A stretch of 41,764 nt of DNA from positions 1-41,764 of the forward strand of contig JAAZDK010000014.1 in assembly GCA_012512855.1 (NCBI GenBank). Direction: 5' to 3'. The notes under the pieces were generated by a model. That model saw nothing but the letters and a program-made list of their open reading frames with translations, was not told the origin of the DNA and did no database searches. A program made the translations under genes and the position numbers. How positions within the stretch are numbered: the first letter of the stretch is position 1; the number at the start of each line of letters is the position of its first letter. Positions 1 to 41,764 of the stretch are shown here, one piece after another. This DNA comes from Clostridiales bacterium. GTDB taxonomy: Bacteria; Bacillota; Clostridia; Lachnospirales; Lachnospiraceae.

Positions 1-125
1 AGTGGCTTCTATGATTTAGCCACGGCATATCAGTCAGTGCACGTCAACTATTGAAAGCGCCGTATACCGAACGGTACGTACGGTGCTGTGAGAGGACGGC
101 GGTTAGTCACCGCCTCCTACTCGAT
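1..125 (+). mobile_element. Group II intron, 3' end only (domains V and VI)
   Basis: Positions 55-88 fold as a 34-nt domain V hairpin. The lower stem AGCGCCGTA (56-64) pairs with TACGGTGCT (79-87), and a short upper stem TACC/GGTA closes a GAAC loop, with the AGC catalytic triad at the base. It is followed by a domain VI-like hairpin (GGCGG/CCGCC, about 99-113) and the ending CCTCCTACTCGAT, which carries a candidate branch-point A and a 3' AT terminus at about 125. A stem GTGGCT/AGCCAC at 2-23 may be the end of domain IV. The strand is fixed by the domain V to VI order. The reverse transcriptase/maturase and the 5' end would lie left of the window, so an intact intron cannot be told from a remnant. 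Confidence 0.8.
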
Positions 126-205
126 CATCATAGCCTCAACAGAGAAAAACTGTTTGTGAATAAAGATTAATTTATTTTAATTTTTAACAGGCTGCTAAAG
201 AATGG

Positions 206-234
206 TTGATTTTGAGGATAAAGAAATGTATTAT
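206..234 (+). promoter_or_regulatory. Candidate sigma-A promoter for the phosphohexomutase gene
   Basis: TTGATT (206-211), a 17-bp spacer and TATTAT (229-234) make a reasonable housekeeping promoter. It predicts a transcript starting near 241 and an untranslated leader of about 150 nt before the preferred start at 389. No other element of similar quality lies between the intron end and the gene, though a weaker TTGTGA/TTTAAT pair occurs near 152-180. Confidence 0.55.
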
Positions 235-274
235 TTTATATAGTGCAAAAGAGCCTGTGGTATGGAATAATAGC

Positions 275-324
275 TGAGACGCCGGCTAATGGCTGATGCC
301 TGGCGCAGGCATCTTGAGAGTCTC
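275..324 (+). promoter_or_regulatory. Structured 5' leader of the phosphohexomutase gene
   Basis: An outer stem TGAGAC (275-280) / GTCTCA (319-324) encloses a perfect 8-bp hairpin GATGCCTG (295-302) / CAGGCATC (306-313) with a 3-nt loop. It lies between the candidate promoter and the start at 389, inside an in-frame N-terminal extension that would begin at 296. The conserved cores of the common riboswitch classes were looked for by eye and not matched, so this is an unclassified leader structure. Confidence 0.45.
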
Positions 325-388
325 AGGAAAATTGATTGCTTATGAACCGCTGAATTATGTTTTGATGGGAAGGGATGATATTTTGAGC

Positions 389-2104
389 ATGGAGTATATA
401 AAAAAGTATGAGGAATGGTTGACAAATCCATACTTTGATGAAGCAACCAAAGCGGAACTGGCCGCTATCAAGGATAATGATGATGAGATAAAGGAGAGAT
501 TCTTTAAGGATCTTGAGTTTGGTACAGGAGGCTTAAGGGGTATTTTGGGCGCAGGTGTAAACAGGATGAACATCTACACCGTCAGAAGGGCAACACAGGG
601 ACTTGCAAATATCATAAAGAAGCATGCCGGTGAGAAAAAGGGTTGTGTTATTGCCTACGATTCAAGAAGATATTCAAAGGAGTTTGCCCTTGACTCCGCC
701 CTGTGTCTGGCTGCAAACGGAATACATGCCTATTTGTTTGAGTCATTGAGGCCTACACCTGAGCTCTCCTATGCGGTGAGGGTACTGGGCTGTATTGCAG
801 GAATTGTTATTACAGCCAGCCATAATCCTCCGGAATACAACGGATATAAGGTATATTGGGAGGATGGAGCCCAGGTAACCCATCCGAGGGATGAAGAAAT
901 TATTAAAGAGGTTAATTCTATAAGTGATTTTTCTGCAGCCAAAACCATCAGTAAGGAGGCTGCTCAGGAAATGGGCCTGTTAACAATCATAGGACAGGAG
1001 ATAGACGATAAATATATAGCCGAGCTTAAAAAGCTTGTGTTAAATCCTGTTTCAGCTGATGGAAAAAGGCTCAGGATTGTTTATACTCCCCTGCATGGAA
1101 CCGGAAATGTGCTTGCCAGAAGGATTCTTAATGAACTTGGATTTGAAAATGTATATGTGGTTCCTGAGCAGGAGCAGCCTGATTCAAATTTTTCAACCGT
1201 CGGCTATCCCAATCCGGAGGATCCCAAGGCCTTTGCACTGGCTATTGAGCTTGCGAAAAGGGTGGAAGCAGACCTGATACTGGCTACCGATCCGGATGCA
1301 GATCGATTGGGTATAATGGTTAAGGATGATAAAGGCAACTACGTTCTCTTTAACGGCAATATGACCGGAGCCTTGATTGCAGAATATGAATTTTCACAAA
1401 GGGCTGCAAAGGGTAAATTGCCTGAAAATGCTGCCTTGATCAAAACCATAGTCAGCGGCAATATGACAGATCTGATAGCAAAAAACTATGGAGCCAGGCT
1501 GATAGAGGTTCTGACTGGCTTTAAATATATCGGGGAACAGATTAAGCTATTTGAGCAGACGGGTTCATATGAATATGTCTTTGGCTATGAGGAGAGCTAC
1601 GGCTGTCTTGTAGGAACCCATGCCAGAGACAAGGATGCGATAGCAGCTGTTATGTGTCTGTGTGAGGCGGCAGCATTTTATAAAGATCAGGGGCTTACCC
1701 TTTATGAGCAGATGAACAGGCTATACAAAAAATACGGATATTTCAAGGAAAACCTCGTGTCAGTAACACTTAAGGGACTTGAGGGTATGCAGAAGATCAA
1801 GGAACTTATGGCAGGCTACAGAAATAACCCTCCCAAATCGGCTGGTGATTATCAGGTGCTGAAGGTTAGGGACTACCTGAACGGTACAATCACCGACCTA
1901 TCCAATGGGGAGCAGGCTCATACAGGACTGCCTGCTTCAGATGTACTTTATTTTGAGCTTAATGATAACGCCTGGTGTGCTATAAGGCCTTCAGGTACCG
2001 AGCCCAAGCTTAAGTATTATTTTGGCGTTAAGGGAAGCAGTATGCAGGATGCTGAGGAAAGGCTCGATAAACTAATGAACGATGAGGTATTTAAGGTAAA
2101 CTAA
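389..2104 (+). CDS. pgcA: Phospho-sugar mutase (phosphoglucomutase/phosphomannomutase, PgcA type)
   Basis: Cytoplasmic alpha-D-phosphohexomutase interconverting glucose-1-phosphate and glucose-6-phosphate (possibly the mannose forms), feeding nucleotide-sugar and cell-envelope synthesis. About 571 residues, the length of the Bacillus PgcA/YhxB branch. Seen in order: GTGGLRG near the N-terminus, the phosphoserine loop TASHNPPEYNGYKV with active S144, the metal loop DPDADRLG, the sugar-binding loop GYEESYG, and the C-terminal phosphate loop RPSGTEPKLKYYF. The frame opens at 296, but the first 31 codons overlap a leader structure and look non-coding; the ATG at 389 (MEYIKKYEEW) matches the family start, with a weak AAGGG about 14 nt upstream. 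It has its own promoter and converges with the SPFH operon. It could supply glucose-1-phosphate for the CDP-glucose pathway at the far end (inference). Confidence 0.9.
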   Translation: MEYIKKYEEWLTNPYFDEATKAELAAIKDNDDEIKERFFKDLEFGTGGLRGILGAGVNRMNIYTVRRATQGLANIIKKHAGEKKGCVIAYDSRRYSKEFALDSALCLAANGIHAYLFESLRPTPELSYAVRVLGCIAGIVITASHNPPEYNGYKVYWEDGAQVTHPRDEEIIKEVNSISDFSAAKTISKEAAQEMGLLTIIGQEIDDKYIAELKKLVLNPVSADGKRLRIVYTPLHGTGNVLARRILNELGFENVYVVPEQEQPDSNFSTVGYPNPEDPKAFALAIELAKRVEADLILATDPDADRLGIMVKDDKGNYVLFNGNMTGALIAEYEFSQRAAKGKLPENAALIKTIVSGNMTDLIAKNYGARLIEVLTGFKYIGEQIKLFEQTGSYEYVFGYEESYGCLVGTHARDKDAIAAVMCLCEAAAFYKDQGLTLYEQMNRLYKKYGYFKENLVSVTLKGLEGMQKIKELMAGYRNNPPKSAGDYQVLKVRDYLNGTITDLSNGEQAHTGLPASDVLYFELNDNAWCAIRPSGTEPKLKYYFGVKGSSMQDAEERLDKLMNDEVFKVN

Positions 2105-2131
2105 GGCTTTATTCAGGCCATTTGTACGAAA

Positions 2132-2229
2132 ATCCCCTCTACATTGAGTCAGGCAGGCGTTGAAGCTATTGCATCATAATTTAATTGTGCAATGGCTTTA
2201 GAGCTGCTTCCGACTCAAGTACAGGGGAT
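2132..2229. repeat. 98-nt imperfect inverted repeat between convergent genes
   Basis: The left arm starts ATCCCCT and the right arm ends AGGGGAT. The arms are about 45 nt each and pair over most of their length (for example TTGAGTC/GACTCAA, GCTATTGCA/TGCAATGGC with G-U pairs) around an AT-rich loop. It fills almost all of the gap between the converging pgcA and SPFH genes. It could be a bidirectional transcription end, a small palindromic mobile unit, or a processed RNA. No second copy was noticed in the window, and there is no clean T-run. Confidence 0.7.
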
Positions 2230-2277
2230 GAAAGTCCGATTATTATCCGATAAAGCTTTGTATTCTGTCGCTAAGAA

Positions 2278-3267
2278 TTATACCAGTTTATGGCCGCAAT
2301 GGGTGCAGAAGTTGCCTTCTGACGCTTTGCTGCCGCAGTTGGGACAGTAATTAGGCTTCTTTTTGGCTTCGCCTTGCCCCTGGCCTGTCTGGGGCTGCGC
2401 AGAATTCGCAGCCTGGTTGTTTGCCTGGTTAATATTCTGGAGCATCTGATTGGCCATATTCATGCCCAGTATCATGCCTGCCATATCCGATGCCGTACCG
2501 CCACCGCGAACCTTGCCTGATGATATGCCCTCAGTCATGGAGGCCTGCTGATAGCGATTCATGTTGCCAATCATGCTGAAGGAAGCATTCTTGTTTATCA
2601 TAGCCTGGATTTCAGGAGGATAGGTAAAGCTCATGATATTGAAGCCGGTAATATTCAAGCCTGTGTCGAAAAGCTGCATATCCAGATCTGAACGGATACC
2701 GGCAGCTATATCGAAGGAGTTGGCCTGAAGATTGAACATGTCCTTGCCTTCCTTGCTGATCCATTTCATCAGGAGCTGGTCCAGGACAGCTACAATACGC
2801 AATCTTACATCCTCAGTATAATAAGCCTGTCTGATACCTGCTATTTTATCAATAAGCCTTACATAATCACCTACCTTAAAGGTGAAGGTTCCGTTGGCCC
2901 TAATCGGTATTCCACCGGGAAGCTGGGGAGCAGGGATATTGATGGGATTTTGAGTGCCCCATTTTACTATAAATTCCTTGGTGTTAATGAAAAGAACCTC
3001 GGCTCGCATACCGGTTTTAAAGCCAAATTTAAAGCCCTTAAGGGTAGACAGGAAGGGTATTATCTGTGATTCTATATCGTAATCTCCTTCATCCTTGAAT
3101 ATGCCTTCTATTTTGCCGTTATATAAAAACACCGCATCCTGACCCGGACGAATGATTAAACGGCTTCCCTTTTTTATTTCATTATTGCTCCATTTGTAAA
3201 AAACCATATCCTCGCGGAATTCCTGCCATTCTACTAAATTGGCAAATTGCTTTGAAAATATACCCAT
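2278..3267 (-). CDS. SPFH-domain protein with C-terminal zinc ribbon (YdjI-like)
   Basis: Protein of 329 residues. Residues about 30-240 form an SPFH (stomatin/prohibitin/flotillin-like) domain of the 'virion core protein' subfamily. A Met/Asn/Gln-rich linker follows, then a C-terminal zinc ribbon with CPNC and CTHC pairs. No transmembrane segment is evident, so it probably binds the membrane through partners. The family counterpart is B. subtilis YdjI, which works with PspA (YdjF), YdjG and YdjH in membrane protection. It is last of four co-directional genes, 44 nt after the TPM gene's stop, with GGAGG before ATG 3267. The assignment rests on domain pattern plus the same four-gene set. Confidence 0.88.
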   Translation of the reverse strand: MGIFSKQFANLVEWQEFREDMVFYKWSNNEIKKGSRLIIRPGQDAVFLYNGKIEGIFKDEGDYDIESQIIPFLSTLKGFKFGFKTGMRAEVLFINTKEFIVKWGTQNPINIPAPQLPGGIPIRANGTFTFKVGDYVRLIDKIAGIRQAYYTEDVRLRIVAVLDQLLMKWISKEGKDMFNLQANSFDIAAGIRSDLDMQLFDTGLNITGFNIMSFTYPPEIQAMINKNASFSMIGNMNRYQQASMTEGISSGKVRGGGTASDMAGMILGMNMANQMLQNINQANNQAANSAQPQTGQGQGEAKKKPNYCPNCGSKASEGNFCTHCGHKLV

Positions 3268-3311
3268 TATTCTTCCTCCTGTTATCTGTATTAGCTGGTG
3301 TTTATATAGGT

Positions 3312-4250
3312 TTAGAATTTACGTCCTCCTGAGCTGTGTGACCGTCCGCCGGAGGAGACTCCTCCACGAAAACCGCTTGAATTAAAGCCGCCTCTGGAAT
3401 GGCTGCTACTGGTCTTGCTGTCGTTTTTAGGCCTTCTTACCTTGGTTACCGTAGTACGGATATAATCATCTCTGCGGCCTATTAGTCCTGATCTGGAGTG
3501 ATCCAAATAATTGCTGCTGCCGGCGGTCATCTTTCCACCGGAGTTATATGCCATGATGCCAACAACTGTTGCTCCGATAATCAGGGATATCAAAAGCTGT
3601 ACCCATACGTTGGAAAGTATCATAAGCACGGTATGTGTTGTACCTTGCGTGTATTTGTCTGATGGCCATGTCTCATCATAGTAGGGTTTATTTGGCCTTG
3701 AGGACTGGGGAGGGATATTATAATTATGGTCATAATTCAGCTCCGAGTCATCCTTCATATATGAAGCAGCCATTTCTATAAAGGTGAGGCAGGCATCATA
3801 ATAATAGCCGTCAGTCAAATCCGGTACAATTTCGTCAAGTATATTGTCAATTCTTTTGGAATTTACATATGCTTCAGCCTTGCCGTAGCCTTCTATAAAT
3901 ACATCCCGGTTATACATATCTATAAGGAGATATACCCTGTCACCGGCAGGCAGCTGATTCTCAAAATCCTCAACATAAACCTCTGCATAAATAGCCTTGG
4001 GGTCATTGTGGGTAAGTATTACTATTTCGACATTTGCATTCTCCCCATAGCTAATGCATTTTTCCTCAAGGCTTTCAAGCTCTACCTCCGAGAATAAACC
4101 GGCCTCATCATATACATGCCGTCTTGCTTCAGCCTTTGTCGCATAAACGGCAGCAGCAGGGATTATTGCGGAAAATACGGCAATTGCAGCTGCCAGGATT
4201 AGTGCCGGCAGCAAGCTGTGACCGGATGGATTGAATTTTTGTCTTTTCAT
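3312..4250 (-). CDS. TPM-domain membrane protein (YdjH-like)
   Basis: About 312 residues. An N-terminal signal/anchor (hydrophobic residues about 14-35) is followed by a TPM domain that begins with the typical VYDEAGLFSEVELESLEE. A second membrane segment lies near residues 205-230, and the low-complexity cytoplasmic tail is rich in Ser, Gly and Arg. TPM domains are named for the TLP18.3/Psb32/MOLO-1 families; the B. subtilis counterpart YdjH acts with YdjG as a membrane partner of PspA. The ATG at 4250 is chosen over an upstream in-frame ATG at 4325 because GGGAGG sits 9 nt before it and it overlaps the previous gene's stop as ATGA, implying translational coupling. Confidence 0.87.
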   Translation of the reverse strand: MKRQKFNPSGHSLLPALILAAAIAVFSAIIPAAAVYATKAEARRHVYDEAGLFSEVELESLEEKCISYGENANVEIVILTHNDPKAIYAEVYVEDFENQLPAGDRVYLLIDMYNRDVFIEGYGKAEAYVNSKRIDNILDEIVPDLTDGYYYDACLTFIEMAASYMKDDSELNYDHNYNIPPQSSRPNKPYYDETWPSDKYTQGTTHTVLMILSNVWVQLLISLIIGATVVGIMAYNSGGKMTAGSSNYLDHSRSGLIGRRDDYIRTTVTKVRRPKNDSKTSSSHSRGGFNSSGFRGGVSSGGRSHSSGGRKF

Positions 4251-5395
4251 AGGAGGACACCTCCCAACAATCTGCTGATAAGCTGCATTATTATGAAGCT
4301 GCCTGTTGTTATACCTGTAAACCACATGGCAATTTTAGCCTTGCTGAGAGGAGGCTTTCCGATTATTTTGCCGGTTTGGCCGTTCATCAGGAAGATATGC
4401 TCGGTCTGCCTGTAATCATAGCAAACCATCCAGACCGGCATCAGGGCGTAGTCAGCCCTTTTTTTAATAATATTTATGTTTTTACGGTTTATATGTACCG
4501 AAGAATAGCCGTTTATTGTAGAACGAAGATAGGAATCAACGTAGGAGCTTACCCTTGCCTTGACTCTGGGAAGCAACTCATTATCGGTATAGTCATATTT
4601 CTCGGCTATAAAGCCGACAAGATAAGGCATCCTGAATTCCTTTAAATTTTCGTACCTGTAAGGCTCCAGCTTATCCATCATTTTATCATCCATTTTCTTG
4701 GAGGCATCACAGGGTACCCGAAGATAGTTAAGATCCACCTTGCGATATACATGATAGTATTTGGTTTCTGTGTATATCCAGTCGCCTCTTGTATAGGTAC
4801 GCACCCTGGTACAGGTGGCCTCCAGCTCTCCCCGTCCGTTTAGATCGTAGAGCCAGAATGGAATATACATACCGGTTATATTCTTGATGCGATCAGCGGT
4901 CATGAAATCACTTGGAGTGAGAAGTCCTCTGCGGCACCATTTTTTAAATGCCTCCTGTGCCTGCTCCTTGCTTATGGAAAAGGGAATCACCTTGGAGGGG
5001 GCTAATATGCCACTTAGGCGATCGGCCAAAACCACACCAGCTCCGCAGAAGCTGCAGGTGGTGGCAGCGGTGTTGATCTCTGTGATGATAACTGCTCCAC
5101 AGTTTTTGCAATGATATTCATGGGCTTCGTTGTCGCCAAATGTATGATAATAGCCTGGTTCATCCGTATCGGACGGATCGGCAAAATCTTTGACAAAAGC
5201 TGAGTTGGCTGCTTGTATATCCTCATCGTTCATTTCATATTTAACTTCAGCATCACGGGGCAAATCCTTCATGCCTGCCATGTGCTCTATGTTGTCGGTT
5301 CTACCGTAGCTGTCGCAGCGAAGCATACCTGACACGCTGTCAAAAGCCATATCCGCCCCGCAGTTGGGGCATTTATAATGTACTACATTGGACAT
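4247..5395 (-). CDS. Zinc-ribbon membrane protein (YdjG-like), first ribbon altered
   Basis: About 382 residues with two N-terminal zinc ribbons, a long soluble region and one hydrophobic C-terminal segment (residues about 350-375) that probably anchors it. The second ribbon is complete (C96, C99, C114, C117). The first has C9, C12 and C27, but the expected fourth ligand is Tyr30 (TAC where TGC would give Cys), so its metal site may be lost or weakened. The context matches B. subtilis ydjG, a membrane partner of PspA. The start at 5395 follows TAGGAGGA with good spacing; an 18-codon upstream extension lacks a ribosome site. Its last bases overlap the TPM gene start. Confidence 0.87.
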   Translation of the reverse strand: MSNVVHYKCPNCGADMAFDSVSGMLRCDSYGRTDNIEHMAGMKDLPRDAEVKYEMNDEDIQAANSAFVKDFADPSDTDEPGYYHTFGDNEAHEYHCKNCGAVIITEINTAATTCSFCGAGVVLADRLSGILAPSKVIPFSISKEQAQEAFKKWCRRGLLTPSDFMTADRIKNITGMYIPFWLYDLNGRGELEATCTRVRTYTRGDWIYTETKYYHVYRKVDLNYLRVPCDASKKMDDKMMDKLEPYRYENLKEFRMPYLVGFIAEKYDYTDNELLPRVKARVSSYVDSYLRSTINGYSSVHINRKNINIIKKRADYALMPVWMVCYDYRQTEHIFLMNGQTGKIIGKPPLSKAKIAMWFTGITTGSFIIMQLISRLLGGVLL

Positions 5396-5607
5396 GCCAA
5401 TCCTCCTATCAAGCAAAGCTCTATGGGAGGATTGCCCCTTAGGATACACAAAGGAGCTCTCCTCCCGGATTGCTGATGCCTGCTTTATATAATTCGCTGA
5501 TTTAAAGCCGCTTTCGCAATGGAAATTTTCCTGACCAGGGCATAAAATGCCCGCAAATATTAAGATATACTTTCATTTGCGGACATCATTATACTACTGC
5601 GTTAGGC

Positions 5608-6282
5608 TTATTTACCCAGGCTGGCCTTTAATGCTGCCAGTTCATCATCAACGTTAATATCGGATGCGTATTTCCTGGTTAATTCTTCAATTGCCTGATC
5701 GGGAGTTGAGCTGTTCAGCTGAGCCATAGCATTTGCCTTGTCGAGAGCCTTGTCTGCCATTTCCTCATATTTCTTGAAGCTGGCAATGGAGTTGTTGGCA
5801 CTTGCTACGGAAGAGGTCATCTTGTTGATGCGCTCCTGGGTCTTTGCTACCGCCAGCTTACCCTTAATCATATCCCTGCGGGCTTCCAGCTCATTTATGT
5901 CATTGACAAGCTTATCATGCATCTGACGCATCTGAGCCGCATTATTGCTGGCAAGTGTGTAGGCCTCCTGAAGTCCGGGAAGCTTGGCGCTAAGCACAGC
6001 CTTCTGCTCCAGGAACTTTCTTGCGTCTGCTTCATTGTTGGCTTCCAGAGCCTTAATGGCATATTGCTGCATCCTTGCGATTTCAGCAGTGCACTCATCC
6101 AGAGCCCTTTTAGCCCTTTGCTCCTCAGCCATGATGGTGGCTGTCTCTGACTTAACCTTTCCAAGATCTGAATTGAGATTTCTAAGGCATTGATCTATCA
6201 TCTTCTCAGGATCCTCTGCCTTATCCAGCAGTGCGTTGATGTTGCTGGCCATAATGTCTTTAAATCTTGATAAAATTCCCAT
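5608..6282 (-). CDS. pspA: PspA/IM30 family membrane-stress protein (YdjF-like)
   Basis: A 224-residue, almost wholly helical protein rich in Ala, Glu, Lys and Met. It starts with the amphipathic MGILSRFKDIMASNINALLDKAEDPEKMI typical of PspA/Vipp1, followed by a long coiled coil to about residue 190. The family forms ESCRT-III-like oligomers that bind stressed membranes. It is first in the operon, 212 nt before the zinc-ribbon gene, with GGAGGG before ATG 6282. Domain and neighbourhood agree, so the family call is firm. Whether it also regulates transcription, as in enterobacteria, is not indicated; no PspF-like gene is present. Confidence 0.93.
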   Translation of the reverse strand: MGILSRFKDIMASNINALLDKAEDPEKMIDQCLRNLNSDLGKVKSETATIMAEEQRAKRALDECTAEIARMQQYAIKALEANNEADARKFLEQKAVLSAKLPGLQEAYTLASNNAAQMRQMHDKLVNDINELEARRDMIKGKLAVAKTQERINKMTSSVASANNSIASFKKYEEMADKALDKANAMAQLNSSTPDQAIEELTRKYASDINVDDELAALKASLGK

Positions 6283-6407
6283 TTCTTATCCCTCCGTTTG
6301 ATATAAAAATAAAATATTGCTGATAAAAAAATTTCTTAAAAAGGATTTGTAACTTGATGGTATAACCAGGGTGATTGTTCCAATACTATGAATAAACTTA
6401 CAAGTTA

Positions 6408-6436
6408 AGTTTATTATTTTAAACCTGTATAGTCAA
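6408..6436 (-). promoter_or_regulatory. Weak candidate promoter for the pspA operon
   Basis: On the minus strand TTGACT (6436-6431) is followed after 17 bp by TAAACT (6413-6408). The -10 box is poor, and no ECF-type promoter was found upstream of pspA by eye. It is the best sigma-A-like pair within 200 bp of the start. Confidence 0.3.
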
Positions 6437-6499
6437 GTTAAATAATTATTAGAATCCTTAATATTGGTTAAAGGTGAATTTAATTATAAATAAGGATAC

Positions 6500-6660
6500 A
6501 TGTTTACTAATATATGATTGCTTAAGCAAATAATATTACCGCAAATAATATTGCAGCTAGCTTCTTGTGAGGGCCATCTTAGTGAATTGAATCTAAATGA
6601 ATAGGTATATCTTAAATGAATTGGATTTTATTAATGAATTGCAGCAAGTATGCTTTCTAT
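6500..6660. repeat. AT-rich spacer with short direct repeats
   Basis: The 531-nt gap between divergent pspA and the methyltransferase (6283-6813) has no credible gene. It contains two copies of GCAAATAATATT (about 6526-6552) and several near-copies of AAATGAAT/TGAATTG (about 6583-6645). These could be operator-like sites or decayed repeats; no function is claimed. Confidence 0.4.
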
Positions 6661-6664
6661 CGGC

Positions 6665-6693
6665 TTGTAAATATATTATGACTGGTTTATAAT
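6665..6693 (+). promoter_or_regulatory. Sigma-A promoter for the methyltransferase gene
   Basis: TTGTAA (6665-6670), 17 bp, TATAAT (6688-6693). The -10 is perfect and the spacing optimal. A start near 6700 gives a leader of about 115 nt before ATG 6814. Confidence 0.65.
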
Positions 6694-6813
6694 TAGAAAG
6701 ATATTTTTGACGATCAGGAGCCTGGCAAGTGCATAATAGGCGGTAATGTAAAGGAAATTTAATCACTTAATTGAATAATTATACAAAACAGTAAAGAAAG
6801 GTTAGGTTTTTTT

Positions 6814-7674
6814 ATGTGGATTGCTGAAAACTGGAAGGATTATGAGCTGCTGGACACATCAGCCGGCGAAAAGCTTGAGAGGTGGGGGAAATATCTGCTG
6901 ATTAGGCCGGACCCCCAGGTCATATGGGAAACGGAAAAAAAGCATAGAGGCTGGAAAAGCCCGAATGCCCATTATCACAGAAGCAAGAAGGGCGGAGGCG
7001 AATGGGAGTTTTTTGATTTGCCTGATAAATGGACTATAAAATACAGGGATCTGACCTTTAATTTGCAGCCCTTCAGCTTTAAGCATACAGGCCTGTTTCC
7101 TGAGCAGGCTGTAAACTGGGACTGGTTTTCGGACAAAATTAAAAATGCGGGACGGCCAATTAAGGTCCTTAATTTGTTTGCATATACCGGAGGTGCCACT
7201 CTTGCGGCTGCTAAGGCTGGAGCAGCAGTTACCCATGTGGATGCATCCAAGGGAATGGTAACCTGGGCTAAGCAGAATGCGGCCAGTTCAGAGCTTGCAG
7301 ATGCTCCAATCCGTTATATAGTGGATGACTGCATCAAGTTTGTTGAACGGGAAATACGCAGGGGTAATAAATATGATGCAATTATTATGGACCCTCCGTC
7401 ATATGGCCGGGGGCCGAAGGGGGAGATCTGGAAGATAGAGGACAATATATTCCCTTTTATTAAGCTGTGTTCTCAGCTATTATCAGATGAGCCTCTGTTC
7501 TTTCTTATAAATTCCTACACCACAGGATTGCAGCCGGCAGTACTTACTTATATGCTGTCCTATGTATTGCAGCCAAGGTATGGAGGCCGGGTGGTATCCG
7601 ATGAAATAGGTCTGCCGGTGACTGCCAGCAATCTGGTGCTTCCATGCGGCGCATCAGGGCGCTGGGAAAGCTGA
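6814..7674 (+). CDS. Class I SAM-dependent methyltransferase, RlmI/RlmK-like (COG1092 type)
   Basis: 286 residues. The Rossmann core is clear: the SAM-binding motif NLFAYTGGATLAAAKAGA, then VTHVDASKGMVTWAKQN, and the catalytic-loop motif DPPSYGRG typical of the RlmI/RlmK-type RNA cytosine/guanine methyltransferases. An N-terminal region precedes the core, but the PUA domain of the longer rRNA enzymes was not recognised, so the substrate (probably 23S rRNA) is inferred. It has its own promoter and stands alone between pspA and the sigma-factor gene. The ribosome site is a GAAAGG about 12 nt before the ATG. Confidence 0.82.
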   Translation: MWIAENWKDYELLDTSAGEKLERWGKYLLIRPDPQVIWETEKKHRGWKSPNAHYHRSKKGGGEWEFFDLPDKWTIKYRDLTFNLQPFSFKHTGLFPEQAVNWDWFSDKIKNAGRPIKVLNLFAYTGGATLAAAKAGAAVTHVDASKGMVTWAKQNAASSELADAPIRYIVDDCIKFVEREIRRGNKYDAIIMDPPSYGRGPKGEIWKIEDNIFPFIKLCSQLLSDEPLFFLINSYTTGLQPAVLTYMLSYVLQPRYGGRVVSDEIGLPVTASNLVLPCGASGRWES

Positions 7675-7755
7675 CTTGAAGATGGAAATATGCCTGACGA
7701 AGAAGGTAAGAAAGAATTAGCATGAAAACTAAATTGGATTAAAATATATAAAAAC

Positions 7756-7782
7756 TGTAACAAATACCTGTAAAGCTTCGTC
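7756..7782 (+). promoter_or_regulatory. ECF-type promoter upstream of the sigma-factor gene
   Basis: TGTAAC (7756-7761), 17 bp, CGTC (7779-7782). This matches the B. subtilis SigX-class ECF promoter (TGTAAC, N17, CGWC). It lies about 120 nt before an ECF sigma gene, as expected for autoregulation. It was noticed by eye and has no good sigma-A alternative beside it. Confidence 0.7.
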
Positions 7783-7899
7783 TATGTATTTTGAAAGCAC
7801 TTATATGAATATTAGACTTTCCATGAAAATGGCGTGTGTCTGTGGCAGGAAGGTCTTATTTCTCGGAAAAGAGCAGTATAAGTGCAGAAGGGAGTAATA

Positions 7900-8412
7900 A
7901 TGTGCGGGTTTAAGAAACGTAAGGAGTTTATCGAAGAACTGTGCACGGATACATGGATGGAGCTGTACAGGTATATTTATTATAAGGTACAAAACCGCGA
8001 GGAAGCGCAGGATATAACACAGGAAAGCTATGTAAAGGCTATAACCTATCTTATGAACAATGATCTTACAGTTCACAGGATTGACTCATATCTTAAATGT
8101 ATTGCTCTCAATATAATACGTGACCGTTGGAGAAAGAAAAAGAAAAATGGCTTTAGCGTCAATATAGATGAGGCTAATGAGGAATTACTGGCAACCGAAG
8201 ACTTTACAGACTATCTTGCAGAGCAGGATGAGGTTGAAAAAGCCTTAGAAGTTCTTACAAAGGACCAGCAGATGGTCATAAGGCTTAGAATTATTAAGGG
8301 CTTTTCGGTTGAAGAGACAGCCAGGCTGATGAATAAGAAGAAGGGTACGGTCCGTGTGTTACAGTTTAGAGCCCTTAAGCAGCTGGAAAAGCTTCTGGCT
8401 CGAGGGGACTGA
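7900..8412 (+). CDS. ECF (sigma-70 family, group 4) RNA polymerase sigma factor
   Basis: 170 residues from ATG 7900, with GGGAG 5 nt upstream; a GTG at 7882 in frame has no ribosome site. Region 2 spans about residues 14-80 and includes EEAQDITQESYVKAI and a basic stretch RDRWRKKKK. A short acidic linker follows, then region 4 at about residues 112-165 with the helix-turn-helix SVEETARLMNKKKGTVRVLQFRAL. It directs transcription of an envelope-type stress regulon. The next gene, 52 nt downstream, encodes a membrane protein likely to be its anti-sigma partner, and an ECF promoter lies upstream. The C in CGFKKRK at the start is not a lipobox. Confidence 0.93.
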   Translation: MCGFKKRKEFIEELCTDTWMELYRYIYYKVQNREEAQDITQESYVKAITYLMNNDLTVHRIDSYLKCIALNIIRDRWRKKKKNGFSVNIDEANEELLATEDFTDYLAEQDEVEKALEVLTKDQQMVIRLRIIKGFSVEETARLMNKKKGTVRVLQFRALKQLEKLLARGD

Positions 8413-8464
8413 GCTGCTGGTTGGAAAGAGCTGCATATAAGAATTCATGGGAGGTAATCTTGTT

Positions 8465-10174
8465 ATGAATAAAATTAGAAGAATAGATAGGTATATTAAT
8501 ACTCTTAATAAGGAAAAAAGACCCCTGGAGCATGGTATCAAGGCCTATAGTGAAGAGCACGACAGACTGACCGGAGTTGTCAGAAGAGTTAAGGCTCTTG
8601 GGGAGATCAAATATCCGAATGAGGATTTTGAAAAGAGGCTAATTAAAGCTGTCACTGCTGAAATACCCAGCGGAAATGAAGCTACAGATGGCGGCAGGAT
8701 TGCAACCGGCACAAAGCGCAGCAACGGAATGCGCCTGATTAAAAGCGCGGTGGCCATAACGGCAGCCGCTTTTGTGGCAGCCTTTATCATGCTTTCAGTA
8801 GCTGATCAATGCTCACCAAAAGAAAGCAGCAGCTTTGTATATGCAATGGAAAAAGCGATGCAAGCTATAAAGGCTTATCATGGAATCATAGAGTACAGTG
8901 AAATTAACGGTCTGGGCGAAACAGTCCTCCAATCCAAAAAAGAGGTATGGGCAGACAGCAAAGGCAATTATTATGTAAAGGAGCTGGAGGGTGTAAGCAA
9001 GGGATGTATCACAGTCAATAACGGGCAGATGAAATGGCAAATTAGGCAGCAGGAGCAGGTGGCATATATTTTTCAGAGCTTTCCTGATCCATATCGTTTC
9101 AGCTTTGAGCTGGGCAGGGAGCTGGAGGATGTAAGGAGAGCACTGACAATCAAGGAAGTAGGTGAGGATAGTATAAGTGGCAGGGAGACGCTTATACTTG
9201 AAATCACACCGGATGCAGGCCTGCCCTACCGGCTTTGGATTGATAAGGAAAGCAAGCTGCCCCTGCAAAGAGAATCTGCTATGCAAAACGCACTTATGTA
9301 CAAGATGAGCTACAGCTTCATAGAATTTGCTGATGCTATTCCTGATGAGCTATTAAGCTACGAATTGCCTGCTGGTTTTGCTGAGATTAATAATAGTCAG
9401 CAGCAGCTGGTTGCCGGGATTGAGGAAGCCCGCAAAATTACAGGAATTCAAATTCTGTTGCCGGATAAGATACCTGACGGCTATTTTCTGGATAAAATCG
9501 CTGTGGTGAAAAGCGAGCCTTCAATACAGCTATATTATAATAAGAAAGAAAGCATAGCTATGACGGATAGTGTGCAAGGCGGCTTTCAAAAAACCAATCC
9601 GCTTGTGGTAATAAAAGGATCCCCGGCAGGGGAGTTTAAGCCGGAGCCAGGTTCGCTTCTTGGTCAAATAGGCGGCAGCAGGGCGGAGATCATCGATGAT
9701 GGTTTGATAGTATCAGTGCGCTGGCAGCAAGAGGATATGGAATACACTGTTCTTGGCAATGACAGCATGGAGGTAATTAAAGCTTTTATACGGGGAATGA
9801 CGGACGGGGAGCTGCTAATCCGGGAAAATAACAGACAGAGTGCAGAAGAACCTCAGATAAAGGTGGAGGTGGATTTTGAGGCAGAAGAAAATCAGCAAAA
9901 GAATGTAGATGCAGGTCATTCACCATGGTTGCTGGATCCGGTATACGTCAGTCAGGTATTTGCCAGTCTCTTATTATCTCCTGAAGGCATAACAGGGGAC
10001 TATCCTGTTCCCTATGAAGCCATAGAGCTGGTAGAAAATGACGGGGTATCGGCCAGGGCTGTAATCCATGATGACAAATCCGTAGCACGGGTTGTATATC
10101 TGAAAAGGCTGGTTAGACAGGATGATACAGGTATATGGACGGTGATTGGATATGATACCGATAATATCAAATAA
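8465..10174 (+). CDS. Membrane anti-sigma factor fused to RseB/LolA-like and DUF4367-like outer domains
   Basis: 569 residues. A cytoplasmic N-terminal part (1-88) presumably binds the sigma factor, one membrane helix follows (about 91-112), then a large extracytoplasmic part. Residues about 120-320 resemble the LolA/RseB-like lipoprotein-sorting fold seen in many Firmicute anti-sigma proteins. About 325-450 resembles DUF4367, and a further C-terminal domain runs to the end. No zinc anti-sigma HxxxCxxC motif is visible, so the sigma-binding domain is of another type. The start at 8465 has GGGAGGT about 10 nt upstream; the earlier ATG 8447 has none. It is probably co-transcribed with the sigma gene. 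The domain assignments are by pattern only. Confidence 0.75.
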   Translation: MNKIRRIDRYINTLNKEKRPLEHGIKAYSEEHDRLTGVVRRVKALGEIKYPNEDFEKRLIKAVTAEIPSGNEATDGGRIATGTKRSNGMRLIKSAVAITAAAFVAAFIMLSVADQCSPKESSSFVYAMEKAMQAIKAYHGIIEYSEINGLGETVLQSKKEVWADSKGNYYVKELEGVSKGCITVNNGQMKWQIRQQEQVAYIFQSFPDPYRFSFELGRELEDVRRALTIKEVGEDSISGRETLILEITPDAGLPYRLWIDKESKLPLQRESAMQNALMYKMSYSFIEFADAIPDELLSYELPAGFAEINNSQQQLVAGIEEARKITGIQILLPDKIPDGYFLDKIAVVKSEPSIQLYYNKKESIAMTDSVQGGFQKTNPLVVIKGSPAGEFKPEPGSLLGQIGGSRAEIIDDGLIVSVRWQQEDMEYTVLGNDSMEVIKAFIRGMTDGELLIRENNRQSAEEPQIKVEVDFEAEENQQKNVDAGHSPWLLDPVYVSQVFASLLLSPEGITGDYPVPYEAIELVENDGVSARAVIHDDKSVARVVYLKRLVRQDDTGIWTVIGYDTDNIK

Positions 10175-10473
10175 AATACTCATACCAGTAAGTCAAAAAA
10201 ATTGGGTGCAGCATTGTACCCATCTGATTTGGAGGCATGCAAAATTATTTGTGTGGGCAGCTTTTTATTATAATTGGTATAAAAAACTCAATAATGATAA
10301 AAAATTCATATATAAGTATTAAAGCTATAAAGAAAAATATTTTGAATAGCTGTCTTCAGATGCAAAAAAAACATTTTGCAACCTTTTGCCGAAGAGGATA
10401 AAGAGGCAGGGGGTGAAATTTAGATTTTCAAATAAAATCAAGAAAAAATTTAGTAAATTACTTAAAAAAATGC
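10175..10473 (+). other. Intergenic spacer before the ribosomal superoperon
   Basis: No gene is seen. A 7-bp hairpin GGGTGCA/TGTACCC (about 10204-10221) lies just after the anti-sigma gene but lacks a T-run, so it is a poor terminator. The rest is AT-rich, with A-tracts up to the rpsJ promoter that may act as an UP element. Confidence 0.4.
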
Positions 10474-10502
10474 TTGCCAAGTATTATTCATGATGTTATA
10501 AT
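10474..10502 (+). promoter_or_regulatory. Main promoter of the S10 ribosomal protein operon
   Basis: TTGCCA (10474-10479), 17 bp, TATAAT (10497-10502), preceded by A-rich tracts. The near-consensus boxes and optimal spacing fit a highly expressed operon. Predicted start near 10509, about 290 nt before rpsJ. Confidence 0.8.
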
Positions 10503-10508
10503 ATCTGA

Positions 10509-10797
10509 TGTTGTGACATTGATAGCGTTGAAGCGTGAGGTTGCTGCCCTTGAGGCAGGTATTTCCGTGGAGCGAAGGTCAAGTTATGAAAACTGGCGAC
10601 AAGTCACTGTACAATATAATCTTCTGCATATGGCAGATAAAACGTGTGAAGATAATCATAACAGGATCCATATAAGATTTACTGTTTAATCCGGCTTGCC
10701 CGGATTATTCCTAGAGGATATGAGGATACACACGGACGAGTGTACAGTCACCGCTTGTCGTACTGTAATTAAGTGCGAAAAGGAGGCGGCTTTTTTT
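10509..10797 (+). promoter_or_regulatory. Long untranslated leader of rpsJ
   Basis: About 290 nt between the predicted transcription start and rpsJ. Local hairpins seen: CTGCC/GGCAG (10544-10558), TCTGC/GCAGA (10623-10637), AATCCGG/CCGGATT (10688-10706, 5-nt loop), and TACAGT/ACTGTA (10743-10767) just before the ribosome site. GTGAC near 10514 can pair with GTCAC near 10605. An open frame across the first part (10474-10689) would start inside the -35 box and is not believed. A role in feedback by a ribosomal protein is plausible but unproven. Confidence 0.5.
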
Positions 10798-11118
10798 ATG
10801 GCAAATCAGCAAATAATGAGAATCACATTAAAGGCATACGATCATCATCTGGTTGATCAATCTGCAAGCAAGATTATCGACACTGTGAAGAAGACAGGCT
10901 CCAAGGTTAGCGGACCGGTTCCGTTGCCTACAAAGAAGGAGATTGTTACTATTCTGAGAGCTGTTCATAAGTATAAGGATTCCAGAGAACAGTTCGAGCA
11001 GAGAACACACAAGAGATTGATTGACATCATTGCTCCTACACAGAAGACGGTTGATGCTTTATCCAGGCTGGAGATGCCTGCAGGTATATTCATCGATATA
11101 AAGATGAAGACAAAGTAG
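10798..11118 (+). CDS. rpsJ: 30S ribosomal protein S10
   Basis: 106 residues of the small-subunit head protein S10 (also NusE, a partner of NusB in antitermination). It shows the conserved [24 protein letters not shown] start and the GPVPLPT loop that reaches toward the decoding region. ATG 10798 follows AAGGAGG and matches the family start; the same frame is open upstream to 10696 but as leader. It is first gene of the superoperon. The str-operon genes (rpsL, rpsG, fusA, tuf) often found just upstream are not here. An unusually long 292-nt spacer separates it from rplC. Confidence 0.97.
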
Positions 11119-11162
11119 GATTGGGCGCGGGCTTTACGGCTGTGGCCTGGTGTTATCAGTCA

Positions 11163-11257
11163 AGTGATTTGTTATTAAGTGGTTTATGAGAATCACTAAA
11201 AAAGCAAGAAAATTAAGTTAATAATCCTTAGGGTTAATATATGCAATGTATTTAACC
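11163..11257 (+). other. Two hairpins in the first half of the rpsJ-rplC spacer
   Basis: AGTGATT (11163-11169) pairs with AATCACT (11191-11197), and GGTTAA (11232-11237) pairs with TTAACC (11252-11257). The first is followed by an A-run rather than a T-run, so it reads poorly as a terminator on the + strand. Both precede the more elaborate element at 11267-11380. Confidence 0.45.
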
Positions 11258-11266
11258 ATCTAGGAT

Positions 11267-11380
11267 GATCATGCAGAATGTGCGCAGTCGCACAATATGC
11301 GCAGAAAAAGCATAGTACAGGCGGATAAAAGCGATATGCAAATCTGCGTAAGGAAGGCGTCTTCCGCGCATAGCATGATC
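11267..11380 (+). promoter_or_regulatory. Multi-stem RNA element upstream of rplC
   Basis: A closing stem GATCATGC (11267-11274) / GCATGATC (11373-11380) encloses four elements: hairpin GTGCG/CGCAC (11280-11293, 4-nt loop); stem TATGCGC (11296-11302) / GCGCATA (11366-11372), directly abutting the closing stem; nested CGCAGA/TCTGCG and GCATA/TATGC (11300-11348); and hairpin GGAAG/CTTCC (11352-11365). A competing pairing GCGGAT (11321-11326) / ATCCGC (11378-11383) would break the closing stem. The element ends about 16 nt before the rplC ribosome site. It resembles a cis-regulatory leader, possibly for L3 or L4 feedback (inference). Confidence 0.6.
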
Positions 11381-11410
11381 CGCTGTAGATTAAACAGGAG
11401 GTAATAAATA

Positions 11411-12046
11411 ATGAAGAAAGCGATTTTAACTACCAAGATCGGTATGACTCAGGTTTTCGGCAAGAATGGTGAGTTAATTCCGGTAACAGTATTGCAGGCA
11501 GGTCCGCTTTATGTTACCCAGGTTAAAACCAAGGAAAACGATGGCTATGATGCAATACAGGTTGCTTTTGGCGACATTAGGGAAGGTCTTGTTAACAAGC
11601 CCAGAAAGGGTCACTTTGCAAAAGCAGGCGTTGCCGTTAAAAGATATCTCAGAGAGTTCCGTTTGGAGAATGCTTCTGATTACAAGGTTGGCCAGGAAAT
11701 CAAGGCCGATATCTTCGCAGAAGGCGACAGAGTTGATGCAATCGGTAAGACTAAGGGTAAAGGCTTCCAGGGAGCAATCAAGAGACATAATCTGCACAGA
11801 GGACCTATGAAGCATGGTTCCAAGTACCACAGACATGCAGGTTCCAATGGTGCCGCAACAACACCCGGCCGTGTATTCCCCGGCAAGCATATGCCAGGAC
11901 ATATGGGAGCTGTAAGGGCTACAGTTCAGAATCTTGAGGTAGTCAAGGTAGATGCTGATAAGAACCTTATACTTGTTAAGGGTGCGGTACCCGGAGCAAA
12001 GAAGTCCTTGGTTATGCTTAAAGAAACAGTTAAGAAGGCGAACTAG
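11411..12046 (+). CDS. rplC: 50S ribosomal protein L3
   Basis: 211 residues. It begins [15 protein letters not shown] and contains the central extension [30 protein letters not shown] that reaches the peptidyl transferase centre, with the Gln of GFQG that can be methylated in some bacteria. An early 23S rRNA assembly protein. CAGGAGGT precedes the ATG. It is followed by rplD after 26 nt, and preceded by a folded 292-nt spacer, so its translation or transcription may be separately controlled. Confidence 0.97.
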
Positions 12047-12072
12047 AAGCTTTAGGAAAGGAGGAAGCATAG

Positions 12073-12693
12073 ATGGCAAACGTAGCAGTTTATAATATCG
12101 AAGGCAAGCAGGTAGGCACTATGGAGTTGAATGACGCTGTCTTCGGAGTGGAGATAAATGAGCATTTGGTACACATGGCTGTTGTACAGCAGCTGGCTAA
12201 TAAACGTCAGGGAACACAAAGTGCGAAGACACGTGCAGAAGTAAGTGGTGGCGGAAGAAAGCCCTGGAGACAGAAAGGAACCGGTCATGCAAGACAGGGT
12301 TCAATCAGAGCTCCTCAATGGAAGGGCGGCGGTGTTGTGTTTGCACCGAAGCCAAGAGATTATTCCTTTAAGATGAACAAGAAGGAAAAGGCACTGGCAA
12401 TTAAGTCGGCCTTGACATCAAGAGTTAACGAATCCAAGTTCTATGTTATAGACAATCTGACACTTGATGAAATAAAGACCAAGAAGATGAAGGCGGTTCT
12501 GGATAATCTGAATCTCAAAAAGGCATTAATCGTTCTTGACAAGAAGAATGAGAATGTTGAGCTTTCTGCCAGAAACCTCCCGAAGGTAAGAACGATTTTG
12601 GCAAACTCCATTAATGTATATGACATTTTGAAGTATGATGCCATGGTATTAACAAAGGATGCCGTTGCTCAGATCGAGGAGGTGTACGCATAA
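12073..12693 (+). CDS. rplD: 50S ribosomal protein L4
   Basis: 206 residues. The conserved exit-tunnel loop is seen as [34 protein letters not shown] (residues about 56-90), where macrolide-resistance changes are known to arise in this family. L4 is also the classic S10-operon repressor in enterobacteria; whether it acts on the structured spacers here is unknown. GGAGG precedes the ATG. Its stop overlaps the rplW start by one base (TAATG), so the two are probably translationally coupled. Confidence 0.97.
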
Positions 12694-13004
12694 TGGCAGA
12701 TTTAAAATATTATGATGTAATTATTAAGCCTATTATAACCGAGAAAAGTATGAATACTTTGGCTGATAAGAAGTACACATTCAGTGTTCATCCGGAGGCT
12801 ACAAAGAGTCAGATAAAGGAAGCTGTTGAAAAGATGTTCAGCGGCGTAAAGGTTGCTAAGGTCAACACAATTAACCAGGACGGCAAGGTGCGCAGACGCA
12901 GCAGCGGTGGTAAGTTGGTAGAAGGTAGATCCTCCAAGGTTAAGAAGGCGATTGTGCAGTTGACAGATGACAGCGCTGAGATTGAGATTTTCTCAGGACT
13001 ATAA
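12693..13004 (+). CDS. rplW: 50S ribosomal protein L23
   Basis: 103 residues. It starts ADLKYYDVIIKPIITEKSMN and has the beta-hairpin region VKVAKVNTINQDGKVRRR. L23 sits at the tunnel exit and docks trigger factor and the signal recognition particle. The start overlaps the rplD stop; the ribosome site GAGGAGG lies within the end of rplD. A 107-nt spacer with its own paired stem follows before rplB. Confidence 0.97.
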   Translation: MADLKYYDVIIKPIITEKSMNTLADKKYTFSVHPEATKSQIKEAVEKMFSGVKVAKVNTINQDGKVRRRSSGGKLVEGRSSKVKKAIVQLTDDSAEIEIFSGL

Positions 13005-13023
13005 TTTGAGTTAGTAAAAGGAG

Positions 13024-13077
13024 GCGCAAGGCTGGGATTATGCAGAAGCAATTGTGAGGTGTAATCTCGCAGGGCGC
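13024..13077 (+). other. Paired element in the rplW-rplB spacer
   Basis: Nested complementarity: GCGC (13024-13027) with GCGC (13074-13077), CTG (13032-13034) with CAG (13070-13072), and GGATTA (13035-13040) with TAATCT (13062-13067). It is preceded by an orphan AAAGGAGG (about 13018) with no gene after it except a five-codon ATG frame. Confidence 0.4.
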
Positions 13078-13111
13078 TATCCAAGCTTACAAGTTGAAAG
13101 GAGTGCAAATC

Positions 13112-13954
13112 ATGGGAATTAAAGCATATAACCCATATACACCTTCCAGAAGACACATGACCGTTTCTGATTTTGCAGAGATTACCACTAATAAACCTGA
13201 GAAATCATTGCTTGTTTCTTTGAATAAGAAGTCAGGCCGTAACAATCAGGGTAAGATCACTGTAAGACATCGCGGTGGTGGTGTTAGAAGGAAATATAGA
13301 ATTATAGATTTTAAGAGAAGAAAAGACGGTATTCCGGCAACGGTTGCCACTATAGAGTATGATCCTAACAGAACAGCTAATATTGCATTGATTAAATATG
13401 CCGATGGTGAAAAGTCCTATATTATCGCACCCTATGGTCTTAAGGTCGGCGACGTTTTGATGAGCGGTGAAAGTGCGGAAGTTAAGGTTGGAAATTGCTT
13501 GCCGCTTGCCAATATTCCGGTAGGTACCGAGATTCACAACATTGAATTATATCCCGGCAAGGGAGGACAGCTGGTTCGTGCAGCAGGCAATTCAGCTCAG
13601 CTGATGGCTAAGGAAGGCAAGTATGCGACACTTCGTCTGCCTAGCGGTGAGATGAGAATGGTTCCGATAAACTGCAGAGCAACAGTTGGTCAGGTTGGCA
13701 ATATCGACCATGAGCTTATTAATGTAGGTAAGGCAGGACGCAAGCGTCACATGGGTATCAGACCTACAGTTCGTGGTTCAGTTATGAACCCGGTTGACCA
13801 TCCTCATGGTGGTGGTGAAGGTAAGACAGGTATCGGTCGTCCCGGTCCTTGTACTCCTTGGGGTAAGCCGGCTCTTGGTCTTAAGACTAGAAAGAAGAAT
13901 AAGGCTTCCAATAAGCTTATCATCAGAAGAAGAAGCGGTAGTGTAGTAAAATAA
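13112..13954 (+). CDS. rplB: 50S ribosomal protein L2
   Basis: 280 residues. The conserved peptidyl-transferase-region segment is seen near the C-terminus as [33 protein letters not shown], containing the essential histidine of the HPHGGG motif. A primary 23S binder needed for subunit joining. ATG 13112 follows AAAGGAG; an in-frame TTG at 13094 has no ribosome site and gives a non-conserved extension. rpsS follows 45 nt later. Confidence 0.97.
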
Positions 13955-13999
13955 ATTTAAAGCCAATTAATTTTTAGAATTCTAAGGAGGTTAGAATAC

Positions 14000-14281
14000 A
14001 TGGCTCGTTCACTTAAAAAGGGACCATTTGCTGATGAGCATTTATTGAAAAAGATAGATGCGCTGAATGCTGCAGGCGAGAAAACAGTTATCAAGACCTG
14101 GTCACGCCGCTCAACAATTTTCCCGCAGATGGTTGGACATACAATCGCAGTTCATGACGGCAGAAAGCATGTGCCGGTTTATATAACTGAAGATATGGTT
14201 GGTCACAAGCTGGGTGAGTTTGTTACAACCAGAACCTATAGAGGTCACGGAAAAGACGAAAAGAAAACAGGTAAGAAATAA
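14000..14281 (+). CDS. rpsS: 30S ribosomal protein S19
   Basis: 93 residues. It begins [19 protein letters not shown] and has the conserved block [42 protein letters not shown], both hallmarks of S19, which binds 16S rRNA in the head with S13. AAGGAGG precedes the ATG. rplV follows after 31 nt in the usual S10-operon order. Confidence 0.97.
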
Positions 14282-14312
14282 AGCGAAGATGTAATGGAAG
14301 GAGGTTCTATCC

Positions 14313-14696
14313 ATGGCTAAAGGTCATAGATCCCAGATAAAGAGACAGAGAAATGAGCAGGTTGACAATAGAGCAAGAGCAACTATATCCTATGCGAGAG
14401 TATCTGTACAGAAAGCTTGTTTCGTGTTGGATGCCATTCGCGGTAAGGATGTTAAGACTGCGCTCGGTATTCTTGCATATAATCCCAGATATGCGTCCAG
14501 CGTGATATTGAAATTATTAAAATCAGCAATCGCAAATGCTGAATATAAGAATATGGACACTGAGAAGCTTTACATTCAAGAATGTTATGCTAACCAGGGC
14601 CCGATATTAAAGAGAATCAGACCAAGAGCACGTGGCTCAGCTAACCGTATATTAAAAAGAACAAGCCATATTACAATAGTGCTTAATGAAAGATAA
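14313..14696 (+). CDS. rplV: 50S ribosomal protein L22
   Basis: 127 residues. The conserved core reads [24 protein letters not shown], and the C-terminal beta-hairpin that lines the exit tunnel ends in [22 protein letters not shown]. The N-terminal ~12 residues are a basic extension ([16 protein letters not shown]). Strong GGAGG site; rpsC starts 11 nt after the stop. Confidence 0.97.
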
Positions 14697-14707
14697 GGAG
14701 GGCTATA

Positions 14708-15373
14708 ATGGGACAAAAGGTTAATCCGCATGGCTTAAGAGTCGGAATAATTAATGATTGGGATTCCAGATGGTATGCCGAACGCGATTTTGCTGATAAT
14801 CTTGTTGAAGATTACAAGATAAGAAAGTTCCTGAAAGAAAAGCTGTATAGCGCAGGAATTGCAAGAATAGAGATTGAAAGAGCATCCGAAAGAATAAAAA
14901 TAATAATCCATACAGCAAAGCCCGGTGTAGTAATCGGTAAAGCAGGTGCTGAAATTGAGAATCTGAAGAATGAAGTGCAGAAGCTTACAAAGAACAGGGT
15001 AAATCTTGAAATCAAAGAGGTTAAGAAGCCTGATCTCAATGCACAGCTGGTAGCTGAGAACATTGCTTCACAGCTGGAGAACCGTATTTCCTTCAGAAGA
15101 GCGATGAAGTCTGTTATGTCAAGAACCATGAAGGCCGGTGCCAAAGGTATAAAGACTGCTGTATCCGGACGTCTTGGCGGTGCTGAAATTGCCCGTACAG
15201 AGTTCTACAGCGAGGGAACAATTCCGTTGCAGACCCTGCGTGCAAATATAGATTATGGTTTTGCAGAAGCTGACACCACCTATGGTAAGCTGGGTGTCAA
15301 GGTATGGATTTATCTTGGTGAGGTGCTTCCTAAGAAAGAAAAAGGAGCAAAAGCAGAAGGGAGCGATAACTAA
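14708..15373 (+). CDS. rpsC: 30S ribosomal protein S3
   Basis: 221 residues. An N-terminal [24 protein letters not shown] is followed by a type II KH domain with [14 protein letters not shown], then the C-terminal domain with the basic helicase-gate region [35 protein letters not shown]3 helps form the mRNA entry channel. Its stop overlaps the rplP start by one base (TAATG). Confidence 0.97.
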
Positions 15374-15810
15374 TGTTAATGCCTAAGAGAGTAAAACACC
15401 GTAAGCAATTTCGTGGTAGCATGAGGGGTAAGCCCAGCAGGGGCACAACAATCAACCAGGGCGAGTACGGTATCGTAGCCATGGAGCCTGCTTGGATAAA
15501 GTCCAATCAGATTGAGGCAGCCCGTATTGCTATGACACGTTTTACAAAGCGTGGCGGTAAGGTTTATATAAAGATTTTTCCTGACAAACCCGTTACAGCA
15601 AAGCCTGCTGAGACCCGTATGGGATCCGGTAAGGGTTCAGTTGAGTACTGGGTAGCTGTTGTTAAACCGGGACGTGTGCTTTTTGAAATCGCAGGTATTC
15701 CTGAGGAAACTGCAAGAGAAGCATTACGTCTTGCATCTCACAAACTTCCGGTGAAATGTAAAATCGTTTCCCGTGCAGAATTAGAAGGCGGTGAAAACAG
15801 TGAAAATTAA
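15373..15810 (+). CDS. rplP: 50S ribosomal protein L16
   Basis: 145 residues. It starts [34 protein letters not shown], the L16 signature, and carries the conserved [29 protein letters not shown]. It binds near the A-site tRNA elbow. ATG 15373 overlaps the rpsC stop and has GGAG about 10 nt upstream, better placed than the ATG two codons later. Its end overlaps the start of rpmC. Confidence 0.96.
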
Positions 15811-16012
15811 TAAATATCTTGAAGAATTAAGATCAAAATCTGTAACTGAATTAAACCAGGAATTAGTAGCTGCGAAAAAGGAGCTCTTTAACCTAAGATT
15901 TCAGAATGCGACCAATCAGCTGGACAACACCAGCAGAATCAAGGAAGTAAGAAGAAACATAGCAAGAATTCAGACAGTTATCTCTGAGCTTTCAAGGGCT
16001 TCCAAAAACTAA
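15800..16012 (+). CDS. rpmC: 50S ribosomal protein L29
   Basis: About 70 residues; two helices with the family block [41 protein letters not shown]. It lies by the tunnel exit next to L23. Two GTG starts are possible in frame (15791 and 15800); 15800 ([10 protein letters not shown]) is preferred because the AAGGCGG site is too close to 15791. Either way the gene overlaps the end of rplP, implying coupled translation. Confidence 0.94.
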
Positions 16013-16065
16013 TGAGCCTGTGTTGCATGACAGTGTGACTTAAGGTTCAAGAAAGGAGTATCGTC

Positions 16066-16320
16066 GTGGAAAGAAATTTAAGAAAAGTTCGTATCGGCAA
16101 GGTCGTTAGCGACAAGATGGATAAGACGATCGTCGTTGCGGTAGTAGACAATGTTAAGCATCCTTTGTATGGAAAAATCGTAAAGAGAACCTACAAGCTG
16201 AAGGCTCATGATGAGAATAATGAGTGCAAAATCGGCGATAGAGTTAAAGTAATGGAAACAAGACCTTTATCAAAGGAAAAAAGATGGAGACTTGTTGAAA
16301 TTATAGAAAGAGCAAAGTAG
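16066..16320 (+). CDS. rpsQ: 30S ribosomal protein S17
   Basis: 84 residues. An OB-fold protein with the S17 signature [44 protein letters not shown]. It is a primary 16S rRNA binder. The GTG start at 16066 follows AAAGGAG with normal spacing; no better ATG exists. A 115-nt spacer with a hairpin separates it from rplN. Confidence 0.96.
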
Positions 16321-16366
16321 TATTTAACAAAAGCATTGTAACTGGGTATTTATATAAATCGGATAT

Positions 16367-16399
16367 AAAGCAGGGCAGGTGACCTTAGCTGCCGGCTTT
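16367..16399 (+). other. Hairpin in the rpsQ-rplN spacer
   Basis: AAAGC (16367-16371) pairs with GCTTT (16395-16399), and GGCAG (16374-16378) pairs with CTGCC (16389-16393), a 10-bp interrupted stem around a 10-nt loop. No T-run follows, so it is more likely an mRNA structure, possibly for stability or translation control of rplN, than a terminator. Confidence 0.45.
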
Positions 16400-16435
16400 G
16401 TATTAGTTGACTATGCAACTGAAAGGAGTATTAGC

Positions 16436-16804
16436 ATGATTCAAGCTGAATCAAGACTTAATGTTGCCGACAATACCGGTGCAAAAGAGCTGCTTTGCAT
16501 CAGAGTACTTGGCGGATCAACCAGAAGATATGCCAATATAGGCGATATCATCATTGCTTCGGTTAAAGATGCAACACCAGGCGGTGTTGTAAAGAAGGGC
16601 GATGTTGTTAAGGCTGTTGTTGTTCGTACTGTTAAGGGCACACGCCGTAAGGACGGTTCCTATATAAGATTTGATGAGAATGCTGCCGTTATTATCAAGG
16701 AAGACAAGAACCCCAGAGGAACTCGTATTTTTGGACCGGTAGCAAGAGAATTAAGAGAGAAACAGTTCATGAAGATCGTTTCTTTGGCACCAGAAGTGTT
16801 ATAG
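16436..16804 (+). CDS. rplN: 50S ribosomal protein L14
   Basis: 122 residues starting [28 protein letters not shown], with the conserved [34 protein letters not shown]14 forms the inter-subunit bridge with h14 and is the RsfS target. ATG 16436 has AAAGGAG 7 nt upstream and matches the family; the longer frame from 16379 is spacer. rplX follows after 14 nt. Confidence 0.97.
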
Positions 16805-16818
16805 GGAGGTGTATACTA

Positions 16819-17136
16819 GTGGCAACGATGAAAATAAAGAAAAATGACAGTGTCAAGGTAATTGCCGGTAAAGATAAAAACAAGGTTGGAAAGGTATTAA
16901 AGGTGGTTGGAAATAGATTAATCGTTGAAGGTATTAATATGGTTTCCAAGCATAGCAAGCCCAGCCAGCAGAATCCCAAGGGTGGAATCATCCAGGAGCC
17001 TGCACCTATTGATGCTTCTAATGTAATGCTGATGCATAAGGGCAAACCAACAAGAGTAGGCTTTAAGTTCGTGGAGACTAAGAAGGGCCTCAAGAAAGTG
17101 CGTTATGCCAAGACAACCGGCGACGTAATCGATTAA
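16819..17136 (+). CDS. rplX: 50S ribosomal protein L24
   Basis: 105 residues with an N-terminal KOW motif ([26 protein letters not shown]) and the L24 block [30 protein letters not shown]. It is an assembly initiator on the 5' end of 23S rRNA. GTG 16819 is used, with AGGGAGGTG about 9 nt upstream; an internal ATG three codons later is possible but worse placed. Confidence 0.96.
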
Positions 17137-17157
17137 TACAGAGAGGAGGTAATGGCG

Positions 17158-17697
17158 GTGGCTAGATTAAAGGAAATGTATTTGAAGGAAATAGTGCCTG
17201 CCATGACAAAGAAATTTGGTTACAAGAACGTCATGGAGGTACCCAAGATAGAGAAAATCGTTATCAACATGGGCGTTGGAGAAGCTAGGGATAATGCAAA
17301 GCTTCTGGAGTCCGCAGCTAAGGATCTTGAGATTATATCCGGCCAGAAGCCTGTTATAACCAAGGCTAAGAAATCCATAGCTAATTTCAAGATAAGAGAA
17401 GGCATGTCAATCGGCTGCAAAGTAACCTTAAGAGGTGAAAGAATGTATGAGTTTGCTGATCGTTTGATTAACCTGGCTCTGCCTCGCGTACGTGACTTCA
17501 GAGGTGTAAACCCGAACGCATTTGACGGCAGAGGCAATTATGCCTTAGGTATCAAAGAGCAGTTAATCTTCCCTGAAATTGACTTCGATAAAGTTGACAA
17601 GGTAAGAGGTATGGACATTATCTTTGTTACAACAGCAAAGACAGATGAAGAGGCTCGTGAACTGTTAACACTATTCGGAATGCCGTTTAGAAAATAG
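17158..17697 (+). CDS. rplE: 50S ribosomal protein L5
   Basis: 179 residues. It contains the L5 blocks [53 protein letters not shown] and [23 protein letters not shown]. It binds 5S rRNA in the central protuberance. The GTG at 17158 is favoured because GAGGAGGT lies 7 nt upstream; the ATG at 17152 would be almost on top of that site. rpsN follows 13 nt after the stop. Confidence 0.95.
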
Positions 17698-17710
17698 AGG
17701 AGGAAATTCA

Positions 17711-17896
17711 ATGGCTAAAACGTCAATGAAAGTAAAGCAACAGCGTCCGCAGAAATTCTCTACCAGAGAGTATAACCGTTGTAGAATATGCGGCCGTCCT
17801 CATGCATATTTGAGAAAGTACGGAATTTGCAGAATTTGTTTTCGCGAATTAGCGTACAAGGGACAGATACCAGGCGTGAAGAAAGCCAGCTGGTAA
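17711..17896 (+). CDS. rpsN: 30S ribosomal protein S14, zinc form
   Basis: 61 residues, the short zinc-binding S14 (type Z). The ligands C24, C27, C40 and C43 are all present ([25 protein letters not shown]). It ends with the conserved [11 protein letters not shown]. Many Firmicutes also hold a zinc-independent copy elsewhere, induced in zinc starvation; none is in this window. GGAGG site, rpsH 24 nt downstream. Confidence 0.97.
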
Positions 17897-17920
17897 GAGT
17901 TAAGAAAGGAGGCAAATCAC

Positions 17921-18322
17921 ATGACAATGAGCGATCCCATTGCAGATATGCTTACAAGAATCCGTAATGCAAATACTGCTAAACACGATACAGTAGATAT
18001 TCCAGCTTCAAAGATGAAGATTGCTATAGCCGATATCCTTTTAAGGGAAGGATATATCAAGAAATATGAAATCGAAGAAGTTGAGAATTTAAAGACCATT
18101 CGCATCACATTAAAGTACGGTAAAGACAAGAATACAAAGATCATCACCGGTCTGAAGAGAATCTCAAAGCCGGGTCTTAGAGTATATGCCAGCAAGGACA
18201 ATTTGCCAAAGGTACTTGGCGGATTAGGAATTGCTATTCTTTCCACCAACAAGGGTGTTATTACTGACAGAGAGGCCAGAGAGCTGAATGTAGGCGGAGA
18301 AGTGCTTGCATTTGTTTGGTAA
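17921..18322 (+). CDS. rpsH: 30S ribosomal protein S8
   Basis: 133 residues starting [18 protein letters not shown], and with the C-terminal RNA-binding block [34 protein letters not shown] and final EVLAFVW. S8 is the spc-operon repressor in E. coli, where it binds near the L5 start; no matching site was recognised here. Site AAAGGAGG; a 99-nt spacer precedes rplF. Confidence 0.97.
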
Positions 18323-18421
18323 TTGAAAAGTAGTTGAAGCTATCATACACATAAGGCATCGATGCAGGAGCATAAAGCAGCATGGTCGGATGTCTAACAC
18401 AAAATTATAGGAGGTGCGGGC

Positions 18422-18964
18422 ATGTCACGAATTGGAAGAATGCCTATCGCTGTACCTGCAGGCGTAACTGTAGATATAGCAGAAAATAATAAAGTGACTG
18501 TAAAAGGTCCTAAGGGTACTCTGGAAAGAGTATTGCCGGCTGAAATGAAGATAACCCTTGAAAACGGAGTTATCCAAGTATCCAGACCGAATGATTTGAA
18601 AAAGAACAAGGCATTACATGGCCTTACAAGAACTCTGATTAACAATATGGTAGTAGGCGTTACCCAGGGCTATCAGAAAGAGCTTGAAGTAAATGGTGTT
18701 GGTTACAGAGCCTCTAAAGCAGGCAAGGAATTGACATTGGTATTAGGTTACTCCCATCCGGTCGTCATGACTGATCCGGAAGGAATTGAATCAGTTGTTG
18801 AAGGACAGAACAAGATTATTGTTAAAGGTATCGATAAGGAAAAGGTTGGCCAATATGCCGCTGAAATCAGAGCAAAGAGAAAACCTGAGCCTTATAAGGG
18901 CAAGGGCATCAAGTATGCTGATGAAGTGATCAGACGCAAGGTTGGTAAGACCGGTAAGAAGTAA
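18422..18964 (+). CDS. rplF: 50S ribosomal protein L6
   Basis: 180 residues with two related domains. It starts [19 protein letters not shown] and has the signature [28 protein letters not shown] at the C-terminus. It binds near the sarcin-ricin loop and the factor site. ATG 18422 follows AGGAGGTG. The 99-nt spacer before it holds a GCATCGATGC palindrome (about 18356) but no stronger structure. rplR follows in 16 nt. Confidence 0.97.
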
Positions 18965-18980
18965 GGGAGGAGTGAAATAA

Positions 18981-19349
18981 ATGATTAAGAAAGAGTCAAG
19001 ATCAAAAATCCGTGTCAAGAAGCACTTAAAAATACGTAATCGTTTCACAGGTACTCCGCAGAGACCGCGTTTGGCCGTATTCAGAAGCAACAATCATATG
19101 TATGCTCAGATTATAGATGATACCGTAGGTCATACATTAGTTGCAGCATCCACACTTGAAAAGGATGTTAAAGCTGAATTATCAAAAACTAATGATGTGG
19201 CAGCAGCTGCTTACTTGGGTCAGGTTATAGCCAGGAAGGCATTGGAAAAGGGAATCAAATGCGTAGTTTTTGATAGAGGCGGCTTCATATATCAGGGTAA
19301 GATAAAAGCGTTGGCAGATGCAGCTAGAGAAGCTGGTCTGGAATTCTAG
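18981..19349 (+). CDS. rplR: 50S ribosomal protein L18
   Basis: 122 residues. A basic N-terminal tail ([45 protein letters not shown]) is followed by the compact 5S rRNA-binding domain ending in [29 protein letters not shown]. It works with L5 in the 5S particle. GGGAGGAG site; 16 nt to rpsE. Confidence 0.97.
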
Positions 19350-19365
19350 GCAAGGAGGATAATAC

Positions 19366-19875
19366 ATGAAACGTTCAATAATTGATGCCAGTCAATTAGA
19401 GTTAGAAGATAAAGTTGTTGCGATTAAGCGTGTTACCAAGGTTGTTAAGGGTGGACGTCATTTTCGCTTTACAGCTCTGGTTGTTGTAGGTGACAAAAAC
19501 GGACATATTGGAGCCGGTTTAGGAAAAGCGTCCGAAATACCTGAAGCAATCCGCAAGGGTAAGGAAGACGCAATTAAGAAATTGGTCAGCCTGCCTATTG
19601 ATGAGAACGGAAGCATACCGCATGACTTTGTCGGTAAGTTTGGCAGCGCAACTGTATTGCTTAAGCGTGCTCCACAGGGTACAGGTATCATCGCCGGTGG
19701 CCCTGCACGTAACGTACTTGAGCTTGCAGGCTATAAGAATGTTCGTACCAAGTCACTTGGTTCCAACAACAAGCAGAACGTAGTTCTTGCAACAATTGAA
19801 GGATTAAAGAAGTTGAAGACTCCTGAGGAAGTAGCTAAGCTTCGTGGAATTAGCTTAGATCAGCTGTCAAGATAG
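19366..19875 (+). CDS. rpsE: 30S ribosomal protein S5
   Basis: 169 residues. A double-stranded-RNA-binding S5 N-domain ([33 protein letters not shown]) is followed by the S5 C-domain with [31 protein letters not shown]. It contributes to the mRNA entry site and decoding fidelity. Site AAGGAGG. It is followed by an unusually long, structured 171-nt spacer before rpmD. Confidence 0.97.
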
Positions 19876-19896
19876 TTTCTTACGGCTAACACAGGA

Positions 19897-20015
19897 GAAC
19901 AGGTTCCCATAGAATCAGACACAAAGGTTCCGGATATAATCACAATCAGGGTTTTGCACATTAGGCAGCCAGGGTTGGGTTATTCGGAACTGGGGGAACG
20001 GCCCAGGTGCTGTTC
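19897..20015 (+). promoter_or_regulatory. Nested-stem RNA element in the rpsE-rpmD spacer
   Basis: Three nested pairings are visible: GAACAG (19897-19902) with CTGTTC (20010-20015); GTTCCC (19903-19908) with GGGAAC (19994-19999); and GGTTCC (19926-19931) with GGAACT (19986-19991, one G-U). The two outer stems are contiguous on the 5' side and separated by 10 nt on the 3' side. The element ends about 17 nt before the rpmD GGAGG. It may control rpmD and later genes, or be an mRNA processing site (inference). Confidence 0.5.
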
Positions 20016-20046
20016 TTCATAATATGCCAAGATGGAGGTGTCAGCA

Positions 20047-20229
20047 ATGGCAGGTAAATTGAAAATAACATTGATTAAATCTACAATTGGTGCCATCCCT
20101 AAGCATAGAGCAACAGTTGCATCATTAGGCCTGAAAAGACCTAACAATACCGTGGAGTTGCCGGATAATGCCGCTGTAAGAGGGATGATAAAACAGGTTA
20201 GTCACATGGTTAAGGTAGAAGAAATATAA
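20047..20229 (+). CDS. rpmD: 50S ribosomal protein L30
   Basis: 60 residues, the usual size of bacterial L30: AGKLKITLIKSTIGAIPKHRATVASLGLKRPNNTVELPDN, ending with the MIKQVSHMVKVEEI strand. ATG 20047 lies 6 nt after GGAGGTG; the upstream ATG at 20032 overlaps that ribosome site and is rejected. The long spacer before it sets it apart from rpsE, while rplO follows after 26 nt. Confidence 0.96.
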   Translation: MAGKLKITLIKSTIGAIPKHRATVASLGLKRPNNTVELPDNAAVRGMIKQVSHMVKVEEI

Positions 20230-20255
20230 ATCGCTAATAGAAGGAGGTGCACGAC

Positions 20256-20696
20256 ATGAATTTATCAGAATTGAGACCTGCAGTTGGATCTAAGCAAAAC
20301 GATAATTTCAGAAGAGGACGTGGCCATGGTTCAGGTAACGGCAAGACAGCCGGCAAGGGTCATAAGGGTCAAAAGGCTCGTAGCGGAGCGCCAAGAGTTG
20401 GCTTTGAAGGCGGACAGATGCCTTTGTACAGAAGAATTCCGAAGCGTGGCTTCACAAATAGAAATACAAAAGAAATTATTGCAATTAATGTAGATGCATT
20501 AAATAGATTTGAAGATGGAGCTACTGTAACGGTTGAATCTTTGTTGGAAGCAGGAATTATCAAGAAAGCCGGAGATGGAGTAAAGATACTTGGATTTGGC
20601 GAATTAAAGAAGAGACTTGATGTTAAGGTGAATGCTTACAGCGCAAGTGCAATAGAGAAGATTAAGGCTCTTGGTGGAAATGCTGAGGTGGTATAA
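20256..20696 (+). CDS. rplO: 50S ribosomal protein L15
   Basis: 146 residues. A glycine/arginine-rich extended N-terminus ([50 protein letters not shown]) is followed by a globular C-terminal domain, the classical L15 layout. ATG 20256 ([13 protein letters not shown]) has AAGGAGGTG upstream; a GTG three codons earlier overlaps that site. The stop overlaps the secY start by one base. Confidence 0.97.
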
Positions 20697-22018
20697 TGTT
20701 TGAGTCGATTCGAAACGCATTTAAAGTAAAAGATATTAGAAACAGGCTAATATACACACTCATATGTATTGCTATCGTAAGACTTGGAACATTATTACCA
20801 GCTCCGGCGGTAAACAGGGATTATACCAACGAGATTTTTAATTCTCAGGCACTCGGCTTTTTTAACAGCATAACCGGTGGTTCCTTTACAAAACTATCTA
20901 TTTTTGCATTGAGCATCACGCCCTACATTTCTTCATCAATTATTGTCCAGCTGTTGACAATAGCTATTCCGAAGCTTGAAGAAATGCAAAAGGAAGGCGA
21001 GGAAGGCAGAAAGAAGATCACTGAGCTCACCAGATATCTGACGGTTGTCCTTGCAATAATTGAATCACTTGCCATGGCAATCGGTTTCGGTAATCAGGGT
21101 GCTTTGGAAGGTGGCCTTACATTTACCAACCTGATAATTATTGTTGCATCCTTCACTGCAGGAAGCACATTCCTTATGTGGCTTGGTGAAAAGATTACCC
21201 AGAATGGTGTAGGCAACGGTATTTCTATTATCCTGACCATAAACATCATTTCATCTCTTCCTGCCGACTTTATCGGCCTGTATCAAACCTATATCAAGGG
21301 CCAGTCAGTTGTTAAGGCAGTGCTTGCCATTATACTGATTATATTAATCAGCCTGGCTCTGATAGCATATGTGGTTGTACTTCAGGATGCTGAAAGAAGA
21401 ATTCCTGTTACCTATGCAAAAAAGGTACAGGGAAGAAAAATGGTGGGTGGACAAACCTCCCATATTCCGTTAAAAGTAAACACGGCTGGTGTTATACCGA
21501 TTATATTTGCAGGTTCCATTATGCAGCTGCCGATAGTAATAGGCTCCTTCTTCGGGGTATATCCGGCAAGAGCTTATTTCTGGCCCAAGGTTTTAATGGT
21601 GCTGAACCAGAACAGCTGGTTTAACACAAAGAGCTGGGGGGACTTCAAATATTCCATCGGTGCAATTATTTATATAGTATTTACAGTTTTCTTTGCATAT
21701 TTTTATACTTCTATAACCTTCAATCCTATAGAAGTATCCAACAATATAAAGAAACAAGGCGGCTTCATTCCGGGTATACGTCCCGGTAAACCAACTACCG
21801 AATATCTTACTAAGGTTTTAAACAACATCATTTTCATAGGTGCAGTCGGACTGATAATAGCATGTATTGTTCCTATGATCATATCGGGAGTTTTGAATGC
21901 ACAGTTTTCATTTGGCGGTACATCAATTATAATTATCGTAGGTGTTATAATTGAAACCATCAAGCAGATAGAATCCCAGCTGCTTGTTCGCCATTATAAA
22001 GGCTTCCTGAGTGATTAA
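20696..22018 (+). CDS. secY: Preprotein translocase subunit SecY
   Basis: 440 residues, polytopic with about ten membrane helices. It forms the protein-conducting channel with SecE and SecG. Seen: N-terminal FESIRNAFKVKDIRNRLIYTL, the plug/pore region APAVNRDYTNEIFNSQALGFFNSITGGSFTKLSIFALSITPYISSSII, and the cytoplasmic loop VLQDAERRIPVTYAKKVQGRKMVGGQTSHIPLKVNTAGVIPIIFA that docks SecA and ribosomes. Translationally coupled to rplO (TAATG). A 66-nt hairpin sits between it and adk. Confidence 0.97.
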   Translation: MFESIRNAFKVKDIRNRLIYTLICIAIVRLGTLLPAPAVNRDYTNEIFNSQALGFFNSITGGSFTKLSIFALSITPYISSSIIVQLLTIAIPKLEEMQKEGEEGRKKITELTRYLTVVLAIIESLAMAIGFGNQGALEGGLTFTNLIIIVASFTAGSTFLMWLGEKITQNGVGNGISIILTINIISSLPADFIGLYQTYIKGQSVVKAVLAIILIILISLALIAYVVVLQDAERRIPVTYAKKVQGRKMVGGQTSHIPLKVNTAGVIPIIFAGSIMQLPIVIGSFFGVYPARAYFWPKVLMVLNQNSWFNTKSWGDFKYSIGAIIYIVFTVFFAYFYTSITFNPIEVSNNIKKQGGFIPGIRPGKPTTEYLTKVLNNIIFIGAVGLIIACIVPMIISGVLNAQFSFGGTSIIIIVGVIIETIKQIESQLLVRHYKGFLSD

Positions 22019-22033
22019 TTACAGAAGAGATGT

Positions 22034-22099
22034 AACTCCCATGCTTTGTATCGTATAGAAATTTCTTATGATCTTCCTATACAATATTGCATGGGAGTT
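22034..22099 (+). other. Long hairpin between secY and adk
   Basis: AACTCCCATGC (22034-22044) pairs perfectly, 11 bp, with GCATGGGAGTT (22089-22099). Inside, GTATAG pairs with CTATAC. The 3' flank is TATTAAAG rather than a T-run, so it is not an obvious terminator. It ends about 20 nt before the adk ribosome site and could be an RNA-processing or stability element. Confidence 0.6.
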
Positions 22100-22127
22100 T
22101 ATTAAAGAAAGTATTGGGGAGAGGTTT

Positions 22128-22781
22128 ATGAGGATTATTTTATTGGGAGCACCAGGAGCAGGAAAAGGAACCCAGGCCAAGAAGCTGTCATTAAAATATA
22201 ATATACCACATATCTCGACTGGCGATATTTTTCGCGCCAATATAAAAAACGGAACTGAACTGGGGATTAAGGCAAAGGAATATATGGATAAGGGCTTGCT
22301 GGTTCCGGATGAGCTTGTTGTGGAGCTTGTGACAGTCCGCCTGACGCAAGAGGATTGCAAAAGAGGTTATGTGCTTGACGGATTTCCACGAACCATACCT
22401 CAGGCACAGGCGCTTGACATTGCTCTTGACAGGACAGGTGAGAGAATAGACTGTGCAATTGAAGTTGATGCATCTGACATGGCAATTATTAAACGGATGT
22501 CAGGCAGAAGAGCCTGCCCGGTTTGTGGAGCGACTTATCATATAGTAAGCATACCTCCCAGGAAAGAGGGTATATGCGACAATTGTGGAGCAGAGCTTAT
22601 TCTTCGTGATGATGATAAGCCTGAGACAGTACAGAAAAGGCTTGAGGTTTACCATGAGCAAACCCAGCCATTACTAAGCTATTATAAGGATAAAGGGATT
22701 CTTAAGACTGTGGATGGGGTAAAGGATGCGGATGAAACATTCAAGGATATTGTAGCTATCCTGGGTGCTATTTCTGCTTAG
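22128..22781 (+). CDS. adk: Adenylate kinase, zinc-LID form
   Basis: 217 residues; converts AMP + ATP to 2 ADP in the cytoplasm. P-loop GAPGAGKGT (residues 7-15), AMP-binding TGDIFRANI, and GYVLDGFPRT. The LID carries a four-cysteine zinc site (C130, C133, C150, C153), the form usual in Gram-positive bacteria. ATG 22128 follows GGGGAGAGG and matches the family start; the longer frame from 22068 runs through a hairpin. Its place between secY and map is the standard Firmicute order. Confidence 0.97.
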   Translation: MRIILLGAPGAGKGTQAKKLSLKYNIPHISTGDIFRANIKNGTELGIKAKEYMDKGLLVPDELVVELVTVRLTQEDCKRGYVLDGFPRTIPQAQALDIALDRTGERIDCAIEVDASDMAIIKRMSGRRACPVCGATYHIVSIPPRKEGICDNCGAELILRDDDKPETVQKRLEVYHEQTQPLLSYYKDKGILKTVDGVKDADETFKDIVAILGAISA

Positions 22782-22833
22782 TATTAGCATGACTGTGTTT
22801 TGCGGTTGTCAGATTTGGAAAGGAAGCTTTTGT

Positions 22834-23586
22834 ATGCCTATTAGTGTTAAATCAGAGAAGGAAATACAGCTGATGAGGGAATCAGGCAAGATTCTGGCAG
22901 CGGTTCTGAAAGAACTTGAGGATGAGATTTGCGAAGGAATTTCTACTTATGATATTGATAAAAAATGTTACGAGTTAATTAAAAAGAATGGATGTACCCC
23001 TTCCTTCCTGAATTACAACGGGTTTCCTGCCTCCATTTGCGTTTCCGTAAATGATCAGGTGGTACACGGAATACCCAATAAAAAGAAAATCCTTAAGAAT
23101 GGTGATATAGTAAGTCTTGACTGCGGGGTAATATATCAGGGTTATCATTCGGACGCAGCCAGAACCCTTGCGGTAGGTGAAATCTCAGATGAGGCAAAGA
23201 GACTGATAGATGTAACAAGACAGAGCTTTTTTGAAGGTATAAAGTATGCACGCGAAGGCTATCATTTATATGAGATTTCAGCAGCTATACAGAACTATGT
23301 TGAAGCAAATGGCTACTCGGTGGTAAGGGACCTGGTTGGGCATGGTATTGGAAGAGTACTTCATGAGGAGCCACAAATTCCTAACTTTGCTCAGAAGCGC
23401 AGAGGACCGGCACTTAAGGCCGGTATGACACTGGCGATTGAACCTATGGTTAATCAAGGCCGATTTGAGGTATACTGGGAGGATGACAACTGGACGGTAA
23501 TTACCGCAGACGGATCACTTTCAGCCCACTATGAAAATACGGTCCTTATAACCAACGGAGAGCCTGAGCTGTTGACCATATATTAA
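22834..23586 (+). CDS. map: Methionine aminopeptidase, type I
   Basis: 250 residues; removes the initiator Met from nascent proteins. All metal ligands of the pita-bread fold are present: D96, D107, H170, E203, E234, plus the substrate-contact H78 in VVHGIP. ATG 22834 (MPISVKSEKEI) with AAAGGAAG upstream is chosen; the frame is open from 22765, overlapping adk, but that gives a non-conserved cysteine-rich extension. It lacks the N-terminal SEC-C zinc motif of the longer MAP forms. Confidence 0.96.
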   Translation: MPISVKSEKEIQLMRESGKILAAVLKELEDEICEGISTYDIDKKCYELIKKNGCTPSFLNYNGFPASICVSVNDQVVHGIPNKKKILKNGDIVSLDCGVIYQGYHSDAARTLAVGEISDEAKRLIDVTRQSFFEGIKYAREGYHLYEISAAIQNYVEANGYSVVRDLVGHGIGRVLHEEPQIPNFAQKRRGPALKAGMTLAIEPMVNQGRFEVYWEDDNWTVITADGSLSAHYENTVLITNGEPELLTIY

Positions 23587-23695
23587 GGAAATAAAGGATT
23601 ATTTATCATTTCTACTGCAGATTTTGCGACCTGCTAAATATGCATGTTGTTTGGTCCAAAATTTGCGATGACTGATGAAAGGCATGGTTATTAAT

Positions 23696-23971
23696 ATGGA
23701 GGATTCTTTAATAATCGGTAGCTTTGTCAGATCTGTCGCAGGTCGGGACACCGGAAAGATTTATGTGATATTAGCCAGTGATACTGAATATGTATATTTA
23801 GTGGATGGCAAAATTAGAACCATGGACCGGCCTAAGAAGAAAAATAAAAAACATGTAAGGTTACTGGACAAAAGGGATCCGAATTTGACAGAAAAGATTA
23901 ATGGCAAAAAGATAAGAAATGAAGAAATCAAGAGAGCAATAAAGCTGTTGGAAAAAGAGCAACAGCTATAG
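23696..23971 (+). CDS. KOW-domain RNA-binding protein
   Basis: About 91 residues. The N-terminal half is an L14e/KOW-like domain ([50 protein letters not shown]); the rest is a charged helix ending [13 protein letters not shown]. Small proteins like this commonly sit between map and infA in Clostridia and are presumed to bind RNA or ribosomes; no reaction is known to me. The start is uncertain: ATGs at 23675, 23684 and 23696 are in frame. 23696 gives the family-like N-terminus, although the nearest AAAGG is about 13 nt away. Confidence 0.8.
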
Positions 23972-24045
23972 AATGCAATATATTAATAGTAGCTTCATAA
24001 TCAATAAGGATGCAGATGCATAATTTCAAGTAAGGGAGGTTTATA

Positions 24046-24264
24046 ATGTCGAAAGCAGATGTTGTTGAAATCGAAGGTACAGTAATTGAGAAGCTGCCTA
24101 ATGCAATGTTTAGGGTTGAGTTGGAGAATGGACACAAGGTGCTTGCTCATATCAGCGGTAAGCTGCGTATGAATTTCATTAAGATTGTGCCGGGCGACAA
24201 GGTTACACTGGAACTGTCACCTTATGATTTGACAAAGGGCAGAATTATTTGGAGAGACAAATAA
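24046..24264 (+). CDS. infA: Translation initiation factor IF-1
   Basis: 72 residues, a single OB fold with the near-invariant [52 protein letters not shown]. It binds the 30S A site during initiation. GGGAGG site before ATG 24046. Usual Firmicute position between map and rpmJ. Confidence 0.98.
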
Positions 24265-24300
24265 CAGAGCAATTAATTCAATTTGGCTTGAAAATACTGC

Positions 24301-24329
24301 TTGCTATTGTAACTGTAAAATGTTATAAT
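24301..24329 (+). promoter_or_regulatory. Internal promoter before rpmJ and the alpha operon
   Basis: TTGCTA (24301-24306), 17 bp, TATAAT (24324-24329), in the infA-rpmJ gap. The -10 is perfect. The start near 24336 would give a leader of about 28 nt for rpmJ and would allow rpmJ through rplQ to be made independently of the upstream promoter. Confidence 0.7.
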
Positions 24330-24363
24330 AGTAGATGGACTTTTTTGAAAGGGGTGAATTACT

Positions 24364-24477
24364 GTGAAGGTAAGGTCATCAGTAAAACCAATTTGCGAGA
24401 AATGCAAGATCATAAGAAGGAAGGGTGCTATCAGAGTCATCTGCGAGAACCCCAAACACAAACAAAGACAAGGCTAA
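24364..24477 (+). CDS. rpmJ: 50S ribosomal protein L36, zinc form
   Basis: 37 residues: [20 protein letters not shown], then [17 protein letters not shown]. The zinc ligands C11, C14, C27 and H32 are all present. It is read from GTG 24364, with AAAGGGGTG about 8 nt upstream. L36 is the smallest large-subunit protein. A different frame of the same bases gives a longer open stretch (24249-24500) that is not a gene. An exceptional 395-nt spacer follows before rpsM. Confidence 0.97.
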
Positions 24478-24480
24478 TAT

Positions 24481-24517
24481 ACAATAGTTCGGGTAACTAA
24501 ATACTCGGTATTGTTTT
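24481..24517 (+). terminator. Weak hairpin with short T-run after rpmJ
   Basis: ACAATA (24481-24486) pairs with TATTGT (24509-24514), with an inner AGT/ACT, followed by TTT. The stem is weak; it may attenuate transcription into the spacer or do nothing. Confidence 0.3.
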
Positions 24518-24526
24518 ATATAAATT

Positions 24527-24614
24527 GTATCCCGTAATGAGTATGACATTTTTTGCTTGTACTTATAAGTAATGGTATACATGCTTATAAGCCCGGGTTT
24601 CATTGACGGGATAC
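24527..24614 (+). promoter_or_regulatory. First structured domain in the rpmJ-rpsM spacer
   Basis: GTATCCCGT (24527-24535) pairs perfectly with ACGGGATAC (24606-24614). The stem continues as AATG (24536-24539) with CATT (24601-24604) past a bulged G, 13 bp in all. Inside are two copies of the self-complementary CTTATAAG, about 20 nt apart, which can pair with each other. A loose TTGCTT-17-TATACA promoter-like pair (near 24554-24582) is also inside. Confidence 0.55.
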
Positions 24615-24649
24615 CATTTAAAGTCTTGCTTTCTGTGTTACAATTTATT

Positions 24650-24830
24650 CTGTCAGGGTGCTTTTTGTTAACCCGCAAAAGGTCTGGCAGAACATTGTGA
24701 TATTGTGGGCAGTGCTTATGTCTTCCCACTAGCACTGTTTTAAGCATCTGTTCCGTCATCACGGATGCTTAGCTGCAGGGGGTGCCCTGACAGTCACAGT
24801 TTAAAGCGGCTGATTTTTTATTTTTTGTTT
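24650..24830 (+). promoter_or_regulatory. Second structured domain and attenuator-like end upstream of rpsM
   Basis: A perfect 9-bp stem CTGTCAGGG (24650-24658) / CCCTGACAG (24785-24793) encloses three pairings: CAGTGC (24710-24715) with GCACTG (24732-24737); GTGGG (24705-24709) with CCCAC (24725-24729), crossing the former like a pseudoknot or alternative; and TAAGCATC (24741-24748) with GATGCTTA (24764-24771). CAGTC (24791-24795) can also pair with GGCTG (24808-24812), directly before a TTTTTTATTTTTTG run. That weak terminator-like hairpin shares bases with the closing stem. The layout suggests a regulatory leader for the alpha operon. Confidence 0.6.
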
Positions 24831-24872
24831 TGGAAGAGAAAGATAGCAAAATTTGGAGGTGTAATAAAACAC

Positions 24873-25241
24873 ATGGCTCGTATCAGTGGTGTAGATTTAC
24901 CGAGAGATAAGCGTATTGAGATAGGACTTACCTATATATATGGTATAGGCAGAGCAAGTGCTAACCGTATTCTTGCTGCTGCAAATGTTAACCCTGACAC
25001 CCGTGTTAGGGATTTAACAGATGAAGAAGTGGCCAGGATTCGTGATGTTATCGACGAAACCCAGTTGGTTGAAGGCGATTTGAGAAGAGAAGTCGCTCTT
25101 AATATCAAGAGACTTCAGGAAATCGGTTGCTACAGAGGTATCCGTCATAGAAAGGGACTTCCGGTTCGTGGTCAGAGAACAAAGACTAATGCCCGTACCA
25201 GAAAGGGACCTAGAAGGACAGTAGCAAATAAGAAGAAGTAA
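24873..25241 (+). CDS. rpsM: 30S ribosomal protein S13
   Basis: 122 residues. [26 protein letters not shown] start, helix-two-turn-helix region, and the conserved basic C-terminal tail [32 protein letters not shown] that contacts the P-site tRNA. ATG 24873 follows GGAGGTG; the frame is open from 24765, but only through structured spacer. First gene after the long leader, in the order rpsM-rpsK-rpsD-rpoA-rplQ. Confidence 0.97.
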
Positions 25242-25272
25242 TAATCGTATAATCCATAGGAGGGTTTGTTAG

Positions 25273-25677
25273 ATGGCTAAGAAAACAGGAACAACAGCCA
25301 AAAGAGTGACTAAGAGACGTGTTAAAAAGAATATAGAGCGTGGACAGGCACATATCAAGTCATCTTTTAATAATACAATCGTAACGTTGACCGATATGGA
25401 AGGCAACGCAATTTCCTGGGCAAGTGCAGGTGGATTGGGCTTCAGAGGCTCCAAGAAATCTACTGCATATGCTGCACAGATGGCAGCTGAGTCTGCAGCT
25501 AAGGCAGCTCTTGTTCATGGATTAAAATCAGTAGAAGTTATGGTAAAAGGACCTGGCCAGGGTCGCGAAGCAGCAATCCGTGCTCTTCAGGCATGTGGCA
25601 TAGAGGTAACAAGTATAAAGGATGTTACTCCGGTTCCTCATAACGGATGTCGTCCGCCAAAACGCAGAAGAGTCTGA
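25273..25677 (+). CDS. rpsK: 30S ribosomal protein S11
   Basis: 134 residues: [50 protein letters not shown], and the C-terminal [22 protein letters not shown]. It binds the platform near the Shine-Dalgarno helix. The N-terminal residues include a [16 protein letters not shown] basic stretch. GGAGGG site; 16 nt to rpsD. Confidence 0.97.
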
Positions 25678-25693
25678 TAGGAGGTAGATAACG

Positions 25694-26290
25694 ATGGCAA
25701 GAGACATGGGTCCAGTTTTAAAAAGATGCAGAGCCCTTGGTCTGGAACCGGCTTACTTGGGAATTGACAAGAAGTCCAACAGATCATTATCAAGGGCCGG
25801 CAAGAAAACAAGCGAATATGGCGCTCAGTTGAGAGAAAAGCAGAAAGCTAAGTTTATATATGGTATATTGGAAAAGCCTTTCAGAAATCTGTTTGCCAGG
25901 GCACAGAAGATGAAGGGCGGCACTACAGGTGAAAACCTCATGACATTGTTGGAGTTAAGACTTGACAATGTATTGTTCCGTTTGGGTTTTGCGAGAACAA
26001 GAGCAGAGGCAAGACAGATTGTTACACATAAGCACGTTCTGGTTAACGGAAAATGCGTAAATATCCCGTCCTATTCCTTAAAGGCCGGCGATACAATTGA
26101 GATAAAGGAAAAGGTTAGAGGTTCACAAAGATATAAGGATATATTCGAAGTTACCGATGGAAGAAGCGTACCTGCATGGCTTGAGTCAAACCATGAGACC
26201 TTTACGGGTGTAGTTAAGGAAATTCCTACAAGAGATCAAATCGATGTTCCGGTTAATGAAGTGCTGATTGTCGAGTTGTACTCTAAATAA
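25694..26290 (+). CDS. rpsD: 30S ribosomal protein S4
   Basis: 198 residues. It is the zinc-free form (no N-terminal cysteine cluster), with the S4 RNA-binding domain LELRLDNVLFRLGFARTRAEARQIVTHKHVLVNGKCVNIPSYSLKAGDTIEI. It starts 16S assembly and, in other bacteria, represses its own operon by binding a folded leader. Here rpsD sits inside the alpha operon, downstream of the structured rpmJ-rpsM spacer, which makes S4 a natural candidate ligand (inference). GGAGG site. Confidence 0.97.
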   Translation: MARDMGPVLKRCRALGLEPAYLGIDKKSNRSLSRAGKKTSEYGAQLREKQKAKFIYGILEKPFRNLFARAQKMKGGTTGENLMTLLELRLDNVLFRLGFARTRAEARQIVTHKHVLVNGKCVNIPSYSLKAGDTIEIKEKVRGSQRYKDIFEVTDGRSVPAWLESNHETFTGVVKEIPTRDQIDVPVNEVLIVELYSK

Positions 26291-26326
26291 TGGTGAACTC
26301 TAAAAACCCAAAAGGAGGATCCTGTT

Positions 26327-27286
26327 GTGTTTGATTTTGAAAAACCCAAAATAGAGATTGTGGAAATATCCGAAGATAAAAAGTTTGGACGTTTCGTAGT
26401 AGAACCTCTTGAGAGAGGATACGGTACAACTTTAGGTAACTCCCTGAGAAGAATCATGCTTTCATCTTTACCCGGTTCTGCCGTTAGTCAGATAAAGATA
26501 GATGGTGTTGTTCATGAGTTCAGCACAATTCCTGGAGTTAAAGAGGATGTAACTGAGATAATCATGAACATCAAGAGCCTTGCAATCAAGAACAGTAGTG
26601 ATTCAAATGAAGCAAAGACTGCATATATTGAGGCAGAGGGTGAGACAGTAGTAACAGCAGGAGACATTCAGACTGACCCGGATATCGAAATTCTCAATCC
26701 AGATCAAGTTATCGCAACCCTTTGCGGTGGTCCTGACAGCAAGCTCTTTATGGAGCTGACCATAACAAAGGGCAGAGGCTATGTAAGTGCCGATAAGAAT
26801 AAGCATGAGGATCAGCCTATCGGTGTAATTCCGATCGATTCCATCTACACTCCTGTAGAGCGTGTTAACCTCACAGTTGAGAATACCCGTGTGGGACAGA
26901 TTACAGATTATGACAAGCTTACTCTCGATGTATATACCGACGGTACTCTGGCTCCCGATGAAGCGGTAAGCTTGGCGGCTAAGGTATTGAGTGAGCATCT
27001 GAACGCTTTCATTGATTTGTCTGAGAATGCAAAGACAGCCGAGATTATGGTTGAAAAAGAGGACAATGAAAAAGAAAAGGTTCTTGAGATGAGCATAGAT
27101 GAGCTTGAATTATCTGTACGTTCTTACAACTGCCTTAAGAGAGCGGGAATCAATACTGTGGAAGAGCTTTGCAATAAGACTGCAGAAGATATGATGAAGG
27201 TTAGGAATCTTGGGCGCAAGTCATTGGAAGAAGTACTGACAAAATTAAAAGAGCTCGGTTTATCCTTGAGACAGAGCGATGATTGA
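26327..27286 (+). CDS. rpoA: DNA-directed RNA polymerase subunit alpha
   Basis: 319 residues. The N-terminal dimerisation domain has [29 protein letters not shown], and the insert domain has [22 protein letters not shown]. After a charged linker (about residues 228-250) comes the C-terminal domain [43 protein letters not shown] that binds UP elements and activators. The GTG start at 26327 follows AAAGGAGGA. Standard position between rpsD and rplQ. Confidence 0.98.
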
Positions 27287-27336
27287 TATATTATGAAACA
27301 GCATTGATGTGATTACGATCCAAAGGAGGGAAACAA

Positions 27337-27873
27337 ATGGCAGGCTACAGAAAACTTGGAAGAACCTCTAGCCAGAGAAAAGCTTTGCTGAGGAACCAGG
27401 TGACTAATTTAATATATAACGGTAAAATCGTTACTACTGAAGCTAAGGCGAAGGAAATTCGCAGAATAGCTGAACATCTGATTGCTCTTGCCGTAAAGGA
27501 AAGGGACAATTATGAGACAGTTACTGTTACCGCTAAGGTTGCCCGCAAAGACAAGGACGGCAAGAGAGTAAAGGAAGTTGTAAATGGTAAGAAGGTAACT
27601 GTTTTCGATCAGGTGGAGAAGACTATCAAAAAGGATAAGGCTTCCCGTCTTCATGCAAGAAAGCAGATGATGAAATATCTTTACCCTGTTACCGAGATTC
27701 CGAAGGAGAACGCTGGAAGAAAGAGAAATACCAAGGTTATTAATCTTTCCGACAAGTTATTCGATGAGATAGCTCCCAAGTATGCAAATCGTAACGGCGG
27801 TTACACAAGAATTGTAAAGATCGGACCCCGTAAAGGCGATGCAGCTATGGAGGTTTTAATCGAGCTGGTATAA
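27337..27873 (+). CDS. rplQ: 50S ribosomal protein L17, long form
   Basis: 178 residues against about 120-127 in E. coli or B. subtilis. The normal L17 fold is split: [49 protein letters not shown], then an insert of about 50 lysine-rich residues (near 65-115, [35 protein letters not shown]), then the conserved RKQMMKYLY and C-terminal [25 protein letters not shown]. Long L17 forms occur in related Clostridia. GGAGGG site. Last gene of the superoperon, followed by a strong terminator. Confidence 0.95.
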
Positions 27874-27904
27874 GCATTAGGCGAGGAAATACAGGACATT
27901 TATG

Positions 27905-27953
27905 AGCTTTTGTACAATAGTTGAGGAGGCTATTGAGCAAAAGCTTTCTTTTT
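27905..27953 (+). terminator. Intrinsic terminator of the ribosomal superoperon
   Basis: AGCTTTTG (27905-27912) pairs with CAAAAGCT (27938-27945), with an inner stem CAATAG/CTATTG, followed by TTCTTTTT. It lies 31 nt after rplQ in the reading direction, the best terminator in the first 30 kb. Confidence 0.85.
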
Positions 27954-28011
27954 AGGCTCAGTTGATATCTAAGCTAAATTGATATCTATATTTTAAGCTC
28001 AATTGATATTT
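27954..28011. repeat. Three copies of a 17-nt direct repeat
   Basis: Copies at 27954-27970, 27971-27987 (tandem) and 27995-28011 of a unit close to AAGCTCAATTGATATCT, each differing by two or three bases. It lies immediately after the superoperon terminator. Function unknown. Confidence 0.65.
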
Positions 28012-28277
28012 AATTAGCCAAAAATCATTGCATCCTGATCAAAATGAACAGAGATATTGCGAGAGAATATGCTTCCGTTGCTGCTATTTATCCGCCTGGA
28101 TTATTTTCATGATTAATATACTACATAAGTGGAATAAAATGGAAAAACAATATTAATATTATCCTGACAAAAATAATTTATTGGCTTACTAATTTATCGA
28201 AAAGTAAATATATGGATAAATTAATTGTTTTCTATGATTAATTTCGAGATAAAATTTATACCTGATAATATGAGTGT

Positions 28278-28364
28278 AGAATGATATATAGTAATACAGC
28301 CCTGTTTACAGAAAATGCAAGTAATTACACCGTAAGTTTTATAGCTGCACTGAAATATCATTCT
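28278..28364. repeat. 87-nt element closed by a perfect 10-bp stem
   Basis: AGAATGATAT (28278-28287) and ATATCATTCT (28355-28364) are perfect inverted copies enclosing about 67 nt that themselves hold small pairings (CTGT/ACAG, TGCA pairs). It lies in a gene-free region 220 nt before ecfA1. It could be an RNA or a decayed mobile palindrome. Confidence 0.45.
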
Positions 28365-28544
28365 GTCCCTGCAGCGTATAATATAAATGCTTACTGAAAC
28401 ACATTATATTTTATATAGAGAAATGAAGCAATGCATACAGTGAAGAGAACAGCTTAGTGTGCGCCGGCTTTTTATGTGCATTTTGAATAAAATATATAGC
28501 TATTGGAATATGAAAAATATGTTTTTTTTTATTTATATATGCGT

Positions 28545-28550
28545 TATAAT
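28545..28550 (+). promoter_or_regulatory. Possible -10 box for the ecfA1 operon
   Basis: A perfect TATAAT 38 nt before the ecfA1 start. The matching -35 position is only a T-tract, so this is tentative. Confidence 0.4.
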
Positions 28551-28587
28551 CTTTTTTGACTATATCTGTTAAGAAAAGAGGATGTAT

Positions 28588-29448
28588 ATGGAAATGATTA
28601 AGGCCAAGGATCTGTCCTTTGAATATATAAGACGCGATGAGGAAGGTAATGTGGAATCTATTAACAAGGCTATAGATAATATTAATCTGGAGATAGAAAA
28701 GGGTGACTTCATCGCTATACTTGGAGCAAACGGCTCAGGCAAATCTACCTTTGCCAAGCATATCAATGCCATCCTATATCCTACAGAGGGCAGCTTATGG
28801 GTAAATGGCATGAATACGGCTGAGGAAAAGAATTTATGGGATATACGTCAAACTGCCGGAATGGTGTTTCAAAATCCTGACAACCAGATTATTGCAACTG
28901 TTGTGGAGGAGGATGTCGGCTTTGGACCTGAGAATCTTGGGATTGAGACCAAGGAAATATGGAGAAGGGTAGAAGAAAGCCTGAAGGCGGTTGGAATGCT
29001 GCAAATGCGTCATATGTCCCCCAACAAGCTGAGCGGCGGACAGAAGCAGAGAGTAGCTATAGCCGGCATTATGGCAATGAGGCCGGAATGCATTATCCTT
29101 GACGAACCGACAGCGATGCTGGATCCAAACGGCCGCAGGGAGGTTATTTCCACCATCTATGAATTAAACAAAAAGGAAAAGGTAACGGTGGTTCTTATAA
29201 CCCACCATATGGATGAGGTCATCTATGCAGATAAGGTATATGTGATGGAAAAAGGGCATGTAGTAATGGAAGGAACCCCCAGAGAGATTTTCTCCAGGGT
29301 TGATGAGATAAAAAAGTATAGGCTGGATGTACCTCAGGTAACGGATTTGGCATATGAGCTGAGAAAGAGCGGACTTGACCTGCCGGAGGGTATACTCACT
29401 GTTGGCGAGCTGGTAAAGGCACTGGAGGAGGCTCGCAGGAAGCTGTAA
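28588..29448 (+). CDS. ecfA1: ECF transporter ATPase A1
   Basis: About 286 residues; cytoplasmic ABC ATPase of the energy-coupling-factor module that drives vitamin and metal uptake with interchangeable S components. Walker A GANGSGKST, Q-loop VFQNPDNQI, signature LSGGQKQRVAIAG, Walker B CIILDEPTAMLDP and a switch His in LITHHMD. ATG 28588 is chosen because AAGAGG lies about 6 nt upstream; the ATG at 28582 sits on that site. First of ecfA1-ecfA2-ecfT-truA, the standard Firmicute arrangement after rplQ. Confidence 0.95.
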   Translation: MEMIKAKDLSFEYIRRDEEGNVESINKAIDNINLEIEKGDFIAILGANGSGKSTFAKHINAILYPTEGSLWVNGMNTAEEKNLWDIRQTAGMVFQNPDNQIIATVVEEDVGFGPENLGIETKEIWRRVEESLKAVGMLQMRHMSPNKLSGGQKQRVAIAGIMAMRPECIILDEPTAMLDPNGRREVISTIYELNKKEKVTVVLITHHMDEVIYADKVYVMEKGHVVMEGTPREIFSRVDEIKKYRLDVPQVTDLAYELRKSGLDLPEGILTVGELVKALEEARRKL

Positions 29449-29478
29449 CAGCTGTGCAAATATATTTTGGAAAAGCAG

Positions 29479-30342
29479 GTGGATAAATTGCAGATTATAT
29501 TTGATAAGGTAAATTATATATATGGCAAAGGAACGGCATTTGAAAGGCATGCCCTAAAGGATATAAGCTTTTGCATAAACAAGGGTGAATTCATCGGCCT
29601 GATCGGACATACCGGTTCAGGAAAGTCAACCCTTATACAGCATATGAACGGGCTTATTAAGGCCAGCAGCGGCAGTATATATTTTAACGGGGAAGATATA
29701 TATGCTCAGGGCTATAATATGAAGCAGCTCAGAAGTAAGGTAGGACTTGTATTTCAATATCCTGAGCATCAGCTTTTTGAAACTACGGTATTTAAGGATG
29801 TTGTGTTTGGCCCTCTTAATCTCGGGCTTGACAAGTTGGAGGCGGAGCTTAGGGCCTATGAAGCTCTGAGGATGGTTGGTATTTCAGATGATTTGCTGGA
29901 TGCATCCCCCTTTGAGCTGTCCGGTGGACAAAAGCGGAGGGTGGCAATAGCGGGAGTGCTTGCCATGAAGCCGGAGGTTTTGATTCTTGATGAGCCTACG
30001 GCAGGTCTTGACCCAAGAGGACGAGATGATATACTGGATCAGGTAACAAAGCTTCATGAGGAGGCAGGCATGACCATTATCCTGGTAACCCACAGCATGG
30101 AGGATGTGGCTTGCTACTGTGACCGTCTTTTTGTAATGAATAATGGTGAGTTGGTATTTCAGAACCCCACCAAGGAGGTTTTTGCCCACTATAAGGAGCT
30201 GGAAGAGATGCATCTTGCAGCCCCTCAGGTTACCTATGTAATGAATATGCTGAAGGAAAAGGGCTGGAATGTAAGTTGTGATGCTACCACTGTGGAAGAA
30301 GCCAGGGACGAAATTATAAGAGCCCTCGGCAGTATGCATTAA
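29479..30342 (+). CDS. ecfA2: ECF transporter ATPase A2
   Basis: About 287 residues; second ABC ATPase forming a heterodimer with EcfA1. Walker A GHTGSGKST, Q-loop VFQYPEHQLFE, signature LSGGQKRRVAIAG, Walker B VLILDEPTAGLDP, switch His in LVTHSMEDV. No ATG is well placed. In-frame starts are TTG 29467, GTG 29479 and TTG 29488; the AGGTGG at 29476 would serve TTG 29488, so the exact start is uncertain by a few codons. It lies 30 nt after ecfA1. Confidence 0.94.
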   Translation: MDKLQIIFDKVNYIYGKGTAFERHALKDISFCINKGEFIGLIGHTGSGKSTLIQHMNGLIKASSGSIYFNGEDIYAQGYNMKQLRSKVGLVFQYPEHQLFETTVFKDVVFGPLNLGLDKLEAELRAYEALRMVGISDDLLDASPFELSGGQKRRVAIAGVLAMKPEVLILDEPTAGLDPRGRDDILDQVTKLHEEAGMTIILVTHSMEDVACYCDRLFVMNNGELVFQNPTKEVFAHYKELEEMHLAAPQVTYVMNMLKEKGWNVSCDATTVEEARDEIIRALGSMH

Positions 30343-30411
30343 TTTAAGCTGTACAGCCTAAGGCATGCGTACAGCTCAATCCTGGTATGAAGAAAGGCAT
30401 GGTTACTGGTT

Positions 30412-31236
30412 ATGATACGGGATATTACTATAGGACAATATTATCCTGCGGATTCAATTCTGCATCGACTGGATCCAAGGGTTAAGCTATTGGGAACCTT
30501 TTTGTTTATAATCTCACTTTTTTTGTTTAAATCATTTTTCGGATATATAGTGGTTTTTATCTTTTTTGCTTCCGCTATTGGTCTGTCAAAGGTGCCGTTA
30601 AGATTTATCCTGCGGGGGATGAAGGCGGTACTGGTGCTTTTTATATTCACGGTATTCTTTAATTTGTTCTTTTTACCGGGTGAAGAGATATTCAGATGGG
30701 GAATTATCAGGATTACCGACAACGGACTGTATAAAGCGCTGTTTATGGGAATCCGGCTTAGCTTCCTTATTCTGGGCTCATCTCTTATGACCTTTACCAC
30801 CACGCCCAATCAGCTGACAGACGGGCTTGAAAAGGCATTAAAGCCCCTGAACTATATCAAGGTTCCGGTGCATGAAATAGCGATGATGATGAGCATAGCC
30901 CTCAGATTTATACCTATATTAATGGAGGAAACGGATAAAATAATGAAGGCTCAGATGGCAAGAGGAGCAGATTTTGAAACAGGTGGCCTGCTTAAGAGGG
31001 CAAAAAGCCTGATTCCATTGCTTGTGCCCTTGTTTGTGTCCGCCTTCAGGAGGGCAAATGATTTGGCCATGGCCATGGAGGCCAGATGCTACAGAGGCGG
31101 AACAGGGCGCACTAAGATGAAGCCTCTTTGCTATAAGGGAAGGGATTATGCGGCCTATACCATAATAGCTATTTATCTTGGACTTATTATAGGGACTAAG
31201 CTTCTTGAGAGAGCAGGCCTGTTGTTTTATTTGTAA
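30412..31236 (+). CDS. ecfT: ECF transporter transmembrane component T
   Basis: 274 residues. Hydrophobic segments cluster at about residues 28-75, 105-125 and 240-265. The coupling-helix region contains KAQMARGADFETGG and AMEARCYRGGTGRTKM, the two Ala-Arg-Gly-like motifs that contact EcfA1/A2. It links ATP hydrolysis to a substrate-binding S component encoded elsewhere; none is in the window. The ribosome site before ATG 30412 is weak. truA follows after 47 nt. Confidence 0.94.
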   Translation: MIRDITIGQYYPADSILHRLDPRVKLLGTFLFIISLFLFKSFFGYIVVFIFFASAIGLSKVPLRFILRGMKAVLVLFIFTVFFNLFFLPGEEIFRWGIIRITDNGLYKALFMGIRLSFLILGSSLMTFTTTPNQLTDGLEKALKPLNYIKVPVHEIAMMMSIALRFIPILMEETDKIMKAQMARGADFETGGLLKRAKSLIPLLVPLFVSAFRRANDLAMAMEARCYRGGTGRTKMKPLCYKGRDYAAYTIIAIYLGLIIGTKLLERAGLLFYL

Positions 31237-31283
31237 CATATATTGAATTTTATTTGTTATGAGGGAAAGCTTTTGGAGTGATT

Positions 31284-32033
31284 ATGAAACGGATAATGCT
31301 TGAGATAGCTTATGACGGCACAGCCTACTACGGCTGGCAGGTACAGCCCGGAGTGCCGACAATAGAGGCGGAACTCAATAAAGCGCTTTCAGCCCTTCTT
31401 GGGGAGAATATAGAGGTTATCGGGGCAAGCCGGACCGACTCGGGTGTGCATGCTCTGGGCAATGTTGCAGTATTTGACACAGAAAGCGTCTTTCCGGCGG
31501 GGAAGATAAGCCTGGCGGTCAATAACAGATTGCCTGACGATATACGGGTGGTGGCCTCATATGAGGTAGATGCCGACTTCCATCCCAGGAAAGCTAATTG
31601 TGCCAAAACATATGAATATAAAATACTCAACACCAGGATTGCAATACCAACCCACAGGCTATATTCATATCATATATATTATCCGCTTGATCCGGGACTG
31701 ATGCAGGAGGCGGCAGGATATCTGATTGGTGAGCATGATTTTGCCAGCTTTTGTTCGGCAAATACCCAGGTTAAGGATACAACAAGGTGCATATATGATC
31801 TGGATGTGTTTAAGGAAGGGGATATGATTATCATCAGGGTCAGAGGCAACGGCTTCTTATACAATATGGTAAGAATAATTGCAGGAACCCTGATAGATTT
31901 CGGAAGAGGACGGTATAAGCCGGAAAAAATGAGGGAAATACTTCAGGCCTGTGATCGCAGCATGGCAGGGCCTACCGCTCCTGCCCACGGCTTAACCCTG
32001 GTGAAAATAGAATATGAAAGTCTTGGACGTTGA
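31284..32033 (+). CDS. truA: tRNA pseudouridine(38-40) synthase TruA
   Basis: 249 residues; makes pseudouridine at positions 38-40 of the tRNA anticodon stem. Catalytic D52 lies in GASRTDSGVHA, with the N-terminal AYDGTAYYGWQ and the C-terminal RVRGNGFLYNMVRIIAGTL motifs intact. ATG 31284 lies 5 nt after GGAG; a GTG at 31278 overlaps that site. In many Firmicutes rplM-rpsI follow directly; here they do not. Confidence 0.96.
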   Translation: MKRIMLEIAYDGTAYYGWQVQPGVPTIEAELNKALSALLGENIEVIGASRTDSGVHALGNVAVFDTESVFPAGKISLAVNNRLPDDIRVVASYEVDADFHPRKANCAKTYEYKILNTRIAIPTHRLYSYHIYYPLDPGLMQEAAGYLIGEHDFASFCSANTQVKDTTRCIYDLDVFKEGDMIIIRVRGNGFLYNMVRIIAGTLIDFGRGRYKPEKMREILQACDRSMAGPTAPAHGLTLVKIEYESLGR

Positions 32034-32116
32034 TCAGCATGTGTAGTATGACATAAGCATATATTAGGCTTTGTAGTACTGCATTAGTTACATTTAGAGG
32101 AGAGAGGAGGGGGAAG

Positions 32117-32806
32117 ATGTTTAATTTTACTGCAGATCTGTATTCAGTTAATGATACATCGATAGTGGTAAGGCTTCTTTTAGCTGTTATTCTGGGTGGT
32201 ATTATCGGCTATGAGCGTGGCAGAGCAGGACGGCCGGCGGGCTTAAGGACTCATATACTGGTATGCCTGGGCTCGACACTGGCTATCATGACAAATCAAT
32301 TTATCTGGCAGAGCTATGGAGTGGGAGACCCCACCAGAATGGCTGCTCAGGTCATATCCGGCATCGGTTTTCTTGGTGCAGGAACGATTATAGTAACAGG
32401 AAGACATCAGGTAAAGGGACTGACTACTGCTGCAGGCTTGTGGGCAACAGCCTGCATGGGACTTGCAATTGGCATAGGCTTTTATAAGGCCGCAGTGGCA
32501 GCCTGCCTTTTGATACAGTTTGCTACTGTGGTTCTTCACAGACTGGACAATTCAATGCTGTCAAAATCCAAGGTTATGGATATATATATTGAATTCAGCA
32601 AGCAGGTTCCATTAACGTCCATTCTGGATGGTATGAGGCAAAATGAGCTGCATATAGATTCAATGGAGATGGTTAAGCCAACCATTGATACAAGTGCTAC
32701 CGCTGCCGCAATTATGACCCTGAGACTGAAGAAAAGGCGGCTTAAGCTGGATGTAATAGACAAAATAAATGCCATTGAGGGTGTGGAGTTTGTAGAGGAA
32801 ATTTGA
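32117..32806 (+). CDS. MgtC/SapB family membrane protein
   Basis: 229 residues. Four or five membrane helices in the first 145 residues carry the family blocks VILGGIIGYERGRAGRPAGLRTHILVCLGSTLAIMT and AAQVISGIGFLGAGTII. A soluble ACT-like C-terminal domain (about 150-229) is linked by KSKVMD. The family includes Salmonella MgtC, tied to magnesium limitation and ATP synthase control; the role of Firmicute homologues is mostly undefined. It has a strong GGAGAGGAGG site 83 nt after truA and is followed by a clean terminator, so it probably ends the ecf-truA transcript. Confidence 0.9.
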   Translation: MFNFTADLYSVNDTSIVVRLLLAVILGGIIGYERGRAGRPAGLRTHILVCLGSTLAIMTNQFIWQSYGVGDPTRMAAQVISGIGFLGAGTIIVTGRHQVKGLTTAAGLWATACMGLAIGIGFYKAAVAACLLIQFATVVLHRLDNSMLSKSKVMDIYIEFSKQVPLTSILDGMRQNELHIDSMEMVKPTIDTSATAAAIMTLRLKKRRLKLDVIDKINAIEGVEFVEEI

Positions 32807-32828
32807 GCAAATCCTTGAGCCAAGAATT

Positions 32829-32853
32829 AAACCGGAGTAATCCGGTTTTTTTT
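32829..32853 (+). terminator. Intrinsic terminator after the MgtC-like gene
   Basis: AACCGGA, loop GTAA, TCCGGTT, then a run of eight T. A textbook terminator 23 nt after the stop. Confidence 0.93.
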
Positions 32854-32940
32854 GTTCCAAATTTTCAGATATATTTAAGTATCTTTAAAAAGGGATAAGC
32901 ATCTGGGGCTATTGGCACAGTCAATAACTGGAAATTTATG

Positions 32941-32969
32941 TTGACATTTACAATTTATGTATATATAAT
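32941..32969 (+). promoter_or_regulatory. Consensus sigma-A promoter of the deoxysugar cluster
   Basis: TTGACA (32941-32946), 17 bp, TATAAT (32964-32969): a perfect match to consensus. Start near 32976, giving a leader of about 145 nt before rfbF. The leader contains a CAAAC/GTTTG hairpin (near 33039) but no recognised riboswitch. Confidence 0.88.
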
Positions 32970-33120
32970 TGGTTACTGGATGATTCTTTTTCTTTAGCTA
33001 ATTTGCAACAGAAAGTATGCGCTAATAAGCTGACAAGGCAAACCTGTTAGTTTGAAGAATTCGCGGCTGTAGCTGATTTAATAAAACCCGATATCATTAT
33101 TAAGAATTAAGGAGATGAAA

Positions 33121-33903
33121 ATGAAGGTTGTAATTTTAGCCGGTGGATTTGGTACCCGCATATCCGAGGAGTCCCAGTATAAGCCCAAGCCTATGCTGGA
33201 GATAGGAGGGATGCCAATATTATGGCATATCATGAAGGAATACTCATTTTATGGCTTCAATGAATTTGTAATATGTGCAGGCTATAAGCAGCATGTAATC
33301 AAGGAATGGTTTGCGGATTATTACCTGCATACCAGCGATATTACCTTTGACTTTACATATGGTCTTCAAACAATCGTACATAACAAGCATTCCGAACCAT
33401 GGAAGGTAACTGTTGTTGACACCGGCCTGAACACTATGACCGGAGGACGAATTAAACGCGTACAGCCCTTTATCGGAAATGAAACCTTTATGATGACCTA
33501 TGGTGACGGAGTAAGCGACGTCAATATAATTGAGCTCTTGGAATTTCATAAATCACACGGTAAAATTGCCACCTTAACCTCTGTTGGTGTTGAGCAGCGC
33601 TTTGGTGTTCTGGAAATATCGGAGGAGGATAATACCGTCCATTCCTTCCGCGAAAAATCCGACTGTGACGGAGCCAGAATTAATGGCGGATATATGGTGC
33701 TTAACCCAGAGGTTTTCAGCTTTATTGACGACGATACGACAGTTTTTGAAAAGAAGCCTCTGGAGAAGCTTGCATCGCTGGGTGAGTTAAAATCCTACTG
33801 CCATAACGGCTTCTGGATGTGTATGGATACCAAGCGTGAAAAGGACAAGCTTGAACAGCTTTGGGCATCAGGCAAGGCCCCATGGAAGAAGTGGAGTGAT
33901 TAA
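33121..33903 (+). CDS. rfbF: Glucose-1-phosphate cytidylyltransferase
   Basis: 260 residues; makes CDP-glucose from glucose-1-phosphate and CTP, the first step to CDP-3,6-dideoxyhexoses (also called DdhA/AscA). It starts with the nucleotidyltransferase loop VILAGGFGTRISEESQYKPKPMLEIGG, and later has TYGDGVSDVN with the metal Asp. ATG 33121 is 6 nt after AAGGAG; ATG 33115 abuts that site. First gene after a consensus promoter, 24 nt before rfbG. Confidence 0.96.
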   Translation: MKVVILAGGFGTRISEESQYKPKPMLEIGGMPILWHIMKEYSFYGFNEFVICAGYKQHVIKEWFADYYLHTSDITFDFTYGLQTIVHNKHSEPWKVTVVDTGLNTMTGGRIKRVQPFIGNETFMMTYGDGVSDVNIIELLEFHKSHGKIATLTSVGVEQRFGVLEISEEDNTVHSFREKSDCDGARINGGYMVLNPEVFSFIDDDTTVFEKKPLEKLASLGELKSYCHNGFWMCMDTKREKDKLEQLWASGKAPWKKWSD

Positions 33904-33927
33904 GCTAAGAAAGGCATGAAGGGTTAA

Positions 33928-35004
33928 ATGAATAAAAAAGAATTTAATATTGATTTTTATTCCGGCAAAAGGGTGTTTATAACAGGGCATACCGGCTTTA
34001 AGGGCTCATGGCTGTGCAGAATGCTGGTTAATGCAGGAGCAAAGGTAACAGGCTATTCCCTGCTGCCGCCTACTGAGCCATCCTTGTTTGAGCTGGCTCA
34101 TATTGAAAGGGATATTGATTCGGTAATCGGGGATATCAGGGATTATGCATCCCTAAAGAAGGCTTTTGACAGAGCAAAGCCCGATATTGTGTTTCATCTG
34201 GCGGCACAGCCTCTTGTGAGGGAGGGATATTGCAGGCCGGCATATACATACGAAACGAATGTCTTAGGTACGGTAAATATTCTGGAATGTATCCGGGGCA
34301 GCAGCTGTGTAAAATCCTTTATAAATGTAACTACCGACAAGGTCTATCTGAACAGGGAGTGGCCATGGGGCTACAGGGAGAATGAGGAGCTGAACGGCTA
34401 TGATCCCTATAGCAATTCCAAATCATGCAGTGAGCTAATCACCCAATGCTACAGATCATCATTTTTTACGGATTCGGATGGGAAGCTGTCGCTTCCGATT
34501 TCCACCGCCCGGGCTGGAAATGTAATCGGGGGCGGTGATTTTGCCAGGGATCGGATAATTCCGGATTGTGTCAGAGCGGCAATAAAGGGTGAGGATATAA
34601 TAGTTCGCAATCCCTACTCCATCAGACCCTATCAGCATGTACTGGAGCCCCTTTATGCCTATCTTATGATAGCTGCTATACAATATAGCGATCCGGTTTA
34701 TGCCGGCTGCTACAATGTGGGACCGGATGAGGCGGATTGTGTGCAGACAGGTCTACTGGTGGACTTGTTCGTGAAATATTGGGGCAAGGGGCTTAAATGG
34801 ATTAATAAGCCGGATGACGGACCTCATGAGGCCGGCTATCTTAAGCTGGACTGCTCAAAGATTAAGAGCGTTTTTGGCTGGAAGCCCCGCTGGAATATTG
34901 AAAAGGCTGTTGAAATGGTAGTTGACTGGTGCAGGAGTTGGTTATCGGGAGATGATCTTGCCAGGTGCATGGACAGGCAGATAGCAGGCTTTTTGACAGG
35001 CTGA
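33928..35004 (+). CDS. rfbG: CDP-glucose 4,6-dehydratase
   Basis: 358 residues; an extended SDR that converts CDP-glucose to CDP-4-keto-6-deoxyglucose. The NAD-binding motif GHTGFKG is at residues 20-26. Catalytic D137-K138 lies in TTDKVY, and Y161xxxK165 in DPYSNSK. RPYQHVLEPLYAYL is typical of this enzyme. It follows rfbF closely. A 108-nt gap with a CAGCAG/CTGCTG hairpin (35028-35042) precedes rfbH. Confidence 0.96.
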   Translation: MNKKEFNIDFYSGKRVFITGHTGFKGSWLCRMLVNAGAKVTGYSLLPPTEPSLFELAHIERDIDSVIGDIRDYASLKKAFDRAKPDIVFHLAAQPLVREGYCRPAYTYETNVLGTVNILECIRGSSCVKSFINVTTDKVYLNREWPWGYRENEELNGYDPYSNSKSCSELITQCYRSSFFTDSDGKLSLPISTARAGNVIGGGDFARDRIIPDCVRAAIKGEDIIVRNPYSIRPYQHVLEPLYAYLMIAAIQYSDPVYAGCYNVGPDEADCVQTGLLVDLFVKYWGKGLKWINKPDDGPHEAGYLKLDCSKIKSVFGWKPRWNIEKAVEMVVDWCRSWLSGDDLARCMDRQIAGFLTG

Positions 35005-35112
35005 TGTGTGCTTTACCTGTTTTGCTGCAGCAGGATCTGCTGACAGCTTATGCTTTGACAGGAAAGATGAAAAGGAAAATAAACTCTGTGAATTGATTCG
35101 GAGGATGATTGA

Positions 35113-36489
35113 ATGTTTGAAAATAAAACGGAGGATATGGCCAGAAAAGAAATTATGGCTATGGTAAGAGAATACTGCGAGCGTTTCCACAATAAGGACA
35201 GATTTGAGCCGGGCAGGAAAATTGCTTATGCATCAAGAGTATACGACAGCGAGGAGATGTGTAATCTCGTTGACTCTGCGCTTGATTTCTGGCTGACCGG
35301 CGGGAGATTCACCCAGGAGTTTGAAGAAATGCTTGCAAAATATCTTGTTGTCCGTTACTGCAGCCTGGTTAATTCGGGCTCATCGGCAAATTTGCTGGCA
35401 TTTATGGCATTAACCTCACCGCTTCTGGGCGAGAGAGCGATAAAACGCGGCGATGAGGTTATAACTGTGGCAGCAGGCTTTCCTACGACTGTTGCTCCGA
35501 TAATCCAGTACGGAGCTGTGCCTGTTTTTGTTGACGTAACGATTCCCCAATACAATATTGATGTCAGCCAGCTGGAAAAGGCTGTTTCAGAAAAAACCAA
35601 GGCGGTGATGCTGGCACATACCCTTGGAAATCCTTTTGATTTGGCAGCTGTAAAAAGCTTTTGCAGAAAATATAATCTCTGGCTAATCGAGGACAACTGC
35701 GATGCTCTGGGGTCGGAGTATGAAATCGATGGAGAAGTGAGGCTTACAGGAGCTATTGGGGATATTGGAACCAGCAGCTTTTATCCGCCCCATCATCTGA
35801 CTATGGGAGAAGGAGGCGCGGTTTATACAGATAATCCATTACTGCATAAAATAATCCGTTCCCTGAGGGATTGGGGCAGGGATTGTGTATGTCCGCCGGG
35901 ATGCGACAATCTGTGCGGACACAGGTTTGACAGGCAATACGGCAGCCTGCCGCTTGGTTATGACCATAAATATGTTTACAGCCATTTCGGCTATAATCTT
36001 AAGGCTACAGACATGCAGGCGGCTATAGGCTGTGCGCAGCTGGCCAAATTCCCTTCATTTGTTGCAAAAAGAAGATACAATCATCAAAGGCTGAAGGAGG
36101 CACTGAGCCCGGTATCGGATAAGCTTATCCTGCCTGAGCCTTGTCCGAGGAGCAAGCCCTCCTGGTTTGGTTTCATTGTAACCTGCAGGGAAGGAGTGGA
36201 CAAAAACAGGCTGATAGCTTATCTGGAAAGTCACGGAGTTCAGACAAGAATGCTGTTTGCAGGCAATTTATTAAAGCAGCCCTGCTTTGATGAAATGAAA
36301 AAGGATGCCGGCTCCTTCCGCATTGTCGGCAAACTGCCTGTTACAGATGAAATAAAGGAGAAAAGCTTCTGGGTGGGCGTATATCCCGGTATTAATGATG
36401 AGATGCTTGATTATATGGCCGGGACGATTTTGGAGGCTGTTGATTGTCAAATGAAGGGGAGAGTAGCATATGAAACAAAGGTTAGCTGA
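35113..36489 (+). CDS. rfbH: CDP-4-keto-6-deoxyglucose 3-dehydrase (E1, PMP and [2Fe-2S] enzyme)
   Basis: 458 residues of the DegT/AHBA aminotransferase fold. The usual PLP lysine is replaced by His (H227 of YPPHHLTMGEGG), as in Yersinia E1 (His220). Cluster cysteines C258-x-C260-x7-C268 fit E1's C-X-C-X7-C, with C196 as the likely fourth. Thus it removes the C3 hydroxyl rather than adding an amine. The reaction needs an electron-donor reductase (DdhD/RfbI), which is not seen in this window. GGAGG precedes the ATG. Its end overlaps the thiamine enzyme by 20 nt. Confidence 0.94.
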   Translation: MFENKTEDMARKEIMAMVREYCERFHNKDRFEPGRKIAYASRVYDSEEMCNLVDSALDFWLTGGRFTQEFEEMLAKYLVVRYCSLVNSGSSANLLAFMALTSPLLGERAIKRGDEVITVAAGFPTTVAPIIQYGAVPVFVDVTIPQYNIDVSQLEKAVSEKTKAVMLAHTLGNPFDLAAVKSFCRKYNLWLIEDNCDALGSEYEIDGEVRLTGAIGDIGTSSFYPPHHLTMGEGGAVYTDNPLLHKIIRSLRDWGRDCVCPPGCDNLCGHRFDRQYGSLPLGYDHKYVYSHFGYNLKATDMQAAIGCAQLAKFPSFVAKRRYNHQRLKEALSPVSDKLILPEPCPRSKPSWFGFIVTCREGVDKNRLIAYLESHGVQTRMLFAGNLLKQPCFDEMKKDAGSFRIVGKLPVTDEIKEKSFWVGVYPGINDEMLDYMAGTILEAVDCQMKGRVAYETKVS

Positions 36490-38311
36490 TTATGTGGCGG
36501 ATTTTCTGGTTAGCAAGGGGATAACAGACTGCTTCATGGTGGTGGGGGGAGGAGCAATGCATCTTAATGACGCCCTGGGCCACAAGGAAGGCTTAAGATG
36601 CACTTATAACCACCATGAGCAGGCCTGTGCCATAGCGGCTGAAGCCTATGCCAGAATAGACAATAAAATTGCTGCTGTCTGCGTTACCACAGGACCGGGC
36701 GGCACCAATACCATAACAGGGGTTGTCGGCGGATGGCTGGATTCGGTACCAATGCTGATTATATCCGGCCAGGTCCGTTATGATACCACTGCCAGATATG
36801 CCAGCCGCTTTACGGATGGTTTGCCCCTCAGGGCTGTAGGCGATCAGGAATTTGATATTGTCAAGGCGGTAAGCTGCATGTGCAAGTATGCAGTCATGAT
36901 TGAGGACCCCATGCAAATAAAATATGCTCTGGAAAAGGCCTATCATTTGGCTACAACAGGACGCAAGGGTCCATGCTGGATAGACATACCGCTTAATTTC
37001 CAGGCTGCATATATAGAAACTGATGATTTACCGGGCTTTGATCCAAATCAGGAGCAGGATGACAGGCCCTTGCCTGTGGATGCAGGAATTGTCCGCAAGG
37101 TGCTGGAAAAGATAAAAAGCGCCAGACGGCCGATTTTGTATGCCGGTAACGGTATAAGGCTGTCGGGAGGCTACGAATCCTTCCGCAGGGCTGTGGAGCT
37201 TCTGGGTATACCGGTGGTCACCTGCTGGAATTCAATTGATGCCATAGAGGATAGCCATCCTCTTTATACCGGCAGGGGTGGTTTTATGGGAGATCGGGCA
37301 GGCAATTTTGCGGTGCAGAATGCCGATTTTGTGCTGGCGGTAGGTAACCGCCTGTCCATACGGCAGGTGGGCTATAACTGGAAGAGTTGGGCGAGGGAAG
37401 CCTATGTGGCAATGGTGGATATAGATCCGGCAGAGCTGAAGAAGCATACCATACATGTAGAGCTGCCTATATGCGCCGATGCCGGGGACTTTTTTGAGAC
37501 TCTGATAAAAGGGGCGGAGGCAGAAAACCAGCCAATATTTAAGGGAGAGGAATGGCTGGAAAAATGCCGCTATTGGAAAAATGCCTACCCTGTTACCCAG
37601 GCAAGGCATTGGGTGGAGGATGGCGAGCATGTCAACGTTTATGCATTTATCAGGTACTTAAGCAGCATCCTTCCCGACGGCAATCTGACGGTAGTCAGCA
37701 ACGGAAGCGCCTGTGTGGTGGGCAGCCATAACTATATCATCAAAAAGGATGCAAGATTTATAATAAACAGCGCCGTAGCCAGCATGGGATACGGGCTTCC
37801 TGCAGCTATCGGAGCATGTATAGCCAAAAACAGGGTAAATACCGTATGTATAGAGGGTGACGGCAGTATAATGATGAATCTGCAGGAGCTGCAGACAATT
37901 ATCACGAACAAGCTGCCAATAAAAATATTTCTGATTAATAATCAGGGATACCATTCCATAAGGCAGACCCAGAACGGCTTTTTCAAGGATCGGCCCAAGA
38001 TAGGAATAGGGCCTGAAAGCGGCGATTTGACCTTCCCGGATTTTGAGCTTGTGGCAAAGGCCTTCGGATATCCTTATTTTAGTGCAAGGAGCAATGAGGA
38101 AATGAAGAAGGTTGTAGATAAGGTTATGTCCATTAAGGGAGCCGTATTCTGCGAAATATTTGTATCAACCACGCAGAGCTTTGAGCCAAAAAGCGCCACC
38201 AAATGCCTGCCGGACGGAACATTGGTTAGTCCGCCGCTGGAGGATTTGGCACCCTTCCTTCCCAGGGAGGAACTGGAGCAAAACATGTATATAAAGCTTG
38301 TGGATGAATAG
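36470..38311 (+). CDS. Thiamine-diphosphate enzyme, YerE-like (acetolactate synthase fold)
   Basis: 613 residues with the three-domain acetolactate-synthase layout. The catalytic Glu50 lies in NHHEQACAIAAEAYAR; TTGPGGTNTITGV marks the pyrimidine domain. A central domain spans about 195-340, and the cofactor motif GDGS (463-466)...NN (490-491) binds ThDP-Mg. In Yersinia, YerE is a ThDP flavoenzyme that transfers an acetyl unit from pyruvate to C4 of CDP-3,6-dideoxy-4-ketoglucose. Position right after rfbFGH and the 20-nt overlap with rfbH argue for that role here. An ordinary acetolactate synthase or another keto-acid enzyme cannot be excluded from sequence alone. Confidence 0.8.
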   Translation: MKQRLADYVADFLVSKGITDCFMVVGGGAMHLNDALGHKEGLRCTYNHHEQACAIAAEAYARIDNKIAAVCVTTGPGGTNTITGVVGGWLDSVPMLIISGQVRYDTTARYASRFTDGLPLRAVGDQEFDIVKAVSCMCKYAVMIEDPMQIKYALEKAYHLATTGRKGPCWIDIPLNFQAAYIETDDLPGFDPNQEQDDRPLPVDAGIVRKVLEKIKSARRPILYAGNGIRLSGGYESFRRAVELLGIPVVTCWNSIDAIEDSHPLYTGRGGFMGDRAGNFAVQNADFVLAVGNRLSIRQVGYNWKSWAREAYVAMVDIDPAELKKHTIHVELPICADAGDFFETLIKGAEAENQPIFKGEEWLEKCRYWKNAYPVTQARHWVEDGEHVNVYAFIRYLSSILPDGNLTVVSNGSACVVGSHNYIIKKDARFIINSAVASMGYGLPAAIGACIAKNRVNTVCIEGDGSIMMNLQELQTIITNKLPIKIFLINNQGYHSIRQTQNGFFKDRPKIGIGPESGDLTFPDFELVAKAFGYPYFSARSNEEMKKVVDKVMSIKGAVFCEIFVSTTQSFEPKSATKCLPDGTLVSPPLEDLAPFLPREELEQNMYIKLVDE

Positions 38312-38331
38312 AGCAGGTGTTTGTGCCGAAT

Positions 38332-38346
38332 CAAGCCTGATAGGCT
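38332..38346 (+). other. Short hairpin after the YerE-like gene
   Basis: AAGCCT, loop GAT, AGGCTT. A perfect 6-bp stem 20 nt after the stop but without a T-run; at most a weak transcription pause. Confidence 0.35.
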
Positions 38347-38447
38347 TTCGCTGGCTGAAGGCTGCCATGGCATGATTAAGCCGTAGGGGCTGAACGGATT
38401 ACTGGATGGAACTGATTACAAGGCAGAGGCAGCAAAATTGAGCAGAT

Positions 38448-38584
38448 GCATTTACAGCTGTGGATAATACTTTAAGTATTTGCCTGTCTTGTACATAACA
38501 ATATCTGCCTGCTTTGTGGATAACAAGTATTTACCTGCTATGTGGATAGCGATCAGATTTTTAAGCTTATCATGTGGATATTGC
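38448..38584 (+). repeat. Tandem array of five DnaA-box-like repeats
   Basis: TGTGGATAA at 38459-38467 and 38515-38523 are perfect DnaA boxes (reverse complement TTATCCACA). TGTGGATAG (38541-38549) and TGTGGATAT (38573-38581) differ at one base, and TGTACATAA (38490-38498) at two. All share one orientation with start-to-start spacing 31, 25, 26 and 32 nt. Units 2-4 also share flanks of the form TAT(T/C)T(G/A)CCTG before the box. The array fills the 351-nt gap 38312-38662, which has no gene. Confidence 0.75.
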
Positions 38585-38662
38585 CTTAAGGTATGCAAAG
38601 CAAGCCATGAAGATAATTGCAGGCTATTGGATTATTGTAAAAGTTAAAGGACGAGGCCGTTT

Positions 38663-39571
38663 ATGAAAAGAGCTGTTATAACAGGTGCTACAGGAGCTGT
38701 AGGTATGGCCCTGATAAATGAGCTGATAAGTAATGATGTGGAGCTGCTGCTGCTGTGTCGTCCGGGTTCAGAAAGAAACAGGCATTTGCCTGAGCATCCC
38801 CTGGTGAGGATAAGGAGCTGCTCCCTGGAGCAATTGACACAGCTTAGCATTGATTCAGGGGCAGGCTACGATGTTTTCTATCACCTTGCCTGGGAAGGCA
38901 CCACAGGAGCAAAGAGAGAGGATACCTCTCTGCAAACAAAAAATATCGGCTATTGCCTGGACGCGGTCCGGGCGGCAGCACGCCTGGGCTGCCATACCTT
39001 TATTGGAGCAGGCTCCCAGGCCGAATATGGCAGGGCCGGTCAGGAGCTAAAACCGGATACTCCTGCATTTCCTGAGACAGCCTACGGGATTGCCAAGCTG
39101 TGTGCCGGCATGATGAGCAGGGAGCTGGCCCATCAGCTGGGTATTAAGCATATTTGGACCCGTATATTAAGTGTTTATGGGCCATATGACACTGATGAAA
39201 GTATGGTTATGTCAACGATAAACAAGCTGCTTTCAGGAGCCGCCCTCAGCTTTACTCCGGGAGAGCAAATCTGGGATTACCTTTACAGCTCTGATGCGGC
39301 AAGAGCCTTGTATTTGCTGGGGGAAAAGGGCGTTGACGGCAAGGTATATGTCCTGGGCAGCGGCAAAGCCAGACCCCTAAAGGAATACATATATGAAATC
39401 TGCAGGGCTGCCGGCAGGGCCGCAAAGCTTGAGCTGGGTGCCTTGCCCTACAGCAGGAGGCAGATCATGTACCTTGTCGCAGATATCAGCGAGCTGCAAA
39501 AAGATACAGGCTTTAATCCCATGGTGGAATTTGCAGATGGCATAAGAAAAATATTGGAGATGGTAAGATAG
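38663..39571 (+). CDS. Extended SDR NAD(P)-dependent epimerase/reductase
   Basis: 302 residues. Rossmann motif GATGAVG at residues 8-14, catalytic Y141xxxK145 (AYGIAK), and the substrate-side RILSVYGPYD motif of extended SDRs. Its place after rfbFGH and the YerE-like gene suggests it reduces the branched 4-aceto sugar (YerF-like), or the 4-keto sugar as in CDP-abequose/paratose synthases. The choice cannot be made by eye. ACGAGG precedes ATG 38663. It is separated from the earlier genes by the DnaA-box array, so it may have its own promoter, though none was recognised. Confidence 0.82.
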   Translation: MKRAVITGATGAVGMALINELISNDVELLLLCRPGSERNRHLPEHPLVRIRSCSLEQLTQLSIDSGAGYDVFYHLAWEGTTGAKREDTSLQTKNIGYCLDAVRAAARLGCHTFIGAGSQAEYGRAGQELKPDTPAFPETAYGIAKLCAGMMSRELAHQLGIKHIWTRILSVYGPYDTDESMVMSTINKLLSGAALSFTPGEQIWDYLYSSDAARALYLLGEKGVDGKVYVLGSGKARPLKEYIYEICRAAGRAAKLELGALPYSRRQIMYLVADISELQKDTGFNPMVEFADGIRKILEMVR

Positions 39572-39573
39572 AT

Positions 39574-40626
39574 ATGACCTTGACAGAAAGAGCAGACAAT
39601 ACAATAACAGATAATAAGGTATATGTGGCATATTGCTGCAGTGACTTGTTTTCTGAGGTATGCGGAGTGTCGATAGCCTCCCTGTTTGAAAACAACAGGC
39701 ATATTGACAATATAAACGTATATATTGTTGATGACAAAATTTCGGATAAAAATAAGAGCTATATAAATAAGCTGGCTGAAAGCTACAGGCGAAGTATTGA
39801 GTTTATTCCTCTGCCGGATCCGGTTGAGTTTTTTTGTGATGAAAGATTTACACCAAAAGCTCTTGGCCACTCATTTGCAAGGCTGATATACGGAAAGGTA
39901 CTGCCGGGACATATAAACAGGCTGCTGAGCCTGGATTGCGATACGATGGTACTGGGGGATCTTAACGAGCTGTGGCAGCAGGACATTACAGGCTATGCCG
40001 CAGCCGGTGTGGATGACTGCATGGGTAAGGTGGCATTGCAAAAAACACAGCATCTGCCTCCTGATGCTCCCCACTGCAATGCCGGGATGCTGCTGTTTGA
40101 TCTGGCCCTTTGGAGGAAGGAGGACTGGACAAGTAAGTTTTACAGCTATATCAGGCAGCTGTTTGATCAGGGCTGTTCTCTTGGTGGCTATGAGGAGGAG
40201 GTTATCAACAGGGTGCTGCTTAATCGGATTAAAATACTGCACCCCAGATTCAACCTTATGACCCTTGAACAGGTACTAAGCTATGATATGCTTTTAAAAT
40301 TCAGGCAGCCGCAAAAGTACTATTCCGAGGAAGAAATCAGGGAGGCCATCAGCCGTCCTGTCATAACCCATACAACTAATTTCTTTTATGTCAGAAGAAG
40401 AATATTTGAGGAAAACAGCGATCATCCCATGCGGAAGCAATATGAAAAATACAGGGCCTTGACCCCCTGGAGGAATGAAGCTCCCATCAGGCTTAAGTCA
40501 ACTATAAAGCAAAAATTCCAAAAGAATATCTGGCATATGATGCCCAAACGGGCTGCGGTTTATTTGGGGGCCTTTGTACGGAATGAGATACGCCCACTGC
40601 TGAATAAAAAAAGAGATGATGAATGA
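39574..40626 (+). CDS. Glycosyltransferase family 8
   Basis: 350 residues, cytoplasmic or membrane-peripheral. GT8 signature: N-terminal KVYVAYCCSDLFSEVCGVSIASLFENN, metal/nucleotide-sugar DxD at D121-C-D123 (LLSLDCDTMVLGDL), HCNAGMLLFDLALWR, and a GT8-like final block with HTTNFFYV in place of the usual His-Lys. Retaining GT8 enzymes add glucose or galactose to surface glycans; the true donor is unknown. It starts 2 nt after the SDR stop and overlaps the next gene by ATGA, so the three are probably one transcript. Confidence 0.9.
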   Translation: MTLTERADNTITDNKVYVAYCCSDLFSEVCGVSIASLFENNRHIDNINVYIVDDKISDKNKSYINKLAESYRRSIEFIPLPDPVEFFCDERFTPKALGHSFARLIYGKVLPGHINRLLSLDCDTMVLGDLNELWQQDITGYAAAGVDDCMGKVALQKTQHLPPDAPHCNAGMLLFDLALWRKEDWTSKFYSYIRQLFDQGCSLGGYEEEVINRVLLNRIKILHPRFNLMTLEQVLSYDMLLKFRQPQKYYSEEEIREAISRPVITHTTNFFYVRRRIFEENSDHPMRKQYEKYRALTPWRNEAPIRLKSTIKQKFQKNIWHMMPKRAAVYLGAFVRNEIRPLLNKKRDDE

Positions 40627-41675
40627 TATGGTGGCTGATGATTATGGATGAGATATATTACAGGGATAATGGCGAAAAGCTGCTTACAATAGCCATACCA
40701 ACCTACAACGGGGCGGCAACCATTAAAAATTTACTGGAGATACTTTTGCCCCAGTATGATCCGAGGATGGAGCTCCTGATATCAGACAACTGCTCTACGG
40801 ACAACACCCCGCAAATTATAGATGAATACATAAAAAGATACCCCTTTATCAGATATATAAGAAATGAGAGCAACAAGGGTGCCGACTGCAATTTCTTGCA
40901 GTGCATGAGACTGGCGACCGGCAGATTTACCCTGCTGGTGTCTGATGATGACATCATAGTTGAAAATGCGGTCGGCAAAATTCTTGATTTTCTGGGTGAA
41001 AATCCTGACCTGTCCCTGGCCTATCTGGAGGCTGTCGGCTTCAAGGATAAGTATATTGATCCGGAGCATTGTCACAGATATAAGGAATTTTCGCCTCCTA
41101 TAGAAAAAAGTACAGTAAGCAATGACAAAAGGCTGTTTATGCATTATGCCCAGCGCCTATGGGGCTTTACCTCAACCTATATCTGGTCTACTAAGAGATT
41201 CAGGCAAATTGACAATCCGGAGAAATATATAGGAACATATTTTATGCAAAGCTATATACATATTTTATGCTCCAACAGGCCGGACGACAAGCTGGGGCTG
41301 ATAGCAGGGCCCTGCATTGCTGTCGGTGAATATGGCATAATCGGCAATTACGATACTGCCCTGGTGGAGGGGATATATTATAAAAGAATGATCAAATTCG
41401 CGATAGATAACGGCTATGACAAAAAGCAGCTCTACAGATATTACATCTGGAAAATCTGCTATCTGGGCCGGATTGCTGTTATCAAGGAGAGGGTTGCCGG
41501 AGTCAGGAAAACAAAAATCAGCAATCTGATCAAATGCAGCTGGTACAGCCCAAAGGCATGGATTAGCCTGTATCCGGTCTTTATCCTGCCAAAATTCATA
41601 TGCAGAATGATTTTTGTCAGCTACAGAAGGCTTCATAAAAGAGACTGCATAACCTATGTCAACAGACCGACATAG
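40623..41675 (+). CDS. Glycosyltransferase family 2
   Basis: 350 residues with a GT-A fold: LTIAIPTYNGAATIKNLLEILL, DNCSTDNTPQIID, and the metal motif D108-D109-D110 in LLVSDDDIIVENA. No membrane helix is clear, but the C-terminal end is hydrophobic and basic. An inverting transferase for a surface polysaccharide; donor and acceptor unknown. ATG 40623 overlaps the GT8 stop (ATGA); later ATGs at 40638 and 40644 are possible. The cluster continues beyond the window. Confidence 0.9.
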   Translation: MIWWLMIMDEIYYRDNGEKLLTIAIPTYNGAATIKNLLEILLPQYDPRMELLISDNCSTDNTPQIIDEYIKRYPFIRYIRNESNKGADCNFLQCMRLATGRFTLLVSDDDIIVENAVGKILDFLGENPDLSLAYLEAVGFKDKYIDPEHCHRYKEFSPPIEKSTVSNDKRLFMHYAQRLWGFTSTYIWSTKRFRQIDNPEKYIGTYFMQSYIHILCSNRPDDKLGLIAGPCIAVGEYGIIGNYDTALVEGIYYKRMIKFAIDNGYDKKQLYRYYIWKICYLGRIAVIKERVAGVRKTKISNLIKCSWYSPKAWISLYPVFILPKFICRMIFVSYRRLHKRDCITYVNRPT

Positions 41676-41751
41676 CGACAGATGAAAGCGGCAAATCCGG
41701 GGAAATGGGCAAGAAACTAGGAATCAATTTTATCAGGGTGGTTATTTTCAT

Positions 41752-41764
41752 ATGGATAAGAGGA
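41752..41764 (+). CDS. Possible start of the next gene, cut by the window edge
   Basis: ATG 41752 opens MDKR with an AGGGTGG about 12 nt upstream, and the frame runs off the window. Too little sequence to name it; the 76 nt before it hold no other credible gene. Confidence 0.35.

Follow-up and report, generated by a model that had tools for sequence, protein, structure and literature searches.

The closest described system is the S4-Clostridia motif (RF03140), an S4 leader found before rpsM-rpsK-rpsD-rpoA-rplQ in Clostridia (Eckert and Weinberg 2020, PMC7247131). Alpha_RBS (RF00140), the S4 site of the gammaproteobacterial alpha operon, is likewise a leader before rpsM with S4 as its known ligand, and S4 autoregulation also occurs in Firmicutes through the Bacillus-type rpsD leader, which is reported absent from Clostridia (PMC7247131). 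PMC11109978 counts 30 ribosomal leader candidates, and neither 'rpsM' nor 'Lachnospir' occurs in its main text. The start-site paper on C. phytofermentans (PMC5171806) gives the L10 leader among the Rfam 12 translation RNAs, and its legend names no alpha-operon leader among them. Our search of the literature, which took in few subscription papers, found no report of a leader like the one described below before rpsM in this family; novelty is judged here against Rfam 15 and the literature searched.

We analysed the gap between rpmJ and rpsM in a 41,764-nt stretch of DNA from a Clostridiales bacterium of the Lachnospiraceae (contig JAAZDK010000014.1, positions 1 to 41,764; assembly GCA_012512855.1, 86.87% complete), the whole of which we call the window. 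It holds the S10-spc-alpha ribosomal cluster; rplQ was recognised in its alpha operon by eye, without a scan. From the end of rpmJ (24477) to the start of rpsM (24873) the gap measures 395 nt, as stated by the first-pass annotation of this DNA. In all 37 loci showing both rpsM and rpoA, rpsD lies within the operon. Elsewhere in the window, the S10-Clostridia leader RF03136 is matched earlier in the same cluster (10520-10602, 85.6 bits), and positions 55-125 match the group II intron RF00029 with 48 bits.

Table 1. Features of the rpmJ-rpsM gap and the start of the alpha operon.
Feature	Position	Strand	Remark
Hairpin directly after rpmJ	24482..24523	+	tail TTTTATATAA
13-bp stem domain	24528..24613	+	local insertion, outside the conserved core
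Leader RNA conserved core	24625..24812	+	model R1 match, all same-genus loci
P0	24626..24632 with 24803-24809	+	5' strand UUGCUUU with AAAGCGG
P1	24638-24644 with 24694-24700	+
P1b (hairpin)	24648-24656 with 24684-24692	+
P2	24702..24800 (24702-24707 with 24795-24800)	+	encloses P3-P5
P3 (hairpin)	24708..24739	+	7/7 pairs compensated
P4 (hairpin)	24740..24772	+	loop CCGUCAU 24753-24759
P5 (hairpin)	24773..24793	+	CUGCAGGG / CCCUGACAG; 8/8 pairs compensated
GCGGCUG	24806..24812	+	the leader's most widely shared string
T-rich tract	24814..24827	+	relatives mostly carry a hairpin at the same place
rpsM ribosome-binding site	24855..24861	+	GGAGGUG
rpsM (S13)	24873..25241	+	first gene of operon rpsM-rpsK-rpsD-rpoA-rplQ

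The leader RNA in this gap is genuine, widespread and matches no Rfam leader. A scan of 24200-25300 gave zero leader matches at E<=10, which bears out the earlier remark that the layout is unlike known leaders; matches to mir-459, mir-208 and a CRISPR repeat in the same interval all fell far below cut-off and were set aside as chance-type. Eleven named loci likewise had no Rfam match at gathering threshold. Alpha_RBS did not match the window at E<=10, and in another family of the order one locus (L024) reached 30.3 bits with this model, below its cut-off of 38. The Bacillus-type leader, which precedes a separate rpsD gene, has a conserved GUAA, unlike the window RNA. RF03140 shares with the window RNA its gap, the operon downstream and the bacterial family; the motif itself, however, consists of 55 positions in two hairpins and looks different. 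It matched neither the window RNA (E<=10) nor anything in the genome of the window (E<=1), and the window RNA is therefore not an RF03140 member. It may do the same work.

That the gap holds a conserved structured RNA is close to certain. The whole gap has a folding energy of -131.7 kcal/mol (z -6.9), and none of 100 shuffles was as good. Our model of the core, R1 (162 positions, 50 pairs, built from 24 sequences), scored the window core at 122.2 bits and had no other match in its own genome. Like R2 below, R1 was built partly from sequences that it later found, and on these terms it matches 36 of 85 loci, 28 from the same genus and eight from other genera. In this 36-locus set 87.1% of cells pair, compared with 76.6% when shuffled and 33.8-47.2% for slid structures. 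Named loci were then added (79 searched, 75 matched), and pair counts were redone after removal of the one false row, the chance match L150, that had entered alignment A6. Across the resulting 65 distinct sequences, 2634 of 2944 pair cells are standard (89.5%) and compensatory changes occur in 38 of the 50 pairs, in alignments (A3, A6 and A7) that are fitted to the model structure. The first-pass annotation had pointed to covariance modelling across relatives; compensatory pairs were found, in another fold than the one it proposed, and its structured leader before an rpsD-bearing operon stands on a strong fold and a conserved, covarying core.

The conserved fold is nested, with the P1 hairpin beside P2 and with P3, P4 and P5 inside P2. 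P2 is paired in 390 of 390 cells and intact in all 65 sequences; five of its six pairs are compensated, and its types include AUUGUG/CACAAU, AGUGUG/CACACU, ACCGUG/CAUGGU and AUCGCA/UGUGAU. P1 is paired in 444 of 446 cells, with four of seven pairs compensated. P0 is paired in 453 of 455 cells with zero compensatory changes and is thus conserved yet unproven. The near-invariant strings AUUGUGAUA and UUUAAAGCGGCUG are located at the helix junction, and the P4 loop is present in 27 of 28 same-genus gaps. In a minimal form, L062, P2 is a plain hairpin and P3-P5 are missing. Taken by itself, the window sequence gives P2 a mean pair probability of 0.11, for the 3' strand of P2 has an alternative partner in CUGUG (24633-24637), to which it is paired in the lowest-energy fold of the window. 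This UUGUG/CUGUG strand beside P0 hardly varies among the 65 sequences, in all of which it can pair with the P2 3' strand at at least four of five positions. As the helices supported by relatives are all nested, a pseudoknot is not needed, and the crossing pairs suggested earlier find no support.

Other parts of the first-pass fold are present in the window but are not conserved. Its 13-bp stem (24528-24540 with 24600-24613, one bulged G) belongs to a stretch missing from 23 of 28 same-genus genomes, in which the core begins 43-63 nt after rpmJ, against 147 nt in the window. The start it assigned, 24527, therefore takes in a local insertion and is superseded by that of the core (24625-24812). 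Its 9-bp closing stem is an exact complement (CTGTCAGGG at 24650-24658, CCCTGACAG at 24785-24793), and in the window the two regions reach a longest contiguous pairing of 18 with G-U, which 0 of 100 shuffles match; the stem is nevertheless particular to the window sequence, the same regions in 34 relatives pairing like shuffles (13 to 98 of 100 as good). In the lowest-energy fold of the window core (-74.9 kcal/mol) its arms lie inside P1b and P5. Forcing the stem gives -71.5 kcal/mol, which is 3.4 kcal/mol worse, and the stem has a mean pair probability of 0.004. The first-pass annotation was right about the place and much of the idea, whereas the fold and switch that it proposed are not the conserved ones.

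In a DNA search, relatives matched the 3' half of the gap. Of 34 same-genus genomes, 28 gave an rpsM match (E<=1e-20), and all 28 have the core RNA, in gaps of 236-486 nt. Among 100 genomes sampled from the family, R1 matches 11 (the window and 10 other genera), each directly upstream of rpsM. In the order sample it matches three of 196: the window, G256 (before rpsM) and L150, the last rejected as a chance match antisense to a fliD-like gene (judged by eye). The exact 5' signature CTTGCTTTYTGTGTTACAAT occurs at 53 loci among about 85,000 species; its named hosts include Herbinix, Mobilitalea, Anaerocolumna, Lachnoclostridium phytofermentans, Anaerosporobacter, Anaeromicropila populeti and Eubacterium xylanophilum. 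An rpsM start, recognised by its start motif, lies 193-519 nt downstream in 49 of the 53, and tblastn found rpsM in 47. The remaining four comprise two apparent chance matches (L106 and L127), a locus that is too short (L099) and one whose contig stops short of rpsM (L113). R1 also matches 49 of the 53, missing L099, L106, L117 and L127; L117 has rpsM and the signature without an R1 match, and L113 has an R1 match with no rpsM on its contig.

We read the RNA as a cis-acting alpha-operon leader upstream of rpsM. An excess of an operon ribosomal protein, most likely S4, would bind the junction and lower expression of rpsM-rpsK-rpsD-rpoA-rplQ, with the output passing through translation start or mRNA stability and not through an intrinsic terminator. 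We put the probability of the whole reading, an alpha-operon ribosomal-protein leader that binds a protein of its operon, at roughly 0.6. Its more general part, a cis-regulatory ribosomal-protein leader, is likely: conserved, covarying structure upstream of ribosomal-protein genes, the general mark of such leaders, is what we found. An output without a terminator is probable to nearly the same degree. No consistent trapping of the ribosome-binding site was seen in 28 sequences. Against the reading count the P2 probability of 0.11 in the window, the lack of covariation in P0 and the variable spacing to rpsM.

S4 is the likeliest candidate ligand by analogy with described leaders, at odds slightly short of even, and the S4-sensing RNA suggested by the first-pass annotation stays a reasonable hypothesis. 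It is favoured because of the Clostridia S4-leader precedent and because the two leaders do not overlap. RF03140 matches 26 of the 100 family genomes (E<=0.1), 18 above its cut-off, and 25 of the 26 matches lie directly upstream of rpsM (G072 is the exception); none of these genomes is among the 11 with R1, an outcome whose chance is about 0.03, uncorrected for kinship. That S13, S11 and L17 are also encoded in the operon counts against S4. Elsewhere GCGGCUG lies upstream of RF03140 in the same leaders, so that this part of the RNA need not be the S4 site.

An alternative that we judge improbable places a promoter in the 5' block, with TGTGTTACAAT as an extended -10 or CTTGCTTT as a -35, so that the mRNA would start inside or after P1b. 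It draws on 14 of 62 other-family regions that have TTGnnn-N17-TATAAT, then TTGTG 6 nt further on and GCGGCTG beyond that; from the promoter-like -10, the mRNA of these regions is predicted to begin at UUGUGA/UUGUGU, a string that the window type carries between P1 and P2. CTTGCATTT would correspond to the -35 region of this arrangement, the spacing of which L036 fits, and a standard scan of 24400-24900 gives TTTAAA-16-TACAAT with TG at 24617-24644 (2 promoter-like sites versus 1.4 expected). However, P1 pairs covary across the block, which implies that 24638-24700 would be transcribed. Both sides of P1 change in L050, L055, L149, L021 and the L011 group, and several of these changes spoil the last T of the -10. 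In addition, a -10 about six nt before TTGTG is found in just 2 of 28 same-genus gaps.

Somewhat less probable still is a ligand-free element that would serve the processing or stability of a long transcript, placed between its spc and alpha portions. The hairpin after rpmJ with its U-rich tail, kept in 28 of 28 same-genus gaps, is consistent with it, as is the variable distance to rpsM, whereas the near-invariant strings and the many-helix junction exceed what such an element needs and known leaders occupy the same gap. The same hairpin is the sole terminator-like site that a standard scan sees in 24400-24900 and is possibly a weak end signal of the spc operon. A transcription attenuator, in which a change of pairing partners would release or sequester a hairpin ahead of the T-run, is very improbable: the window does have the weak hairpin (CAGTC 24791-24795 with GGCTG 24808-24812, 5 bp with a 12-nt loop) and T-rich tail (24814-24827) that the first-pass annotation described, sharing bases with its 9-bp stem as it said, and the 18-pair alternative helix could compete, but the hairpin and tail are not conserved, terminator-like sites follow the core in just 4 of 72 gaps, including that of the window, the scan sees none at the T-run, and the competing helix is missing from 34 relatives, which speaks against the attenuation placed at about 24813-24830.

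Besides the leader reading, a broader pattern emerges from the most widely shared string. AUUGUGAUA, AAAGCGGCUG and a 3' hairpin form a module before rpsM across the order. Genomes were fetched for 56 of 91 other-genus family members with rpsM, of which L055 is cut before rpmJ and was excluded from gap counts (55 remain), and for 60 of 183 order members with rpsM. GCGGCTG is present in all 28 same-genus gaps, in 43 of 55 other-genus family gaps and, among other families of the order, in 23 of 60 regions, which come from 10 of the 20 families; shuffled sequence would give 0.3 in 62. The figure of 23 in 60 carries less bias, L024 and L146 having been added because they matched. Its distance to rpsM ranges from 53 to 309 nt among loci. 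The hairpin that mostly follows GCGGCTG covaries, with 12 of 13 pairs compensated and 80.0% of cells paired compared with 68.0% when shuffled (43 distinct sequences in a model-fitted alignment), while RNAalifold on a MAFFT alignment of the hairpin gave zero pairs. Several GCGGCTG matches in one family, f11, have no clear hairpin. At E<=1 the hairpin model R2, whose structure was made by hand, matches 71 of the 100 family genomes, many weakly and elsewhere; in the order it matches 4 of 196 genomes at E<=0.01. Since it matches so few order genomes, we base the order-wide claim on the 7-mer and where it stands. A weak partial R2 match at window 16573-16590 is seen again in many genomes some 8 kb upstream of rpsM and is probably conserved coding sequence. 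GCGGCUG is complementary to CAGCCGC of the 16S 530 loop and might conceivably mimic 16S; by chance, however, roughly one 7-mer in ten has a complement in 16S, and our search for a same-genus 16S found none.

Many family leaders keep GCGGCUG and have other elements downstream, including RF03140 and an element with ACAUUUCA. The latter is conserved between rpmJ and rpsM in 11 of 56 other-genus gaps, where 0.07 would be expected (L043, L046, L047, L058, L064, L065, L073, L075, L090 and others). By eye, a different shared leader (UAUGG...AGGG...CCCUU) precedes rpsM in families f11, f16 and f17 (L169, L170, L172, L177, L178, L180, L182, L183 and L206-L208). GUCAU[UC], contained in the P4 loop, is enriched in other-genus gaps (19 of 56 versus 5.1 expected; L064, L066, L071, L076, L083 and L086), also within RF03140-bearing leaders, and is a possible shared protein site.

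These patterns would fit an ancient control module, AUUGUGAUA...GCGGCUG plus hairpin, that opens the alpha-operon mRNA, is common to half of the sampled other families in the order and has had different sensors attached to it by different lineages. We regard this as doubtful. If it were true, the sensors would be RF03140, the window-type P3-P5 domain and the ACAUUUCA element, and the module would be a general regulator of an undescribed kind (a start, stability or elongation signal) and not another S4 site. Proteins for small-subunit assembly and RNA polymerase alpha are linked through the alpha operon, and a large conserved leader without an Rfam leader match, in a gut and digester family, offers a testable RNA-protein pair. 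Because different leaders take each other's place at a single site, around a module that they have in common, leader turnover can be studied here.
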